From: Halogeometricum sp. S1BR25-6
GTDB lineage: Archaea > Halobacteriota > Halobacteria > Halobacteriales > Haloferacaceae
Assembly: GCF_031624495.1 (NCBI RefSeq)
Contig: NZ_JAMQOP010000002.1
Span: 744,001-808,000 of the forward strand
DNA length: 64,000 nucleotides
Reading direction: 5' to 3'
Below, piece by piece: positions 1-64,000 of this stretch; the first letter of the stretch is position 1; each line of letters starts with the position of its first letter. The notes under the pieces are model-generated. The model was not told where the DNA came from. It did not search any database and saw only the letters and a list, made by a program, of their open reading frames with translations. The translations under genes were made by a program, and so were the position numbers.

Positions 1-572
1 ACGGGAATCGCCACCACGGCCGGGAACCGCTCGCGGATGCGGTTCTGGACGACGCCGCGGTAGAGCAGTTCCTCGCCGGGACCGATGAGCAGGATGGACG
101 CCGGGATGAGCAGCAACAGCACCTCGGGGTTCTCCATGCCGATCTGCGCGGCGTTGTTCGTCCCGCCCTCGGCGCCGACCGAGGAGATGACGACCGCCGC
201 CGAGAACGCCAATCCGAGCGCGAGGACGTAGCCGCCGACCACGTAGGCGAACTCGCGGAGCGACGGCACGCGGACGCCGACGTAGGAGATGTCGAAGTCG
301 CGGTACCAGAGGTAGAGAACGGCGACGCCGCCGAACCCGACGCCGGTCGCCAGCGCCAAGGAGATGACGATGCTCAGGACGGGCGTTATCGGCACGCCGG
401 CGAGGCTCAGGGCGACGCCGGCGGCGAGTACGAGGACCGAACCGACGGCGATACCCAGACCGGCCAACAGGACGGCGACGAGGAGCGCCCGGAGGCGGGC
501 GCGAAGCGAGCGTGCGTCCGAGTCCGGCGAGACCGAAGACCCGGACGAGGACGTTCGTGGGTCAGTAGACAC
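1..572 (-). CDS. CPBP family intramembrane protease (C-terminus missing)
   Basis: The gene runs off the left edge, so about 190 N-terminal codons are present and the C-terminus is missing. I start it at a GTG at 572, where the frame opens with a short Ser/Asp-rich cytoplasmic segment followed by several hydrophobic helices. The glutamate pair of the CPBP (Abi/Rce1-like) fold is seen as EELLYRG, with the acidic pair at residues 167-168. The later family motifs (FxxxH and the second histidine) lie outside the window. Family members are multi-pass membrane metalloproteases that in bacteria and archaea act in protein maturation or bacteriocin immunity; the substrate here is unknown. A second CPBP gene lies at 33597-34346. 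Confidence 0.85.
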   Translation of the reverse strand, partial: MSTDPRTSSSGSSVSPDSDARSLRARLRALLVAVLLAGLGIAVGSVLVLAAGVALSLAGVPITPVLSIVISLALATGVGFGGVAVLYLWYRDFDISYVGVRVPSLREFAYVVGGYVLALGLAFSAAVVISSVGAEGGTNNAAQIGMENPEVLLLLIPASILLIGPGEELLYRGVVQNRIRERFPAVVAIP

Positions 573-634
573 ACCGGGCGTAGGGTTCCCGCCGTCAAAA
601 CGATTCGTGCTCCGGTGACGGTCTCACGACTCAG

Positions 635-1204
635 TCAGCGCCAGCGCTCGGCGAGTTCGTATCTGAGGACGCCGACGAGCGTGCGTCCGTCGCGCAGGTC
701 GCCGTCCAGCGCCGCCGCGAGCAGGTCGTCGTACGCCTCGACGGCGACTCGGATACTCTCGTTGAAATCGAGGTTCCGCTCGCCCGTCGGTTCGCAGTCG
801 CGCGCGACGAAGTGGTGGTGGACGGAGTTCAGGAGGCCGTTGGAGGGTTCGACCGCGCCGAGAGACTCCATCTCCCCGGCCTCGTACCCCGTCTCCTCTT
901 CGAGTTCGCGACGCGCGGCCGTCTCGACGTCGTCGTCGTCGGATTCGAGCGACCCCGCGGGCAGGCCGCGGTTCACCCGACCGACCGCCTGTCGCCACTC
1001 CTCGACGAGCACCACGTCGCCGTCGGGCGTAAAGGGGAGAATCACGGCCGCAGCCGGTTCGTCCACGTAGTGAAAGTCCGTCTCGGTGCCGTCGGGAAGC
1101 GTCACCTCGTCCCGCCGGACGTCGAACCCCGGGCAGGAGTAGTCGATGTCGGTGCCGGTCGTCGCCCACGTCAGGTCCTCGTCGGCGTCCGCGTCGCGTG
1201 CCAT
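635..1204 (-). CDS. Nudix hydrolase, ADP-ribose pyrophosphatase-like
   Basis: This 189-residue protein has a Nudix box at about residues 84-107, ending RELEEETGY (R99-Y107), which supplies the metal-binding glutamates. The front half is slightly off consensus: an Asp-rich loop gives one extra residue after the glycine, and Asp91 stands where the first Glu is normally found. The LPAG before the box and the overall length resemble ADP-ribose or nucleoside-diphosphate-sugar pyrophosphatases, but the substrate cannot be fixed by reading. The gene is transcribed in the same direction as the upstream arylsulfotransferase-like gene, with a gap of about 80 bp, so it is probably a separate unit. A canonical Nudix paralogue is at 49605-50168. 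Confidence 0.85.
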   Translation of the reverse strand: MARDADADEDLTWATTGTDIDYSCPGFDVRRDEVTLPDGTETDFHYVDEPAAAVILPFTPDGDVVLVEEWRQAVGRVNRGLPAGSLESDDDDVETAARRELEEETGYEAGEMESLGAVEPSNGLLNSVHHHFVARDCEPTGERNLDFNESIRVAVEAYDDLLAAALDGDLRDGRTLVGVLRYELAERWR

Positions 1205-1282
1205 ACGCCGAGTCCGACCGGGCGCCGCAAAAAGCCGCGGGACGCGGGGGAAGGGGAGAAGAGAAGCGAAGACGGCGACCCG

Positions 1283-2554
1283 CTACCGGTCTCTGACGAT
1301 CAGGACTGCGCCGGCCAGCACTAACACGACGGAGACGAGCGTGATAGCGACGTGGAGTTCGGTGAACCAGAACGGGGTCTGGAGTCCGGTCTGGAACACC
1401 ACGAGGAGCAGCGAGAGGACGGGGACGTCCCCGTTCGCGCCGTCGCTCGCCGCGCGGTCGAAGGCGTACCGCTGCCCGCCGACCGTCTCGCCTTCGGGGA
1501 GTCGTTCGGCCTCGTAGGGGACCTCCGGCGTCCCGTAGCTCCACACCGTCTCGCCGGACTCGTTCACCTCGACGATGCGCTGGTTCAGCGAGTCGGTGAC
1601 GAGGGTGTTGCCGTTCTCCAGCCGGTCGGCGTCGCGAGGCCAACTGAACTCGACGCCCTCGGCCTCGTAGAGGGTCCACGCCGGCTCCCATCGGCCCGTC
1701 GACTCGTTGCGGTGGAGTTCGACGACGCGGTCGTTGTGGCTGTCGGCGACGAGGACCGACCCGTTGCCCAGCCACTGGGGGTTGTGCTGCTGGCGGAGCA
1801 GTTGCGGGTCGCCGAAGCCGTCGCCGTCCTCGTCCTCGTTGATGACCTCGACGACGCCCTCGCCGCGTTCGACGATGACGAGTTGGTGGGCGTTCCGCAC
1901 GGAGACAAGGTAGCGGTCCTCGCCGATGACGTCCACGTCGTTGATGTGGAGCCAGTCGGTCCGCGTGGGGTCGTCGGGCGCGTCGTACATCGAACTCGCG
2001 TTCCACTGCCAGGTCACCTCGCCGTTCTTCACGGTGAACACGCGCTCGTACTCCATGTCCGTCATGAGGTACTCGCCGGAGTCGAGTTTCTCCACGTCGT
2101 GCACCTCGCTGTTCGCTCGCGTCCGAACGGGGAAGGAGTACTCGTAGACGATGTCGGCCCCGCCCCCGTCGTTCGGGTCAAGAATGCGGAAGCCGGTGTG
2201 CGTGCACGGCGAGTCGTACGGGCCGCACTCCTGATAGCCGGAGTCCATGAAGCCCGCCATGACGCTCCCGTTGTCGAGCATCGTCACGTCGAAGTAGCTG
2301 TCCGTCTCCGCGGCCCGCCACTGCATCTCGCGGCCGTCGAGGAGGTACACCGACCCGCGTTCGTGGAGGCCGGGGCCGCCGCCTTGCGACCCCACGAGCG
2401 TCTGTCGGGTGCCGTCGCCGGCGCCGTCGCCGGCGGCGCCGACGTTCGGTGCGAGGGCCGCGCTGACGACCAGCGAGGAGACGAGGAGAGCGACGCCGAG
2501 GACGACGAGCGCCGTCCCGGTTCGTCGCGACGTATCCGGGCGTAGTCCGGTCAT
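1283..2554 (-). CDS. Arylsulfotransferase (ASST)-like membrane-anchored beta-propeller protein
   Basis: This 423-residue protein has an N-terminal membrane segment (about residues 13-36), a large domain with repeated propeller-like blades, and two C-terminal membrane helices (about 375-420). Blade motifs such as NGNTLVTDSLNQRIVEV and NGSVLVADSHNDRVVEL recur and are typical of the ASST/NHL-like proteins found in haloarchaea. Bacterial ASST enzymes transfer sulfate between phenols; whether this one is catalytic is unclear, and a purely structural or ligand-binding propeller is possible. The topology puts the propeller outside the cell. There is no partner gene of obvious related function next to it. 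Confidence 0.75.
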   Translation of the reverse strand: MTGLRPDTSRRTGTALVVLGVALLVSSLVVSAALAPNVGAAGDGAGDGTRQTLVGSQGGGPGLHERGSVYLLDGREMQWRAAETDSYFDVTMLDNGSVMAGFMDSGYQECGPYDSPCTHTGFRILDPNDGGGADIVYEYSFPVRTRANSEVHDVEKLDSGEYLMTDMEYERVFTVKNGEVTWQWNASSMYDAPDDPTRTDWLHINDVDVIGEDRYLVSVRNAHQLVIVERGEGVVEVINEDEDGDGFGDPQLLRQQHNPQWLGNGSVLVADSHNDRVVELHRNESTGRWEPAWTLYEAEGVEFSWPRDADRLENGNTLVTDSLNQRIVEVNESGETVWSYGTPEVPYEAERLPEGETVGGQRYAFDRAASDGANGDVPVLSLLLVVFQTGLQTPFWFTELHVAITLVSVVLVLAGAVLIVRDR

Positions 2555-2621
2555 CGGTTACCGGTGACTGGACCCACGGCGACGAAAAGCGTTCGGTCCG
2601 TCGGCCGCCTCCGAGGAACGG

Positions 2622-3017
2622 TCAGTCGCGTGTCGCTTTCAGTTCGAGCGTGTAGCCGAACGGGTCTGTGACGTAGACGGCGGGGGCGACGCCCGTCGCG
2701 CCGAGCGGTTCGAGTTCGCGGTCGAGTTCGACGCCCGCCTCGTCCAACTCGGCTTTCAGGTCCTCAATGTCGGCGTCGACGCGGAAGGCGAGGTGGTCGA
2801 ACCCGTCCCCCGACGGCGTCCGGAACTCCTCGTCGGGTTGCAGGTGGAGGACGGCGCCCGGCGCGAGGCGCACGGAGAAGAAGGGTTTCTCGCCCGCCTC
2901 GTACAACTCGCGGTTCTCTATCTGCAGCCCCAATCGGTCGCGGTAGAACGCGACGGCGCTCTCGACGCCGTCCGCCGGGATGTGGAGGTTCGCGTGGTCT
3001 ATCTCGGTGACGTCCAT
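2622..3017 (-). CDS. VOC (glyoxalase/dioxygenase) family protein
   Basis: This 131-residue single-domain protein has the paired beta-alpha-beta-beta-beta modules of the vicinal oxygen chelate fold. His8 near the start (EIDHANLHIP), a second His in GFDHLAFRV and the C-terminal FGYTLELK motif supply the usual metal ligands (His, His, Glu). Members are glyoxalases, ring-cleaving dioxygenases or resistance proteins; the sequence alone does not choose among them. It stands as a monocistronic gene with an AT-containing spacer upstream. Confidence 0.85.
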   Translation of the reverse strand: MDVTEIDHANLHIPADGVESAVAFYRDRLGLQIENRELYEAGEKPFFSVRLAPGAVLHLQPDEEFRTPSGDGFDHLAFRVDADIEDLKAELDEAGVELDRELEPLGATGVAPAVYVTDPFGYTLELKATRD

Positions 3018-3184
3018 GCGGAGGTGAACGGGCCCGACCGACGTAGATTCCGGGGGCGCGGCTGCCGCCGAGGAGAAAAGATTATGCTCCGTTCGTCAGT
3101 TTACTCACGATAACCGATATGTATCGACTCGCCCGCGCTCACGCTCACGAACGGTCCGCGTCGACGCCGCGGGCGACGGTGTAG

Positions 3185-4171
3185 ATGTTCGTCGGACACG
3201 AGTTCTTCGCGTTCGCCCTCGCCGGCGTCGGCGTCCGTCTGGCCGGTGGAGACGCGCGTACCGCCCTCACCGCAGGGTTCGTCGCCGCCCTCTGCGCGCT
3301 CCTTCCGGACCTCGACATCGCCTACGGGTTCGCGACGTACCTCCTCGCCGTCGGCCGCGGCGCGCCCCTCTCCTGGGAGGCGTTCTGGGTCGTCGCCAAC
3401 GGCGTCCACCGCGTCGTCACGCACCCCCTCCCCGTCGGCGTCGCCGCGACGTGTTGGTTCGCGGCCGCCGCCGCGGTCGGACGCGTCCGCGACGCCCGGG
3501 CGGACGTCCGCGCCGTTTCAGTGACCGCGGCCGGCGCTCTCGCCGTCGTCGCTCTCCTCGCCGCCGGGGCCGTCGTCCCGGCGATGGGCCGCGTCGCGGG
3601 CGACGCGTCGGCCGTCGTCGCCGCCGTCTACCTCGGCACCGTCTGCGTCGCCGGCCTCGCCGTCGCCCGACGGACCGACGCACCGGTGGGCGTCCTCGTC
3701 GTCGCCGCCGGCGTCGGCTTCCTCTCGCACCCCTTCGGCGACGTGTTCATGGCCGCGCCGCCGCCGCTGTTCTCGCCGTTCGCCGCCGCACCGCCGACCG
3801 GTCGGGTGGCGTTCGCGGCCGACCAGACGCTGAACCTCCTCGGCGTCCTCTTCGTCGAGGTGGCGGCGGTGTGGGCGGGCTTTCTCGTCTGCCTCCGCCT
3901 GACCGGCCGCCGCCTGCGCGAGGCGTTCGCGGGCCGGGCCGTCGTCGGCGTCGGCTACGCGCCCGCGGCGTTCCTGCTCCCCCAACCGACGATGGTTGAC
4001 GCGCACGTCCTCGGGTTCACCGTCGTCCCCCTCGCCGTCGTCGTCGGCGCGACGGCCGCCGGGTGGGGGACCGGAACGCGGGCCGACCGCGCGGTGCGCG
4101 GCCTCGCGACCGGACTCGCGACGCTGACGGTGGCCGGAGGGGCGTACCTGCTGGTGTACCTGCTGGCGTGA
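3185..4171 (+). CDS. YdjM/LexA-regulated-type membrane-bound metal-dependent hydrolase
   Basis: The protein has 328 residues and is strongly hydrophobic, with about eight membrane helices. The family motifs are visible: GHEFFAF at the start (His5), LLPDLDIAY (Asp42 and Asp44), a VHRVVTHP segment (His75 and His80) and a later HPFGDVF. Together these match the membrane-bound metal-dependent hydrolase family (YdjM, PF04307), which resembles phospholipase C/P1 nuclease metal sites. The substrate is unknown. It converges with the tandem-repeat gene that follows (4-bp gap between stop codons). Confidence 0.8.
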   Translation: MFVGHEFFAFALAGVGVRLAGGDARTALTAGFVAALCALLPDLDIAYGFATYLLAVGRGAPLSWEAFWVVANGVHRVVTHPLPVGVAATCWFAAAAAVGRVRDARADVRAVSVTAAGALAVVALLAAGAVVPAMGRVAGDASAVVAAVYLGTVCVAGLAVARRTDAPVGVLVVAAGVGFLSHPFGDVFMAAPPPLFSPFAAAPPTGRVAFAADQTLNLLGVLFVEVAAVWAGFLVCLRLTGRRLREAFAGRAVVGVGYAPAAFLLPQPTMVDAHVLGFTVVPLAVVVGATAAGWGTGTRADRAVRGLATGLATLTVAGGAYLLVYLLA

Positions 4172-4175
4172 AACC

Positions 4176-4898
4176 TCAGAGGGAGACGCCGTCGAGGTCG
4201 GATTCCAACCCGTCGACGTGGTCGTTGTACGACTCGACGAACCCGGCGAAGTCGCCGACGAGGCGGCGCACGTCCGGCGCGGCGGGCGGTTCGTACTGCG
4301 AGAGGAGGTAGATGCCGCCCTCGCCGCCGACCCGGAGGTACGACGCCCGGTCGACGTCGCGCTTCAGTTCCCAGCGGGTGCCGGAGACGGTGGTCGCGAA
4401 GGTGCCGTAGTCGGTGCCGTCGTAGCGGTGCAACTGGACGGCAATCTCGTCGCACACCTCCCGAATCCGGCCGACGACCCGGTCGCGTTCCGAGACGACG
4501 GCGTCCGTCCCGCGGGGGTCCGGGAAGTCGGTGGAGACGTCGTCGAGGACGCCCGAGAGCGAGGCGACGTGGTCGTTGTACGACTCGACGAACGCCTCGT
4601 AGTCGGCCATCGCCGTCGCCAGTTCCTCCGGGTCCGGCGGGCGCTTCGTCGAGACGACGTACGTGGCGGACCCGCCTCGTCCCTCGAACCGGAGGTACTG
4701 GAGCGCACCACCCTCGTACTTCAGCGTCCACGTTCCCCGGTCGGTCTTGAACGACCGCTGGCCGTAGTCGCCGCCCTGGAGGAGAGCGAGTTCGCGCGCG
4801 ATGCGGCCGGCGTGGGACTCGACGGCGGCGACCACCTCGTCGCGTCGCTCGGCGACGGCGGCGGCGTCCGCGACGTCGAAGTCTATCCCCTCTGTCAT
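4176..4898 (-). CDS. Unknown haloarchaeal protein built from two tandem repeats
   Basis: I start the gene at the ATG at 4898 (MTEGIDFDV), because the upstream extension in the same frame is Pro/Arg-rich and not protein-like. The 240-residue product is two copies of one module of roughly 110 residues. Each copy has a GxDYG segment, a W-x-L-K strand, a Y-L-R strand, a PP turn and an identical FVESYNDHV helix near its end. The helix codons are identical over 29 nt in both copies. No catalytic motif or signal peptide is seen, so it is probably cytosolic. I do not recognise the family and give no function. Confidence 0.75.
   Translation of the reverse strand: MTEGIDFDVADAAAVAERRDEVVAAVESHAGRIARELALLQGGDYGQRSFKTDRGTWTLKYEGGALQYLRFEGRGGSATYVVSTKRPPDPEELATAMADYEAFVESYNDHVASLSGVLDDVSTDFPDPRGTDAVVSERDRVVGRIREVCDEIAVQLHRYDGTDYGTFATTVSGTRWELKRDVDRASYLRVGGEGGIYLLSQYEPPAAPDVRRLVGDFAGFVESYNDHVDGLESDLDGVSL
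4214..4593. repeat. Perfect 29-nt direct repeat, 351 nt apart, inside one gene
   Basis: The 29 bases at 4214-4242 are identical to those at 4565-4593. The spacing of 351 nt is exactly 117 codons, so both copies are read in the same frame and encode the same FVESYNDHV helix. This marks an internal gene duplication. Confidence 0.95.
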
Positions 4899-5082
4899 TC
4901 GTGTCGCGGAAGGGGAGCGACGGGGATAACGCCTCTGAACGCGCGGGGTCGGCGGGGCGGCGGGCGCCGAAACGGGGCAGGGCGAGGGGGCCGGTACGAG
5001 CATCAGCGGGGTGAGAGGGCGTCGGCGGCGAAAAGCGGGGACCGAAAAGAAGCGGAATCGAGATGTTCGTGGGGAGAGAGTC

Positions 5083-5877
5083 TCAGTCGACGATGAACTG
5101 GGTGGCCACCTCCAGCACTTCCGCCCGGCCCTTGGCCTCGTCGACGACGTTCGGGAACGGGGTCGCGCCGTTCAGCGCGTTGAGGAACGCGGCGTGACGG
5201 GCCTCGACGCTGTGGATGCCGAGCGCGGCCGACAGGAGGTCGTCGCTGCCGATGTACGGCGCGGCGCCCGCGTAGGCGGCGACGCCCGTGTTCTCGAGCG
5301 CCATTCCCGTCTCGAGGAACGCCGTGGGGTCGTCCGTGACCATCGTGCCGAACTCGTACTCGGCCTTCTCGACGGGCGTGCCGCCGAGGTCCGTGATGAC
5401 CTGTTCGAGCGTCTCCACGTGGGCGGCCTCGTGCTCGCCGATGGTGGTGAGGTGCTCGTAGACGGCCTCCTGGGCGGCGGAGGGGAGGTGGGAGATCATC
5501 CCGGAGCCGGTGATCGTCTCGTAGCTGTAGAACCCGCCGAGCGACTTCAGGTTGTGCTGGTAGAACGCGTCTTCGAGATGTTCGAGGGTGAGCGCGTAGT
5601 TCAGCACGTCGACGTCCCAGATGCCGGAGCCGGCTATCTCGGTCGCGCCCTCGGAGTTCTCGGAGCCTTCGCCCGACCCCTTGCCGTTCCCGTTCCCGTT
5701 GCCCTGATGGTTGTCGGCCGCCACACCCGACGTCCCGAACGCCAACGCACCGAGTCCCGCCGCAGTCGAACCCGCGAGGAACCCGCGCCGCGAGGTGACC
5801 GCTTCTTGAACCGACTCTACGCCCGCGCCGAACGGCGACCCGTTCGTTCCGTCTTCCGTGTTATCTTCGTTCGTCAT
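5083..5877 (-). CDS. Tat-exported ferritin-like domain protein
   Basis: This 264-residue protein begins with a twin-arginine signal (SRRGFLAG at about residues 29-36, then a hydrophobic stretch to about 54). A Gly/Asn/Ser-rich linker follows. The rest is a four-helix ferritin-like domain (Ferritin_2 type) with carboxylate and His residues in LEHLEDAFY, HEAAHVETLEQVI and VEARHAAFLN. These could form a di-iron site, but many exported members lack demonstrated metal activity. It is monocistronic and preceded by an AT-rich spacer with TTTAA-like promoter elements around 5920. Confidence 0.85.
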   Translation of the reverse strand: MTNEDNTEDGTNGSPFGAGVESVQEAVTSRRGFLAGSTAAGLGALAFGTSGVAADNHQGNGNGNGKGSGEGSENSEGATEIAGSGIWDVDVLNYALTLEHLEDAFYQHNLKSLGGFYSYETITGSGMISHLPSAAQEAVYEHLTTIGEHEAAHVETLEQVITDLGGTPVEKAEYEFGTMVTDDPTAFLETGMALENTGVAAYAGAAPYIGSDDLLSAALGIHSVEARHAAFLNALNGATPFPNVVDEAKGRAEVLEVATQFIVD

Positions 5878-6098
5878 CAGTAATCACGCGCCGAAGCGCA
5901 CCTACAACTGCGTCTGTCGGTTAAATGAGGGTTTTCCGAACTCCCACCCAAATTCGTACTTAGTCACCATTAGTGAAATAAAATAGGGAGTGTATCTCTC
6001 ACCGAAGAGGGTGACGCGGCGGGAGCGGCGTCGGCTCATTCGCGGGGGCGGTCGGTCCGCCCAATTCATAGGCGTCCGCCTCGAATCGACGGACAGGT

Positions 6099-7298
6099 AT
6101 GGGTGGTGATTCGCGGTCCGACGCGTCCGGACCGAGACGGCGGTTCCTCCGGCGGGTCGGCGCGGGGACGGCGTCGGCGCTCGCCGGCCTGAGCGGATGC
6201 GGTCGGCCCGACTCCGACTCGGAACCCTCGACGACGAACGCGGAGACGCCCGTCCCCGACACCGCCACCCCGACGGCGACACCGGAACCCGAGTCGTCGT
6301 CCCTCATCGACGTCCGCGGCGCGGTGTACTTCCCCTCCCGGACGTTCAACCAGTACCAGGCGTGGGAACTGTACGACCCGGAGGAAGCGGCCCGCGACCT
6401 GTCGTACGCGCGGTCGGTCAACGTGAACGCCCTCCGAACGCTCGTCAGCTACGAGTACTGGCGCGACAACCCCGCCGAGTCCCGGCAGAAACTCGACCAC
6501 TTCTTCGGGGCGGCCGCCGAACGCGGCGTCGGGGTGTTGCCGGTGCTGTTCGAGAGCATCGGCGAGGAACCCACGGCGGAGAACCTCTACGACCGGGACG
6601 TTCTGCGCAACGGCGCGATTCGGTCGCCGTCCCACGAGGTCATCAGGAACGAAAGCGAGTGGGCCGGCCCGCACCAGTTCGTCCGGTGGTTCGTCGAGCG
6701 GTACGGCGGCCACGAGGGATTCCTCGCCGTCGAGGTGATGAACGAACCCGGGGAGTGGGACGACCGGGTCCGGTTCTGTCGGGCGATGCTGCAGGCGGCC
6801 CGCGGCGCCGACCCGGACGCGCCGCTCACGATGGGGTGTATCGGTCTGTCGAACAACCTCCTGTACGACGACCCGCCGCTCGACGTGTTCCAGTTCCACT
6901 ACAACCTCCCGCCGACGGCGGCGCACATGGAGTCGGCGCTGACGGAGGCCGCCCGGTTCTCGCGGGAGACGGAAACGCCGGTGTGGCTGACCGAGTGGCA
7001 GCGCACCCGCGAGGAACCGCCGGACGTGCTCGTCCCCAACTACTCCTCGCTGGCGACGACGGTGCGCGGCGGCGACATCGCCGGCGACTTCTTCTGGCAA
7101 CTGATGCTCAAGCCGGCGTACGGTGCCGTCCAGCGGGCGAAGGGACGCCTCAACGGACTGTTCTACGAGGACGGCTGGGTGTACTCCGCGGACGACGCGC
7201 GGGCCATCGCGGGGGAGGACGGCGACTGGAACAGCCGTCAGACGTGGCCCGAGTGGGCGAAGGAACTCCGTCGGAGCGATAACGACGACGACGGTTAG
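6099..7298 (+). CDS. Exported glycoside hydrolase, GH5/cellulase-like Tat lipoprotein
   Basis: This 399-residue protein has a twin-arginine signal (RRRFLRR) followed by a lipobox ending in Cys at about residue 35, so it is predicted to be anchored outside the membrane. A Thr/Pro/Glu-rich linker precedes a TIM-barrel domain. The clan-A glycosidase signatures are visible: VMNEPGEW with the acid/base Glu216, and PVWLTEWQ with the nucleophile Glu299. Known relatives hydrolyse beta-glucans or mannans; the substrate here is not determined. It is isolated, with a short hairpin just after the stop codon and no sugar transporter next to it. Confidence 0.8.
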   Translation: MGGDSRSDASGPRRRFLRRVGAGTASALAGLSGCGRPDSDSEPSTTNAETPVPDTATPTATPEPESSSLIDVRGAVYFPSRTFNQYQAWELYDPEEAARDLSYARSVNVNALRTLVSYEYWRDNPAESRQKLDHFFGAAAERGVGVLPVLFESIGEEPTAENLYDRDVLRNGAIRSPSHEVIRNESEWAGPHQFVRWFVERYGGHEGFLAVEVMNEPGEWDDRVRFCRAMLQAARGADPDAPLTMGCIGLSNNLLYDDPPLDVFQFHYNLPPTAAHMESALTEAARFSRETETPVWLTEWQRTREEPPDVLVPNYSSLATTVRGGDIAGDFFWQLMLKPAYGAVQRAKGRLNGLFYEDGWVYSADDARAIAGEDGDWNSRQTWPEWAKELRRSDNDDDG

Positions 7299-7300
7299 TA

Positions 7301-7318
7301 ACGCGAAACGCTTCGCGT
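7301..7318. terminator. Possible hairpin after the glycosidase gene
   Basis: A 7-bp inverted repeat (ACGCGAA paired with TTCGCGT, 4-nt loop) starts 3 nt after the stop codon at 7298. No T-run follows, so a role in transcription termination is only a suggestion. Confidence 0.3.
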
Positions 7319-7339
7319 CGCTCACGCCGTTCGCGGCGA

Positions 7340-7482
7340 CGGCGCAGATTCGAACCACGGTCGCTCGCTTCGCTCGCTCCCTGATTCGAATCTGCTTGGG
7401 TACGTTTCACACCCACTACGGACTCCTCACTATCGCTCGTCGTTGCGAAGTGGGGTGAAAATGGGCCGGCGCAGATTCGAAC
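7340..7482. repeat. Partial copies of the tRNA-Pro 3' end (T-arm)
   Basis: Sixteen bases at 7340-7355 are identical to 7467-7482, which is part of the acceptor stem and T-arm of the adjacent tRNA gene. The element GCAGATTCGAA (7344-7354) also occurs inverted at 7385-7395, giving an 11-bp inverted repeat around a CGCTCGCTTCGCTCGC-type low-complexity block. Partial tRNA-end copies next to an intact tRNA are typical of integration scars, but no integrase gene is present. Confidence 0.7.
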
Positions 7483-7534
7483 TGCGGTTACGGCCACCCG
7501 AAGGCCGAAGGATACCAAGCTACCCCACCGGCCC
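7462..7534 (-). tRNA. tRNA-Pro (anticodon CGG)
   Basis: The minus strand folds into a complete cloverleaf of 73 nt. The acceptor stem is GGGCCGG/CCGGCCC. The anticodon stem CGGCC/GGCCG closes the loop TTCGGGT, giving anticodon CGG. The T-arm is GCAGTTCGAATCTGC, and the discriminator base is A. The 3' CCA is not encoded and no intron is seen. T54 is the position modified by Pus10 (24322-25614) and TrmY (7588-8184), both encoded in this window. Confidence 0.95.
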
Positions 7535-7560
7535 GCACCTCGAACTGAGTCCTGCGGCGC

Positions 7561-7567
7561 GTTTAAC
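7561..7567 (-). promoter_or_regulatory. TATA-like box of tRNA-Pro
   Basis: The reverse strand reads TGTTAAAC about 27 nt upstream of the mature 5' end of the tRNA, the normal archaeal TATA distance. Confidence 0.5.
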
Positions 7568-7587
7568 AGTTGTGATTCGCGGTGTCG

Positions 7588-8184
7588 TCAGTACGTCGCG
7601 AATCCCTCGGTATCGAGGTAGTTGTGGACGACGGTGACGGCGTGGTCGGCGTGCAGCACTTCCGGCCCGAGGCGGACCCGTTCGTCGGCGGCGTCGGCGA
7701 GGAGGGCGGCCTCCTCGTCGGTGAAGTCACGGTGGTCCGAGAGGACGAACACCGGATTCTCGGGGGGTTCCACGTCGACCACCGGGTCGCCCGCCTCGTG
7801 GAGTTCGACGACGGTGCCCTCGTCGGCGACGGCGTCGAGCGTCGACTCGAACCCCATCCGGCGGAGGGTCACGCCGGGACTGGCGTCCGCGGGCATGTGT
7901 CCGATGGCCTCCTCTCGGACCTCCAACGCGCCGCGTATCAGCGCCGCGGTACTCCGTTCGTCGGGGTTGAGGCGTCGGAGTTCCGCCCCCTCGAACCGGA
8001 CCGTGTACTCGTCTCCGAGGACCAGGTGGACGCGGACCGAGTCTCGAATCGCGTGCGAGAGGAAGAACGCGGAGTTGACGCACCGACACAGGACGTCGAG
8101 GCGCCCCGCCGCCCCGGCCAAATCGTCCAACGAGAACTCGGCGGTCGTCGGCGCATCGTGACCGATGATGACGAACTGTCGCAT
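7588..8184 (-). CDS. trmY: tRNA (pseudouridine-54-N1)-methyltransferase TrmY
   Basis: This 198-residue SPOUT-fold protein starts with [14 protein letters not shown] and carries the characteristic segments [28 protein letters not shown] and VFVLSDH, the last being part of the SAM-binding knot. TrmY methylates pseudouridine 54 of archaeal tRNAs to N1-methylpseudouridine, using S-adenosylmethionine. The start is the ATG at 8184, with no other plausible start. It lies just upstream (in its own direction) of a tRNA-Pro gene, and the enzyme that makes its substrate (Pus10) is encoded at 24.3 kb. Confidence 0.95.
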
Positions 8185-8558
8185 GTGCGGTCCTCCCGCC
8201 GGACGCCTAAGGCTCTATCCTCTCGCCGACCGGCGGGTTTACCGAGGGTGATGACAGTCGGACTAAGCATAACGAACTATCAGGCGGGTTTGAATCGGAC
8301 GAACGCGCATCTATCTACTCAGAGAAGATACAAGCGAGTCACGTATCTGACTTAAGGCGACGAATCGTGGTAAAACAACGAACCGGGCATCAGTTCACCG
8401 ACATACATTTAACCACCAATGTTTTACAAGAAAAAAGCTGCTCCCGGCCGTTTCACCCGGGTTAGGACAAGATTTGCCTGTACCGGAGGACATTCGTTAG
8501 GTATTTATTCGGCCAGTTGGTGATTCTGGATATCCCTCGGCACAAGGTGTACTAACCT
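8185..8558. other. 374-bp AT-richer intergenic region before the peptide ABC operon
   Basis: No ORF with coding character is seen. The base composition drops clearly below the flanking genes, with several TATA-like stretches (ACATTTAAC near 8404-8412, TTTTACAAG near 8422, TATTTATT at 8502). It probably holds divergent promoters for trmY and the transporter operon, and any operator sites for the latter. Confidence 0.6.
8502..8509 (+). promoter_or_regulatory. Candidate TATA box of the peptide ABC operon
   Basis: TATTTATT lies 50 nt in front of the ATG at 8559, preceded by a BRE-like purine/C stretch. It would give a 5' leader of about 25 nt. Confidence 0.45.
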
Positions 8559-10253
8559 ATGTCAGACAAACACAAAACCTATCACAGCAAACTGAACCGT
8601 CGCCGCGTTCTGCAGGGACTCGGTGGCGTGGGTATCGCGGGTCTCGCCGGCTGCGCCGGCGGCTCCGGGAACGAGACGGAGGGCCAGAGCGGAACGGGCA
8701 CCGGCGGCGGGAGCGCCACGGAGGGCGAGAGCACGGACGGCGGAAGCTCCGGTTCCGGCGGCAGCCTCCGGATGGCGCTGGTCAAGAGCCCCATCGAGTT
8801 CGACCCCATCGTCCTCAACGACGTGCCGTCCTCGCAGGTCGTCGACCGGGTCGTCGAAGGGCTCTACACGTACGACGAGAGCACGGGCGTCGTGCCGCTC
8901 CTCGCCGACGGAGAACCGACCGTCGAGAACTCGGGACAGCGCTACACCGTGACGATTCAGGACGGGGCGACGTTCTCGAACGGCAACCCCGTCACTGCCA
9001 GCGACGTGAAGTACTCCTTCGAGGCGCCGGTCGAAGAGGAGACCGAGAACGCCTCGGAGGTGAACATGATCGACTCCATCACCGCGGTGGACGAGAAGAC
9101 GGTGCAGTTCGACCTGCAGTACCCCTACGCGCCGTTCAAGAACACGCTCACCTGGTACGTCGTCCCGCAGTCCGTCCGCGAGGAGGACAAGCAGGCGTTC
9201 AACACGGGCAGCGCGCTCACCGGGTCGGGTCCGTTCGTCTTCGAGGAGTGGCAGGAGGGTAACTTCGCCCGCCTGTCCGCCAACGAGGACTACTGGGGCG
9301 ACCCGAAGCCGAATCTCTCCGAGATAGAGTTCGTCCCCGTCGAGGAGGCGACCACCCGCGTCACGACCCTCAAGAACGGCGAGAACGACGTGGTCGAAGA
9401 GATTCCGCCGAAGCAGTACGCGACGGTCAAGAGCATCTCCGACGCCAGCATCAGCGAGGTGCCCGGAATCGGCTACTTCTACGCGGCGTTCAACTGCAAG
9501 GAGGGGCCGACGGCTGACCCCAAGGTCCGCGAGGGCATTGACTACGCCTTCGACATGGATTCGGCCGTCTCCAACTACGTCGAACCGACGGGCGTGCGCC
9601 AGTACAGCCCGTACCCCCTCTCCATCGCGGAGGACTGGGGCTTCCCCATCGAGGAGTGGAAGCAGATTCCGCACTCGAAGAACGTCGACCAGACGAAGAC
9701 GCTGTTCGACGAGGCCGGCGTGCCGGACGACTACTCGTTCAAGGTCATCGTTCCGCCGGACGACAAGCGCGAACAGATCGGCATCACCATCTCGAACGGC
9801 ATCAAGGAGGCCGGATGGGACGCGACCGTGCAGCGTCTCGACTGGGGCGCGTTCCTCAACAAGTACGTCTCCGGGAAGGAGGCCGACTACAACATCTACA
9901 CGCTCGGCTGGTCCGGCACCCCCGACCCCGACGCGTTCGCGTACTACCTGTTCGGTCGGACCGACGACACGCTCGGCGTGACGAACGGGACGTACTACGG
10001 CAACAACAGCGAGAGCGGAAAGCGGGTCGCCGAGAAGTTCCTCGAAGCCCGCCGCACGCCGGAACAGGAGGCGCGCAAGCAGCTCTACGTGGAGGCGACG
10101 ACGACGCTCCTCAACGACCGCGCGCACCTGCCGGCGTACAACCTCAAGAACAGCTTCGGCGTGAAGAACTACGTGAACGACTGGCACGCACACCCCGTGA
10201 GCAGCTTCACGCTAGCGACCGACTACAACAACGTCTCCGTCAGCGAGCAGTAG
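8559..10253 (+). CDS. Peptide/nickel-type ABC transporter substrate-binding lipoprotein
   Basis: This 564-residue family-5 solute-binding protein has a Tat signal (Arg14-16) and a lipobox ending in Cys32 (IAGLAGC), followed by a Gly/Ser/Glu-rich linker. The mature domain has the family pattern of SBP_bac_5: a strand-rich start (FDPIVLNDVPSS), YTVTIQDGATFSNG, and LTGSGPFVFEEW. It would deliver an oligopeptide, dipeptide or similar ligand to the permeases encoded just downstream. It is the first gene of a five-gene operon (binding protein, two permeases, two ATPases). The ligand cannot be read from sequence. Confidence 0.92.
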   Translation: MSDKHKTYHSKLNRRRVLQGLGGVGIAGLAGCAGGSGNETEGQSGTGTGGGSATEGESTDGGSSGSGGSLRMALVKSPIEFDPIVLNDVPSSQVVDRVVEGLYTYDESTGVVPLLADGEPTVENSGQRYTVTIQDGATFSNGNPVTASDVKYSFEAPVEEETENASEVNMIDSITAVDEKTVQFDLQYPYAPFKNTLTWYVVPQSVREEDKQAFNTGSALTGSGPFVFEEWQEGNFARLSANEDYWGDPKPNLSEIEFVPVEEATTRVTTLKNGENDVVEEIPPKQYATVKSISDASISEVPGIGYFYAAFNCKEGPTADPKVREGIDYAFDMDSAVSNYVEPTGVRQYSPYPLSIAEDWGFPIEEWKQIPHSKNVDQTKTLFDEAGVPDDYSFKVIVPPDDKREQIGITISNGIKEAGWDATVQRLDWGAFLNKYVSGKEADYNIYTLGWSGTPDPDAFAYYLFGRTDDTLGVTNGTYYGNNSESGKRVAEKFLEARRTPEQEARKQLYVEATTTLLNDRAHLPAYNLKNSFGVKNYVNDWHAHPVSSFTLATDYNNVSVSEQ

Positions 10254-10353
10254 AACGACACGACGGAGGCCGCGATGCCACATTTATGTACGCACCAACC
10301 ACAACCCGACGTTTAGAGACATACGTGACCGGAACGCGGGGAAGAAACTGACG

Positions 10354-11352
10354 ATGGGACGCCTCCGTTACACCATCAGCCGACTGCTCCAAGCGGTGCC
10401 GGTGATAGTCGGCGTGATCACCATCACGTTCTTCCTCACCGACGCGATTCCGGGCGACCCCGTACAGATCATGCTCGGCCCCTCGCCGAGCGCACAGCAG
10501 GCCGCCGCCATCCGCGCGAAGTACGGGCTGGACCGACCGCTCTACGTCCGGTACTTCAGCTACCTGTTCGACGTCATCCGACTCGACCTCGGAACGAGTA
10601 TCTACTACCAGGTGCCGGTCACGCAGAAAATCATGGAGCGCCTGCCGGTGACGCTGTACCTCCTGCTCGCCAGCTTCACGTTCGCGCTCGTGACCGCCGT
10701 TCCGCTCGGTATCATCTCGGCGAAGCGCCGCAACCAGCCGACGGACCACGTCTCTCGAGTCGTAGCGCTGTTCGGCGTCAGCACGCCCTCTTTCTGGATC
10801 GGGCTGATGCTCATCATCATCTTCTCGTTCTGGCTGGGGTGGCTGCCGTCGACGAACATCATCCTCCCGTGGACCGGACCCGCGAACGTGGACGGCGCGA
10901 GCAACCAACTCGACGTGATAATCAAATCGCTCCAGCATCTCGTCATGCCGATGATCACGCTCGGGACGCTCCAGATGGCGGCGTTCACCCGCATCGAGCG
11001 CTCCTCGATGCTCGAAGTGCTCGGCGAGGAGTACGTGAAGCTCGCGCGCGCCTACGGCGTCAGCGAGAGCAAAATCGTCCGCAAGCACGCCTTCCGGAAC
11101 GCGCAACTGCCGCTCATCACGCTCGTCGGCCTCCAACTGACGAGCGCGCTCGGCGGGGCGGTGCTGACGGAGACGGTCTTCTCCATCAACGGGATGGGCC
11201 GGCTCATCATCACGGCCGTACAGAATCAGGACTACCAACTCATCATGGGGACGACGCTCGTGTTCGGTCTCGTGTTCGTCATCGGCGTCATCATCACGGA
11301 CCTCTCGTACGCCTACGTCGACCCCCGAGTCTCCTTCGACGGGAGCGAGTAA
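10354..11352 (+). CDS. ABC transporter permease, DppB type
   Basis: This 332-residue protein is an inner-membrane permease of the DppB/OppB family. It has six predicted helices, the N-terminal segment AVPVIVGVITITFFL, and a cytoplasmic EAA loop around the segment LARAYGVSESKIVRKHAFRN. It starts at the ATG at 10354, 100 bp after the binding-protein gene. This spacer contains a TTTATG-like stretch and might carry a processing site or a weak internal promoter. It forms the translocation pore with the DppC-type permease that follows. Confidence 0.93.
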   Translation: MGRLRYTISRLLQAVPVIVGVITITFFLTDAIPGDPVQIMLGPSPSAQQAAAIRAKYGLDRPLYVRYFSYLFDVIRLDLGTSIYYQVPVTQKIMERLPVTLYLLLASFTFALVTAVPLGIISAKRRNQPTDHVSRVVALFGVSTPSFWIGLMLIIIFSFWLGWLPSTNIILPWTGPANVDGASNQLDVIIKSLQHLVMPMITLGTLQMAAFTRIERSSMLEVLGEEYVKLARAYGVSESKIVRKHAFRNAQLPLITLVGLQLTSALGGAVLTETVFSINGMGRLIITAVQNQDYQLIMGTTLVFGLVFVIGVIITDLSYAYVDPRVSFDGSE

Positions 11353-11355
11353 CTC

Positions 11356-12378
11356 ATGGCGACACAGACAGGAACCTCTCTCGACGCGGACGAAAGCGGC
11401 CCCGAACAGCCCGAGGCCCGAGTCGGATTGCGCTACACCCTCTCGCAGGTCAAGCGCGACCCGACGGCGCTCGTCGGGCTCGGAATCATCGTCTTCATGT
11501 GCGGCGTCGCGTTCATCGGATTCGTTGACGGCGTCCTCTTCGACTTCCTCGGCGACTTCGACGCCTTCGCCAACATGGGCGTCCACCAGTACGTGCTGGC
11601 GGAGACGTTCTGGGTCAACCCGGCGAACGACCCGAACAGCGCGCAGATACTCCGTCCGCCCGTCTACCTGACGAACCAGCTCTACCCGAACGAACCCGGC
11701 ACGTGGGCGCACCCGCTCGGCACCGACCACCGCGGGCGCGACATCCTCGTCCGCCTGTTCTACGGCACGCGCATCGCCATCACCGTCGGCATCGTCTCGA
11801 CGGGCATCGCGCTGGTGCTCGGAACGCTCGTCGGCGCCGTCGCCGGATACTACGGCGGCTGGATCGACGACGCCCTCATGCGCGGCTCCGAGACGCTGTA
11901 CGCCATCCCGTTTCTCATCCTCGTCATCGCGTTCATGACCGCGTTCGGGCAGAAACTGTCGTACGCGATGATCGGCGTCGGTATCGCCACCATCCCGACG
12001 TTCGCCCGCCTCATCCGCTCGCGCGTGCTCTCGGTGCGCGAGGAAGACTTCATCGAGGCCGCGCGCGCGGCCGGCGTCCGCGACCGCGACATCATCCTGC
12101 GGCACGTCGTCCCGAACAGCTTCGCGCCCGTGCTCGTGCAGGCGACGCTGCAGATCGGGGTCAACATCCTCATCATCGCCGGGCTGTCGTTCCTCGGCTA
12201 CGGCGCGCAGCCGCCGACGCCCTCGTGGGGACAGATGCTCTCGAACTCCCGACAGTACATGCTGCCGAACGCGTGGTTCAGCATCTGGCCGGGCATCGCT
12301 ATCCTGATCACCGTCGTCGGCTTCAACCTCATCGGCGACGGCCTGCGCGACGCACTCGACCCGCGGATAAACAACTGA
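11356..12378 (+). CDS. ABC transporter permease, DppC type
   Basis: This 340-residue partner permease has the DppC/OppC features: an N-terminal cytoplasmic region, the signature segment HPLGTDHRGRDILVRLFYG, and the EAA loop EAARAAGVRDRDIILRHVVPN truncated here to its core EAARAAGV. It starts 3 nt after the preceding permease stop, and its TGA overlaps the ATG of the next gene by one base, so the operon is translationally coupled. A long extracellular loop (about residues 55-115) is larger than in E. coli DppC. Confidence 0.93.
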   Translation: MATQTGTSLDADESGPEQPEARVGLRYTLSQVKRDPTALVGLGIIVFMCGVAFIGFVDGVLFDFLGDFDAFANMGVHQYVLAETFWVNPANDPNSAQILRPPVYLTNQLYPNEPGTWAHPLGTDHRGRDILVRLFYGTRIAITVGIVSTGIALVLGTLVGAVAGYYGGWIDDALMRGSETLYAIPFLILVIAFMTAFGQKLSYAMIGVGIATIPTFARLIRSRVLSVREEDFIEAARAAGVRDRDIILRHVVPNSFAPVLVQATLQIGVNILIIAGLSFLGYGAQPPTPSWGQMLSNSRQYMLPNAWFSIWPGIAILITVVGFNLIGDGLRDALDPRINN

Positions 12379-13493
12379 TGAGCGAACCAATACTCAAAGT
12401 CGAAAATCTGAAGACGCAGTTCTTCACCGAGGAAGGGACCGTCCGCGCGGTGGACGGCATCTCCTTCGAGGTGAACGAAGGCGAACTCGTCGGCCTCGTG
12501 GGCGAGTCCGGCGCGGGCAAGTCCGTGGCGACGAGTTCGATCATGCGGCTCGTGGAGGACCCCGGCGAAATCGTCGGCGGCACGGTGACGTACAAAGGTA
12601 AGAAACTCGTCGACTTCGAGGAGGGACCGGACGGCGAACTCCGACGCTCCTCGGAGATGCTGTCGAACGAGCAGATGCGCAAGCAGATCCGCGGCAAGGA
12701 AATCGCCATCATCTTCCAAGACCCGATGGAGGCGCTGAACCCCGTGTTCAAGGTCGGCGCGCAGCTTCGCGAGTTCATCGAGATAAACCGCGGCATGAGC
12801 GGGAAGGAGGCCAAGCGAATCGCCGTCGACATGCTCCGGGAGGTCGGCATCCCCGAACCCGAGAAGCGCTACGAGAGCTATCCGCACCAGTTCTCCGGCG
12901 GGATGCGCCAGCGCGTCATCATCGCGATGGCGCTGGCGTGCGAACCCGACCTCATCATCGCCGACGAACCGACGACGGCGCTGGACGTGACCGTCGAGGG
13001 ACAGATTCTGGACCTCGTCGAGGACCTCCGGCAGAAGTACGACACCTCCTTCGTCTGGGTCACGCACGACCTCGGCGTCGTCGCGGAGATATGCGACCGC
13101 GTGAACGTGATGTACCTCGGCGAGATAATCGAGCAGGCGGACGTGGACGACCTGTTCCACAAGACGCGGCACCCGTACACCGAGGCGCTGTTGAACTCCA
13201 TCCCGCGACCCGACCAGTCGGTCGACGAACTGAACCCCATCAAGGGCGTGATGCCCGAGGCTATCAACCCGCCGTCGGGGTGTCGGTTCCACACTCGCTG
13301 TCCGGACGCGCGGACCGTCTGCAAGGAGGTCCATCCCGCCTATCAGGACGTCAGCGACCCGGACGAGGCGAGACACATGGTCTCCTGCGTGAAGTACGAG
13401 AACGTCGGCTACGACGACGCCGAACCTCTCGAAACGGAGGCGACCGGCGCGTTCGGCAGCGGCCTCGTCGAGGCTCGGGGTGAGAGCCAATGA
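12378..13493 (+). CDS. Peptide ABC transporter ATP-binding protein, DppD type
   Basis: I start this 371-residue ATPase at the ATG at 12378, which overlaps the preceding stop (TGATG). Walker A is GESGAGKS, the signature is FSGGMRQR and Walker B is [12 protein letters not shown]. The C-terminal oligopeptide-transporter extension has four cysteines ([15 protein letters not shown] and a later VSC) that in this family form an iron-sulfur or metal site. An insert of about 25 residues after the first strand-helix unit (the [13 protein letters not shown] region) is common in haloarchaeal members. The stop overlaps the next gene by 4 nt (ATGA). Confidence 0.93.
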
Positions 13494-14782
13494 GTCAGGG
13501 AATGGTCACCGGAAGCGACGACGATATCGACTTCGGCGAGACGCTCCTCCGCGTGGAGGGACTCACCAAGTACTTCAGTCAGGGCAGCGGCCTCATCGCC
13601 AGCCTGTTCAACGACGAGGAGGTGAAAGCGGTCGACGACGTCTCCTTCGACATCGCGAAGGGCGAGACGCTGGGACTCGTCGGCGAGTCCGGGTGCGGGA
13701 AGTCGACGCTCGCGCGGACGGTGCTTCGCCTGCTCGAACCGACCGACGGCGCGGTGTGGTTCAAGGGAGACAACCTCGCGGAGATGAGCGGCGAGGAACT
13801 CCGCTCGATGCGCGAGAACATCCAGATGATCTTCCAGGACCCCCAGTCCTCCTTGGACCCGCGGATGAAAGTCGGCCCCATCGTCGAGGAACCGATGAAG
13901 GCGCACGGACTGTACGGGGGCGAACGCGAGCAACGGGCGCGGATGCTGTTGGAGAAGGTCGGCCTCGACCCCCAGCACTACAACCGCTACCCCCACCAGT
14001 TCTCCGGCGGGCAGCGACAGCGGGTCAACCTCGCCCGCGCGCTGGCGGTCAACCCCGACTTCATCGTCTGCGACGAACCCACTTCGGCGCTCGACGCCTC
14101 CATCCAGGCGCAGGTGCTGAACACGATGCGGGACCTACAGGATGAGTTCGGGCTGACCTACCTGTTCATCAGCCACGACCTGAGCGTCATCCGCCACATC
14201 TCCGACCGCGTGGCCGTGATGTACCTCGGACAGTTGGTCGAACTGGCGGAGACCGAGGAACTGTTCGAGCGCCCGCAACACCCCTACACGGAGGCGCTCT
14301 TGCAGTCGATTCCGGTGCCCGACCCGCGGGCGAGCGGTCAACGGGGCGTGCTCGAAGGCGACGTCCCCTCGCCCATCGACCCGCCCTCGGGCTGTCGGTT
14401 CCGAACGCGCTGTCCGCGACTCATCGCTCCCGAGGAGTACGACTTCTCGGCGACGGAGTGGGAACGCGTGCGGGCGTTCATGCGCGAGACCCAGCGCCGC
14501 ACGTTCGAGGCCGACGGCGAGGCGTCGCTCCGCAACGAGTTCTTCCCGGACGGAACGCCCGAAGGCGAGGCCGGGTCGCTCGTGGAGCAGAGCATCGACG
14601 AGGTGCTGAACGACGACTGGGACGCCGCCGAGGAGCGACTCACGGGGGCGTTCGCCGAAGAGAGCATCTGCGCGCAGGAGATTCCCTCCTACGAGGTCGA
14701 ACCGGTCCACGGCGACGGCGTCCACTTCGCCGCCTGCCACCTCCACAACGACGACGTGCGGGGCAGCGTCGACGCCGACTGA
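13490..14782 (+). CDS. Peptide ABC transporter ATP-binding protein, DppF type, with C-terminal insert
   Basis: This 430-residue ATPase has Walker A GESGCGKS, signature FSGGQRQR and Walker [13 protein letters not shown]. It is about 100 residues longer than E. coli DppF. The extra length lies inside the cysteine-containing C-terminal extension: GCRFRTRCP is followed by an acidic segment of about 90 residues ([13 protein letters not shown] to GDGVHF) before the final AACHL. The start is the ATG of the ATGA overlap with the DppD gene. It completes the ABC importer as the second nucleotide-binding subunit. Confidence 0.92.
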
Positions 14783-14840
14783 CCCGTCTCTCGTTCTCTC
14801 CGGATATCCGTTTCGAGCCCCGAACGCGCGAGCGGCGGCG

Positions 14841-15341
14841 TCAGCGCTCGATTCGAATCGTCGTCGCGTCGGCGGGGCGGTTCCCCGCGAGGGCGAGGTG
14901 GGCGCCCACCTCGTGGACGCCGGGGTCGGGTTCGACCCACCGGGTCGCCGCGCCGTCGCCGCCGACGCGCTTGAACAGGCCGTTCCACGTCCGCGTGACC
15001 ACCTTCCGCTCGCCGCCGCGGAACGTGAGTTTCGAGGGCGACTCCGAGACGTAGACGCGTTCGTCGCTGGCCTCCAACTCGCCGTCGACGGTCCACCCCC
15101 ACAGGCGGCGCGTGGGCGTCGTCACGCTCACGGGGAGGGGGAGGCGGTTCTCGATGACGACGGTGAGTTCCACCGGGTCGCCGACGGCGTACGTCTCGCG
15201 GTCGGTCCGGACGGTGACGGAGAGCCCCCGTCTGACGATGGCCTGCGGGACGAACTTTCCGAGGGCGGCGGCGACCGGGCTCTTCGTCTCGTCGAATCCG
15301 TAGCGGTCCCCGCGTCTTCCGTCGCGTCCGTCGGTCGGCAT
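14841..15341 (-). CDS. Unknown haloarchaeal protein with an Ig/BsuPI-like domain
   Basis: I start it at the ATG at 15341 (MPTDGRDGRR); the longer frame upstream is antisense to the next gene and is not protein-like. The 166-residue product has a charged N-terminus and a domain of about 110 residues resembling the beta-sandwich of intracellular proteinase inhibitor BsuPI: LSVTVRTDRETYAVGDPVELTVVIEN (its core TYAVGDPVELTV), then conserved Trp residues and GVHEVGAHLAL. There is no signal peptide. The function is unknown. It is divergent from the lipoprotein gene starting at 15453. Confidence 0.7.
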   Translation of the reverse strand: MPTDGRDGRRGDRYGFDETKSPVAAALGKFVPQAIVRRGLSVTVRTDRETYAVGDPVELTVVIENRLPLPVSVTTPTRRLWGWTVDGELEASDERVYVSESPSKLTFRGGERKVVTRTWNGLFKRVGGDGAATRWVEPDPGVHEVGAHLALAGNRPADATTIRIER

Positions 15342-15452
15342 CCGTCGCCCTGGGTTGTCGCGCGCGGCGTTTACCTCCGTCGGTCGTCCGGTCGTCCGGT
15401 CGTCCGGCCGTCCGGCGCGAGGGGTTATGCCCTCCCGCCCCCGACCGTCCGC

Positions 15453-16037
15453 ATGGACCGACGCGAACTCCTCGCGTTCGCCGGCCTCTGCGGTCTCGGG
15501 GCGACGAGCGGGTGTCTCGGATACACCGTCGTCGAACGGGACGCCGTGACCGACCGCCGCGTCCGCATCGCCGAGTTGGAGGCGAAACTGCGGGCGCGGG
15601 AGGAAGAGATGGCGTCGCTGCGCGCCGAACTCGACGCGCTCCGGGACCGAATAGCGGGGCCGGAGGTGAACCTCGTCCGGGCCGTCGAATCGTGGTCGCG
15701 CGCCGGGGACGTGGTGACGGAACAGACCGACCGCGTGGCGGGCGAGACGCTCACCGCGGCGGTGAGCTACGACTACCCGGTTCACCCGGCCGCCGGCGGG
15801 ACGGGTCGCGCCGACGCGACCGTGCGGGTCGAACTGCGGCGCGGCGACGACGTCGTCCGCGAGGCGGAGACGCGGGTCCGCATCACCCTCGACCGGGACC
15901 AGACGCTCGCGGAGAGTCCGCTCGAACTGGCCGTCTCGGACCTCGACGCCGGGGAGTACGCGCTGGCGGCGCGCGTCGTCGACAACGTGAGCGGCCTGAC
16001 GTCGCCGACGGCCGAGACGACGGTCGAACTCGGCTGA
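15453..16037 (+). CDS. Predicted lipoprotein with coiled coil, unknown function
   Basis: The 194-residue product starts MDRRELLAFAGL and has a short hydrophobic signal ending in the lipobox ATSGC (Cys at about residue 20), so it should be lipid-anchored outside the membrane. Residues about 30-70 form a heptad-rich coiled coil (IAELEAKLRAREEEMASLRA core). The C-terminal 110 residues are a strand-rich domain with regular TVRVELRRGDD and YALAARVVDN strands. I do not recognise a characterised family. Confidence 0.75.
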   Translation: MDRRELLAFAGLCGLGATSGCLGYTVVERDAVTDRRVRIAELEAKLRAREEEMASLRAELDALRDRIAGPEVNLVRAVESWSRAGDVVTEQTDRVAGETLTAAVSYDYPVHPAAGGTGRADATVRVELRRGDDVVREAETRVRITLDRDQTLAESPLELAVSDLDAGEYALAARVVDNVSGLTSPTAETTVELG

Positions 16038-16073
16038 GCGGCGGGAAACAGCCCCGCCTCCGAGCCGTTCCGT

Positions 16074-17435
16074 TCACTCGCGGCGTCGGCGGAGCGCGTA
16101 CGCCGAGAGGGCCGCGCCGCCGGCGGCGCCGGCGAGAAGGTTGGGTACGTCGACGGCTCGACGGACGCGCGACGGCGAGAGCGTCGCGCGTTCGCGAAGC
16201 GCCCCCTCCTCCTCGGCACTCTCGGGGACGGAGGCGACGTACTCGCGCACCTCGCCGGGAGCGATGTGGGCGGTCACGGCGTCGTCCAGGAGCGACCCGT
16301 CGAGTCCGGCGGCCTCGGCGGTCAACTCGTACGTCGCCGCCCGCTTGCCGACGACGGAGACGCGGTAGTCGCCGGCGGGCGCGTCGTAGCGGTAGCGCGT
16401 GCCGTACACGTCCCCCCGACTCCGGTCCATCATCTCGGCGCGGTTGCGCCCCACGGCCGTCCCGTCGGGAGCGACGACGGAGAGGCCGACGTTCGGCGAG
16501 GAGACGGTGAAGCGGACGGCGCGTTCGAGCAGGTGCGAGAAGTCCCCGTCGTCGGTCCGTCGAGGGGCGGTCACGTCGGCGTCGGCGCGGATGGCCCGGT
16601 CCCAACGGTTGAACACGAGGCTGTCGAACTCGGCGTGGTTCGCGAGCGGTCTGTCCGCGTTCGGAACCACCTTCAGCCGTCGGCGGTACCGCGGGCGGTA
16701 GGACTTCGCCGGGACGTTCGGGTTGTAGACGTCGAGCAGCGTCGCGTCCCCCCGTTCGGCGTAATCGTAGACGAGCACTTGGTGGGACAGGCGCGTGGCG
16801 GTGTCGACGAGCGTCACGCCCGCCGTCCCGAAGGCGTCCACCGTCGCGGTCAGCGCCGCGAGTTCGGCGGCGTGGTCTATCTTCTGCGGGCGGAGCATCC
16901 GACGCCGACCCAACCACGAGTGCACGTCGAGCAACTGCGTCGACTGGTACTCGTCGATGCGGGTACCGACGGTGCCGCCCTCCCCGCGGGGCACCTCCGG
17001 CGTCCGGAGTTCGGCGGCGTGCTCGACCGAATCGGGGAGCGCGTTCGGGTCCTCGAAGAACTCCTGCGCGGCGAACGTCATGCCGTAGCAGTGGCCATCC
17101 GTCGAAGACAACTGCGCGGCGGCGACGCGAATCTGCGAGGCGACGAGGCCGACGAGGGCGTCCGGCAGGCGGGCGACGGGCGTGCCGAACAGGTCGGCGA
17201 ACGGCCCCTGCCAGTCGAGGCGGACGCACTCTCGGACCTCCTCGTCGGCCAGTCTGCGGTGGTCGTGGCCGGGGTAGGCCCGTTCGCTCCCCCGCCAGTT
17301 TCGGAACCCGAACCCGTGGACGGAGGGGTCGAACCCCTCCCGGGGGTCGGCGGCCGCGACGCCGGGCGCCGCGGCGAGACCGACCGCCCCCGCGCCGACG
17401 GACGCGAGGAACCGCCGCCGTCCCATCTTCGTCAT
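16074..17435 (-). CDS. Tat-exported, C-terminally anchored protein with papain-like Cys/His motifs
   Basis: This 453-residue protein has a twin-arginine signal (GRRRFLASVGAG) and a C-terminal hydrophobic helix followed by an Arg/Glu-rich tail, the layout of a surface protein held by its C-terminus. Inside are motifs of a papain-fold cysteine peptidase: DGHCYGMTFA (Cys116), LSHQVLVYDY (His218) and LLDVYNPN (Asp235/Asn240 region). The second half (residues about 290-400) looks like a beta-sandwich. A peptidase or related cysteine hydrolase is inferred from motif order only. It is monocistronic, converging on the lipoprotein gene. Confidence 0.65.
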   Translation of the reverse strand: MTKMGRRRFLASVGAGAVGLAAAPGVAAADPREGFDPSVHGFGFRNWRGSERAYPGHDHRRLADEEVRECVRLDWQGPFADLFGTPVARLPDALVGLVASQIRVAAAQLSSTDGHCYGMTFAAQEFFEDPNALPDSVEHAAELRTPEVPRGEGGTVGTRIDEYQSTQLLDVHSWLGRRRMLRPQKIDHAAELAALTATVDAFGTAGVTLVDTATRLSHQVLVYDYAERGDATLLDVYNPNVPAKSYRPRYRRRLKVVPNADRPLANHAEFDSLVFNRWDRAIRADADVTAPRRTDDGDFSHLLERAVRFTVSSPNVGLSVVAPDGTAVGRNRAEMMDRSRGDVYGTRYRYDAPAGDYRVSVVGKRAATYELTAEAAGLDGSLLDDAVTAHIAPGEVREYVASVPESAEEEGALRERATLSPSRVRRAVDVPNLLAGAAGGAALSAYALRRRRE

Positions 17436-17579
17436 CGCCCCCTAGTGTAGGCGGAGCGGACTTGACTGTTTCCCGGAGCGTCGTTTCCGGCGCAAAATAT
17501 CGGTCGGTCGACAGTGGTCGGCGCTCCGAGGTTCGCCCGGCGAGGGGCAACGCGGAACCCGCGCGCGTCGTGACGCGAT

Positions 17580-18377
17580 TCAGACGTCGATGGTCGGGAC
17601 GCCGCCGCCGTCCACGCGGTAGGTCGACCCGGAGACGTACGAGGCGAGGTCGGAGACGAGAAAGGCGACGACGGGCGCAACCTCCTCGGGTTCGGCCACT
17701 CGGTCGAACTGGAGAGCGGGCTTTTCCTCCTCCAAGAACGCCCGTTCGGCCTCCTCGACGGAAATGTCCCGTTCGTCGGCTATCTCCTCGAACATCGCCT
17801 GCACGAGGGGCGTCCGCGTCGTCGGCGGCGCGACGGCGTTCACGCGGATGCCCTCCCCCAGATACGCCTTCGAGAGGTTCTGTGTCAGGTTGATTATCGC
17901 GGCCTTCGAGGCGTTGTACTGCGGCATCTTGTCGTGCGGCATCAGTCCGGCGTCCGAGGCGACGTTGACGACGCTGCCGCCGTCGCCCTCTTTCAGGTAG
18001 GGGAGCGCCGCCTTCGTGACCCGCATCGTCCCGAAGAGGTTCGTGTCGATGACCGTCCGCCACTCCTCCTCGGGGACCGAATCGAGCGTCTCGAAACTGC
18101 CGGTCGTGCCGGCGTTGTTCACGAGGACGTCGACGCCGCCGAACTCCGCGACCGTCTCCTCGACCAGTTTCTCCACGTCGTCGGGGTCGGTCACGTCCAC
18201 CTGCACCGTGAGGACGTCGCCGTCCATCTCGGCCGCCGCGTCCGCCAGTTCCTCCTCGCCGCGGGCGCAGATACAGACGTCCGCGCCTTCCGCGGCGAGG
18301 GTCTCTGCGATAGCCTTCCCGATACCCTTGCTGCCGCCGGTGACGACGGCGACTCGGTCGTCGAGAGCGAGGTCCAC
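17580..18377 (-). CDS. SDR family oxidoreductase
   Basis: This 265-residue classical short-chain dehydrogenase starts at a GTG (18377), directly before the first Rossmann strand (LALDDRVAVVTGG). The cofactor loop is TGGSKGIG, the structural motif is NNAG, and the catalytic Ser lies in NVASDAG with YNASK supplying the Tyr and Lys. Cofactor choice and substrate are not certain; 3-oxoacyl-ACP reductase-like or sugar dehydrogenase-like activity are both possible. It is co-directional with the ABC exporter genes that lie upstream of it, separated by a spacer of 164 bp. Confidence 0.9.
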   Translation of the reverse strand: MDLALDDRVAVVTGGSKGIGKAIAETLAAEGADVCICARGEEELADAAAEMDGDVLTVQVDVTDPDDVEKLVEETVAEFGGVDVLVNNAGTTGSFETLDSVPEEEWRTVIDTNLFGTMRVTKAALPYLKEGDGGSVVNVASDAGLMPHDKMPQYNASKAAIINLTQNLSKAYLGEGIRVNAVAPPTTRTPLVQAMFEEIADERDISVEEAERAFLEEEKPALQFDRVAEPEEVAPVVAFLVSDLASYVSGSTYRVDGGGVPTIDV

Positions 18378-18541
18378 GTGCGCGCTTCGGGCGTGAGCGG
18401 AAAGAGGGTTGTCGCCGCGGAAGGCGCGTTCGCGTCCGGGTTCAAGTTCGGGTTCGGTTCGCGTCCCGTGCCCGCGCGAGTCGACTCGCGGGGCGACGGG
18501 GTTAGCGGGAACGGCGGGAACGTGGGAGCGGCGAATCCGGT

Positions 18542-19309
18542 TCAGTCGGTCAGCCCGTAACCGCGCTTGAAGAGGGCGACGTTCAGCGCCGTCACGCCGG
18601 CGGTGAGGGCGACGAGGACGGCCAGGGAGGCGTTCGGGTCCACCTCGCTGACGCCGAGGAAGCCGTAGCGGACGCCGTTGACCATGTATATCATCGGATT
18701 CAGCAGCGACACCTGCTGGACCGTCGCCGGCAGTTCTCCCAGCGAGTAGAACACGCCGCCGAAGAACACCAGCGGTCGCAGGATGAACTGGTTCATCATC
18801 GTCAGGTCGTCGAAGTCGTCGGCCCACAGGCCGCCGACGACGCCGAACCCGGCGAACAGCAGGGTGATGACGAGCATGAACGCGACGAGGTAGAAGGGGT
18901 TTTCGACGCCAACGGTGGTGAAAAAGGCGCCGATGACGGCGACGAGGGCGCCGACGACGACGCCGCGGGCCGCAGACGAGAGGACGAACGCGCCGACCAT
19001 CGACCGGTACGACAGGGGGGAGGTGAGCACCTCCTCGATGTAACGGTTCCACCGGCCGTGGAAGATGGAGAAGGAGGCGTTCTCGAAGGCGTTCGACACC
19101 GCGCCGAGGACGATGAGACCGGGGAGGATGAAGAGGATGTACGGGACGCCCGCTATCTCGTTGATGCGTTCGCCGAGGATGACGCCGAACACCGAGAAGT
19201 ACAGTACGTTCGTGATAAAGGGCGGGACGAACGTGTTGCGCGGGCGGCGGATAAATCGGAGGACCTCGCGCTTGAGGAGGGCGTAGAAGCCCGTTCGTTC
19301 GACGTTCAT
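18542..19309 (-). CDS. ABC-2 type exporter permease
   Basis: This 255-residue protein has six predicted membrane helices in the ABC-2 arrangement, starting with a cytoplasmic LLKREVLRFIRRPRN segment typical of ABC-2 permeases. Its start overlaps the stop of the ATPase gene by 4 nt, so the two are translated together as an exporter. The cargo (a drug, lipid or polysaccharide) is unknown. Confidence 0.92.
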   Translation of the reverse strand: MNVERTGFYALLKREVLRFIRRPRNTFVPPFITNVLYFSVFGVILGERINEIAGVPYILFILPGLIVLGAVSNAFENASFSIFHGRWNRYIEEVLTSPLSYRSMVGAFVLSSAARGVVVGALVAVIGAFFTTVGVENPFYLVAFMLVITLLFAGFGVVGGLWADDFDDLTMMNQFILRPLVFFGGVFYSLGELPATVQQVSLLNPMIYMVNGVRYGFLGVSEVDPNASLAVLVALTAGVTALNVALFKRGYGLTD

Positions 19310-20259
19310 TGCTTCGCCTCCGCCGTCGCGCGGTCCTCGTCGGTTCTCGTCATCTCGACGAACACCTCTTCGAGCGAGGTGCGCGAGATTTCGAGGTCGA
19401 CTATCTCGTGGCCCGCGCTATCGAGGCGGCGGACGAGTTCGGGGGCGACGAGGCCGCCCTCGTGGGCGGTGACGACGAGGCGCGCCCCGTCGAGTTCGAC
19501 CGCTTCGACCCGGTCGTTCTCGGCGGCGAAGTCGGGGACTGCGGTGGGCGCGTTCCGCAGGGTGACGACCACGTCGTCGGTGCCGCGGTTCATCAGGTCC
19601 TCGGGACTCGCCACCTCAACCACCCGGCCGGAGTCGAGGATGGCCACCTCGTCGCAAAGGCGTTCGGCCTCCTCGATGTAGTGGGTCGTCAGGAGGATGG
19701 TCGTCCCCGAGTCGTTCAGTTCGGTGATGGTCTCCCACAGTTCGCGGCGGAGTTGCACGTCGACGCCGGCGGTGGGTTCGTCGAGGATGAGGAGGTCCGG
19801 GTCCGTGATGAGGGCGCGCGCGAGGACGAACCGGCGTTTCATCCCGCCGGAGAGCCAGTCGAACCGGGTGTCGCGCTTGTCGTAGATGCCGACGCGCTTG
19901 AGCACCTCGTCGGCGCGTTCGGCGGCCTCTTCCTCCGAGACGCCGTGGTAGCCCGCCTTGTGCTGAAGCACCTCGCGGATGGGGAAGAAGCGGTCGACGT
20001 TGAACTCCTGGGGCGCGAGGCCGATGCTGTCTCTGGCCTCGCGGTAGTCGTCCTCCACGTCGTAGCCGAACACCTCCGCGCGGCCGCCCGACTTTCGAAC
20101 AAGGCCGACGAGGACGTTGATGAACGTCGTCTTTCCCGCGCCGTTCGGGCCGAGGAGGCCGAAGAACGACCCCTCGGGGACGTCGAGGTCGACGCCGTCG
20201 AGTGCCTGCACGTCGCCGTAGGACTTCCGTAAGTCGCGTATCGTGATCGCAGAAGACAT
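19306..20259 (-). CDS. ABC exporter ATP-binding protein (ABC-2 partner)
   Basis: I start this 317-residue protein at the ATG at 20259 (MSSAITIRDLRKSYG); the upstream frame extension runs into the AT-rich promoter region. Walker A is GPNGAGKT, the signature is LSGGMKRR and Walker B is LLILDEPTAGVD, followed by the switch His in LTTHYIEEAE. A C-terminal regulatory domain of about 80 residues follows the ATPase core. It is the first gene of the two-gene exporter and is divergent from the isocitrate lyase operon. Confidence 0.93.
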   Translation of the reverse strand: MSSAITIRDLRKSYGDVQALDGVDLDVPEGSFFGLLGPNGAGKTTFINVLVGLVRKSGGRAEVFGYDVEDDYREARDSIGLAPQEFNVDRFFPIREVLQHKAGYHGVSEEEAAERADEVLKRVGIYDKRDTRFDWLSGGMKRRFVLARALITDPDLLILDEPTAGVDVQLRRELWETITELNDSGTTILLTTHYIEEAERLCDEVAILDSGRVVEVASPEDLMNRGTDDVVVTLRNAPTAVPDFAAENDRVEAVELDGARLVVTAHEGGLVAPELVRRLDSAGHEIVDLEISRTSLEEVFVEMTRTDEDRATAEAKQ

Positions 20260-20397
20260 CGGATACCGAAGGTCGGCGACTGCGCGGATTAAGCGCACCG
20301 ACCGCGGAACCGGGTGAGAGACGCTGGCACGGACGACGAACGGCGACGCGACTATCGATAGAATCCTAGAAAGAGTATTAGACACATACTCATCTGT

Positions 20398-20410
20398 ATT
20401 AGGTGCTAAT
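20398..20410. promoter_or_regulatory. Palindrome, candidate operator of the isocitrate lyase operon
   Basis: ATTAG-GTG-CTAAT is a perfect 5-bp inverted repeat with a 3-nt spacer, about 37 nt upstream of the TATA-like box at 20447. A related TATTAG lies at 20377-20382. Its position suits a transcription factor site controlling acetate-responsive genes; this is inference. Confidence 0.4.
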
Positions 20411-20446
20411 TTACACTAAAGAATATTAACACTATCAATCATTATG

Positions 20447-20454
20447 TTTATTTA
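20447..20454 (+). promoter_or_regulatory. Candidate TATA box of the isocitrate lyase operon
   Basis: TTTATTTA lies 36-43 nt upstream of the first leader ATG (20490). It would put transcription start near 20478-20480. Confidence 0.45.
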
Positions 20455-20489
20455 GGAGACTGAAGACGGAGCAGACGAGGTGACACAGG

Positions 20490-20585
20490 ATGGCAGTACC
20501 CGGCGCAGTACGCGCCCACCGCCCCGCGTTCCGTCAGCAGAACCGCTCGACGAACAGCCCCGACCCACCGATACGAGATAGATGA
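20490..20585 (+). CDS. Short leader ORF (31 aa) upstream of isocitrate lyase
   Basis: An ATG at 20490 is preceded at 7-nt spacing by the Shine-Dalgarno-like GAGGTGA (20477-20483). The ORF encodes 31 residues ([20 protein letters not shown] at its start) and its TGA overlaps the ATG of the next small ORF (ATGA). Basic and Pro-rich, it does not look like a folded protein. It could be a leader peptide that controls or couples translation, or it may not be translated. Confidence 0.35.
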
Positions 20586-20863
20586 CGACACCCACGACCC
20601 GACGCACGACCCGAACGATGACCCGAGACTACCCGAACAACGAGGAGAACATGGACGCCCCGCTGGTCCCCTTCATCGCCGACCCGACCGGCCGGACGGA
20701 ATCGACGGAACCGACGGAACCGACGACGTCGACGCCGACGGGGACGGAAACGTCCGGGAGAACCGACGAGGACGACATCGGCGGTCTGCGCCGCGATATC
20801 GCCGCCCTGCGCGACCAACTGGAGCGACTGGAGACGCGGATGGAGACGGAGGAGCGACGATGA
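20582..20863 (+). CDS. Small coiled-coil protein translationally coupled to isocitrate lyase
   Basis: The 93-residue frame has a Thr-rich N-terminus, a middle with Thr-Glu-Pro repeats, and a C-terminal amphipathic helix ([20 protein letters not shown]) with clear heptads. It starts with the ATG of an ATGA overlap with the leader ORF; starts at 20618 or 20651 are also possible. Its stop overlaps the aceA ATG by 4 nt, and a GGAGG inside its end provides the ribosome site for aceA. The function is unknown. Confidence 0.5.
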
Positions 20864-21903
20864 GTTCCGACCCCTACGAGCGCACGACGGGCGCCGACGT
20901 GTTCACCCGCGACGTCGACAACGAGTCCGCCCGGGAGTTCCGCCGGATGCTCGACGAGCAGAACTTCGTCTTCGCGCCGGGCATCTACCACGCCCTCGAC
21001 GCCCGACTGGCCGAACTCGCCGGCCTCGACGCGGCGTACATGAGCGGCTACTCGACGGTTCTCGGCCAGTTCGGGTTCCCGGACCTGGAGATGGTGACGA
21101 TGACCGAGATGGTCGAGAACGCGAAGCGCATCGTCGAGGCGACGGACCTGCCCGTCGTCGCCGACTGCGACACCGGCTACGGCGGCGTCCACAACGTCCG
21201 CCGCGCCGTCCGCGAGTACGAGAAGGCGGGCGTCGCCGCGATTCACATCGAGGACCAGACGACGCCGAAGCGCTGCGGCCACATCGCCGGCAAGGAGATC
21301 GTCTCGCGCGACAAGGCCCGCGCGCGCTTCGAGGCGGCCGTTGACGCCAAGCAGTCCGAGGACACGTTCATCATCGCCCGGACGGACGCCTACGGCTCCT
21401 CGAACGGCGACTGGGAGGAGCACTTAGAGCGCGGACGCATCTACGCCGACGCCGGCGTCGACATGGTCTGGCCGGAGATGCCCGACCCCTCGCGCGAGGA
21501 CGCCGTCGAGTACGCCGAGACCATCCACGAGACGCATCCCGACCTGAAGTTGGCGTTCAACTACTCCTCGTCGTTCGCGTGGTCCGAGGAGGAGGACCCG
21601 CTCACGTTCGAGGAACTCGGCGACCTCGGATACGAGTACATCTTCATCACGCTGTTCGGCCTGCACTCGGGCGCCCACAGCGTCTACGAGGACTTCAGCA
21701 ACCTCGCGGAGAACGACGAGGTCGGACAGATGGACCTCGAAGAGCGCTACATCGGTCACCCGACCGAATCGCACCACGAACTCGCGTTCGTCTCCGACTA
21801 CCAGGAGACGGAGATGGAGTTCGACCGCGAGGCGCGCGAGCGAATCGAGAGCTCCGAGGGCTTCTCGGAGGAACAGAGCGACCCCATAGAGAGCGACGAC
21901 TGA
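20860..21903 (+). CDS. aceA: Isocitrate lyase (haloarchaeal short form)
   Basis: This 347-residue enzyme of the ICL/PEP mutase fold splits isocitrate into succinate and glyoxylate, opening the glyoxylate bypass during growth on acetate or fatty acids. The catalytic signature KRCGH holds Cys139. Other conserved segments are ADCDTGYGG (Mg-binding) and IHIEDQ. Its length is near that of the experimentally studied Haloferax enzyme and much shorter than E. coli AceA. The ATG overlaps the preceding small ORF (ATGA). Two bases separate its stop from the CitE-like gene, so the operon has at least three genes. Confidence 0.93.
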
Positions 21904-21905
21904 CG

Positions 21906-22862
21906 ATGAGCGAGCAATCATCCCAGACGGTCGACCGGACGGAAACGGAAGCGGTCCAGCCGACGATGCGGCGGAGCCAACTGGCGACGCCCGGCAGCGA
22001 CGAGACGATGGTGCAGAAAGCCCCCCAATCGGGTGCCGACGAGGCGTTCTTGGACCTCGAAGACGCCGTCGCGCCCGGCGAGAAGGTGGACGCCCGCGAG
22101 ACGGTCATCGAAGGCCTACGGGACGGTGAGTGGACGGAGACGCGGGCGTGCTTCCGGATGAACGGCGTCGACACCGAGTGGTGGTACGACGACGTCATCC
22201 AGGTGGTCGGCGCCGCGGGCGAGTCCGTCGACACCATCATGGTGCCGATGTGCCACGACGCCTCGACGGTGCAGACGGTCGACAACCTCCTCACGCAGGT
22301 GGAGGCCAACGAGGGCCTACCCGAGGGGGAGATAGGCCTCCAGTGTCAGATCGAGTCCGCGTCGGGCATGACGAACGTCGCGGAGATAGCCCGCGCCTCG
22401 GACCGAATGGAGTCGCTCGTGTTCGGACCGGGCGACTACACCGCCAGCGTCGGCGCGGCGGGTCTGACCATCGGGTCCGGCGGCGACTACCCCGGCCACT
22501 ACTGGCACTACCAACTGGCCCGCATCGCCCACGCCGCGAAGGCCGAGGGGTTGCAGGTTATCGACGGGCCGTACGCCGAAATCGAGGACCCCGAGGGGTT
22601 CCGCGAGTCGTGCCGAAACGCGAGCCTCCTCGGCTGTGACGGCAAGTGGGCCGTCCACCCGAGTCAGATCGAAATCGCGAACGAGACGTTCGCCCCCGAC
22701 CGCGAGGAGGCCGAACGGGCCCGGCGCATCGTCGAGGCCTACGCCGAGGCGACGGCGCAGGGGAAGGGCGCCGTTTCCGTCGACGGGGAGATGGTCGACG
22801 AGGCGACGAACAAGATGGCGCGTCGACTCGTCGCCCGCGCGGAGGCCGCCGGGGTGCTCTGA
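21906..22862 (+). CDS. CitE-superfamily lyase, L-malyl-CoA/beta-methylmalyl-CoA lyase-like
   Basis: This 318-residue HpcH/HpaI-CitE family protein shares the family's ADEAFLDLEDAVAP (metal-binding Glu/Asp), RMNGVDTEWWYDDV, QCQIESASGM and GKWAVHPSQI segments. The strings RMNGVDT, DGPYAEIEDPEGF and GKWAVHPSQIEIANE resemble proteobacterial malyl-CoA lyase Mcl1. It is not the longer haloarchaeal malate synthase that I would expect beside aceA. The likely role is joining glyoxylate with acetyl-CoA (or propionyl-CoA) to form malyl-CoA, or the reverse. A malate synthase-like overall reaction with a thioesterase is another possibility. Confidence 0.75.
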   Translation: MSEQSSQTVDRTETEAVQPTMRRSQLATPGSDETMVQKAPQSGADEAFLDLEDAVAPGEKVDARETVIEGLRDGEWTETRACFRMNGVDTEWWYDDVIQVVGAAGESVDTIMVPMCHDASTVQTVDNLLTQVEANEGLPEGEIGLQCQIESASGMTNVAEIARASDRMESLVFGPGDYTASVGAAGLTIGSGGDYPGHYWHYQLARIAHAAKAEGLQVIDGPYAEIEDPEGFRESCRNASLLGCDGKWAVHPSQIEIANETFAPDREEAERARRIVEAYAEATAQGKGAVSVDGEMVDEATNKMARRLVARAEAAGVL

Positions 22863-23355
22863 GACGAGGTAGCTCGTATCACACCTGAAAAAATATTAAG
22901 TAGAACTACCCCGTCTGCCGAATCGAGTCCCGCGACCCGCGGGCAGAGGAACCGATGCTCCGTCACACCGCCACTCGTCGTCCGACTCCGACGGTAGCCG
23001 CGCGTGCGGCCGCCGTGGTCGGCGACGAGGGTAAGTGGAGCATCGGAATCGACGCGGAGTTCTCCGGCGACGGTTCCGAGAATTCCCCCCTCTGCGTCCG
23101 GTCCGCGCTCGGCGCGTAACGTCGCGCCGCGCGGGCGGGGTCCGGGAACCCGGCTTCGTCTCCGTGTGACTCACGCTCGACCGAGACGACGCCGGCCTCG
23201 CACCTTTCTCGCGCGGCCGACCACGCTCCGAGTGCCCACCGTCGCGTCCGCGACTCCGCCCTGACGCGACGCGACCGGACCGCTCCCGTGTCGGCACTCG
23301 ACGCCTCGTCCCGACGGACGCGGCGGGAGGCGCGTTCGACTCGCGCCGGGAGTTT
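22863..23355. other. 493-bp region without a convincing gene
   Basis: It starts with an AT-rich stretch (GAAAAAATATTAAGTAG, 22887-22903). A 10-bp inverted repeat, CCGATGCTCC (22953-22962) with GGAGCATCGG (23037-23046), spans 74 nt. A 54-codon ORF (22955-23119) and antisense frames exist but have no recognisable domain and Arg/Ser-rich translations. It may hold the 3' end of the aceA transcript, a small RNA, or a decayed gene. Confidence 0.4.
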
Positions 23356-23676
23356 ATGGCAATCAGTCATGCCGGTCCGGAGGCACAGCAAGCGAACGAA
23401 AAAGAACGCGTCGTCCGCACGTCGTTGACGGTTCTCGTCACGCGGAACGCGGACGGGAACTTAGAAGAGGGCGTCCGCGCCCGCCTCGCCGCCGTCGACT
23501 GCGTCGTCGGCGTGGACCGCGCCGACGTGAGCGGGTTACGACCCGCACTGAACGACGTGCGCGTGCAGGTCGACGTCACCCTGCGTGTCAGCGGTCCGCC
23601 CGACGAGGCGAGCGTCGCCACCGCCCTCGAATCGGGCTTCGGCGTCAAGGAGGTGCGGGAGGTGGAGGTGGCGTAG
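23356..23676 (+). CDS. Small conserved-type haloarchaeal protein, unknown function
   Basis: The 106-residue frame opens at the ATG at 23356. An alternative TTG start at 23425 would give an 83-residue protein beginning just before the first strand (TVLVTRNADG). The remaining sequence alternates strands and one helix, with motifs DVSGLRPALNDVRVQVDV and ALESGFGVKEV, consistent with a small alpha/beta fold. There are no membrane segments. I do not recognise a named family. The coding-like GC3 bias supports a real gene. Confidence 0.6.
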   Translation: MAISHAGPEAQQANEKERVVRTSLTVLVTRNADGNLEEGVRARLAAVDCVVGVDRADVSGLRPALNDVRVQVDVTLRVSGPPDEASVATALESGFGVKEVREVEVA

Positions 23677-23751
23677 GTTCCGCCCCCGCTTCGGCCCTCC
23701 CCCACGCGCGCCGCGGCGAACGCTCAAGTCCGTCCGTCGCCACGTAGAGTC

Positions 23752-24282
23752 GTGAGTTCCGCAGACCCCTCCAACGCCGACGCCGCCCCGTTCGTCGTCC
23801 ACGGACCGGTGACGGACGCCGCCGACCCCGAAGCCGAGGCCCTCGCGCGTCTCCGGCGGGTGAGCTACTACATGGACAGCGCGATAGAGATTCCGGGGAC
23901 GAACCTGCGAATCGGGCTGGACCCGATTCTGGGACTGCTCCCCGTCGCGGGCGACTTGCCCGCCGCGGCCGTCTCAGCCTATATCGTCGCGGAGGCCGCG
24001 GCCCTCGGCGCGCCGCGGGAGACGGTGGCGCGGATGGTCGGCAACCTCGCTGTCGACGCCGTCGTCGGGTCGATTCCCCTCGTCGGCGATGTCTTCGACG
24101 CCGCGTGGAAGGCGAATCAGCGAAACGTCCGCCTGTTCGAGGCGCGGCGCGCCGACCCCTCGGGCGCCGAACGCGACGGGCGGGTGCTCGCCGTCGCCGG
24201 CGTCCTCCTGTTCTGCCTCGTCGTCGTCCTCGGCGCCGGCGTCGCCCTCGCCTCGTGGTGGCTCCTGTCGCAACTCGTCTGA
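23752..24282 (+). CDS. DUF4112 membrane protein
   Basis: This 176-residue protein starts at a GTG. Its core matches DUF4112: YYMDSAIEIPGTN, then the double hydrophobic helix with GLLPVAGDLPAA, then VGSIPLVGDVFDAAWKAN followed by NVRLFEARR. A further C-terminal membrane helix (about residues 148-172) ends the protein. The family is found in archaea and bacteria without a known function. It is co-directional with pus10, 40 bp downstream. Confidence 0.85.
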   Translation: MSSADPSNADAAPFVVHGPVTDAADPEAEALARLRRVSYYMDSAIEIPGTNLRIGLDPILGLLPVAGDLPAAAVSAYIVAEAAALGAPRETVARMVGNLAVDAVVGSIPLVGDVFDAAWKANQRNVRLFEARRADPSGAERDGRVLAVAGVLLFCLVVVLGAGVALASWWLLSQLV

Positions 24283-24321
24283 AAGGGGAAGACAGAAACG
24301 CGGTCCACGTCATCGTCCGGT

Positions 24322-25614
24322 ATGAGTATCTTGGAGGACGCGCGCGAGGTGGCCGCGCAGAGTCCCGTCTGCGACCCGTGTCTGGGCCGCGTCTTCGCGG
24401 ACCGGAGTTTCGGGCTGACGAACGCCGAACGGGGCCGAAGCCTCCGCGTCGCCGCCGCCCTCGAAGACGACGAGGAACCCGAGGACGTCTCGCGGGAGGA
24501 CTGCTGGGTGTGCGAGGGCGAGTGCGCCCGGTTCGACGAGTGGGCCGAACGCTGCGCCGACGCCGTCGAGGGTATCGAGTTCGACACGTACCAAGTCGGG
24601 ACGCGCGCGCCGCCGCTTGTCGAGGAGAACGAGGTGCTCCTCCGCGAGGGCGCCGGACTCGCCGAGGACGCGGGCGAACTCTTCAAGTCGGAGTTCAACC
24701 GCGAGGTGGGCAAGCGGTTCGGCCGACTCACGGAGACGGAAGTCGAGTTCGGCCGCCCGGACGTGCAGTTCCTCCTCGACATCGACGCCGACGCCGTGGA
24801 AGTCGAACTCAACTCCACGTTCGTCTACGGGCGCTACCGCAAACTCGAACGGGACATCCCGCAGACCGAGTGGCCGTGTAACAAGTGTCACGGGACGGGC
24901 TACCTCGGGAAACAGCCCTGCGACAAGTGCGACGGGACGGGCTACATGTACCAAGAGAGCGTCGAGGGTCTGACCGCCCCCGTCGTGATGGACGTGATGG
25001 ACGGCACGGACGCGAAGTTCCACGGCGCCGGCCGGGAGGACGTCGACGCCCTGATGCTCGGGACGGGCCGGCCGTTCGTCGTCGAAATCATGGAACCGCG
25101 CCGCCGTCACGTCGACGTCGAGCGTCTGGAGGGGGACATCAACGCCTTCGCGGAGGGGAAAGTCGAAGTCGAGGGCCTCCGCCTCGCCGCCTACGACATG
25201 GTCGAACGCGTGAAGGAGTTGAACGCCTCGAAGCGCTACCGCGCCGAGGTGGAGTTCGGCGACGACGTCTCCGAGGACGAACTCGCCGACGCCCTCGCCG
25301 AACTCGACGGGGCGACCATCGAACAGTACACGCCGAACCGCGTCGACCACCGACGGGCGGCGCTCACCCGGACCCGCGAGGTGTTCGAGGCGACGGGCGA
25401 ATGGAAAGACGAGCGACACGCCACCGTCGAGGTGCACGGCGCCGGCGGCCTCTACATCAAGGAACTCGTCTCCGGCGACGAGGGACGCACGGAACCGAGT
25501 CTGGCGGGCCTCCTCGACGTCGACGCCGCCGTGACGGCGCTGGATGTGACGGGCGTCTACGGCGTCGACGAGAAGTTCGAGAACGAGTCGTTCTTCCGCG
25601 ACGAACCGCGGTAA
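24322..25614 (+). CDS. pus10: tRNA pseudouridine(54/55) synthase Pus10
   Basis: This 430-residue enzyme makes pseudouridine at positions 54 and 55 of archaeal tRNAs. The N-terminal zinc and THUMP-like region has CDPCLGR and CWVCEGEC, and the catalytic region has AGREDVDALMLG (catalytic Asp) followed by RPFVVEI. An extra zinc-knuckle insert with two CxxCxGxG units (CNKCHGTGY and CDKCDGTGY, residues about 186-212) sits between these parts. It starts at the ATG at 24322. The partner methylase TrmY is encoded at 7.6 kb. Confidence 0.95.
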   Translation: MSILEDAREVAAQSPVCDPCLGRVFADRSFGLTNAERGRSLRVAAALEDDEEPEDVSREDCWVCEGECARFDEWAERCADAVEGIEFDTYQVGTRAPPLVEENEVLLREGAGLAEDAGELFKSEFNREVGKRFGRLTETEVEFGRPDVQFLLDIDADAVEVELNSTFVYGRYRKLERDIPQTEWPCNKCHGTGYLGKQPCDKCDGTGYMYQESVEGLTAPVVMDVMDGTDAKFHGAGREDVDALMLGTGRPFVVEIMEPRRRHVDVERLEGDINAFAEGKVEVEGLRLAAYDMVERVKELNASKRYRAEVEFGDDVSEDELADALAELDGATIEQYTPNRVDHRRAALTRTREVFEATGEWKDERHATVEVHGAGGLYIKELVSGDEGRTEPSLAGLLDVDAAVTALDVTGVYGVDEKFENESFFRDEPR

Positions 25615-25700
25615 CGGGGTCCCCTCCCCGATCCGTTGCCGGAGTGACCAACACAACGTTTAGGAACTTCCGGCCGCGCCTACGAGTGAGAGCAGATACC

Positions 25701-25832
25701 ATGTGTCACCACTACGAGTCGAATCCGGAGTGGGAAGCGCTCGTCGAGAAGCAACTTCGCGCCGAGTTCGAGGAGGACGACGGACTGGAGGAATCACCGG
25801 ACCGGGCCGACCCGCCCCTCGCCGACGACTGA
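25701..25832 (+). CDS. Small acidic protein of 43 residues
   Basis: The ATG at 25701 opens a 43-residue protein starting MCHHYESNPEWEALVEKQ and ending in a very acidic tail. An upstream TTTAGGAAC stretch near 25660-25668 is promoter-like, about 35 nt before the ATG. The N-terminal Cys-His-His might bind metal. The function is unknown. It lies in the same direction before rnhB. Confidence 0.6.
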   Translation: MCHHYESNPEWEALVEKQLRAEFEEDDGLEESPDRADPPLADD

Positions 25833-25905
25833 GCGCCGCCCGCTCTCCGCTCTTTTCTCGACGCCGACCGCAACCGCTTAGTCGTCGCTGTCCGCCGGAG
25901 GAGGT

Positions 25906-26580
25906 ATGACAGACGGGTCGCCCGTCCTCGTCGGCAGCGACGAGGCGGGGAAGGGGCCGGTGCTCGGACCGATGGTCGCCGCGGCGGTGCGCGCCGAGGC
26001 CGACGCACTCCCGGCGGATATAGACGACTCCAAGCGCCTCTCGCCGTCTCGCCGCGAGGAGATAGCGGCGACGCTCCGCGAGAGCGACGGCGTCGAAATA
26101 GGCGTCGTGTTCGTCGACCCCGAGCGCATCGACCGCCCGGACACCGACATGAACGCGCTGACCGTCGCCGCGCACGTCGAGGCCCTCGCCGGCGTCGCGC
26201 GCGAGGGCGACGAGGTGGTGACCGACGCGGGCGACGTGGACGCCTCGCGGTTCGGGAGACGCGTCCGGGCGGGCGTCGAAGAGGCCGGCGTCGCCGTCTC
26301 CGTCACGGCCGAACACCGCGCCGACGAGACGTACCCGCACGTCGGCGCGGCGAGCGTCGTCGCGAAAGTCGAACGCGACGCTCGGATGGCGGCGGTCGGC
26401 GAGGCGTTCGCGGCGTACGGTCCCGTCGGAAGCGGCTATCCGAGTGACTCGACGACCCGCGAGTTCCTCAAAACGTACGTCGAGGAGACGGGAGAGCTAC
26501 CGGACTGCGCGCGGGCGTCGTGGTCGACGTGCGACGACGTGTTGGCGGCGGCGGCGCAGTCGTCGCTGGGCGAGTTTTAG
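25906..26580 (+). CDS. rnhB: Ribonuclease HII
   Basis: This 224-residue enzyme cleaves the RNA strand of RNA-DNA hybrids, removing primers and misincorporated ribonucleotides. The N-terminal active-site motif GSDEAGKGP (Asp12, Glu13) is followed by IDDSKRLSPSRR and later acidic residues in VVTDAGDVD and AASVVAKVERD. Length and motif order fit archaeal RNase HII. It is monocistronic or follows the 43-residue gene. Confidence 0.95.
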   Translation: MTDGSPVLVGSDEAGKGPVLGPMVAAAVRAEADALPADIDDSKRLSPSRREEIAATLRESDGVEIGVVFVDPERIDRPDTDMNALTVAAHVEALAGVAREGDEVVTDAGDVDASRFGRRVRAGVEEAGVAVSVTAEHRADETYPHVGAASVVAKVERDARMAAVGEAFAAYGPVGSGYPSDSTTREFLKTYVEETGELPDCARASWSTCDDVLAAAAQSSLGEF

Positions 26581-26633
26581 TCGGCGGGCGAGGAGAAACG
26601 ATTGGGGTGGGGAGAGGGAGGACGGAACGGCCG

Positions 26634-26840
26634 TCAGCGCATCTCGGCCAGCGAGACGTACGACTCCCGCTTGGCGGAGACCCACGTCGTGACGCGTTCC
26701 TCGTCGTCGGCGTGAAGTGGGTAGATTGTACACTCGTCGGACTCGTCGTCGTACTCGACGACGGTCGAGACCAGCGTCTCCGAAGCGGTTGCGACGTGCG
26801 GGGCATCTGCGTTGTCCGTCAGGGTGGCGTCGGTTGACAT
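26634..26840 (-). CDS. Small haloarchaeal protein (DUF7511-like)
   Basis: I start it at the ATG at 26840 (MSTDATLTDNADAPH); the frame extends upstream to 26921, but that part is Arg-rich and lacks protein character. The 68-residue product has the pattern LVSTVVEYDDESDECTIYP, then VTTWVSAKRESYVSLAEMR, as in a family of short haloarchaeal proteins of unknown function. No membrane or metal motifs are seen. It converges with rnhB. Confidence 0.7.
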   Translation of the reverse strand: MSTDATLTDNADAPHVATASETLVSTVVEYDDESDECTIYPLHADDEERVTTWVSAKRESYVSLAEMR

Positions 26841-27054
26841 AGTGTACGTACTCCGTTGTCTACGTCGTCTCCCGCGCGAGCGGGCAACTACGTCTGCGTC
26901 GCGGTACAGTTTACAGTACATTCTCCTACGCAGTTAAACGATAGCCTATACGATTAGGGCGTCGCCGCCATGAAAATAGACGGACGGTAGCGGGGTGGTC
27001 GGAGACCGCCGTGAACCGTAGAGTGGGGCGCCCTGCGATGCGTACCGGCGGTCC

Positions 27055-28626
27055 TCAGCGGTCGATAGTCATCAGCGCCCGAAGGATGTCACCGTACGCC
27101 GGGCGGGTGATGAGGACGCCGACGAGAACGCCGAGGATGGTGAAGATGGCGAAGCCCTGAAGGTCGCCGAGCGACAGCACCGCCAGCGGCGACATCGCCA
27201 CGATAGTCGTCGCAGCGGCGGCGCCGATGACCCAGAACGCCTTGCGGAAACGCGACTGGAAGATGCGCCGCGAGGAGACGTCGCCCTCGGCCATCACCTC
27301 GTCGGCGATGATGATGAGGTCGTCCACCCCGGTCCCGATGACGGCGATGAAGCCGGCGATGACCGAGAGGTCGAGCGGATAACCGATGGCCGCCGCGGCC
27401 CCGAGGAGGATGACCACCTCCGAGAGCGCGGTGACGATCATCGGCGCGGCCACCTTCACGTCGCTGTAGCGGACGAAAACGACGCCGCTGACCGCCAGCA
27501 CCGCGATGATACCGGTGATGAGCGAGTCGATTTTGAAGCTCTCACCCTGACTGGGCGAGACGTAGGAGGTGGTTCCCCCGTCCTGACCGGAGAGGTCGAG
27601 TTCCGCCGGGAGCGCCCCCGCGCGGAGGTTGATTGCGACCTGCTGGGCCTCGGAGGTGTTCCGGGCGGTCAGGACGAACTCCGGGCTGTTCGCCCACTCG
27701 CCGCTCCGCATGCTGCTCGCGAGGCCGCCGTCCATCCCGAACGCGTTGACGACTTCGCCGTCGACGACCAACAGGAGACACGGTTGGGTGCTGTTGGGGT
27801 TCTGGTCGTACGTGCAGGAGGTGCCGCCGGGTTGTGCGATACCGGTCCGGACCAGCGACTGCTGGAGTTCGGGGGCGACCGAGGACTTGATGGTGACCGG
27901 CACGGACGGGCCGGTGCCCTGTTCCTGCACGGAGCCGATGGTCTGGAAGTCGTTCTGCTGGAGGACGACCTCCGAGCGGTAGGTCGTCGAGCCGTTCTCC
28001 TCAACCGGGTAGTACGCCTGGACGACGACGGTCCCGCGTTCGGAGACGAGTTGGCGGACCTCGCTCGTGTCGCGGTTCGGCACCTCCACGCGGATGAAGT
28101 GCTGGCCCGTCGCCGTCGTCACCTGCTGGACGGACCCGCCGGAGAGGCCGGCCTGGTTGATCTTGTCGGTGAGGATGCGGACGACCTCCTCGCGCGTCGC
28201 GGCGGTGACGCCGTCGCGAACCGTCTCGAACCCGTAGCCGGACGATTGGAGCGCGTTCCGGAACTCGTCTTGGGTGACGTTCTCGGCGGTCACTTCGACC
28301 GTCGTGGCGTTGGCCGACTGGCGGGCGATGACGTCGGTCACCGTGGCCTCTTCGAGGTTCGAGGCGACGGTCTGTTCGACCACGCGCGGTTGGTCGCCGC
28401 CGAACTGGACGCCCTCGGCGGTCACGCCGACGAGGGGGGCGCGGATGCGCGTCCCGCCGGAGAGTTCGAGGCCGAACTGCAGGTTCGTCGGCCCGGTGTC
28501 GGTGGCGTTGCCGACGCCGCCGGACCCGGAGTCCGCCCCGAGCGTCGGCGAGAACAGCGCGAACGTGGAGGCGAGGAGGAAGACGACGAGGAGGATGACC
28601 CGCCAGTTGTCTCGGAGACCCGCCAT
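27055..28626 (-). CDS. secD: Preprotein translocase subunit SecD
   Basis: This 523-residue protein has one N-terminal membrane helix, a large extracellular domain (about residues 35-320) with strand-helix repeats, then five membrane helices. Family segments LDLSGQDGG, GFIAVIGTGVDDLIIIADE and FATFTILGV-like helices are visible. With SecF it uses the proton motive force to aid protein export through SecYEG. I start it at the ATG at 28626, which overlaps the secF stop by one base. As in other archaea, secF precedes secD in the operon. Confidence 0.95.
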   Translation of the reverse strand: MAGLRDNWRVILLVVFLLASTFALFSPTLGADSGSGGVGNATDTGPTNLQFGLELSGGTRIRAPLVGVTAEGVQFGGDQPRVVEQTVASNLEEATVTDVIARQSANATTVEVTAENVTQDEFRNALQSSGYGFETVRDGVTAATREEVVRILTDKINQAGLSGGSVQQVTTATGQHFIRVEVPNRDTSEVRQLVSERGTVVVQAYYPVEENGSTTYRSEVVLQQNDFQTIGSVQEQGTGPSVPVTIKSSVAPELQQSLVRTGIAQPGGTSCTYDQNPNSTQPCLLLVVDGEVVNAFGMDGGLASSMRSGEWANSPEFVLTARNTSEAQQVAINLRAGALPAELDLSGQDGGTTSYVSPSQGESFKIDSLITGIIAVLAVSGVVFVRYSDVKVAAPMIVTALSEVVILLGAAAAIGYPLDLSVIAGFIAVIGTGVDDLIIIADEVMAEGDVSSRRIFQSRFRKAFWVIGAAAATTIVAMSPLAVLSLGDLQGFAIFTILGVLVGVLITRPAYGDILRALMTIDR

Positions 28627-29498
28627 CACCGACGCACCCCCTCGAACTTGTACCAGCGAAGCAGGCTGAGGTTGAGCATGTAGGTGTTCATCAGGTCGGC
28701 GGCGAGACCGAACACGAGGACGGTCCCGATGGCCGCGAGCAGTTGGATGCCGAACAGCGTCGCCGTGATGGTCATGACGACCATCGCGGCGATTGAGGTG
28801 AGCGTCATCGTCACCCCGGTCCGCATCGCGCGGTACGTCGACTCGTAGAAGTCGCCGGAGCGCCGGAGGATGTGGTTGTTCAGGAGGATGTCCGAGTCCA
28901 CCGAGTACCCGATGAGCATCAGGAGGGCGGCGACGGTCCCCAAGGAGAGTTTGATGCCGAGGAGGTTCATCAGGGCGACGGGGATGACGATGTCGGAGAA
29001 CGCCGAGATGACGACGGCGACGGAGGGGACGAACGTGCGGAACATGGCGAAGACGAGGATACTCATCCCGAGGAAGGCGGCGGCGACCCCGCCGAGGGCG
29101 AGCCACTGGGTGTCACCGCCGAAACTGGCCGACACCGAGGAGATGGAACGGACCTCGAAGCCGGCCCGTTCGGCCTGTTGGGCCAGACTGTTCGCGTCCG
29201 TTCCCGACTGGAACGTCACGATGTACAGTCCGCTCTCCGCCGGAACGGACTGGACGGAGGCGGGTTCGGCGTCGAACGCCTGCTGGATCTGTTCTCGGGC
29301 GTCGCCGGAGCCGTCGACGACGACCTGAATCTCCGTCCCGCCGGTGAAGGCGATACCCTGGTTGACGGGGACACCCGTCATGACGTACCACCCTGCGATG
29401 ACGAGGAGCGCGACCGCCAGCACCGCCAGGGGGACCGCGGCGAGTTGGCGGTTCGTGTACCGGGTGTAATCTACCTCCGGTACCGTGAAGTCGACCAT
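28626..29498 (-). CDS. secF: Preprotein translocase subunit SecF
   Basis: This 290-residue protein has six membrane helices and a small first periplasmic-type domain containing FTGGTEIQVVVDGSG. Helix segments GYSVDSDILLNNHI and TRYMLNLSLL-like end give the SecF signature. It is the first gene of the secF-secD operon, and a TATA-like element lies 24-29 nt before its ATG. It works with SecD in the membrane. Confidence 0.95.
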   Translation of the reverse strand: MVDFTVPEVDYTRYTNRQLAAVPLAVLAVALLVIAGWYVMTGVPVNQGIAFTGGTEIQVVVDGSGDAREQIQQAFDAEPASVQSVPAESGLYIVTFQSGTDANSLAQQAERAGFEVRSISSVSASFGGDTQWLALGGVAAAFLGMSILVFAMFRTFVPSVAVVISAFSDIVIPVALMNLLGIKLSLGTVAALLMLIGYSVDSDILLNNHILRRSGDFYESTYRAMRTGVTMTLTSIAAMVVMTITATLFGIQLLAAIGTVLVFGLAADLMNTYMLNLSLLRWYKFEGVRR

Positions 29499-29521
29499 GC
29501 GTGGCGTTCGTCACGGTCCCC

Positions 29522-29527
29522 GAATAA
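29522..29527 (-). promoter_or_regulatory. TATA-like box of secFD
   Basis: The reverse strand reads CTTATTCG here, 24-29 nt before the secF ATG, so the transcript is probably leaderless. Confidence 0.45.
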
Positions 29528-29615
29528 GCCTTCTTATACGCCCCCACGCGTCGACTGCCGATACGGCGGTGCGTACGACCGTGAGACGTTTTGGCGCCGG
29601 GGACCTATCGGGTGT

Positions 29616-30014
29616 ATGGGCGACGGCAACGCGGACGCGACGGCGGCACCGAGAGAGCACGACGAGGCGCGCCGGGTGGTCATCTCCTACCCCGACGACC
29701 TCAGCGCGTGGGCGCGCGACCAACTGGAGACCGACCGGTTTCGGCTCTACCTCCGGCGGGTGCTGGAGGACCTGACGCCGGGCGACACGTGGGAGGAGTT
29801 CGTCGACGTGGGCTGTTGCGGGAACTCTCTGGACGTTCCCCTGCGCATCGAGTCCGTCGACGGCGTCGAGACGATGGGTCCCGACACCGAAATCGAGTAC
29901 GCGACGCGCGAGAGCGAACCCGGCGAGGTGGCCGGCGGCTGGCAGGTCCAGAGCGCCGACGGGCCGACGCCGACGAGCGGCAAGGACCGCGAGAGCCGCG
30001 AAGAGCGGTCCTGA
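29616..30014 (+). CDS. Unknown haloarchaeal protein
   Basis: I start this 132-residue protein at the ATG at 29616 (MGDGNADATA); the longer frame is antisense to secF. It has a hydrophilic N-terminus, a helix (SAWARDQLETDRFRLYLRRV) and a motif VDVGCCGNSLDVPLRIES with a Cys pair. The C-terminal 25 residues are acidic and disordered-looking. It is similar in layout to small conserved haloarchaeal proteins without known function. Transcription is divergent from secF. Confidence 0.65.
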   Translation: MGDGNADATAAPREHDEARRVVISYPDDLSAWARDQLETDRFRLYLRRVLEDLTPGDTWEEFVDVGCCGNSLDVPLRIESVDGVETMGPDTEIEYATRESEPGEVAGGWQVQSADGPTPTSGKDRESREERS

Positions 30015-30020
30015 ACGGCC

Positions 30021-30311
30021 TCAGGCGAGCGCGCCGTTCGTCAGGTCGAGGACGATACCCACGATACCGAGGACGAACAGGACGACGAGCGACCAGAACC
30101 ACAGGTCGCTGTCGGCGATACGCTGAATTCCGTCGTCGGTCGTCCCCCGGGAAGCGCTCCGAGCCAGCGTCGCCAGCACGAACAAGCCGAACGCTGCGAA
30201 TACGACCCCAAACAGGGTGATACCCTCGGTGAAAAACTCGACGAGGCTGTCGACGACGAGCGCGAGCGCGTACAATCCCATGCAGACGACCACGACGCGT
30301 TCTCTGTCCAT
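30021..30311 (-). CDS. Small three-helix membrane protein A
   Basis: The 96-residue product starts at MDRERVVV (30311); a Met two codons into the upstream sequence at 30323 is also possible. It has two hydrophobic helices, a short charged loop, then SDLWFWSLVVLFVLGIVG as a third helix. The next gene upstream in this direction (30361-30636) has the same plan (MDR start, helices 1-2, charged loop, W-F-F/W third helix). I regard them as a paralogous pair. The function is unknown. Confidence 0.6.
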   Translation of the reverse strand: MDRERVVVVCMGLYALALVVDSLVEFFTEGITLFGVVFAAFGLFVLATLARSASRGTTDDGIQRIADSDLWFWSLVVLFVLGIVGIVLDLTNGALA

Positions 30312-30360
30312 ACCGGGCCTCATCGCCGGACGACGATAGCTCTTGGGCGACGACGAGCGA

Positions 30361-30636
30361 TCAGAGAAAACGGAAGACGGCGCCGACGGCGAGGAGGACG
30401 ACGGCGATGGTCTGCGGCCAGAAGAACCAGTCCCGTCGGGCGAACTGCCCGAAGCCGTACTCGTCGTCCTCGTGGCGCAGGTTCCAGAGACCGGACCCGA
30501 CGAGCAGCAGTCCGCCGAACGCGGACAGCGCGCCGCCGAGAGAGAACCCCCGCGTCGCCATTATCCACGCGCCGGCGACGAGGTAGAGAGCGCCGACGCA
30601 CGCGTACTGGATCACCAACGCTCGGACTCGGTCCAT
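30361..30636 (-). CDS. Small three-helix membrane protein B
   Basis: The 91-residue product starts MDRVRALVIQ (ATG at 30636; an upstream start at 30672 would add 12 residues with two cysteines). It has helix 1, helix 2 (GGALSAFGGLLLVGSGLWNL), an acidic loop with RHEDDEYGFG, and a third helix after RRDWFFWPQ. It shares its layout with the gene downstream at 30021-30311, 49 bp away. Its role is unknown. Confidence 0.6.
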   Translation of the reverse strand: MDRVRALVIQYACVGALYLVAGAWIMATRGFSLGGALSAFGGLLLVGSGLWNLRHEDDEYGFGQFARRDWFFWPQTIAVVLLAVGAVFRFL

Positions 30637-30738
30637 GTGGGGACAGTTCGAGCGGCCGGTATAACAGCCCACCGTCCTACGGTCCGGTTCGATTCGGAGG
30701 AAGGGCCGAGTGCGCCGCGGCGTCTCCCCGGGGAACGG

Positions 30739-31272
30739 TCAGGGCATGTACCGGACGACGACGACGCCGGGGGCGGTCCGAATCTCGACGCGGTTCACGC
30801 CGAGTCGGGCCGCCCGGGACAGCGTGTTCTCCGCGTCGTCGGCCACGTCGGTGGCGGCCTGCTCGGTCTCTTCCTCGGGCACGGTGATGACGTGAATCTC
30901 GCCCGTCCCGGCGCGCTCCTTTTGGGTGAGTTCGCCCGTCGGTTGCGACGCGGCGACGTCTCGGGAGTCCGCCGTCGGCGACTCGTCGGACAGTTCGATG
31001 GTGAGCCCCCACCGCGACTCAATATCGACGAGTTGGTACGACACGTTCATCGGCGGGTCCGGGGCGACGACGCCCGTGACGGCGTCATGGCGTTCGACGC
31101 CGGGGTTCGACGACAGCGTGTGCACCTGCCCGGTGTCGACGTTCTTCAGCACCGCCGAGTCCTTGTCGGCGGCGGTCACGAGGAACGTCCCCTCGACTCG
31201 CTCGTCGTCACCGTCGCTCGGCCCCGCGTCGCCGAACGGTTCGTCTCGGCCGACTCCGTCGTCCTCGGTCAT
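30739..31272 (-). CDS. DUF5812-like haloarchaeal protein
   Basis: I start it at the ATG at 31272 (MTEDDGVGRD), because the upstream frame runs into the next gene antisense. The 177-residue acidic protein has a first domain with EGTFLVTAADKDSAVLKNVDTG and a C-terminal strand GVNRVEIRTAPGVVVVRY. It has no membrane segment or catalytic motif. It resembles the DUF5812 family of haloarchaea by its opening strands; function unknown. Confidence 0.7.
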   Translation of the reverse strand: MTEDDGVGRDEPFGDAGPSDGDDERVEGTFLVTAADKDSAVLKNVDTGQVHTLSSNPGVERHDAVTGVVAPDPPMNVSYQLVDIESRWGLTIELSDESPTADSRDVAASQPTGELTQKERAGTGEIHVITVPEEETEQAATDVADDAENTLSRAARLGVNRVEIRTAPGVVVVRYMP

Positions 31273-31343
31273 CGCCCGCGAGTAGGCGCGGCGGCCACTT
31301 CCGGGTTTCGTCACGCTCTCGGCGTCGCTCCGTCCCGAGAAAG

Positions 31344-31877
31344 TCAGCCGAACAGTTTGTGCGCGGCGGCGACCAGCAGGGCGCCGCAGAGCGGGACGAC
31401 CCACGACAGCGCCTGCGGAACCGCGTAGAGAAGCGCGACGAGCGGCGCGAACGCACCCGACGGCGGGGGGCGCGTCACCGTCTCGCCGTCCAACACGAAC
31501 GTCTCGGGCATCGACGCGACGACGCCCAAGTAGAGGGAGAACAAGAATAGGTAGCCGGCGACGGCGAGCGCCACCTCGTACCGCGGCGTCGACTCGATGT
31601 CTCGTCGATACCGACGGGCGACGGCGAGCGTCGGCGCGACGGCCGGGAGGACGACGAGAAGACCGATGACGATGAAGAACGCCCGCGAGAGCGTCAACGA
31701 CCCGCCCTGCACCGCCGCCGTCCGGCCGAGGAGGACGACGATGGCGGCGACGACGAACAGCGAGACGAGGGCGACGGCGAACGCGCTGAACACCACGTAG
31801 GATTTGAACAGCAGCGACCGACTGCGCCGGAACGCGTAGGGAAAGGCCCCGAATACGCCGTTGTAACCCGTTGCCAT
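31344..31877 (-). CDS. Haloarchaeal integral membrane protein, unknown function
   Basis: This 177-residue protein has five predicted membrane helices, with a short extracellular loop (PETFVLDGETVTRPPPSG) between helices 4 and 5. The N-terminus MATGYNGVFGAFPYAFRRS and the RYRRDIESTPRYE loop face the cytoplasm. No catalytic residues are recognisable. It is co-directional with the DUF5812-like gene, 71 bp apart. Confidence 0.65.
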   Translation of the reverse strand: MATGYNGVFGAFPYAFRRSRSLLFKSYVVFSAFAVALVSLFVVAAIVVLLGRTAAVQGGSLTLSRAFFIVIGLLVVLPAVAPTLAVARRYRRDIESTPRYEVALAVAGYLFLFSLYLGVVASMPETFVLDGETVTRPPPSGAFAPLVALLYAVPQALSWVVPLCGALLVAAAHKLFG

Positions 31878-32253
31878 CGCCGGAGGTTAGGGGCGGCGGC
31901 TCTTGAGCGAACCGGTCTCGTTCGTTGTAGCCGGTTTGGACGGCTGCGGCCGTCACGGTTCGGTAGTCGGCGTCAGCGATGGATATACTTCCGACAACAC
32001 CCTGAAAGTCCCGACGCGCTGGACTCGGGAGCCTCGCTGCGCTCCTCATCGCTCACTTCGTTCGCTCCTGCGGTGCTTGCGTCGGCTGCCTTCGTCTAGC
32101 GCGCCGCCCCTTTCAATCCCACCCGCGTGGCCCGCTTGGCCGCCGTCGGGGGCGTTCGTGGTCTTCTCGTCTCCGACAGCGACTCCGGAGGAGCGGAGAG
32201 GAATACTTCGAACAATACCCACCTTTTTGCTCGCCCCCGTCGGGCGTTCAGGT
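31878..32253. other. 376-bp spacer with repeat-like GC-rich block upstream of pgi
   Basis: No gene is convincing here. Bases 32020-32095 are a low-complexity CGCTCGCTTCG-type block, flanked by CCTGAAAG (32001-32008) and CTTTCAATCCCACCC (32111-32125), which contain a 6-bp inverted match (TGAAAG/CTTTCA). A similar block occurs before the tRNA at 7360-7380. It may be a dispersed intergenic repeat or a structured RNA. Confidence 0.35.
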
Positions 32254-33546
32254 ATGCGAGTAGACCTCGGCAACGCGCTCTCGACGACGCCCGGTGTCTC
32301 GGAGTCGTCGCTCGAACGATTGGACGAACAGGTCGCCGCCGCCCACGAGACCATCGAGTCCGGACGGGCGGACGCCGAGCACGGCTACGCCGCTTTGAAC
32401 CTCCCCGATACCGCGGACCCCGACGCGATTCGGTCGGCCGTCGAACCGTTCGACTCGCCCGACGCCGTCGTCACCGTCGGCATCGGCGGGAGCGCCCTCG
32501 GCGCGGCGACGCTCTCCTCGGCGCTGTCGGAGCCGTCGGACCCCGACGCCTACTACCTCGACAACGTCGACCCCGAGCGCGTGACGTGCCTGCTGTCGAC
32601 GCTCGACCTCTCGGAGACGGTGGTCAACGTCGTCTCCCGGTCGGGGACGACGGCCGAGACGCTGTCGAACTTCCTCGTCGTCCGCGAGGCGATGGACGAC
32701 GCCGGCGTCGACTGGACCGACCGGACGTTCGTGACGACCGGCGAGGAGGGCAATCTCAGAAATCTGGCCGAGAAACACGACCTCCCGTCGCTGCCGGTTC
32801 CGGACGGCGTGCCGGGTCGGTTCTCCGCGCTCTCGACGGTCGGACTGGCGGTGTCGGCGATTCAGGGTCACGACCTGGAGGCTCTCCTCGCCGGCGCGCG
32901 CGCGGAGTCCGAGCGGCTCTCGGGGTCGCTGTTCGAGTCGCCGGCCTACGCCTACGGGGCGGCGTCGTACGCCCTCGCGAACCGGGGCGCGCTGACGAAC
33001 GCGATGATGCCCTACAGCGAGGACCTGGAGTACTTCGCGGAGTGGTTCGCGCAACTGTGGGCCGAAAGCTTGGGGAAGGACGGACTGGGCCAGACGCCTG
33101 CGCGCGCCCTCGGCGCGACGGACCAGCACTCCCAACTGCAACTGTACCGCGCCGGCCCCCGCGACAAACTCGTGACGCTCGTCCGACCGACCGAACGCGA
33201 GGACCGGGCCATCCCGGAGACGGACCTGGAAGGACTCTCCTACCTCGGCGGCTCTTCGCTCGGCGAACTCTTAGATGCCGAGTTCGAGGCGACGGAGGCG
33301 AGCCTCGCGGCCGCGGGCGTCCCGAGTGTGCGCATCGAGATAGACGCGGTGGACGAACGCGGACTGGGAGAACTGCTCTACGGGATGGAGGCGGCGTGCG
33401 TGCTGTACGGCGAACTCGCGGGCGTCTCGACGTTCACCCAACCGGCCGTCGAGTGGGGCAAGCGCGCCGCGCGCGGACTGCTCGGCGGCGGCGACTTCGA
33501 GGAGGCCGAGGCGGTGTCCGAGAAGACGCACCTCATCGTGGAGTAA
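32254..33546 (+). CDS. pgi: Glucose-6-phosphate isomerase
   Basis: I start it at the ATG at 32254 (MRVDLGNAL); the upstream frame is noncoding-like. The 430-residue enzyme interconverts glucose-6-phosphate and fructose-6-phosphate, serving gluconeogenesis in haloarchaea. Sugar-isomerase (SIS) signatures VGIGGSALGAATL, SRSGTTAET and the C-terminal segment GVSTFTQPAVEWGKR are visible. It is shorter than bacterial PGI, as usual in this group. It is monocistronic, followed by the CPBP gene after 50 bp. Confidence 0.93.
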   Translation: MRVDLGNALSTTPGVSESSLERLDEQVAAAHETIESGRADAEHGYAALNLPDTADPDAIRSAVEPFDSPDAVVTVGIGGSALGAATLSSALSEPSDPDAYYLDNVDPERVTCLLSTLDLSETVVNVVSRSGTTAETLSNFLVVREAMDDAGVDWTDRTFVTTGEEGNLRNLAEKHDLPSLPVPDGVPGRFSALSTVGLAVSAIQGHDLEALLAGARAESERLSGSLFESPAYAYGAASYALANRGALTNAMMPYSEDLEYFAEWFAQLWAESLGKDGLGQTPARALGATDQHSQLQLYRAGPRDKLVTLVRPTEREDRAIPETDLEGLSYLGGSSLGELLDAEFEATEASLAAAGVPSVRIEIDAVDERGLGELLYGMEAACVLYGELAGVSTFTQPAVEWGKRAARGLLGGGDFEEAEAVSEKTHLIVE

Positions 33547-33596
33547 CCGCCGGACCGGCACCTCTATCCGCCGCCGCACCGTACCGCCGGCAACGA

Positions 33597-34346
33597 ATGG
33601 CATCCGACGTGTCCTCCTCGTCCCGGTCGGACCTCCAGACCGCCCTCCGTGCGTTCGGCGGCGTCGTCGTCGTCGTCCTTCTCGTCCTCGTCTGCGCCAC
33701 GATATTCGTCTCGCTCGGGACGGCTCTCCTGCGGGCCGTCGGTATCGACCCGACCGGCGCGCTCGGAACGGCGCTGGTCAGCGCCTCCCAGTTCGTCGGC
33801 TTCGGCGTCGCCGCCGGGGGATATCTGACCGTCACCGACCAGTGGGAGCTGATCCACCGACGGCTCCCGACCGGACGCGACCTGAAGTGGGCCGCCGTCG
33901 GCTTCGGCGTCCTCCTCGTCCTCTATCTCGTCATCAGCTTCGGCTTCACGCAGTTGGGAATCGACAGCGGCGACAGCGCCGTCGCGGCGACGGCCGAAGG
34001 CCAACCGGTGCTGTTCCTCTACTACATCCCCGTCACCCTCCTCCTCGTCGCGCCGACGGAGGAACTCGTCTTCCGCGGCGTCGTGCAGGGGCAGTTCCGC
34101 CGCGAGTACGGCGTCACCTTCGCCGTCGCGGCGTCGAGCGCGGTGTTCGCGGCCATCCACTTCACCTCCTTCACGGGCGAGGGGGCGCTGGTCACGTTGG
34201 GCGTCGTCCTCGTCCTCGGTGCCGTGCTCGGCGCAATTTACGAGAAGAGCGAGAGCCTGCTCGTGCCCGTCGTCGCCCACGGACTCTACAACACCGTCCA
34301 GTTCGCCGCCAGTTACGCGCTGGCGGTGGGGCTGGTTTCGGGGTAG
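33597..34346 (+). CDS. CPBP family intramembrane glutamic-type protease
   Basis: The ATG at 33597 gives 249 residues with about seven membrane helices. Motifs of the family are APTEELVFRGVVQGQFR (Glu155, Glu156), a FAAIHF histidine, and the C-terminal VPVVAHGLYNT histidine. Such proteins process prenylated or other membrane proteins or protect against bacteriocins; the target is unknown. It is the full-length version of the family also found truncated at the left edge of the window. Confidence 0.9.
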   Translation: MASDVSSSSRSDLQTALRAFGGVVVVVLLVLVCATIFVSLGTALLRAVGIDPTGALGTALVSASQFVGFGVAAGGYLTVTDQWELIHRRLPTGRDLKWAAVGFGVLLVLYLVISFGFTQLGIDSGDSAVAATAEGQPVLFLYYIPVTLLLVAPTEELVFRGVVQGQFRREYGVTFAVAASSAVFAAIHFTSFTGEGALVTLGVVLVLGAVLGAIYEKSESLLVPVVAHGLYNTVQFAASYALAVGLVSG

Positions 34347-34432
34347 TCGGAGAAGTCAGAGAAGTCGGAGAGAGAGAGCCGCGCCGCTCGGGGGCGTGAA
34401 AAACGGAGAATCGAACCGCGCGGCGGCCGCGG

Positions 34433-34891
34433 CTACGCGGGGTTCTTTCGCGCGAGGTCGCTGCCGCAGATGGGACAACGCTCCTTCTGTTCGTCGAACT
34501 CGCGCCCGCAGCCCTGACACTGGAACCGCCAGTCGCGTTGCTCCTCGATACCGTCCTGCGCGATGGCGTTCACCGCCACGTTGACCCGTTCGGCGACGTT
34601 CTGCATCGCGTAGTCGTCGGTGACGAGGGTGGCGTCGAGTTCGAAGGCGGCGGCCAGAAGGCGGATGTCGGTGTCCGAGAGCGTCTCCCGGTCGCCCGTC
34701 TCGCCGGCGGCGCGGCGAATCTTCTCGACGGTACCCGACGCGGGGATGTGGATGTGCATCCCCGCCCCTTCCATCGCGTCGAAGCGGAAGGAGGCCTCGC
34801 CCTCCAGTTCCTCTGCGACGAGGGGAATCGAGGCCGTCTGGTCGTCGGTGTGATACTCGTGGATGAACGCGGAAGAGTCGAGAACCTGCAT
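34433..34891 (-). CDS. nob1: Nob1 endonuclease, 16S rRNA 3' end maturation
   Basis: This 152-residue protein has an N-terminal PIN domain and a C-terminal zinc ribbon. PIN acidic residues appear in MQVLDSSAFIHEY (Asp5) and in SDTDIRLLAAAFEL and LVTDDYAM. The ribbon is CQGCGREFDEQKERCPIC. Nob1 cuts precursor 16S rRNA at its 3' end in the small ribosomal subunit. It lies downstream of the PRC-barrel gene, 22 bp apart, so they may be co-transcribed. Confidence 0.93.
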   Translation of the reverse strand: MQVLDSSAFIHEYHTDDQTASIPLVAEELEGEASFRFDAMEGAGMHIHIPASGTVEKIRRAAGETGDRETLSDTDIRLLAAAFELDATLVTDDYAMQNVAERVNVAVNAIAQDGIEEQRDWRFQCQGCGREFDEQKERCPICGSDLARKNPA

Positions 34892-34913
34892 CTGCTGGTG
34901 TCTGTGTTGCTCC

Positions 34914-35159
34914 TTAACGCTGGACGACGATGTAGTCTTTTACGGCTTGAACGCTGGAGACGGGAACGCGGAAGCGCCCGTCCTCGTCCCGGTCGAAGGG
35001 AATCTTCTCCGAGCGGACCTCCTCGTGCGGCGAGACGAGCAGGTCGTGCAGCGTCCCGGTCTTCAGATTCATCGTGATGTTGTACAGCATCCCGAGTTCC
35101 GTCCCGTCGGCCCCCATGACGGCCTTCCCGGAGAGGTTCTCGGCGAGTACGTCGGCCAT
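34914..35159 (-). CDS. PRC-barrel domain protein
   Basis: This 81-residue protein is a single PRC-barrel with GKAVMGADGTELGMLYNI and the closing strand PVSSVQAVKDYIVV. Family members bind RNA or proteins; archaeal ones often lie near ribosome and translation genes. It starts at the ATG at 35159 with a TATA-like element 23-31 nt upstream. It is divergent from the IF-2 gene and precedes nob1. Confidence 0.85.
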   Translation of the reverse strand: MADVLAENLSGKAVMGADGTELGMLYNITMNLKTGTLHDLLVSPHEEVRSEKIPFDRDEDGRFRVPVSSVQAVKDYIVVQR

Positions 35160-35181
35160 GACCGGAGATATTCGACCACGG

Positions 35182-35190
35182 TTACATAAG
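35182..35190 (-). promoter_or_regulatory. TATA-like box of the PRC-barrel/nob1 unit
   Basis: The reverse strand reads CTTATGTAA here, 23-31 nt before the ATG at 35159, the distance expected for a leaderless archaeal mRNA. Confidence 0.5.
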
Positions 35191-35374
35191 TGCCACGGGG
35201 TTCGTCCGACGACCGTCCGACGCCGCGACCGGCCGGCGGCGCGAGCGCCGGAACGCGATTCGGCCGAAATCGGCGGACTCCCCGTGTCTCGCGTTCACGC
35301 GCGTCCGGGCGTGACGATGGACTTAACTTCGGCGCCGCCCGCCTATCCGTACGAACTTCTCGGAGTGACTCTTC

Positions 35375-37195
35375 ATGTCTGACACCGACGCCGACGCTGA
35401 CGCCCCTCCCGCAACCGAATCGAACGCACTCCGGACACCCATCGTCGCCGTTCTCGGGCACGTCGACCACGGCAAGACGACGCTGCTCGACAAGATACGC
35501 GGCTCGGCGGTCTCGGAGGGCGAAGCGGGCGCCATCACCCAGCACATCGGCGCCACGGCGGTCCCGCTCGAAACCGTCTCGCAGATGGCCGGGAGCCTCG
35601 TCAAACCGGAGGACTTCGACCTGCCGGGACTCCTGTTCATCGACACGCCGGGGCACCACTCCTTTTCGACGCTCCGGTCGCGCGGCGGCGCCCTCGCCGA
35701 CATCGCCATCGTCGTCGTCGACGTGAACGACGGCTTCCAACCGCAGACGCTCGAAGCCCTCGACATCCTCAAGCGCACGGGCACGCCGTTCGTCGTCGCC
35801 GCGAACAAGATAGACACGACGCCGGGGTGGAACCCCCAGGACGGGTCGCCCATCCAAGGGAGCTACGAGGGCCAATCCGAGAGCGCCCGCGGGCGACTCG
35901 ACGAGAACCTCTACGAGATAATCGGGAACCTCTCGGACGAGGGGTTCTCCGCCGACCTCTACTGGCGCGTCCAGAACTTCCAGAAGAACGTCGGCGTCGT
36001 CCCCCTCTCGGCGATGACTGGCGAGGGCATCCCGGACCTCCTGGCCGTTCTGATGGGCCTCTCCCAACGCTACATGAAAGAGGAGATGGAGATAGACGTC
36101 TCCGGTCCCGGCGCGGGGACGGTCCTCGAAGTGAAAGAGGAGCGCGGGTTCGGCGCGACGGTCGACGTGGTGCTGTACGACGGGAGCGTCCGCGAGGACG
36201 ACGTCATCGTCGTCGGCGGCGTCAACGGCCCCATCGTCACCGAGGTGCGCGCCCTCCTGCAACCCCGTCCGAACGCCGAAATCCGAACCGAAAAGCGGTT
36301 CGACAAAGTCGACGAGGTGCGCGCGGCGGCCGGGATAAAGATAGCCGCGCCGGACCTCGACGACGCGATGGCGGGCGCGCCCATCCGCGTCGTCCGCGAC
36401 CGGAGCGAGGAGGAGGTCATCGACGACGTCACCTCCGAACTGGCCGAGATAGAGGTCGACACGGCCGACGAGGGCGTCGTCGTCAAGGCCGACACGCTCG
36501 GTAGTCTGGAGGCGATGGCGAACGCCTTGAAGGAGGCCGAGGTGCCCATCCTCCGCGCCGAGGTGGGCGACGTCGCGCCGCGCGACGTGGCCGTCGCGTC
36601 GACGGCCCGCGAGGACGAACACAAGGTCATCCTCGGGTTCAACGTCGACGTCCTGCCGAACGCCGAGGACGAACTCGACGGCGCCGAGGTGCGCCTGTTC
36701 AGCGACGACGTGATATATCAGCTCGTCGAAGAGTACGAGGAGTTCGTCGAGGAACGCCAGCGGGCACAGCAGGAGACGGTGCTGGACAAGATCATCCGCC
36801 CCTGCCGGTTCCGCATCCTCGAAGACCACGTCTTCCGGCAGTCCGGCCCTGCCGTCGTCGGCGTCGAGGTGCTCTCGGGCACGCTGAAGAACAACACGAA
36901 CGTCGCCAAGTGGGAGGGGAGCAAGCCCACCCGCGTCGGCCAACTCTCGGGTATCCAAGAGCAGGGCGAGGACGTCTCGGAGGTCCGCGCCGGCAACCGC
37001 GTCTCCATCGCCATCGACGGCCCCACCGTCGGTCGGCAGATAGAGGAGGGCGACGAACTGTGGACCGAGTTGCCCGAGAAGCACGCGAAGATACTCGAAC
37101 AGGAACTCTCCGACGAGATTCCGGCCGACGAACTCGAAGCGCTGACCGGCTATCTGGACAAGCACCGCCAGCGCGACCCCTTCTGGGGGAAGTAG
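35375..37195 (+). CDS. infB: Translation initiation factor IF-2 (aIF5B)
   Basis: This 606-residue GTPase has G1 GHVDHGKT, G3 DTPGHHSF and G4 NKID, followed by the EF-Tu-like domain II and the C-terminal domains ending [14 protein letters not shown]. aIF5B helps the ribosomal subunits join and positions initiator tRNA. It starts at the ATG at 35375, with no intein insertion. The promoter region is shared with the divergent PRC-barrel gene. Confidence 0.95.
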
Positions 37196-37285
37196 CGGCT
37201 CCGACGACCGAGTCGGATTCGGGACGCTCGGCTGAGAGTAACGTTTAGTACGAATCCGCCGGTAGTGATTCGCGGAGGGAGTACG

Positions 37286-37504
37286 ATGCGCGTCAGGAAA
37301 ACTCCTACTGGCGAGGCGGTCGGACCGGTTCTGCAATCGCGTTACGACTGGCTCTTGGTTACGCTACCGCTCCCGATGCTCCTCGGCGTCGCCGTCGCGG
37401 CGGCCGCCGACGTCCCCGCCGCGTTCGGCGTCAGCGCCGGCGGACTCCCCTCGGCGGCGATGCTACTCTACGCGCTGTTCGTGGACCCGCCGCTCTCGGA
37501 CTGA
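37286..37504 (+). CDS. Small two-helix membrane protein
   Basis: I start at the ATG at 37286 (MRVRKTPTGEAVGPVLQ); a GTG at 37265 would add 7 residues. The 72-residue product has two hydrophobic helices (WLLVTLPLPMLLGVAVAAA and a second) and a short C-terminus ending VDPPLSD. Small proteins of this shape with the MRVRKTP start occur in haloarchaea without known function. Confidence 0.65.
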   Translation: MRVRKTPTGEAVGPVLQSRYDWLLVTLPLPMLLGVAVAAAADVPAAFGVSAGGLPSAAMLLYALFVDPPLSD

Positions 37505-37566
37505 AAAGCGAGTCCCAGCGAGACGAAAGCGGGTCGGACGGGCGGCGCGGAGCCGAGAGAAACGTC

Positions 37567-37947
37567 TTATCGGGCAGTTGGCGTCAGGTCGTCGCCGACG
37601 GCGCTCATCACCTGGAACGCGGCGGAGGCGGCGAGGCCTCGGGCCACTTCGTCGCGGTCGTCGTCGGTGAGGCCCGACTCCAAGTCCTCCTCGTCCGGGG
37701 TGAACCCGGCGCTGATGGGTCGACCGATCGGCGGGTGGACGGCGACGGTGGCCTGCGGCCCGTTCGACCCGTAGGAGAGTTCCGAGCCCACGGCGTAGCC
37801 CTCGGGGAGGTACGTCTGCGTGCGCGAGACGATTCCGGCGACGGCCTCGCGGAGGTGCCGTACCTCCGACGTCGAGAGTTCCGATTCCTCGGGACGACCC
37901 GCGTCCACCACACCGGGCGCGCCCGCGTAAGGGTTGTTTCCGTTCAT
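37567..37947 (-). CDS. DUF5811-like haloarchaeal protein
   Basis: The 126-residue protein starts MNGNNPYAGAPGVVDAG and has a helix (SEVRHLREAVAGIVSRT) and a strand pair GPQATVAVHPPIGR. It ends with a helix VARGLAASAAFQVMS. It has no membrane helix or signal. It resembles DUF5811 proteins of haloarchaea by length and opening residues; the function is unknown. Confidence 0.65.
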   Translation of the reverse strand: MNGNNPYAGAPGVVDAGRPEESELSTSEVRHLREAVAGIVSRTQTYLPEGYAVGSELSYGSNGPQATVAVHPPIGRPISAGFTPDEEDLESGLTDDDRDEVARGLAASAAFQVMSAVGDDLTPTAR

Positions 37948-38028
37948 GAGGATGAGTCGTGGTGCCTACGTGAACGCCGCAGATAAAGCCGTCGGAGGGA
38001 CCGAGAACCGCCGTCGTCGGAACTCGGA

Positions 38029-38499
38029 CTAAAGGATGGACTCGCTCCGTCCGTAGGCGGCGAGTGCGACGGCGGTGGTGTAGCCCTCGCCGTCGTTCTC
38101 GGCGGTCGCCAACGAGACGCGTTCGTCCTCGAACGTCCACTCGCGGAGGCCGCGACCCGCGTCGAGACCCTCCTCGACGGCGCGGCGGACCGCGTCGGGG
38201 TTCTCGCCGGACGCCTCGTAGAACAGGCCCGGACCGGGACCGGTCGTCCACCCGAGACCCGCCGAAACGGTGCCCACGCCGCCGGTGGTCGCCCGCGCCT
38301 GGACGACGGTGAGTCGGTTGCCCGCCGGTCCGAGGTCCGGGGCGGCGTCGACCGCTTCGACCGTCGCCTCCGCGGGGATGACCGAGGAGACGGCGACGAG
38401 GTTGTAGTTGTGGACGTTGGCCGCCGCGAGGGCGGCGTCGTAGGACGCCATCTTCGTGGGGGCGGTACCCACGCCGCGGACGACGTAGATGGTGCTCAT
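38029..38499 (-). CDS. pdaD: Pyruvoyl-dependent arginine decarboxylase
   Basis: This 156-residue proenzyme makes agmatine from arginine, which archaea need for polyamines and for agmatidine in tRNA-Ile. The self-cleavage site is the Ser38-Ser39 pair in NLVAVSSVIP, which would leave a pyruvoyl group on the alpha chain. The N-terminal MSTIYVVRGVGTAPT and ATTGGVGTVSAGLGW segments fit the family. A CCTTATTC element about 25 nt upstream of the ATG suggests a leaderless transcript. It is downstream of pan in the same direction, but with a gap of about 100 bp. Confidence 0.9.
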   Translation of the reverse strand: MSTIYVVRGVGTAPTKMASYDAALAAANVHNYNLVAVSSVIPAEATVEAVDAAPDLGPAGNRLTVVQARATTGGVGTVSAGLGWTTGPGPGLFYEASGENPDAVRRAVEEGLDAGRGLREWTFEDERVSLATAENDGEGYTTAVALAAYGRSESIL

Positions 38500-38604
38500 C
38501 GTCGGAGAACGTCGCCGCGGAGAATAAGGGGTTACGGAACGCCGGTCGACGCGGGCCGCGCGCGGCGCGGCCGCGAAGTGCCCCTCGGGCGTCTCGCGTC
38601 GGCG

Positions 38605-39834
38605 TCAGTACTGGTAGTCGGTGAGACCGGGAATCGAGGTCGACTCCTCGGAGTCGCGCAGTTTCTCGAGGGCGTCGTCGAAGTCCTCGCGGCGGACCTC
38701 GGTGCGTTCGTCGCGGATGGCGTACATGCCCGCTTCCGTCGTCAGCGAGGCGATGTCGGCGCCGGAGTAGCCGTCGAGTTCCTCGGCGAGTTCCTCGAAG
38801 TCCACGCCGTCGGCGACGTTCATCTCCTTGGTGTGAATCTCCAGAATCTTCACGCGACCCTCGGGGCCGGGGTTCGGCACCTCGATGAGGCGGTCGAAGC
38901 GGCCCGGCCGGAGGATGGCCTCGTCCAGCATGTCGAAGCGGTTCGTCGCCGCGATGATGCGAATCTCGCCGCGGTCGTCGAAGCCGTCCATCTCGGACAG
39001 CAGTTGCATCATCGTGCGCTGGACCTCGGCGTCGCCGGACGTCTTCGAGTCCGTGCGCTTCGAGGCGACGGCGTCTATCTCGTCGATGAAGATGACGGCG
39101 GGTTCGCGGTCGGCCGCGAGTTCGAAGAGGTCGCGGACGAGGCGCGAGCCCTCGCCGATGAACTTCCGGACGAGTTCGGAGCCGGCCATCTTGATGAACG
39201 TCGCGTCCGTCTCGTTCGCGACGGCCTTCGCCAGCATCGTCTTCCCGGTACCTGGCGGGCCGTGCAGGAGGACGCCGGACGGCGGTTCGACGCCGACCTT
39301 CTCGAACATCTCGGGGTTCGTGAGGGGGTCCTCGACGGCCTCGCGGACCTCGCGGACCTGCTCGTCGATGCCGCCGATGTCGTCGTACGTCACGTCGGGG
39401 GAGGCGTCCACCTCCATCGCCTGCGCGCGCGAGTCCGTCTCGTCGTCGAGGACGGACTGGATGGCGAACGAGTCGTTGATGGCCACCCGGTCGCCCGCCT
39501 CAACCTGCGATTCGAGGTGCGGGGAGGTGTCGGTGAGAACCTCCTGGTTGTTGCCGTGTTGCTTGATGACGACGCCGTCGTCGGTGACCTCCTCGACCGT
39601 CGCGATGTACAGCGAGGAGGTCTTCAGCGTCTCGTTGCGACGCTTCAGTTGGTCGACCTCGTCTTGTAGGTCGTCCCGACGGTCTGTCGCCTCCGAGAGG
39701 CGGTCGTCGAGTTCTCGGTTGACCTCGGTGAGACGCTCGAAATGCTGCCGGAGCGCAGACAGCCGTTCGGCGTCCGACATCTCGGGGTCGAGGTCGAGCC
39801 GAGGACGTTCGGGAAGCGAGGGGCTTCTAGACAT
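38605..39834 (-). CDS. pan: Proteasome-activating nucleotidase (PAN)
   Basis: This 409-residue AAA+ ATPase unfolds proteins for the 20S proteasome. It has an N-terminal coiled coil (residues about 15-70), an OB domain, Walker A GPPGTGKT, Walker B VIFIDEIDA and a second region of homology with NRFDMLDEAILRPGRFDR. The extreme C-terminus is ...DYQY, so the last three residues are YQY, not the usual HbYX with Tyr in the penultimate position. The ATG at 39834 has a TATA-like element 25-32 nt upstream. Confidence 0.95.
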   Translation of the reverse strand: MSRSPSLPERPRLDLDPEMSDAERLSALRQHFERLTEVNRELDDRLSEATDRRDDLQDEVDQLKRRNETLKTSSLYIATVEEVTDDGVVIKQHGNNQEVLTDTSPHLESQVEAGDRVAINDSFAIQSVLDDETDSRAQAMEVDASPDVTYDDIGGIDEQVREVREAVEDPLTNPEMFEKVGVEPPSGVLLHGPPGTGKTMLAKAVANETDATFIKMAGSELVRKFIGEGSRLVRDLFELAADREPAVIFIDEIDAVASKRTDSKTSGDAEVQRTMMQLLSEMDGFDDRGEIRIIAATNRFDMLDEAILRPGRFDRLIEVPNPGPEGRVKILEIHTKEMNVADGVDFEELAEELDGYSGADIASLTTEAGMYAIRDERTEVRREDFDDALEKLRDSEESTSIPGLTDYQY

Positions 39835-39858
39835 CTGCTATCGAGGCTTGGAGGTGCG

Positions 39859-39866
39859 CATAAATG
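39859..39866 (-). promoter_or_regulatory. TATA-like box of pan
   Basis: The reverse strand reads CATTTATG, 25-32 nt before the ATG at 39834. This fits a leaderless transcript. Confidence 0.5.
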
Positions 39867-39940
39867 TGCCTTTGGGTACCCCGGAGGTTTTGTGACCGCC
39901 CGTCTCCGGGAGCGAACGGCCGAAACCCACAAGTGGTGTC

Positions 39941-40993
39941 TCAGTCTCCGGCGGGGGAGTCGGTCCGCCGGAACCGAAGTTCGAAGGCGCTGCCCGTCGG
40001 GTCGCGCGGCCGATAGCGCACTGACCCGCCGTAGAACGCCAGCAGTCGGTCGACGAAAAAGAGGCTGAGTCCCTGTCCGTGCCTGAGTTGGGACTCTTCG
40101 GTGCGGCCGAACAGATACTCCGAGCGGTCGGCGTCGATACCCAGTCCGTCGTCCTCGACGGTCAGCGTCACCGCCGCGTCCGTCGCCGTCGCCGACAGCC
40201 ACACCGTCGCTTCCTCGGCGTCGTTGTACTCGACGGCGTTCTCGACGACGGCGCCGACAGCGCGGGGAAGCGCCTCGTCCGCGAGCACCCAGAGAGGGGA
40301 GTCGGGGAGGTCGAGGTGGAAGGTGGCCTCGTCGGCGCGCACCGCGTGCGTCGCCTGCCCCCCGCCCCCGACGTCGTCGACGACCGCCTCCACCGTCGCA
40401 GTGAGGTCGACCGGAACGAGCGCCGACGAGGAGCGTTCGAGGAGTTCGTGCAGGTCGCGGGCCGTCTCGGCGCGTTCGAGCAGTCGGTCGACGCGGCGTA
40501 TCGCCTGGTCGACGAGTTCGCGCTCCTCGGCCGGGACGGCGTCCCGCACCGTCGAGAGCACGCCGCCGACGACGTTCGCGTCGTTCCGGACGTTGTGTCT
40601 GAGCACCCGGTTCAGCACGCTGACCGTCTGCTCGCTCCGGCGCCGCGCCGAGAGGTCGATGAAGATGCCCGTGTAGCCGACCAGTTCGCCGTCGTCGACG
40701 AGCGGAAACGTCGTCCCGCGGCCGTAGGCGCGTTCGCCGGACTTCGTGACCGCCTCCAGCTCCCCCTCCCACGGTTCGCCGACAGCGAGGCGGGCGGTCA
40801 TCGCCTCGTACGTCTGGGGGTCGTTCACGAGAAACAGCGGGAGGGTCCCGAGCATCTCCTCGCGGGAGTAGCCGGTGAACTCCAAGCAGGCCTGATTCAC
40901 GTCGACGATGGCGAACGACTCGTCGGTCACCACCGTCGGGTTCGGCGTCTCGTGGAGTATCAGCGGGTAGACTTCGGGCGGGAGCGAATTCAT
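39941..40993 (-). CDS. PAS-domain sensor histidine kinase
   Basis: I start at the ATG at 40993 (MNSLPPEVYPLIL). The 350-residue soluble protein has a PAS domain (NPTVVTDESFAIVDVNQACL), a His-kinase dimerisation helix with LRHNVRNDANVV (phospho-His in LRHNVRND) and an ATPase domain with N box VVENAVEYND and G box VEDDGLGIDAD. It has no membrane helix and no receiver domain, so a separate response regulator is expected elsewhere. The ligand is unknown. Confidence 0.92.
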   Translation of the reverse strand: MNSLPPEVYPLILHETPNPTVVTDESFAIVDVNQACLEFTGYSREEMLGTLPLFLVNDPQTYEAMTARLAVGEPWEGELEAVTKSGERAYGRGTTFPLVDDGELVGYTGIFIDLSARRRSEQTVSVLNRVLRHNVRNDANVVGGVLSTVRDAVPAEERELVDQAIRRVDRLLERAETARDLHELLERSSSALVPVDLTATVEAVVDDVGGGGQATHAVRADEATFHLDLPDSPLWVLADEALPRAVGAVVENAVEYNDAEEATVWLSATATDAAVTLTVEDDGLGIDADRSEYLFGRTEESQLRHGQGLSLFFVDRLLAFYGGSVRYRPRDPTGSAFELRFRRTDSPAGD

Positions 40994-41046
40994 ATCACGG
41001 TTCGTACCTATCGGGGAACGAACGTACCGAGGAGGCAGACCCGAAT

Positions 41047-41523
41047 CTATCTTTCGGTGGAACCGACGCGTTCGCCCTGGTAGCTTCCGTCGTACACGCC
41101 GTCGTGATTCGCCCGCGCGAGGACCAGTTGAGCGACGCGCGCGCCGGGTTCGAGTTCGACGTCGTAGTGGACCTGCAACAGACCCTCCCCCCGCCCCTCG
41201 TATCCGGCGTCCCAGACGGCCGTGTTGAGCATGCAGGAGTTGCGCATGAGCGACGACCGGGGGTAGAGAAACCCGACGTGCCCCTCGGGGATGGCTATCG
41301 TCTCGGCGTACTGGAGGACGTACCCGCCCGGCGGGAGGACGTAGACGCCGTCGTCGAGGGAGACGGACTCGCGGTCCCCGATTCGCTTCCCGTCGACGCC
41401 CAGTCGCCCCGGCGAGACCTGTTCGAGCACCGACTCCAGCGTCAGGTCGACGCCGTTCGGTTGGACCTGCGAGTCGGCCGTCGGTTCGACGTGGTCGGCG
41501 ACGAACGCGCCTGAACGGAACAT
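41047..41523 (-). CDS. dut: dUTPase/dCTP deaminase family nucleotidohydrolase
   Basis: I start at the ATG at 41523 (MFRSGAFVADHV). The 158-residue trimeric enzyme family hydrolyses dUTP (or deaminates dCTP) to keep uracil out of DNA. Motifs are VQPNGVDLTLE, the nucleotide-binding YPRSSLMRNSCML and VWDAGYEGRGEG. The VYVLPPGGYVLQYAE strand and the lack of the deaminase-specific extension favour dUTPase, but the bifunctional form cannot be excluded. Confidence 0.85.
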   Translation of the reverse strand: MFRSGAFVADHVEPTADSQVQPNGVDLTLESVLEQVSPGRLGVDGKRIGDRESVSLDDGVYVLPPGGYVLQYAETIAIPEGHVGFLYPRSSLMRNSCMLNTAVWDAGYEGRGEGLLQVHYDVELEPGARVAQLVLARANHDGVYDGSYQGERVGSTER

Positions 41524-41851
41524 ACCGGGGAGCGTTCGAGGAGACGCAAAGCGCTGTCGTTCCGCGCCGGGCGGGGACGTGGTGCGACCGGTCCGTAGCC
41601 GTCGAATCGCGAGCGGAGATTCCGGGTGTTCTCCCCCCGCGGAACGGTGACAACGTACGGACAGTTTGGCCGCGGTAGCGCCGACGATGCTGATTTCGGG
41701 GGCGAGAAACGTTCGCGCCAGCGAGTCAGTATCGCCCGTCAACGCGTACGTTCATCATTATCTAAGGCGGATTGAATATGCGTATAAGGGACATACCTCC
41801 GACCTCAAACACGCGGGATTTATAATCGTAGACGGTCGAAATTAGGACGAT
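41524..41851. other. 328-bp intergenic region with the aconitase promoter
   Basis: The left 200 bases show no coding sequence; from 41750 the region is AT-rich (TTATCTAAGG, GAATATGCG). It ends in the aconitase promoter (TTTATAAT at 41819). No RNA gene is recognisable. Confidence 0.5.
41819..41826 (+). promoter_or_regulatory. TATA box of the aconitase gene
   Basis: TTTATAAT lies 26-33 nt before the ATG at 41852, preceded by a CGGGA BRE-like sequence. The spacing implies a leaderless or nearly leaderless mRNA. Confidence 0.65.
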
Positions 41852-43831
41852 ATGGGACAGACGCTTACGGAGAAAATTCTCGACGATCACCTCGTCGAAG
41901 GGGAACTCGAACCCGGAGAGGAGATCGGAATCGAGATCGATCAGGTCCTGACACAGGACACGACTGGGACGATGGTCTGGCTTCAGTTCGAGGCGCTCGA
42001 ACTCGACGAAATCCAGACGGAACTGGCGGCGCAGTACTGCGACCACCAGACCTACCAGTTCGACTTCAAGAACACCGACGACCACCGCTTCCTCCGTTCG
42101 GCGGCGGGCACGTACGGCGCGCACTTCTCGCGCCCCGGCAACGGTATCTGCCACAACGTCCACAAGGAGAACTTCGCCGCGCCCGGCAAGACGCTCCTCG
42201 GGTCGGACTCGCACACGCCGACGCCCGGCGGTCTCGGCGAACTCGCCATCGGCGCCGGCGGTCTCGACATCTCCGTCGCCATGGGCGGCGGCGCCTACTA
42301 CGTCGAGATGCCGGAGGTCGTCAACATCCGCCTCGAAGGTGAACTCCCCGAGTGGGCCACCGCGAAGGACGTTATCCTCCACCTGCTCCGCGAGCTCTCC
42401 GTGAAGGGCGGCGTCGGCAAGGTGTTCGAGTACACCGGTCCCGGCGCGGACTCGCTGACCGTCCCCGAGCGGACGACCATCACCAACATGGGTACGGAAC
42501 TCGGCGCGACGTCCTCCATCTTCGGCACGGACGAGAAGACGAAGGACTACCTCGCCCGGCAGGACCGCGAGGACGAGTACGTCGAGCTCTCGCCCGACGA
42601 GGACGCCGAGTACGCCGACCAGATCACGGTCGACCTCTCGGACCTCGAACCCCTCATCGCCAAGCCGTCGATGCCCGACAACGTCGTGCCCGTCAGCGAA
42701 GTCGCGGGCGAGTCGGTCGACCAGGTCATCGTCGGTTCCTGTACGAACGGCGGCTACGAGGACATCCTCCCGGCCGCGAAGATGCTCGAGGACCGCGAGG
42801 TCAACAAGAAGACCGAGATGATCGTCGCGCCCGGTTCGAAGCAGGCCTCCGAGATTCTCGCGCGACAGGGTTGGACCGCCGAGATGATGGCCGCCGGGGT
42901 CAACTTCTCCGAGGCGACGTGCGGTGCCTGCATCGGCATCGGTCACGTTCCGGCCTCCGACTCCGTCTCGCTGCGGACGTTCAACCGGAACTTCGAGGGT
43001 CGCTCCGGCATCGAGGACGACTCCGTCTACCTCTGCTCGCCGGAAGTCGCCGCCGCCGCGGCGCTGAAGGGCGAAATCGTCGACCCGCGCGACCTCGCCG
43101 ACGAACTCGGTGACATGGAAGCGCCCGGCATCGAACTGCCCGACAAGTACGACGGCTCGAAGGCCGACCTCATCTCGCCCGACGAGGCCGTCGACGACGA
43201 ACTCATCAAGGGTCCGAACATCGGTAACGCGCCCATCGGCGAGCCGCTTGAGGCCGACATCCGCGGTGAGGCCCTCCTGAAGATGGAGGACAACATCACC
43301 ACGGACCACATCATCCCGGCCACCTCGGACATCCTCAAGTTCCGCTCGAACATCGAGAAGCTCTCGGAGTTCACGCTCTCGCGCGTCGACGACACGTTCG
43401 CGCAGCGAGCGATGGACTCGGACGGCGGCGTCCTCGTCGCCGGCGAGAACTACGGTCAGGGCTCCTCGCGCGAGCACGCCGCCATGTGCCCGCAGTTCCT
43501 CGGCATCGAGGCCGTGCTGGCGCAGTCGTTCGCCCGCATCCACAAGGCGAACCTGTTCAACTTCGGCATCCTGCCGCTCGCCATCGACGAAGAGACCTAC
43601 GAGAAGATAGAGCAGGGCGACGACATCGAAGTCGTCACCGACGTCGCAGAGGCCGTCAACGCCGGCGAGGACGAGTTCACCGTCCGCGTGAACGACGACT
43701 GGGAGGCCACCGCGACGCTCAACGCCTCCGAACGCGAGCGCCGTATCCTCGCGGCCGGCGGTAAGCTCCGCCTCACGAAGGAGCAGTACGCCGAAGAGGA
43801 CGGTAGCGGCGCGACGCCCGCCGACGACTGA
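41852..43831 (+). CDS. acn: Aconitate hydratase
   Basis: This 659-residue enzyme isomerises citrate to isocitrate in the TCA cycle, feeding isocitrate dehydrogenase and the isocitrate lyase encoded at 20.9 kb. The 4Fe-4S cluster cysteines are visible as Cys297 (VGSCTNGGYED) and Cys357 with Cys360 (CGACIGIG). The swivelling C-terminal domain has QGSSREHAAM. It is of the compact archaeal/mitochondrial-like type. It is monocistronic, with a T-run terminator about 35 nt after the stop. Confidence 0.95.
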   Translation: MGQTLTEKILDDHLVEGELEPGEEIGIEIDQVLTQDTTGTMVWLQFEALELDEIQTELAAQYCDHQTYQFDFKNTDDHRFLRSAAGTYGAHFSRPGNGICHNVHKENFAAPGKTLLGSDSHTPTPGGLGELAIGAGGLDISVAMGGGAYYVEMPEVVNIRLEGELPEWATAKDVILHLLRELSVKGGVGKVFEYTGPGADSLTVPERTTITNMGTELGATSSIFGTDEKTKDYLARQDREDEYVELSPDEDAEYADQITVDLSDLEPLIAKPSMPDNVVPVSEVAGESVDQVIVGSCTNGGYEDILPAAKMLEDREVNKKTEMIVAPGSKQASEILARQGWTAEMMAAGVNFSEATCGACIGIGHVPASDSVSLRTFNRNFEGRSGIEDDSVYLCSPEVAAAAALKGEIVDPRDLADELGDMEAPGIELPDKYDGSKADLISPDEAVDDELIKGPNIGNAPIGEPLEADIRGEALLKMEDNITTDHIIPATSDILKFRSNIEKLSEFTLSRVDDTFAQRAMDSDGGVLVAGENYGQGSSREHAAMCPQFLGIEAVLAQSFARIHKANLFNFGILPLAIDEETYEKIEQGDDIEVVTDVAEAVNAGEDEFTVRVNDDWEATATLNASERERRILAAGGKLRLTKEQYAEEDGSGATPADD

Positions 43832-43862
43832 GGACTGATCGGTCCGGTACGCCGACACGCCG

Positions 43863-43871
43863 TTCTTTTTT
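43863..43871 (+). terminator. Oligo-T terminator after aconitase
   Basis: TTCTTTTTT lies 32 nt downstream of the aconitase stop codon, in otherwise GC-rich DNA. Archaeal RNA polymerase terminates at such T-runs without needing a hairpin. Confidence 0.6.
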
Positions 43872-43995
43872 GACCCCCGCGACCGAGAGCGGCGACGCCG
43901 GCCGTCGCGGGAGTTCCCCGGCCGCGACGCATCGCGAACGCGTTCGGTGCGACCGACCAGCGCATTTTTGCGCGAGCCCGTTCTATCCACAGGGA

Positions 43996-44535
43996 GTGAG
44001 CGAGGGAACCCCCGAACCGAACGGCGGGACGGCCGACGGCGCGACGGACGCCGACGCGACGGCGAACGGCCCGCTGGCGGACGTGACGGTCCGCGGGGCG
44101 GAGCGCGCGGACCTGCTGGACGTGCTTCGCATCGAGAAGCGCTGTTTCACGGAGCCGTGGCCGTACACGGCGTTCGAGTCGTTCCTCGAGGAACCTGGCT
44201 TTCTCGTCGCCGAACGGGAAGGGAGCGTCGTCGGCTACGTCGTCGCCGACGTGATGCCGAACCACGGCCGCGACATCGGCCACGTCAAGGACATCGCCGT
44301 CGCCCCCGAGGCGCGCGGCCTCGGCCTCGGGCGGTGCCTCCTCCGGCGCGGACTCCTCTCGCTGTCGTTCTCGGGGGCCGCCGTCGTCAAACTCGAAGTT
44401 CGCGTCGGGAACGACCCGGCGTTGTCGCTGTACCGGGACGTCGGGTTCGACCCCGCTCAGCGGGTCCCCTCGTACTACGCCGACGGCGAGGACGCCTACC
44501 TCATGATGCTCGACCTGAGCGAGTGGCACGGCTGA
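43996..44535 (+). CDS. rimI: Protein N-terminal acetyltransferase RimI/Ard1-type
   Basis: I start at a GTG (43996) that opens an acidic N-terminus (VSEGTPEPNGG), giving 179 residues. The GNAT domain has the acetyl-CoA loop EARGLGLGRCLL, preceded by VKDIAVAPE, and the C-terminal strand PALSLYRDVGFDP followed by YYADGEDAYLM. Archaeal RimI/Ard1 proteins acetylate the N-terminus of many proteins. The upstream frame extension to 43870 is less likely. Confidence 0.9.
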   Translation: MSEGTPEPNGGTADGATDADATANGPLADVTVRGAERADLLDVLRIEKRCFTEPWPYTAFESFLEEPGFLVAEREGSVVGYVVADVMPNHGRDIGHVKDIAVAPEARGLGLGRCLLRRGLLSLSFSGAAVVKLEVRVGNDPALSLYRDVGFDPAQRVPSYYADGEDAYLMMLDLSEWHG

Positions 44536-44682
44536 GGCGCGGTCGTTCGGACCGCCGTCCCGGTTCTCCCCCCTCCGCCTCCGCTCTCCTCTCCACCGCC
44601 TCCGCTCTCTTCCCCACCGCCGCGTTCGACGACCGTCCCGTCCTGCGACAGGGTGATACTTCTCGGTCACGAGTACCCGCCA

Positions 44683-47600
44683 GTGAGCGATTCGTACACC
44701 GTCTGCGTCGTCGGCGCCCTCCCCGAGGCGTTCGACATCGACGGCTTCGAGTCGGCGTTCGACGCCGTGACGCTGGAGTACGGTCTCGACCCGGCCGCCG
44801 CCTCGTTCGACGACACGGTCGACTGCGTGCTCGCGTCGCGAGGCGCGGTCACGGCGACGTTCGACCCGGCGTCCGTCGCGGCGCCCGTCCTACTCATCGA
44901 CGAGGACGACGACGGACTCGCCGAGATAGCCCTCTCGGCCGGCGTCGCGGACTACCTCGCCGTCTGCGGGACGGAGGCGGAGGCGAAGTGGCTGGCGTAC
45001 CGGGTGCGCACCGCCGCCGACTCCTACCGCACCGACCGGAAGCGCGCGCGACTGGACAGACAGCAGCAGGCGCTGTCGGACCTCGGAGCGTTCGCCCTCT
45101 CCGGACCGGCGCGCGAGGAGGTGTTCGAGGAGACGATTCGCTGCGTTTCCGACGCTCTCGGCGTCGATAGGGTGGCGCTCTTCCGCTCGCGTCTCGAACG
45201 CGACGACCTCTCGGTCGTCGCCGCCGAGGGGTGGCCGCGGGCGTACGTCGGCGGCGTCGCCGTCGGTCTCGACTCCGGGCCGGGACGGGCCCTCTCGGAG
45301 CGCCGGTCCGTCGTGGAGAACGACCTGACGGGCGGCGAGACGGCGCTGACCGCGAACTTCGACGCGCGGAGCGAACTGAACGTCGTCGTCGGCGGCGCCA
45401 ACGACCCGTGGGGCGTGCTCTCGGTCCACAGTCCGTCGCCCGGCGCGTTCGACGGGACGGACGTCCGCTTCGTTGAGAACGTCGCCGCGCTCATCGCCGC
45501 GGTGCTCGAACGGGAGACGCTGCGGACGACGCTGGAGGAGACGTTCGTACGGATGGACCAGGGACTGCTCGGCGTCGACGAGGAGTGGCGCGTCACCTAC
45601 GCGAACCCGGAGGCGGAGCGACTGCTGGACGCGCCGCGCGACGAACTCGTCGACCGGCAGTTCTGGGACGCGTTCGGCGAGGAGTCCGAACCGTTCCGCG
45701 ACCAGTTCGAGGAGGCGCTGAAGACGGGCGAGACGGTGTCGTTCGAGTCGTACTACCCCCCGCACGACCGGTGGTACGAGGTGGAAGCGTACCCCTCCTC
45801 GGCCGGTCTCTCGGTCTACTTCGCCGACGTGACCGACCGGGCCGAACGAGAGATGGAACTGCTGCGGTACGAGCGGATGGTCGAAGCGGCCACCGACGGC
45901 GTGTACGCCCTCGACGCCGACCAGAACGTCGTGCAGGCCAACGCCGCGTTCGCGGAGATGTTCGGCTGGGACCCCGAGGAACTCATCGGGACGCACGCCT
46001 CCGAGTTCATCGGCGAGGAGGCACTCGAAGCCGGAGCGGAGAGGAGACAGCGAGCCGCGGAGACGGGCGAGGCTCAGCGAATGGAGTTCAAGGTCGAACT
46101 CGACGGCGGCGGGGAGATGTGGGTCGAATCGAACTTCTCGGCCATCGTCGAGGAGGACACCGGCCAGTTCGTCGGCACGGTGGGCGTCGTCCGCGACGTG
46201 ACCGACAGACAGCACCGCGAGCGCTCGCTCACGACGCTGCACGAGTGGACGCGCGAAATCGCGCAGGCCGACGGCGTCGGCGACGTCATCGGACGCGTGC
46301 TCGAAGCCAGTCACGAACTGTTCGGGCCGTGCCGCGCGGCGTTCTTCGACTACGAGGCCGCGACGCGGCGACTCGTCCGCCGGGAGGGCTCCGACCGCCT
46401 GCACCGCGGGTCGGTCGACCCCGGCGAGGACCCCTGTTGGGTCGCCTTCACCGAGGAGCGGACGGCGCGGACGGAGGCGGACGGTGACGTCGTCGAGTTC
46501 GCCCCGGTCGGCCAGTACGGCGTCCTCGCCGTCGAGCGCACCGCCGAGTCGACGCGGTGGGAGACCGACCGGGAGGTGCTCAGACTGCTGGCGGCGACGA
46601 CGAGCGAACTGCTCGGGAGCGTCGAGGCGAAGGAGGCGCTCCGTGACAGGGACCAGCGCCTCGGCCAGCAGAACGAGCGGCTGACGCAACTGAACCGCAT
46701 CAACCGAACGGTCCGGGGGGTGACCCGCTCGGTCGTCCACGCGGCGACGATGGAGGAGGCGACGGCGCGGGCGTGCGAACGACTCGTCGAGGCCGAACCG
46801 TACCAGTTCGCGTGGCTCTGCGAGTACCGCGAGTCGGGCGCCGGGGACGAGCCCTCGATAACGCCCGTGACGACGGCGGGCGTCGAGGACGGCTACGCGG
46901 CGCGCCTCCCAGAAATCGCGCGGACGACGCCGTTCCCCGAGTTGCTCTCGCAGGTCGCCTCGACCGGCCGCCGCGCCGTCGTCGACGACGTGCTCGACGA
47001 CCCCGCGTGGGAACCACACCGGCGCGATGCGCTCTCGCGGGGGTTCCGGTCGCTCGCCGTCGTTCCCGCCGGCGAGGACAGACTCCTCGTGGTCCACGGC
47101 ACGCGTCCGGAGACGTTCGTCGGCGAGGACGGCGACGTGCTCGTCGAGTTGGGCGAGACGCTCGGCGCCGTCATCGACCAACTGGGTCGGTCCCAGCCTA
47201 TCCTCGGCAACCAGCAGACGGAGGTCGAGTTGGAGATACGCGACGACCGACACTTCCTCATTCGCCTCTCGGAGGCGACGGGGCACCCGGCGACGGTGAC
47301 GGGCGTCGTCCCGACGACGGAAGGCGAGTACCGTGCGTTCGTCCGAACCGTCGCTCCCCGGGAGGCGGCGGCGGAGGCGCTCCCGGCGGGAACCGTCGTC
47401 CGCGAACTGACCGACGAGGACGACGAGGAGCACCTCTACGAGATTCGACCGACGGACACGACGCCGTTCGAGACGCTGTATACGAAGCGGGGGCGACTCC
47501 ACGAGATGCGGGCCGACGGTAACGTCTGCACGGTGACGCTGACGATACCCTCCGACGTGAGCGTCAGGTCGGTCGTCGAGACGTTCGACGCCGCCCACCC

Positions 47601-47856
47601 GGGGACGTCGCTCGCCGCCCGACGAACCGTGACTCAAGCGCCGGAGACGAGACAGGGCTTCCGCGCCCGCCTCGAGGAGGTGTGGACCGAGCGTCAGCGC
47701 GAGGCTATCTCGGCCGCCCTCCACGGCGGTCTCTACCAGTGGCCCCGGAAAACGTCCGTCTCGACGCTCGCGGAGGCGTTCGAGATCTCCTCGCCCACCT
47801 TCCAGTACCACCTGCGAACGGCCGAACGGAAACTGCTCGAACTCGTGTTAGAGTGA
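44683..47856 (+). CDS. Bacterio-opsin activator-type regulator with PAS, GAF and HTH_10 domains
   Basis: This protein of about 1057 residues begins at a GTG at 44683 (a GTG at 44653 would add 10 residues). It has a degenerate receiver-like N-terminus (residues ~1-115), a GAF domain, two PAS domains (QGLLGVDEEWRVTYANPEA and DGVYALDADQNVVQANAAF cores), two more GAF regions, a bacterio-opsin-activator (BAT) domain, and the C-terminal HTH_10 (LTERQREAI-type with SPTFQYHLRTAERKLLELV). It is a soluble haloarchaeal transcription regulator that senses small ligands, light or redox signals; its targets are unknown. The last 60 residues show the conserved HTH fold. Confidence 0.9.
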   Translation: MSDSYTVCVVGALPEAFDIDGFESAFDAVTLEYGLDPAAASFDDTVDCVLASRGAVTATFDPASVAAPVLLIDEDDDGLAEIALSAGVADYLAVCGTEAEAKWLAYRVRTAADSYRTDRKRARLDRQQQALSDLGAFALSGPAREEVFEETIRCVSDALGVDRVALFRSRLERDDLSVVAAEGWPRAYVGGVAVGLDSGPGRALSERRSVVENDLTGGETALTANFDARSELNVVVGGANDPWGVLSVHSPSPGAFDGTDVRFVENVAALIAAVLERETLRTTLEETFVRMDQGLLGVDEEWRVTYANPEAERLLDAPRDELVDRQFWDAFGEESEPFRDQFEEALKTGETVSFESYYPPHDRWYEVEAYPSSAGLSVYFADVTDRAEREMELLRYERMVEAATDGVYALDADQNVVQANAAFAEMFGWDPEELIGTHASEFIGEEALEAGAERRQRAAETGEAQRMEFKVELDGGGEMWVESNFSAIVEEDTGQFVGTVGVVRDVTDRQHRERSLTTLHEWTREIAQADGVGDVIGRVLEASHELFGPCRAAFFDYEAATRRLVRREGSDRLHRGSVDPGEDPCWVAFTEERTARTEADGDVVEFAPVGQYGVLAVERTAESTRWETDREVLRLLAATTSELLGSVEAKEALRDRDQRLGQQNERLTQLNRINRTVRGVTRSVVHAATMEEATARACERLVEAEPYQFAWLCEYRESGAGDEPSITPVTTAGVEDGYAARLPEIARTTPFPELLSQVASTGRRAVVDDVLDDPAWEPHRRDALSRGFRSLAVVPAGEDRLLVVHGTRPETFVGEDGDVLVELGETLGAVIDQLGRSQPILGNQQTEVELEIRDDRHFLIRLSEATGHPATVTGVVPTTEGEYRAFVRTVAPREAAAEALPAGTVVRELTDEDDEEHLYEIRPTDTTPFETLYTKRGRLHEMRADGNVCTVTLTIPSDVSVRSVVETFDAAHPGTSLAARRTVTQAPETRQGFRARLEEVWTERQREAISAALHGGLYQWPRKTSVSTLAEAFEISSPTFQYHLRTAERKLLELVLE

Positions 47857-47981
47857 GCGTCGAAGGAGGGATACTATTCGAATAGGGTCATCACTGACGA
47901 GTACTGTACTATAGTAGTAGGGAAGACTATTACCCGAGACCCTAACAGTAAGATGTCGGCGTGGGGGCCGACGAGAGAACC

Positions 47982-48356
47982 ATGGATGACGCAATGACGC
48001 ACGAGGCGGAACCGAGACTGAACGAAACGTCCAAGATAGTCGTCGAGCACGACTGGGACGGCGGAGACTGCCTCGCAGTCACAATCGCCCGCGCCGCCGC
48101 CGAGGCGTGGACCGGAAATCCGGACGATGCCATGACGCTCCCGCCGGTCGGGAGCGTCGTCGACCCCGACGCACTGGAGTCGCTGTTCGCGCCGACGCGC
48201 AACCGCGGTCGCCCCGCGACCGACGGCGGTCACCCGACCGCCGACGAGGGCGCGTCGCCGTCCCGCGTGCGCTTCACGTACGTGGGCTACAACGTCACGA
48301 TATCCGAGGACGGCGTCGTCGTCGTCGAGGACCCGACCTCGGCGAGCGAAGCCTGA
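47982..48356 (+). CDS. HalOD1 output domain protein
   Basis: I start at the ATG at 47982 (MDDAMTHEAE); an upstream GTG at 47961 adds 7 residues. The 124-residue product fits the haloarchaeal HalOD1 output domain: VTIARAAAEAW, SVVDPDALESLFAP, and VRFTYVGYNVTISEDGVVVV. HalOD1 domains are found alone or in signal-transduction proteins in haloarchaea. It lies 125 bp after the large BAT-type regulator in the same direction; the spacer is AT-rich with TATA-like sequence, so it may have its own promoter. Confidence 0.85.
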   Translation: MDDAMTHEAEPRLNETSKIVVEHDWDGGDCLAVTIARAAAEAWTGNPDDAMTLPPVGSVVDPDALESLFAPTRNRGRPATDGGHPTADEGASPSRVRFTYVGYNVTISEDGVVVVEDPTSASEA

Positions 48357-48507
48357 ACCGGATTCGCATTCGCGTCCCCACCCGCTGACGCTCCGGGGGG
48401 AGCACGGGGGAAGAAGGGAAAGGGGAGAACACGATTCACCGGGCACCGACCGCGCGACCGAACAATCGACCGCACGACCCTTGTACTGCGACGCCCAACC
48501 GACGAGC

Positions 48508-48999
48508 ATGGGCTACGCGTGTCCCGTCTGCGACGTACCGCAACAGGACGGAGAGCACTTAGCTGACCATATGGCGTTCACCGCGATGACCCACGCCGAC
48601 GAGCACGAGTCGTGGCTGGACGAACACGTGCCCGAGTGGTCGGCGGCGGGGACCGCGGAACTCGCCCCGCGGGTGACCGAACTCGCCGAAGAGGCACCCT
48701 ACGAAACGGTGTTCGAAGACACCGTCCACGACCACGCCGGACACGCGCACGACGGCGACTCGCTGTTCGAAGAGGAGAGCGCGAGCACCGGCGCGAACGA
48801 GCGCGTCGACGCCGCGAGCGCCCGAGAGCGCGGCGCCGGAGCGCTCGACGCCGAGGCGCAGGCGGTCCTCGACGAGGCGCGGGAGATGACCCGCGAGATG
48901 CTCGGCGAGGGTGACGCCGACGGAGAGGGAGACGGAGCGGCCGATTCGGACGCAGACGCGGATGCGGGCGGCGACGGCGACGGCGACGAGTCGGCGTGA
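48508..48999 (+). CDS. Zinc-finger-like haloarchaeal protein (DUF5810-like)
   Basis: I start at the ATG at 48508 (MGYACPVCDVPQQDGEHL); an upstream TTG at 48481 is less likely. The 163-residue product starts with a CPVC motif and a His-rich helix (LADHMAFTAMTHADEHE) that together could bind zinc, then a helical middle and a very acidic C-terminal tail (Asp/Glu/Gly). A second His-rich patch (HDHAGHAHDGD) follows. Its stop lies close to an overlapping GTG of the next frame, so the two may be coupled. Confidence 0.75.
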   Translation: MGYACPVCDVPQQDGEHLADHMAFTAMTHADEHESWLDEHVPEWSAAGTAELAPRVTELAEEAPYETVFEDTVHDHAGHAHDGDSLFEEESASTGANERVDAASARERGAGALDAEAQAVLDEAREMTREMLGEGDADGEGDGAADSDADADAGGDGDGDESA

Positions 49000-49073
49000 C
49001 GCGACCGACCGAACCCGAACCTGACGCGCCGGCGACCGAAAGCGGTTCCACTTCTCGGCGGGATTCGACGACC

Positions 49074-49553
49074 ATGGAGACAGAGGGTTCGTTCGCCCCC
49101 GAGAGCGAGGAGGAGGCGCGCGAAGCGTTCGAGTCGGCCGGACCGACCGCCCAGCAGGTCGTCCGCGAGGCGGCCAAAGCGATGTCGTTCGACCGCGAGG
49201 AGTACCGAGAGCGGGTCACGGGCGACGTGGTGGAGACGGCGCGGAACGTCCTGTTCGCCGACCGACTGCGCGTTCGAATCGGCACGCGCGAGGAGTTCGA
49301 GGCGTGGACCGACGAACACCCCGAGTACGAGGTGACGGAGGTGGGCAGTCCGAACGTCGACCGCGTCGTCTGGCACGCCGCCCCCTTCGCGAAGGAAGCC
49401 GTCGCCGCGACGTACCAGAACGAGAGGGAGGCGGCCGTCGGAACCCTTCGACGGCAGGCGTTCTCGCGGCTCTACCGGCCTCGGTTCGAGGACGGGGGAG
49501 GGGAAGAAGACGGAGAGGCCGCGGGAGAAGGTGTCGAGAGCGGGGAGGAGTAA
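49074..49553 (+). CDS. DUF5809-like haloarchaeal protein
   Basis: I start at the ATG at 49074 (METEGSFAPESEEEAREAF), since this is where the globular part begins; a GTG at 48996 (overlapping the preceding TGA) would add 26 Pro/Ser-rich residues. The 159-residue protein is largely helical, with VVREAAKAMSFDREEYRERV and a basic-aromatic stretch AFSRLYRPRF near the end. No catalytic residues are recognised. It is paired with the zinc-finger-like gene. Confidence 0.75.
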   Translation: METEGSFAPESEEEAREAFESAGPTAQQVVREAAKAMSFDREEYRERVTGDVVETARNVLFADRLRVRIGTREEFEAWTDEHPEYEVTEVGSPNVDRVVWHAAPFAKEAVAATYQNEREAAVGTLRRQAFSRLYRPRFEDGGGEEDGEAAGEGVESGEE

Positions 49554-49604
49554 GGAAGCGAACGGTCCGGAGAGTTAAGCCGCGAGCGACCGCACCGTCG
49601 CACG

Positions 49605-50168
49605 ATGAACGGAGACGGACGCCGACACGAGGAGTTGCCCGACCCGGAGTGGCCCGTCCTGGAGACCGAAGTCGAGTACGAGACGGGGTGGTTCACCGGC
49701 GGGTACGACCTCGTCGAGCAACCGAACGGGAGCACGAAGCGCTACTACTGGGCGGAACTCGCCTCGGCCGTCGTCGTCGTCGCCGTGCAGGACGACCAGA
49801 TGGTGTTCGTCGAACAGTACCGCCCGACGGTCCGGGAGACGCAGTTGGAACTGCCCGCCGGTATCGTCGAGGGCGGGGAGTCGTACACGCAGGCGGCCGA
49901 GCGCGAACTCCGCGAGGAGACGGGGTTCGAGGCGTCGAGCAGTTCGCTCGTCGAGGACTTCTGGTGTTCGACGGGCCTGCTCCGGCACCGCCGCGCGTTC
50001 GTGTTCTGCGAGGGCCTCTCGCCCGTCGGCCGGGAGTTGGACGATAACGAGTTCCTGTCGGTCCGGTCGGTGCCCGTCGCGGACGCTCTGGAGGTGGCGC
50101 GGGCGGACCCGACGAACGACGCGACGATAGAGGGCGTCCTCCTCGCACACGAGGACGGATTACTTTAG
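49605..50168 (+). CDS. Nudix hydrolase, ADP-ribose pyrophosphatase type
   Basis: This 187-residue protein has a canonical Nudix box GIVEGGESYTQAAERELREE at residues 86-105 (Gly86, Glu92, Arg100, Glu101, Glu104, Glu105). The PAG before the box and the ETGWFTGGYD N-terminus suit ADP-ribose or NDP-sugar hydrolysis, but substrate choice needs biochemistry. It starts at the ATG at 49605. It is 55 bp before the rhodanese gene in the same direction. Confidence 0.9.
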   Translation: MNGDGRRHEELPDPEWPVLETEVEYETGWFTGGYDLVEQPNGSTKRYYWAELASAVVVVAVQDDQMVFVEQYRPTVRETQLELPAGIVEGGESYTQAAERELREETGFEASSSSLVEDFWCSTGLLRHRRAFVFCEGLSPVGRELDDNEFLSVRSVPVADALEVARADPTNDATIEGVLLAHEDGLL

Positions 50169-50223
50169 CCGACGCCCGCGCCCCACCCGCACGCTTATCT
50201 CTCGGCGTCCGCTCTGCCCCGAC

Positions 50224-50586
50224 GTGGACGACGAGATAGACCCCGCGGAAGTCGAATCGCTGCTCGACGGCGCGGACGCCCCGCGCGTCGTGGACATCCG
50301 GTCGCCGGACGCGTTCGCCCGCGGCCACATCCCCGACAGCGAAAACGTGCCGTTCGCGGAGTTACCCGACCGGGTCGCCGACTTCGAGGGCGAAGAGCGC
50401 ATCGTCACCGTCTGCCCGCACGGGAAGGCGAGCGTGCAGGCCGCCCGTCTCATCGGGTCGTACGAGGGAACCGCCGACGCCCGCGTCGAGAGCATGCGCG
50501 GTGGCCTCGAAGCGTGGGAGGGTCCGCTCGACGCCTCCGAGTCCGACAGCGCCTCGGCCGACGAGGGGCCGGATGCGCCGTTCTAG
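50224..50586 (+). CDS. Rhodanese-like domain protein
   Basis: This 120-residue protein is a single rhodanese domain with the start IDPAEVESLLDG, the HIPDSENVPFAEL segment and the active-site loop CPHGKAS containing Cys64. It could carry a persulfide in sulfur transfer or thiosulfate metabolism. The start is a GTG. No sulfur-metabolism partner lies next to it. Confidence 0.9.
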   Translation: MDDEIDPAEVESLLDGADAPRVVDIRSPDAFARGHIPDSENVPFAELPDRVADFEGEERIVTVCPHGKASVQAARLIGSYEGTADARVESMRGGLEAWEGPLDASESDSASADEGPDAPF

Positions 50587-50676
50587 GTTCTAGTTACCGA
50601 CCCGTCCGACCGAGGCCGTCGCTCGCGGCGGCGAAATACGGAGAATCGAATCGCACGGAGTCCGAGAGGGTAACGG

Positions 50677-51120
<444 letters not shown>

Positions 51121-53367
51121 TCAGCGGAACAGTCGGCCGACGACCGGCGTGGACTCGCGCACCAGACGGTCCACGACGGCGACGGCCTCGTCGGCCTCCG
51201 CGCGCGAGACGCCGTCGCCGTAGCGGGCGCGCTCGTACGCCTCGCCGACCCGGACCGCCTCGTCGTCGAGGCCGACCCGAGAGAGCGAGCGGAGGTACGT
51301 CCGCGGCGTCTCGCCCGTCCGTCGCGGCCGGTGCTCCCGTTCGAGCAGGTACTCCAGCCGTCGGTACGCCCGAACCGCGTCGTCGTCGGGGGTCTGCCCG
51401 CCGCCCCCGTAGCGGAGCCACAGCGCCCGGTACGCGCGGGCGGTGAGACCCGCCCGCCGCGCGCCGGCGACGAGGCCGACGGCGGCGACGAGTCCGACGA
51501 GGAACGTCCGCCGCGGCGGCAGGTCGGGAATCGGCGACCCGCCGCCGTCGGCGGTGGTCGTCGCGCCGACGCCGGGAATCGACCCGTCGCCCGGCGTCGT
51601 GACGACGCCGGGGGCGACGGCGCTCGAATCGGCCGGCGTGCTGTTTCCGTCGGCGCCGCCGTCGCTCGTTTCGGCCGTCGGCGTCGGGGTGGGCGTCGGC
51701 GTCGCCGTCTCCTCTGAGGACTCCACGTCGACGCCGGTCTGGCCGTTCTGTCTGGCCTCCGCGAGGCGGGCGTTCTCGGCCGTCTCACGGGGACCGCCCG
51801 GCGTCGGGTCGAACCGAACCCAGCCCACGTCCTCGAAGTACACCTGCACCCACGCGTGGGCGTCGAGGCCGCGGACGACGTACTCGTCCTCCGCGACCTG
51901 TTGACCCGTCGTGTAACCCGTGACGAGTCGCGCGGGCACGTCCTGCGCTCTGAGCATTGCGACCATCGTCGTCGCGTAGTAGGTGCAGTAGCCCGCGTCC
52001 ATCTCGAACAGGAACGAGTCGGCGATGTCGCCCGACGGCTCCGGCACCGACAGCGAGTAGCGCTTCTCGGACTCCAGATACTCCTCGACGGCGGCGGCCT
52101 TGTCGTAGGGGTTGTCCTCGCCGCCGGCGACCTGCGCGGCCCGCTCTCGCACCCGGTCGGAGGTGCTGTCGGGGAGTTGGAGGTAGCGCTCCTCTATCTC
52201 GTCGGGGTAGTCGGTGCCGGAGCGGCGCAGTTGCTCGGTCGTGTGGAGGGGTACCTCGCTGGTGACGCGGTAGGACTCCCCCGGCCGCAGCGACACCGTC
52301 GGGCGGAGGTTGCCCTGCGTCGTCACCTCGGCGTTCTCGGCGGCGGGGCCCTGGAGACCGACGGGTTTCCACGCCGCTGGAACGATAGACAGCGAGCCCT
52401 CGGCGGTGACCTGCTGTTGGACGGTCCGGGAGGCGCCGGGAGGCCCGCGTAACTGGCCCTCGTAGGGGTTCGCGTTGCCCGTCCTGACCCAGCCGTCGCC
52501 GGTGTAGCGGTCGTAGGCGGCCGTCTGCCAGTAGGAGGGTTCCGGGCTGTCGACCGTGAATCGAACCTGCGGGGAGAGCCTGATGCTGCCGACGACGTTC
52601 AGTCGGTCCTGCGCGTCGACGAGGCTCCCCTCGACGGTCGGCGACCCGCGGTTCGGGAGTAGGGGCGCGGCGCCCGCGCCGGGGACGACGGACACCGTCG
52701 CCGAGAGCACGATCATCGCCGCCAGCACCATCGTCAGCACGTCCAACTGGGCGACGCCCGCGCCGTAGCGGTCCAGCGTCGCCGCCGCGACGGTCACCGC
52801 GCCGCCAGTGACGCCGACGAGCGTGGCCACCTGCCCGGCGTCGCCCGTGAGGACGAACAGACCGAGGGCGACGCCGCCGACGGCGACGGCGCCGACGTAG
52901 CGGCGGCGAACGGCGAGATACCACGAGAGGAACACCGGCCCCGGCGCGACGGCCATCGCCCAGACGCCCGCGCCGGTGAGACGCAGGATGGAGAGTCCGG
53001 TGAGCAGCGCGACGGTGTCCGAGAGGAGGCGGTCGGGGGTCAGCAGTTGCAGTTGGCTCTGCGGCAGCGCCAACACGTAGACGGCGAACCCGCCCGCGAG
53101 GAGGGCGCCGGTGACGGCGACGGCGGTTCTGAGACCCACGAACGAGCCCACGACGGTGGCGAGGAGCAGCGACCCGACGACGACGGCGATGAGCCGCGAA
53201 CGGCCGCCCACCACGTCCGTGACGTAGAACAGGACGCTCACGTACGACCACGTGAGGACGAGAACGCCGAGCAGGGCGACGGCTCGGGAGGTGCGTTCCG
53301 AGTTGAGGAGTCCGTCGAACCGGCTTGCGGCCCCCGTCTCGGGGGCGGTCTCGGCGTCGGCGCTCAC
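51121..53367 (-). CDS. Membrane-bound transglutaminase-like protein with DUF3488 and DUF4129 domains
   Basis: This 748-residue protein has about six N-terminal membrane helices (the DUF3488 region, residues 1-270), a long extracellular domain with the papain-like transglutaminase core (Cys in MDAGYCTYYATTM, His in GLDAHAWVQVYF, Asp in FDPTPGG), a Thr/Pro-rich linker, one more membrane helix and a C-terminal DUF4129 domain. The fold suggests a peptidase or crosslinker acting on the outside; the substrate is unknown. Its start overlaps the DUF58 gene by 4 nt, and it is the last gene of the triad. Confidence 0.9.
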   Translation of the reverse strand: MSADAETAPETGAASRFDGLLNSERTSRAVALLGVLVLTWSYVSVLFYVTDVVGGRSRLIAVVVGSLLLATVVGSFVGLRTAVAVTGALLAGGFAVYVLALPQSQLQLLTPDRLLSDTVALLTGLSILRLTGAGVWAMAVAPGPVFLSWYLAVRRRYVGAVAVGGVALGLFVLTGDAGQVATLVGVTGGAVTVAAATLDRYGAGVAQLDVLTMVLAAMIVLSATVSVVPGAGAAPLLPNRGSPTVEGSLVDAQDRLNVVGSIRLSPQVRFTVDSPEPSYWQTAAYDRYTGDGWVRTGNANPYEGQLRGPPGASRTVQQQVTAEGSLSIVPAAWKPVGLQGPAAENAEVTTQGNLRPTVSLRPGESYRVTSEVPLHTTEQLRRSGTDYPDEIEERYLQLPDSTSDRVRERAAQVAGGEDNPYDKAAAVEEYLESEKRYSLSVPEPSGDIADSFLFEMDAGYCTYYATTMVAMLRAQDVPARLVTGYTTGQQVAEDEYVVRGLDAHAWVQVYFEDVGWVRFDPTPGGPRETAENARLAEARQNGQTGVDVESSEETATPTPTPTPTAETSDGGADGNSTPADSSAVAPGVVTTPGDGSIPGVGATTTADGGGSPIPDLPPRRTFLVGLVAAVGLVAGARRAGLTARAYRALWLRYGGGGQTPDDDAVRAYRRLEYLLEREHRPRRTGETPRTYLRSLSRVGLDDEAVRVGEAYERARYGDGVSRAEADEAVAVVDRLVRESTPVVGRLFR

Positions 53368-54401
53368 GCGAGTGCCCCCTCCGTTCGCTCGTCGGCCGAC
53401 TCCGCGGCGGGGGGCGTCCGTCGCTCGCCGGGGTCGACCGAGCGGGTCGACTCCGCGACGACGAGGCGGTCGAACGTCGTCTCGGTGTCGCCGAAGCGGA
53501 CGCGGGTGGCCGACTCGTCCGCCCGGACGACCACGTCCGCCCCCTCGTCGGGGACGGGACCGGCCCCGGCGCGGGCGAGGTGTTCTAAGAGCGGCGCGTC
53601 GTCGCCCGCGGCCGCCTCGACGACACCGTTCGGCGTCGATAGCGTGACGGGGACGCCCAACCGGACGAAGGCTAAACAGAGCGTCGCCGCGGCCTCGGCC
53701 ATCTCGTCGGCGGCGTCGCGCGCGCCGCCGGCGGCGACGCGGACCGCGGAGGCGTCCGCTTCGGCGACGAACTCCTTGACGATGAGGTCGCCGCGCTTCG
53801 CCGAGGACTTCCAGTGCACGTCGCGCAGGGAGTCCCCGCGGACGTACTCGCGGAGTCGGTCGAACTCCTCGCGGCGCGAGGAGAACTCGGCGTCGCGCAG
53901 CGCTCGGAGGTCGTTCCGGGCCCCGGTCGAGAGGTGACGGACGCGGGGGAACACCAACACGGCGTCGGTGCCCGAGACGACGAGTTCCCGTTCGGCCAAC
54001 CCGAGCACGTCGGTGGCGACGACGGCGACGGGGCCGAGTCGGTGCTCGCCGCGCGAGCGGTAGGTCACCTCGTAGGAGACGGGGTCGCCGCCGACGAGCG
54101 TCTCCACCTCGGCGTCGCCGTCGACGCCGGGCGGGAGCGAGTCGACGACGCGCGCCGGGTACGGGCGGTTGACGTCGAACGAGAGCGTGACCTCGCCGGT
54201 CTCGTCGGGGAAGCCGTCGGCGGGGAGCGTCCGCTCGACGGTCGGCGTCGCGGCGAGGCGGACCTGCAGGAGTGCGGCCGCGAGGGCGACGCCGGTCGGA
54301 AGGACGAAGGCGTTGAGCGCGCGCGGGCCGAAGCGGAGGCCGAGGGCGAAGCCGACGGCGACCACGGCGCAGACCGCGTACCCGCGTCGAGTCAGCCGCA
54401 T
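53364..54401 (-). CDS. DUF58 domain protein
   Basis: This 345-residue protein has two N-terminal membrane helices, then a strand-rich domain and the DUF58 signature in the middle (LREYVRGDSLRDVHWKSS). DUF58 proteins are usually found with MoxR ATPases and transglutaminase-like partners, possibly in a chaperone-like metalloprotein or envelope assembly system. It is 4 nt downstream of the MoxR gene and overlaps the transglutaminase start. Confidence 0.9.
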   Translation of the reverse strand: MRLTRRGYAVCAVVAVGFALGLRFGPRALNAFVLPTGVALAAALLQVRLAATPTVERTLPADGFPDETGEVTLSFDVNRPYPARVVDSLPPGVDGDAEVETLVGGDPVSYEVTYRSRGEHRLGPVAVVATDVLGLAERELVVSGTDAVLVFPRVRHLSTGARNDLRALRDAEFSSRREEFDRLREYVRGDSLRDVHWKSSAKRGDLIVKEFVAEADASAVRVAAGGARDAADEMAEAAATLCLAFVRLGVPVTLSTPNGVVEAAAGDDAPLLEHLARAGAGPVPDEGADVVVRADESATRVRFGDTETTFDRLVVAESTRSVDPGERRTPPAAESADERTEGALA

Positions 54402-54405
54402 GGCG

Positions 54406-55380
54406 CTACTCGACCGCCACCGCGTCGAGGGCGCGGTCGACGACCGAAGCGCCGGTGTCGTCCCCGTCGGTTCGGACGCGGTGCGCCCAGACGCTCGGCG
54501 CCTCGGTCTGCACGTCGTCGGGGACGACGTAGTCGCGGCCCTCGAAGACGGCGCGGGCCTGGGCGGCGCGGACGAGGGCGATTGCGCCGCGCGGACTCGC
54601 GCCGAGTTGGGCGTGCTGGCGCGTGTAGCCCGCGAGGCGGGAGACGTAGGCGCGGACGGGTTCGCGAACCGTCACCTGCGAGACGGTCCGGCGGGCCTGC
54701 AGCACGTCGTCGACGGTGGCGACGGGGTCCAGCGAGTCGATGGGGTGGTCGCCGGTGACGCGGCCGAGCAGTTCCGTCTCGTCGGCCTCGGAGGGGTAGC
54801 CCAGTCGTATCTTCTTCATGAATCGGTCTATCTCGGCGATGGGCAGTTCGTACGTCCGACCGGGTTCGACGTCGTTCTGGGTGGCGATGACCGTGAACGG
54901 GTTCGGCACCTTCCGGGTCGTCCCGTCGACGGTCACCTGCTCTTCTTCCATCACTTCGAGGAGGGAGGCCTGCGTCTTCGGCGGCGCGCGGTTTATCTCG
55001 TCGCCGAGGACGACGTTGGCGAAGACGGGACCCTGCTGAAACTCGAACTCGCGGGTCTGCTGGTTGAACACGTTCACCCCGGTCACGTCGGAGGGGAGGA
55101 GGTCCGGCGTGAACTGCACGCGTTTGAACGACCCGCCGAGCGACACCGCGACGGACCGCGCGAGCATCGTCTTCCCCACGCCGGGCACGTCCTCTAAGAG
55201 CAGATGACCCCGGGCGAGGACGGCGATGAGAATGTTCTCGATGGCGTCCCGTTGGCCGACGATGACGCGTTCGACGTTCTCCGTGATCCGGGTCGCGAGG
55301 TCGGCGGCCTCCTCGACCGGGAGCGGAGAGGCGGCTGTTGCCTCCGGTTTCGAGTCAGGTACTGCGTCTGCGTCGGTCAT
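54406..55380 (-). CDS. MoxR-type AAA ATPase
   Basis: This 324-residue ATPase has the Walker A GVGKTM in EDVPGVGKTMLARS, Walker B GDEINRAPPKTQ and the sensor region VIATQNDVEPGRTYEL, typical of MoxR chaperone ATPases. It starts at the ATG at 55380 and is the first gene of the MoxR-DUF58-transglutaminase operon. It probably remodels or activates the membrane partners. Confidence 0.92.
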   Translation of the reverse strand: MTDADAVPDSKPEATAASPLPVEEAADLATRITENVERVIVGQRDAIENILIAVLARGHLLLEDVPGVGKTMLARSVAVSLGGSFKRVQFTPDLLPSDVTGVNVFNQQTREFEFQQGPVFANVVLGDEINRAPPKTQASLLEVMEEEQVTVDGTTRKVPNPFTVIATQNDVEPGRTYELPIAEIDRFMKKIRLGYPSEADETELLGRVTGDHPIDSLDPVATVDDVLQARRTVSQVTVREPVRAYVSRLAGYTRQHAQLGASPRGAIALVRAAQARAVFEGRDYVVPDDVQTEAPSVWAHRVRTDGDDTGASVVDRALDAVAVE

Positions 55381-55575
55381 GTATCAAGGGTTGAGAAGGC
55401 GGTCGAACCGGCAGCGGAACTCTCGCATCCCCGTGAGAGTCCCCGACACCGATTCGCACGCACACGGACACGGGTAGGGACCGGGCGCACGTAACTTTGC
55501 TGGGTGTGACCGGTTCGCCCGCCGGTCGCGGCGGTTTCCCGTCCGCTTTTGTCCGTCGGTCGCCCTCTACGGTAC

Positions 55576-58416
55576 ATGGAACACGCGGACGGGACGGAGA
55601 CGTCGGACCCCGAGGCGTCGGACGGGAGCGACCCCGACCCCGACGCGGCGGACGGCCGGGACGACGCCCCGCGACCGGAGGGACCGCCGCGCACGATGCT
55701 CGACGTCCGGGAGGAACTCACGCCGATGCTGTCGCAGTATCTCGACCTCTGTGTGGCCCACCCCGACGCAGTCGTCCTGTTTCAGGTGGGAGACTTCTAC
55801 GAGGCGTTCTGCGAGGCCGCAGAGGAGGTGGCTCGCGTCTGCGAGGTGACGCTGACCAAGCGCGAGGACTCGACGGGGACGTACCCGATGGCGGGGATTC
55901 CCATCGACAACGCCGCGTCGTACCTCGAAGCCCTCCTCGAAGCGGACTACCGCGTCGCCATCGCCGACCAAATCGAAGAGGCGTCCGAGGCGTCGGGACT
56001 GGTGGACCGGGCGGTGACGCAGGTCATCACCCCCGGTACCGTCGTCGACGACGAACTGCTGTCGGACGCGACGGCGACGTACCTCGGCGCGGTGGCCGGG
56101 TCCGGCGACGAGACGGCCCTGGCCACCGTCGACGTGTCGACGGGCGAGTGTCAGGTGACGAGCGGCGCGGAAGAGCGGATGAGCGAGGAACTGGACCGCC
56201 TCGCGCCCGCGGAACTGCTCCGCGCGCCCGACGCGCCCGACTTCGACCTCGGCTTCGAGACGATGGTGACCGACGCCGACCCCGGGACGTTCGAGGCCGA
56301 CGCCGCCCGAGAAACGCTCTCGGCGTACGTCGCCGCGCCCGACTCGGTCGTCGGGAGCGAGGCGGAACGCCGCGCCGTCGGCGGCCTCCTCGACTACGCG
56401 GAGTACACGCAGGGCGGCGACGGCCCACTCGAATACGTCTCCCGCGTCCGCCGGTACGACCCCGAGCGGTCGCTGCAACTGGACGCGACGGCCATCCGAA
56501 GCCTCGAACTGTTCGAGTCGCGAAGTCCGCGGTCCGGAGACACCCTTCTGGAGGTGATGGACGAGACGGCCTGCGCCCTCGGCCGTCGTCGACTCGTCTC
56601 GTGGCTCCGCCGCCCGTCGGTCGGCGAACGGGAGATTCGGCGGCGACACGACGCCGTCGCGGAACTCTTAGACCGGCCGATGGCCCGCGAGACGGTGCGG
56701 GAGCATCTCTCGGAGGTGTACGACCTCGAACGCCTCGTCTCGCGCGTCTCGCGCGAGCGAGCGGACGCCCGCGACCTGCGCGCCCTGAAGAACACGCTCG
56801 ACGCCGTTCCGGAGGTGAAGGCGGCGCTCTCGGAGGTGGAGAGCGACCCCCTCCGGGACCTGCGGGACTCGCTGGACGAACTCGCCGACGTGCGCGAACT
56901 GGTGGGCGAGGCGATTCGGGCCGACCCGCCGCAGGAGATTACCGAGGGGGGCGTAATCTGCGAGGGGTTCGACGCCGAACTCGACGAGGTGCGCGCCGCC
57001 GAACGCGAGGGGCGCGAGTGGGTGTCGAACCTCGAAGAACGGGAGCGAGAGCGGACCGGCATCGACTCGCTGGACGTGGGCTACACGCAGGTCCACGGCT
57101 ACTACATCGAGGTGACGAACCCGAACCTCGACCGGGTACCGGACGACTACACGCGCCGGCAGACGCTGAAGAACTCCGAGCGCTTCTACACGCCCGAGTT
57201 GAAGCGCCGCGAGGACGAGATTCTCTCGGCGTCGGAGCGAGCCGATGCCTTAGAGTACGAGGTTTTCGCCGAGGTCCGCGCCGACGTGGCCGAGGAGGGA
57301 GAGCGCCTCCAAACGCTGGCGGACTCGCTCGCGACGCTGGACGTGCTGGCATCGTTCGCCGCCGTCGCCGCGGCCAACGACTACGTGCGCCCCGAGATGG
57401 GCGCCGACGCGGTGGAAATCGAGGCCGGGCGGCACCCGGTCGTCGAGCGCACGGGTGGGGAGTTCGTCCCGAACCCGGCGGACTTCTCCCGCGGGTCGGT
57501 GGCGGTCATCACCGGCCCGAACATGAGCGGGAAGTCGACGTACATGCGGCAGGTGGCGCTGATAGCCGTCCTCGCGCAGGCCGGAAGCTTCGTCCCGGCG
57601 CGGGAGGCCCGACTCCCCATTCTCGACAGAATCTTCACCCGCGTCGGCGCCTCCGACGACATCGCGGGCGGGCAGTCGACGTTCATGCGCGAGATGGCCG
57701 AGTTGACCGACATCCTCCACGACGCCACCGAGGAGTCGCTGGTTCTCCTCGACGAGGTGGGGCGGGGGACGTCGACGACGGACGGTCTCGCCATCGCCCG
57801 CGCGACGACGGAGTTCATCCACGACGAGGTGGGCGCGACGACGCTCTTCGCCACCCACTACCACGACCTCACGGAACTGGTCGAGGACCTCCCGAACGCG
57901 TTCAACCTCCACTTCACCGTCGAGAAGACCGAGGGGAGCGACGGGAATCCGGACGTGACGTTCCTGCACCGCGTCGCCGACGGCGCCTCCTCCTCCTCGT
58001 ACGGCGTCGAAGTGGCCGAACTGGCGGGCGTACCGCCGGCGGTGGTCGAACGCGCCCGCGAGTACGTCCGCGAGGGCGAGGACGCGACGCCGGCCGACGC
58101 GGACGGCGACGGAGGGTCCGACGGGGACGAGGCGCGGGGGTCTCCGGACGACGACGCCTCGACCGGCGAAAGCGCTACCCCCGCCGACGCCCAAGCGTCG
58201 GCGAACGGCCGGGCCTCCGAGGGAACCCTCGCCGCCTACGTCGACGGCATCGAGTCCGACGACGCGGCGGACGGACCGTCGACGACCGACGCGGCGGCCG
58301 ACGTGCTCGCGGACCTCCGCGCGCTGAACGTCGCCAAGACGACGCCGCTGGAGGCTCTGAACGCCCTCGACGAACTGAAACAGAGACTTGACGAGAGAGA
58401 CCGAAACCGAGACTGA
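55576..58416 (+). CDS. mutS: DNA mismatch repair protein MutS
   Basis: I start at the ATG at 55576 ([11 protein letters not shown]), giving 946 residues. The order is an acidic N-terminus, the mismatch-binding domain ([13 protein letters not shown] core), connector, lever and clamp, then the ATPase domain with Walker [13 protein letters not shown] and Walker [14 protein letters not shown]. After the ATPase, an acidic, Gly/Asp-rich insert of about 60 residues (residues ~840-900) separates it from the C-terminal helix ([14 protein letters not shown]) used for dimer contacts. It overlaps the mutL start by 29 nt. Confidence 0.95.
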
Positions 58417-60142
58417 AACCGAAGCCGAACGCGTCCGCGCGTTGGACGAGGAGACGGTGGCGAGCATCGCCGCCGGCGAAGTCGTCACGCGCCCCGAGGA
58501 CGCGGTGGTGGAACTCGTGGAGAACGCCCTCGACGCCGGTGCCTCGCGGATAGAAGTGACCGTCGTCGGCGACGGCACGCCCCTGCTCCGGGTCCGCGAC
58601 GACGGCCGGGGGATGAGCGAGGCGAACGCCGCCCGCGCCGTCGACCGGCACACGACGAGCAAACTCGGCGACGCCGCCGACCTGCAGAGGGTGTCGACGC
58701 TCGGCTTTCGGGGCGAGGCGCTCCCGAGCATCGCCGCGGCCGGAACGCTCGAACTCGTGACGAACGACGGCGGCGCGCGCGGGACGCGCGTCGTCGTCGA
58801 CGGCGAGAAGCGCGTCGAACCCGCGGGGCGGGCGCGCGGGGCGACCGTCGAGGTCCGAGACCTGTTCGCAGAGATGCCCGCCCGCAGACGGTCGCTCGCC
58901 TCCTCGCGCGCCGAGTTCGCCCGGGTCTCCGACGCCGTCTCCCGCTACGCCCTCGCGCGCCCGGACGTGGCGTTCTCGTTGGTCCACGAAGCGGCAGGGG
59001 AGTCGGAGTCGCCCGACGGCCGGCGCGGCCGCGAGGTGTTCTCCACGTCGGGCAGCGGTGACTACGCCGACGCCGTCCTCGGCGTCTACGACCGCGACGT
59101 GGCCGGGCGGAGCACGACGTTCGAGTCCGAGCGGACGGTCGAGGACGACGGCGAGGAGGTTACGGTCCGAATCGAGGGACTGCTCGCGCATCCGTCGGTC
59201 ACCCGCGCCCGTCGAGACCACGTCTACACCGCGGTGAACGGCCGCGCGTTCCCCTCGGAGGCGCTCCGCCGCGCCGTCGTCGCGGGCTACGGCGACTTGT
59301 TGCCCGACGACCGCGCGCCCGTCGCCGTCGTCTCCGTCTCACTGCCGGCACACTGGTGCGACCACAACGTCCACCCGGCCAAGCGCGAAGTGCGCCTCCG
59401 CGCGCACCGGGCGGTCGAAGACGCCGTCCGAGAGTCGGTGCGCGACGCCCTCTCGACGGCCGATTTGCGCCGGAGCGAGGAGGTGGCGATGGACCTCGAT
59501 TCGACCTTGGAACCGGCCGACGGCGAGGAGTCCAGATTCGACGGCGTGCGCGTCATCGGGCAGTTCCGCGAACTCTACCTGCTCTGCGAGGCCGACGACG
59601 ACCTCCTTGTGATAGACCAGCACGCGGCGCACGAGCGAGTGAACTATGAACGCCTGCGGGCCGCCAAAGACGGCGGCGGCGGAGCGGAGACGGACACCCC
59701 CGTCGAGTCGGCGGACGTGGACCCGCCGGCGACCGTCTCGCTGTCGCCCGCGCAGGCCGCCGCGGCCGACGAGTGGCGCGAGGAACTCACTAAACTGGGA
59801 TTCGCCGTCGACCCGTTCGGCGGCGGCACCGTCCGGGTGAGCGCCGTACCCGCGCCGATGGGCCGGGCCGCCGCGCCGGCGAGCGTCCGCGACGCCCTCG
59901 ACGCGCTCAGGGGCGGAGAGGCGCCCGCGGACGCCACCGACCGCCTCCTGAAGGACCTCGCCTGCCACCCGTCGCTGAAGGCCGGCGACGAACTCAGTTC
60001 GGAGGAGGCGACGCGACTCGTCGAACGATTAGGTACCTGCGAGGCGCCGTACGCCTGCCCGCACGGCCGGCCGACGGTGCTCTCGATAGAAGAGGAGACG
60101 TTCGTCCGCGGGTTCGAGCGGCGGGCGACGCGGATGGACTGA
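58388..60142 (+). CDS. mutL: DNA mismatch repair protein MutL
   Basis: This 584-residue protein starts at a TTG (58388), because no ATG or GTG precedes the conserved [14 protein letters not shown] and [14 protein letters not shown] segments. The N-terminal GHKL ATPase has DDGRGMSEA and [11 protein letters not shown]. The C-terminal domain keeps the endonuclease motifs [22 protein letters not shown] and CPHGRPT. MutL cleaves the strand to be repaired after MutS recognition. Its first codons lie inside mutS and include a Thr-Glu repeat. Confidence 0.93.
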
Positions 60143-60153
60143 ACTTCGAGAAG

Positions 60154-60536
60154 TCAGCGACCCGGCGTCTCTTCGAGGTGAACCACCCGAACTCGCGGCG
60201 GAGACGCCCCCAGCCGTCCCGCCAGACGAGCCAATACCCGAGAACGCCGCCCGCCGCGAGGGAGAGAAGATAGCGGAGGGGTCGAACGGATAGTCAACCG
60301 AGAGCCACGGGATGCCGAACAGGGCCGCCGAGAGTCGGAACGGGACGGCCGCCGATTTCGCTCCGGTAGAGGAGGTACCCGAAGACCAGCGGTTGGACGA
60401 CGACGGACCCAAGTGCCCACAACGGCGCCGCGTCGCTCCCGCGCGCGTCGGCGTCGAGGGAGGCCCAGTAGCCGAGTAGCGCCAGCATCAGAAGATGCGC
60501 GGCGGCGAACGGCGAGGAGAGGACATCAGTGAGCAT
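60154..60536 (-). pseudogene. Small membrane-protein gene broken by frameshifts
   Basis: From the ATG at 60536 the frame reads a clear membrane protein (MLTDVLSSPFAAAHLLMLA, YWASLDADARGS, GYLLYRSE) but meets a TGA at 60296. The next frame reads AAVPFRLSAALFGIPWLSVD, and the first frame resumes after this with YLLSLAAGGVLGYWLVWRDG. GC3 bias moves with these frames. A one-base gain in the AAA run near 60364-60366 and a one-base loss in the CCCC run near 60281-60284 would join all parts. The tail may shift again to end at the stop at 60154. It is either decayed or carries sequencing errors. Confidence 0.6.
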
Positions 60537-60601
60537 CCATCTCGACAGTCGTGTCGACCGTCTAAGGCGTCAACGTTCCTTCCATCGGGGCCGACCCCGA
60601 C

Positions 60602-60907
60602 TCACCACTCCTTACAGTCGGCGCACACCTGTTCGCCGTCGTCGAACCAGAGTCGAGGAACCGTCTCTCCGCAGGCGGCGCAGACGACGCCGTCGGGGTG
60701 CCAGCGGTAGGTTCCGACCGCGGGGTCGACGTCCTCGGTGGTTGGCGAAGTCCGCTCCGAGTCGGCGACGGCACCTGACTCGGCTTCTTCGGCGGTCACG
60801 TCGTCGTTCTCGTCGTCGGCATTCTCGTCGCCGTCACTGCCGGCGTCCTCGCGCTCCTCGTCCTCGCCGCCGCCCACGAAGTCGTCCAGCGAGCGGTCTC
60901 GTGTCAC
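60602..60907 (-). CDS. Haloarchaeal zinc-binding protein (DUF7573-like)
   Basis: I start at a GTG (60907; VTRDRSLDDFVGGG), giving 101 residues. The middle is very acidic and disordered-looking. The C-terminal 35 residues form a small zinc ribbon: VCAACGETVPRLWFDDGEQ then VCADCKEW. Proteins with an RSLDxF start and a C-terminal zinc ribbon are a haloarchaeal family of unknown function. It lies downstream of the broken gene on the same strand and is divergent from the gene at 61026. Confidence 0.75.
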   Translation of the reverse strand: MTRDRSLDDFVGGGEDEEREDAGSDGDENADDENDDVTAEEAESGAVADSERTSPTTEDVDPAVGTYRWHPDGVVCAACGETVPRLWFDDGEQVCADCKEW

Positions 60908-61025
60908 GTCCCGAAGGAGCGGACGCCCGGCCTTAGCCGTACCGACCCCGCGCGGGACGGACGGGTTCGGGCGGCGACGCACGCGAATCCTCAACACACA
61001 AGTACGGGGGCTCCAAACGAGGCGT

Positions 61026-61271
61026 ATGGTCACAGTCATCGACTTCGTCGTCGAGTTGCTCCTCAGCGTCCTCGATCTCATCACGACGTTCGTCTTCGAC
61101 ATCTTCCTCGCTGGCGACGTGATCAGCGCCGTCATCTTCCTGATGGGGGCCGCGCTGGTCGGCGTCTCGAGCCTCGTCTTCGGCTACCTCGTCCTCGGCG
61201 CGGCGGTGAACGCGCTCACCGGGATGGGGTCGAGCGCTACCGACGACGCGAAGCCGAAGCAGCGAGTCTGA
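61026..61271 (+). CDS. Small two-helix membrane protein
   Basis: The 81-residue product starts MVTVIDFVVELLLSVLDLI and has two long hydrophobic helices, then a polar C-terminus ending DAKPKQRV. The gene converges with the mer-like gene and their coding regions overlap by 35 bp. The function is unknown. Confidence 0.7.
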   Translation: MVTVIDFVVELLLSVLDLITTFVFDIFLAGDVISAVIFLMGAALVGVSSLVFGYLVLGAAVNALTGMGSSATDDAKPKQRV

Positions 61272-62259
61272 TCGCCTCGTCGGGGTCCGGTCCGAGCGGC
61301 GACCCGACGACCACGCCGTCGACGTGTTCGAACACCGCCTCCATCCGGTCCGCGACCGCTTCTTCGGTGCCGGCCATCGCGAAAGCGTCTATCATCGCGG
61401 GCGTCACGAGGCCGAACGCCTCGGAGAACTCGCCCGCCGAAATCTTCTCGCCGATGTCTCCCGCGAGCGAGTCGTCTATCCCGTGTCTGTCGAGCACCGG
61501 CGGCGCCGCCCCGGCGGTGATGAAGGCCACCGGCGGGCGGGCCGCCTCTCTCGCCGCCTCGCGGTCGGTTCCGACGCTCACGCTGGCGTACGCGAGGAGT
61601 TCGAACTCGCCCCGGGAGTCGGGACGGTCCTCGATTCCCTCCTCGACCCGGTCTCTGGCCCACGCCACGTCGTCGGGGTGCGAGCCGTTGAACAGCAAGC
61701 CGTCGGCGTGCTTGCCCGCCATCCGGCACATGTGCGGCCCCTCGCCGCCGACGTAGACGGGTATCTCGCCGGGTACCTCGAAGTTCACGCCCGCGTCGTT
61801 CGCCTCGAACGCCCCGTCGTGGCTGACGCGCTCGCCGTCCCAGATGCGCTGTGCGATTTTGAACGCCTCCAAGACGGAGCGCAGACCGCGCTCGTCGTCG
61901 ATACCGAGGTTTCGGAGGGTGGATTTGTCCCCCGGCCCGATGCCGAAGGCGGCGCGGCCCTCGGAGAGTTCCGCGACGGTGGCCGTCTTCGTCGCCAGCG
62001 TGACGGGGTGCATCTCGTAGGGGTTGGCGACGCCGGGACCGAGCCGAATCGACTCCGTCTCGCCCGCGAGGCGCGCGAGGACGGCGAACGGGTCGCGGTT
62101 GTTGTAGTGACAGGAGACGAACGCCGCGTCGTAGCCCGCCTCCTCGGCGAGGACGCCGCGTCGAACGACTTCGGGGACGGGGTGCTCGGGCGTCAGTTCG
62201 ACGCCGAGGGTGGGAGCGCCGGCGTCCCCGTCGCCGTCGCCATCGGTATCTTCACGCAT
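61237..62259 (-). CDS. mer: F420-dependent LLM-class oxidoreductase (Mer-like)
   Basis: This 340-residue TIM-barrel protein of the bacterial luciferase/F420 superfamily resembles methylenetetrahydromethanopterin reductase: LGVELTPEHPVPEVV, FVSCHYNNRDPF, and LGPGVANPYEMHPVTLA. In methanogens the reaction reduces methylene-H4MPT with F420H2; in haloarchaea it is thought to act on folate or another C1 carrier. It starts at the ATG at 62259, which lies inside cofE (8-nt overlap), so F420 synthesis and use are coupled. Confidence 0.85.
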   Translation of the reverse strand: MREDTDGDGDGDAGAPTLGVELTPEHPVPEVVRRGVLAEEAGYDAAFVSCHYNNRDPFAVLARLAGETESIRLGPGVANPYEMHPVTLATKTATVAELSEGRAAFGIGPGDKSTLRNLGIDDERGLRSVLEAFKIAQRIWDGERVSHDGAFEANDAGVNFEVPGEIPVYVGGEGPHMCRMAGKHADGLLFNGSHPDDVAWARDRVEEGIEDRPDSRGEFELLAYASVSVGTDREAAREAARPPVAFITAGAAPPVLDRHGIDDSLAGDIGEKISAGEFSEAFGLVTPAMIDAFAMAGTEEAVADRMEAVFEHVDGVVVGSPLGPDPDEAIRLAASASRRR

Positions 62260-63010
62260 CGTCGTGCTCCCAGGCGCGCACGGCCTGCCGGACGAAGTCT
62301 CCCTCTATCTCCCGGTAGAGGTTGTCGCTGCCGTCGTGGTCGCCCCACTCGAAGTCCCGAACGACGACGACGGGCGTGCCGCCGTCGCCCTCGCCGACGA
62401 GGAGGTTCGCGGCCGCGGCGAGTTCGTCCACGACGCTCTCGACGGTCACGCCGAGTTCGCGGCCGTCGCGGTCGGACTCCCCGCGCCAGTCTCTGGACGC
62501 GGACATTCCGGCCCACCCGAGGGCGACGCCGCGTTGCCCGTGGCGGAACGGCCGCCCGCAGGTGTCGGTAACGATGACCCTGTCCGCGGGCAGGTCCGCG
62601 CGGAGTCGCGCGGCGCTCTCGGACGGTCGCTCCGGCAGGAGCAGCAGGTCGTTGTCGGCGACGTTCGAGCGGTCGATGCCGGCGTTGACGCCGACGTGGC
62701 CGAAGCGCGTCTCGGTGAGGAGAAAGGGCGACTCCATCAGCAGGTCGACGCTCTCTTCGAGGACGGCCTGCGCGAAGCGCGGGTCCTTCTCCTCGCCGGT
62801 CGCTTCCTCTAAGTCGGCGGCTATCTCGCGGGCGCGCGGTCCCGCCGGGAAGTCATCCAAGTCGAACAGTCTGCCCTCGGCCTTCGAGACGACCGTCGAG
62901 GCGACGCAGACCACGTCCTCCTCCCGCAGGTCGACCCGGTCGCGAATCGTCGCCGCGAGGTCGTCGCCCGGCCGGACCTCCGGCACGTCGGGGACGGCGA
63001 ACAGTTCCAT
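62252..63010 (-). CDS. cofE: Coenzyme F420-0:L-glutamate ligase CofE
   Basis: This 252-residue enzyme adds glutamate residues to F420-0 with GTP. Its motifs are DVVCVASTVVSKAEGR, HVGVNAGIDRSNV and VIVTDTCGRPFRHGQRGVA, as in archaeal CofE. It is shorter than FbiB, which carries an extra C-terminal domain. It starts at the ATG at 63010 with a TATA-like element upstream. It is followed by the Mer-like gene with an 8-nt overlap. Confidence 0.93.
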   Translation of the reverse strand: MELFAVPDVPEVRPGDDLAATIRDRVDLREEDVVCVASTVVSKAEGRLFDLDDFPAGPRAREIAADLEEATGEEKDPRFAQAVLEESVDLLMESPFLLTETRFGHVGVNAGIDRSNVADNDLLLLPERPSESAARLRADLPADRVIVTDTCGRPFRHGQRGVALGWAGMSASRDWRGESDRDGRELGVTVESVVDELAAAANLLVGEGDGGTPVVVVRDFEWGDHDGSDNLYREIEGDFVRQAVRAWEHDDA

Positions 63011-63033
63011 GCTCGTCGGTCGGCGCGGGGACG

Positions 63034-63039
63034 TAAAAA
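63034..63039 (-). promoter_or_regulatory. TATA-like box of the cofE-mer operon
   Basis: The reverse strand reads CTTTTTACG, 24-29 nt before the ATG at 63010. Confidence 0.45.
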
Positions 63040-63184
63040 GCGGACAGATGTTGGTGAGTGCAGCCGGTTCCTTGGAGTCGCCAGCGCCGTTGAAGTCCGC
63101 GCGTCCTGACAGAATGCGCGTGCCGAATACAACCTCTGTATTCAGCAGATAAGACGGTCGGTGTTGACCAGTTCGGCGACCGGA

Positions 63185-64000
63185 TCAGGCAGTCGGCGCG
63201 ACGTTCTGATTCCGGTGGAACAGGTTGTCCGGGTCGTACTTCCGCTTCAGTTCCACGAGCCGGTCGTAATTCTCGCGGTAGGCGGCGCGCTCCTCGCCCG
63301 CCTCCTCGGGAATGAAATTGACGTAGACGCCGCCGGTGGCGTGAGGGGCCATCGCTTCGTGAAGCTCACGGGTCCAGGCGATGCACTCGTCGTCTTGGGC
63401 CGGGTCGGTCCAGCGCGTGTGGAGGTTCATGAGGAACTCCGCGTTCCGGTGGGGGTACGCCGTCGCGCCCACGGGTACGTCGTTGATCGCACCGCCGAGT
63501 TGGGCGATGGCAATCTCACTCTCCGGCGTGGGCAGCGACTCGCCGTACGTCACGAAGGTGTCGATCATCCCGTCGGTGAACTCGACGAAGTTGTGGGACT
63601 TCCAGTAGTTCCGCGCTCCGGGGGTGAGCAGGCCGTCGAACCCCTGCTGCCAGCCAGCGTACGAGTGAGGTCCGATGACGTCGGCGATGGGATCGCCGAT
63701 ATCCCGCAGCGGTTGCAGGGCTGTTTCGCCGTCGGCCAGGGTGCCGTCGTAGTAGACTCCGACTACGAGCACCATCTTACCGTGCCACTCCTCCGGGATG
63801 AACGGGAGTGGTGGCGCGTGCCTGATGACCATCCAGGCGGTGACCTCGTCGGGGGCGTCGGCGACGAACTCGCGGTAGGCCGCCATCACCTCGGCCGTGT
63901 CGTCGAACGGATGGACGATCAGCCCCGAGAGCACCTCGGGACCGACCTCGTGGAGGTCGAACTCGAAGGACGTGACGACACCGAAGTTGCCGCCACCGCC
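63185..64000 (-). CDS. FAD-binding oxidoreductase with BBE domain (N-terminus missing)
   Basis: The gene runs off the right edge, so the N-terminal FAD-binding part (with the covalent His motif) is mostly outside the window. The last 272 codons start with GGGGNFGVVTSFEFDLHEVG, which is typical of the FAD_binding_4 domain, and end with the berberine-bridge (BBE) domain: YRENYDRLVELKRKYDPDN, then FHRNQN. Such oxidases act on sugars, alkaloids or other alcohols and reduce oxygen or another acceptor. The substrate is not known. It lies downstream of no co-directional gene within the window. Confidence 0.88.
   Translation of the reverse strand, partial: GGGGNFGVVTSFEFDLHEVGPEVLSGLIVHPFDDTAEVMAAYREFVADAPDEVTAWMVIRHAPPLPFIPEEWHGKMVLVVGVYYDGTLADGETALQPLRDIGDPIADVIGPHSYAGWQQGFDGLLTPGARNYWKSHNFVEFTDGMIDTFVTYGESLPTPESEIAIAQLGGAINDVPVGATAYPHRNAEFLMNLHTRWTDPAQDDECIAWTRELHEAMAPHATGGVYVNFIPEEAGEERAAYRENYDRLVELKRKYDPDNLFHRNQNVAPTA

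Follow-up and report, generated by a model that had tools for sequence, protein, structure and literature searches.

A predicted papain-fold protein with a Tat-type signal in Halogeometricum and its relatives in archaea and bacteria

The gene, its product and its surroundings

The window, i.e. the whole 64,000-nucleotide stretch of Halogeometricum sp. S1BR25-6 DNA that was analysed, carries on its reverse strand a reading frame which starts with ATG, is open throughout and encodes a protein of 453 aa (Table 1). Given its full-length homologues, we regard this frame as a real gene. The protein is composed of a Tat-type signal, a domain of ~260 residues, a second domain of ~110 residues and a short Gly/Ala-rich helix, and ends in RRRRE. 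Its N-terminus, MTKMGRRRFLASVGAG, bears out the Tat signal proposed in a first-pass annotation: RRRFL stands near the start, and 35 of the 45 aligned sequences contain the pattern RRx[FLIVAM][LIVFM], the ten without it including three C-terminal domains of long proteins and others that are trimmed at the N-terminus. The signal region (residues 1-29) has pLDDT below 50 in the AlphaFold model. The same annotation placed a membrane helix with a charged tail at the C-terminus. A helix and a basic tail are indeed present, but the helix is weakly hydrophobic, its best 17-residue Kyte-Doolittle mean being 1.24. Because of this and of its pLDDT, which is below 50 in the window model, a C-terminal membrane anchor is plausible but uncertain. 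Among the members of at least 400 aa, 30 of 31 have a C-terminal segment scoring 0.99-1.87 on the same scale (L021 has none), and in nine of the 31 the score is at least 1.6. Members of ~300 aa (L033-L040, L045-L047) have neither the beta-sandwich nor the C-terminal tail; some of them begin with RRxLLCG, which may serve as a membrane or lipid anchor at the N-terminus.

Table 1. Features of the window and of related loci
Feature	Position	Strand	Basis
Whole gene, predicted exported papain-fold protein, 453 aa	16074..17435	-	ORF and full-length homologues
Tat-type signal peptide, ~residues 1-30 (RRRFL, A-rich, AAA-D)	17346..17435	-	sequence; homologue pattern; pLDDT
Predicted papain-fold catalytic domain, residues 30-290	16566..17348	-	pLDDT; structural rows spanning 29-288; alignments
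Motif F35-x-P37...G41-F42-x-F44-x-N46, domain start	17298..17333	-	F35, P37, F44 and N46 in 45/45
Cys116, predicted nucleophile, first residue of helix 116-128	17088..17090	-	conserved in 45/45; DSSP of model
His218, predicted base, on strand 216-228	16782..16784	-	conserved in 45/45; DSSP of model
Asn238 (Asp in most relatives), predicted third residue, after strand 231-237	16722..16724	-	D 38/N 7; DSSP
C-terminal beta-sandwich, ~residues 300-410	16206..16538	-	strands between 306 and 403 (model)
Short C-terminal hydrophobic helix and RRRRE tail, possible membrane anchor	16077..16139	-	Kyte-Doolittle
Oligopeptide/dipeptide ABC transporter operon (SBP_bac_5, two BPD_transp_1 permeases, two oligo_HPY ATPases)	8556..14782	+	Pfam
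Lectin-bearing relatives	L049:3474-6818, L054:4965-6056, L079:4635-6197, L080:4791-6182, L041:4457-7564		papain-fold domain joined to beta-propeller lectin, B_lectin, MIR or H_lectin modules

The oligopeptide transporter operon converges on the gene from its downstream side, leaving a gap of ~1.3 kb that contains the ORF 15437-16037. This small ORF (forward strand) has a lipobox-like start, GLGATSGCLG, and no Pfam match. Upstream of the gene are a short-chain dehydrogenase and an ABC-2 transporter. Besides the window, seven of the 40 context loci (L098-L102, L107, L112) have an oligopeptide transporter close to the gene, with gaps of ~0.65-1.3 kb in the converging cases. None was seen beside the gene in 33 of the 41 loci, where for L119-L138 the transporter was sought via an ABC ATPase cluster alone, with genes from a simple caller that missed the homologue itself in L106, L110 and L112. 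L112 comes from another family; here the frame of a 36% identical homologue lies ~90 nt 3' of an oligopeptide transporter operon of the same direction (L112:7498-14895); part by part, this operon shares just 26-57% identity with its window counterpart. A single conserved gene order seems to account for L098-L102 and L107, so the number of independent transporter arrangements is only two. As to how often such proximity might be expected, oligo_HPY matches in 31 genomes number 2-24 each (409 in total, ~13 each), which at two ATPases per operon gives ~6-7 operons, so that on a rough estimate a random gene would flank one in at most ~1% of cases. The neighbourhood supports a link with peptide uptake without settling it. 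In two genera, the gene faces a different, converging ABC protein (584-648 aa, judged by size and look to be of exporter type), the gaps being 28-68 nt in one genus and 618 and 632 nt in the other (L103, L104, L119, L105, L117).

Conserved residues and the predicted fold

The main alignment comprises 45 sequences from the haloarchaeal search, the window protein included, and is free of pattern-search bias. Dropped from the haloarchaeal hits were L001 (the window itself), L044 (a match to the signal region only), L010 (split over two frames) and L048 (a short G398 match); G373, G216 and G269 are not among the counted sequences, the first two having been used for context. Only 12 columns are invariant in all 45 sequences, namely, F35, P37, F44, N46, G114, C116, G118, H218, L221, Y237, P239 and N240. 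The first-pass annotation had picked out Cys116, His218 and the Asp/Asn of VYNPN, and each is found where it was claimed to be, in the contexts GHCYGM, LSHQV and Y237-N238-P239-N240. Variation in orthologues had been named as evidence against the assignment; the Cys and the His are constant (45/45), and the third residue is either D (38/45) or N (7/45, the window protein among them). With so few invariant columns, the invariance of Cys, His and Y-x-P-N is far from what would be expected by chance. D and N are both papain-type third residues, Asn being the residue of papain itself. The replacement of Asp238 by Asn in the window protein and six other sequences might be taken to indicate an inactive papain-fold protein with a purely binding role. 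We consider this very improbable, since Asn is papain's own residue and both Cys and His are retained in all 45 sequences, as would be unexpected had activity been lost.

Conservation extends beyond the haloarchaeal sequences. Cys, His and the Asp/Asn third residue are also kept in a bacterial-type set of 39 sequences (39 of the 44 loci found, without L070, L076, L082, L089 and L095). His218 is invariant there, but its conservation, like that of N46, is partly built in because the search patterns contained HGF..NS and NHQVLAY. This set and the main alignment have just two sequences in common (L041 = L071, L043 = L072). In a mixed set of 44 sequences, chosen as 24 of the 45 main-alignment sequences, 18 of the 39 bacterial-type ones, L049 and L053, Cys, His and N46 are invariant and the Asp/Asn column is at least 90% one residue. 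A further alignment leaves out L051, L052, L042, L070-L072 (copies of L042, L041 and L043), L076 and L089 (fragment or split frames). By eye, Cys, His and Asp are all present in seven further domains that come from the same archaeal phylum but from other classes.

The AlphaFold model of the window protein, made with the 45-sequence alignment, has a mean pLDDT of 80.2; for residues 31-280 the means of 10-residue blocks are 81-96, except for 70 at residues 51-60. The model of the core domain of a Neobacillus homologue, made with 39 family sequences, reaches a pLDDT of 90.4 and a pTM of 0.89. Here Cys49 opens helix 49-61, His165 is in strand 165-175 and Asp185 follows strand 178-184, just as the corresponding residues of the window protein are placed (Table 1). 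In both predicted models the Cys-His-Asp/Asn layout is that of the papain superfamily, in agreement with the papain-like order which the first-pass annotation had read from the sequence; the residues fall on papain-type secondary-structure elements.

That annotation also suggested a fold search. Foldseek by itself gave no match at E ≤0.001 against the PDB for either model, and none at E 0.001 against viral structures; after structural re-alignment, the listed rows are dominated by papain-fold cysteine peptidases. For the window model, re-alignment of Foldseek's 1000 best chains gave IdeS at Z 7.2 (164 aligned, 4.3 Å), a value in the range below 8 that, as the aligner cautions, may reflect merely a common arrangement. 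CdiA-CT toxin came second, and other rows were phytochelatin synthase (Z 6.8), AvrPphB, cathepsins and a C39 peptidase domain. Two rows of DUF4425 chains (Z 5.5-5.6; 4qey_D with Z 5.6, 92 aligned, 3.3 Å) align to the C-terminal domain. We take all the remaining rows to be papain-fold entries, two CtaG rows being presumably papain-like. For the Neobacillus core, 48 of the 50 listed rows are papain-type or papain-fold by title. The top row is a Bacteroides type VI secretion effector domain, BtaeB-CTD (Z 9.7, 162 aligned, 4.2 Å); TDE_0362 (Z 7.2) is the other row without a papain-type title. Below the top row, staphopain has Z 8.1 (143 aligned, 3.8 Å), and interpain, SpeB and IdeS are listed as well. 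The case for a papain fold, built on predictions, draws its weight from three observations: these structural rows agree with one another, Cys, His and Asp/Asn are laid out as in papain-like enzymes, and the three residues are conserved.

Family placement, distribution and domain partners

The first-pass annotation could not match the protein to any named family, and neither could we. The window protein has zero Pfam matches at E up to 10, Peptidase_C1, C39_2, BtrH_N and transglutaminase included, and is unmatched in NCBIfam and PADLOC. PDB sequence searches with it and its homologues returned nothing or matches at chance level, and PHROGs gave one weak match (E 0.04) to a family of unknown function. 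As for the homologues, 4 of 39 core domains weakly match BtrH_N (best E 0.0028), the commonest of the weak Pfam matches, and one of 39 weakly matches Peptidase_C39_2 (E 0.00019); DUF1639, a family without a papain link, reaches E 0.0079 in a single homologue, near the level of BtrH_N. We therefore rejected membership in Peptidase_C39_2 or BtrH_N, as the window protein is unmatched and the two bit scores obtained for homologues are below the curated cut-offs: 21.8 bits against 24 for Peptidase_C39_2 in the C-terminal part of a bacterial homologue (L093), and 12.4 bits against 29.7 for BtrH_N in L043. Neither domain was found in the window's genome; in 20 related genomes, C39_2 is found in none and BtrH_N in one, with a stop within the match. 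This last match (L118) has one internal TGA.

Other assignments fared no better. The papain family C1A (Peptidase_C1) was rejected: it has no Pfam match here, and position 110, six before the Cys, is A in 16 sequences, F in 11, S in 10, V in 3, D in 3 and T in 2, so that papain's oxyanion Gln is found there in 0 of 45. The third residue (D 38/N 7 of 45) likewise speaks against NlpC/P60, where, according to a survey of papain-like families, it is His (PMC10318531). For a transglutaminase core there is no Pfam match in the window protein, and the fold search is compatible with either outcome. The most fitting place for the window protein is a new family, as yet unnamed, within the papain-like superfamily. 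We noticed no such family in the sections consulted of the same survey (PMC10318531), and our searches of an open-access library turned up no account of it. The fold and chemistry are known ones; the family is new and its setting unusual. It is common enough in bacteria and archaea to deserve a domain entry of its own, which would give a name to proteins that are now hypothetical.

The weak matches bear on the kind of reaction. A papain-fold transferase or cross-linker of the transglutaminase or acyltransferase type, in which the acyl group on the Cys would go to an amine of a surface glycoprotein or lipid rather than to water, would fit with BtrH_N, an acyltransferase domain, being the commonest weak Pfam match, and with the presence among the top rows of the window model of phytochelatin synthase, which is a transpeptidase. 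Nevertheless, the best named rows of the core model are endopeptidases (staphopain, SpeB, interpain, IdeS), the window protein itself has no Pfam match, and no acyl-carrier or acyl-transfer gene was seen among the 10 neighbouring ORFs scanned. A transferase is, in our judgement, rather unlikely.

The family profile has no second match in the window's genome at E up to 1, i.e. the gene is single copy there. Of 60 related genomes, 10 contain a match, as do 49 of the 391 genomes searched from the class; the two sets overlap and include the window's own genome, and a few of the matches are short. Several Halobaculum homologues sit on plasmid records. In three haloarchaeal loci (L041-L043), the homologous domain is the C-terminal part of ORFs of ~1040 aa, two of which have an H-type lectin match above the cut-off, and relatives were traced from these loci to Paraburkholderia and Microvirga plasmids. 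Beyond what the first-pass annotation had foreseen, the family proved to be widespread in bacteria and partly joined to lectin-type modules. A scan of the genome_contigs set yielded 42 family loci from 145 pattern-matching stretches, coming from Paenibacillus, Neobacillus, Streptosporangiaceae, Rubrobacter, Frankia, Gemmataceae, Chloroflexi, Acidobacteria, cyanobacteria, Bacteroidetes and others. A profile of four such homologues, with the window excluded, recovers the window protein with E = 5.5e-13 in a small ORF database. Within the archaeal phylum, a profile search of 246 genomes gave matches in nine, seven of them outside the class. The domains in these other classes (L149-L155) occur in ORFs of 270 aa to more than 2000 aa; one of 1376 aa (L149) contains CARDB and DUF11 repeats besides the papain-fold domain. 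Searched with the window protein, the viral_contigs set gave no relative. Searched with the bacterial type of the domain, it gave two IMG/VR contigs (L096, L097), which encode this type in ORFs of 448 aa, perhaps on prophages; in phage records, no bacterial-type domain was found.

The domain partners were surveyed in 44 ORFs. Pfam at E ≤0.01 gave B_lectin in five, MIR in three, H_lectin in three and DUF346 in one, and NCBIfam a putidacin-type lectin in five and a beta-propeller lectin in one. Matches above the curated cut-off include MIR in L079 and L080 and H_lectin in L041; below it are B_lectin in L054 and L079, H_lectin in L043 and the putidacin model in L054. One protein (L079) carries both B_lectin and MIR. 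Most of the 44 ORFs have no lectin match, nor has the window protein; the longer haloarchaeal proteins have the beta-sandwich and the short hydrophobic tail in place of lectin modules. These lectin-type matches, some of them below cut-offs, could point to antagonism: a secreted cysteine peptidase would be directed against other cells by its lectin or other binding modules, in the manner of chimerolectins and polymorphic toxins. The plasmid location of several Halobaculum homologues would agree with this, as would the type VI effector domain and the CdiA-CT toxin among the leading structural rows. Against such a role, the window gene is single copy, its order is kept in the genus, the protein is devoid of a lectin match, and the scan of 10 neighbouring ORFs revealed nothing recognisable as an immunity gene. 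We regard antagonism as an unlikely function.

Proposed function and comparison with known systems

The window protein is probably a cysteine peptidase that is exported and represents a new papain-like family; its activity and substrate are inferred. Papain folds include transferases and amidases as well, and hence the fold alone is no proof of peptidase activity; peptide bonds are the presumed substrate because the nearest folds are peptidases and a peptide importer lies nearby. Judging from its RR signal, the folded protein would leave the cell via the Tat route, and the C-terminal helix would probably hold it at the cell surface. Conservation and fold suggest that Cys116 attacks the peptide bond to form an acyl-enzyme, with His218 acting as the base and Asn238 orienting it. 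The beta-sandwich probably binds substrate or surface, by comparison with the lectin-type modules of some bacterial relatives and with Cwp84. The likely job of the enzyme would be the cutting of proteins or peptides outside the cell, and in the window's lineage the released peptides may enter through the nearby oligopeptide transporter.

A broader reading, which we put forward tentatively, is that of a separate extracellular papain-fold peptidase family serving as a portable cutting head on varied sugar- or surface-binding modules (mannose-lectin type, H-type lectin, MIR, beta-propeller lectin, and beta-sandwich with membrane tail). In haloarchaea this might be a surface-tethered glycoprotein peptidase with S-layer or foreign targets, and such a portable-head family might, equally tentatively, be common to bacteria, haloarchaea and other classes of their phylum. 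The pairings with lectin-type modules suggest a testable idea, namely, peptidases aimed at glycoproteins. Among the secreted proteases of haloarchaea, those studied in depth are the halolysins, which are serine proteases. In a review of membrane-localised proteases of Haloferax volcanii, the word 'papain' was not found (PMC9263693). If the proposal is correct, it would be unusual in that setting to find an exported peptidase of papain type whose free thiol stays active at molar salt.

Among known systems, BtrH_N and Peptidase_C39_2 are approached by weak matches in a few homologues, those of L043 and L093 covering the C-terminal part of the respective profile. Staphopain, SpeB/interpain and IdeS, which belong to MEROPS families C47, C10 and C66, respectively, share with the window protein the predicted papain fold and the Cys-His-Asp/Asn order. 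They are the best named rows of the family core, IdeS also of the window model. In contrast to this structural likeness, there is no significant PDB sequence match to them, and the haloarchaeal branch adds the beta-sandwich and the tail. The stretch from N46 to Cys116 is helical and 70 residues long in the haloarchaeal branch, whereas it has 27 residues in the bacterial core.

Cwp84 of Clostridioides difficile is reported to be a surface C1A peptidase of papain fold followed by a calcium-binding, lectin-like beta-sandwich, and to take part in S-layer maturation (PMC4089489). The window protein, likewise, is predicted to have a surface papain fold and then a beta-sandwich, and in both the order is Cys-His-Asn. 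However, Cwp84 has a propeptide, repeats that bind the cell wall and, six positions ahead of its Cys, a Gln; the window protein shows no recognisable counterpart of these. A second parallel is Marasmius oreades agglutinin (MOA). Unlike the window protein, in which no lectin is recognised, it is fungal, and no homology to it was found in our searches. MOA is a chimerolectin in which a lectin is joined to a papain-like protease domain, as in some of the bacterial relatives, and it shows that a lectin combined with a papain fold is a working design (PMC8244254).
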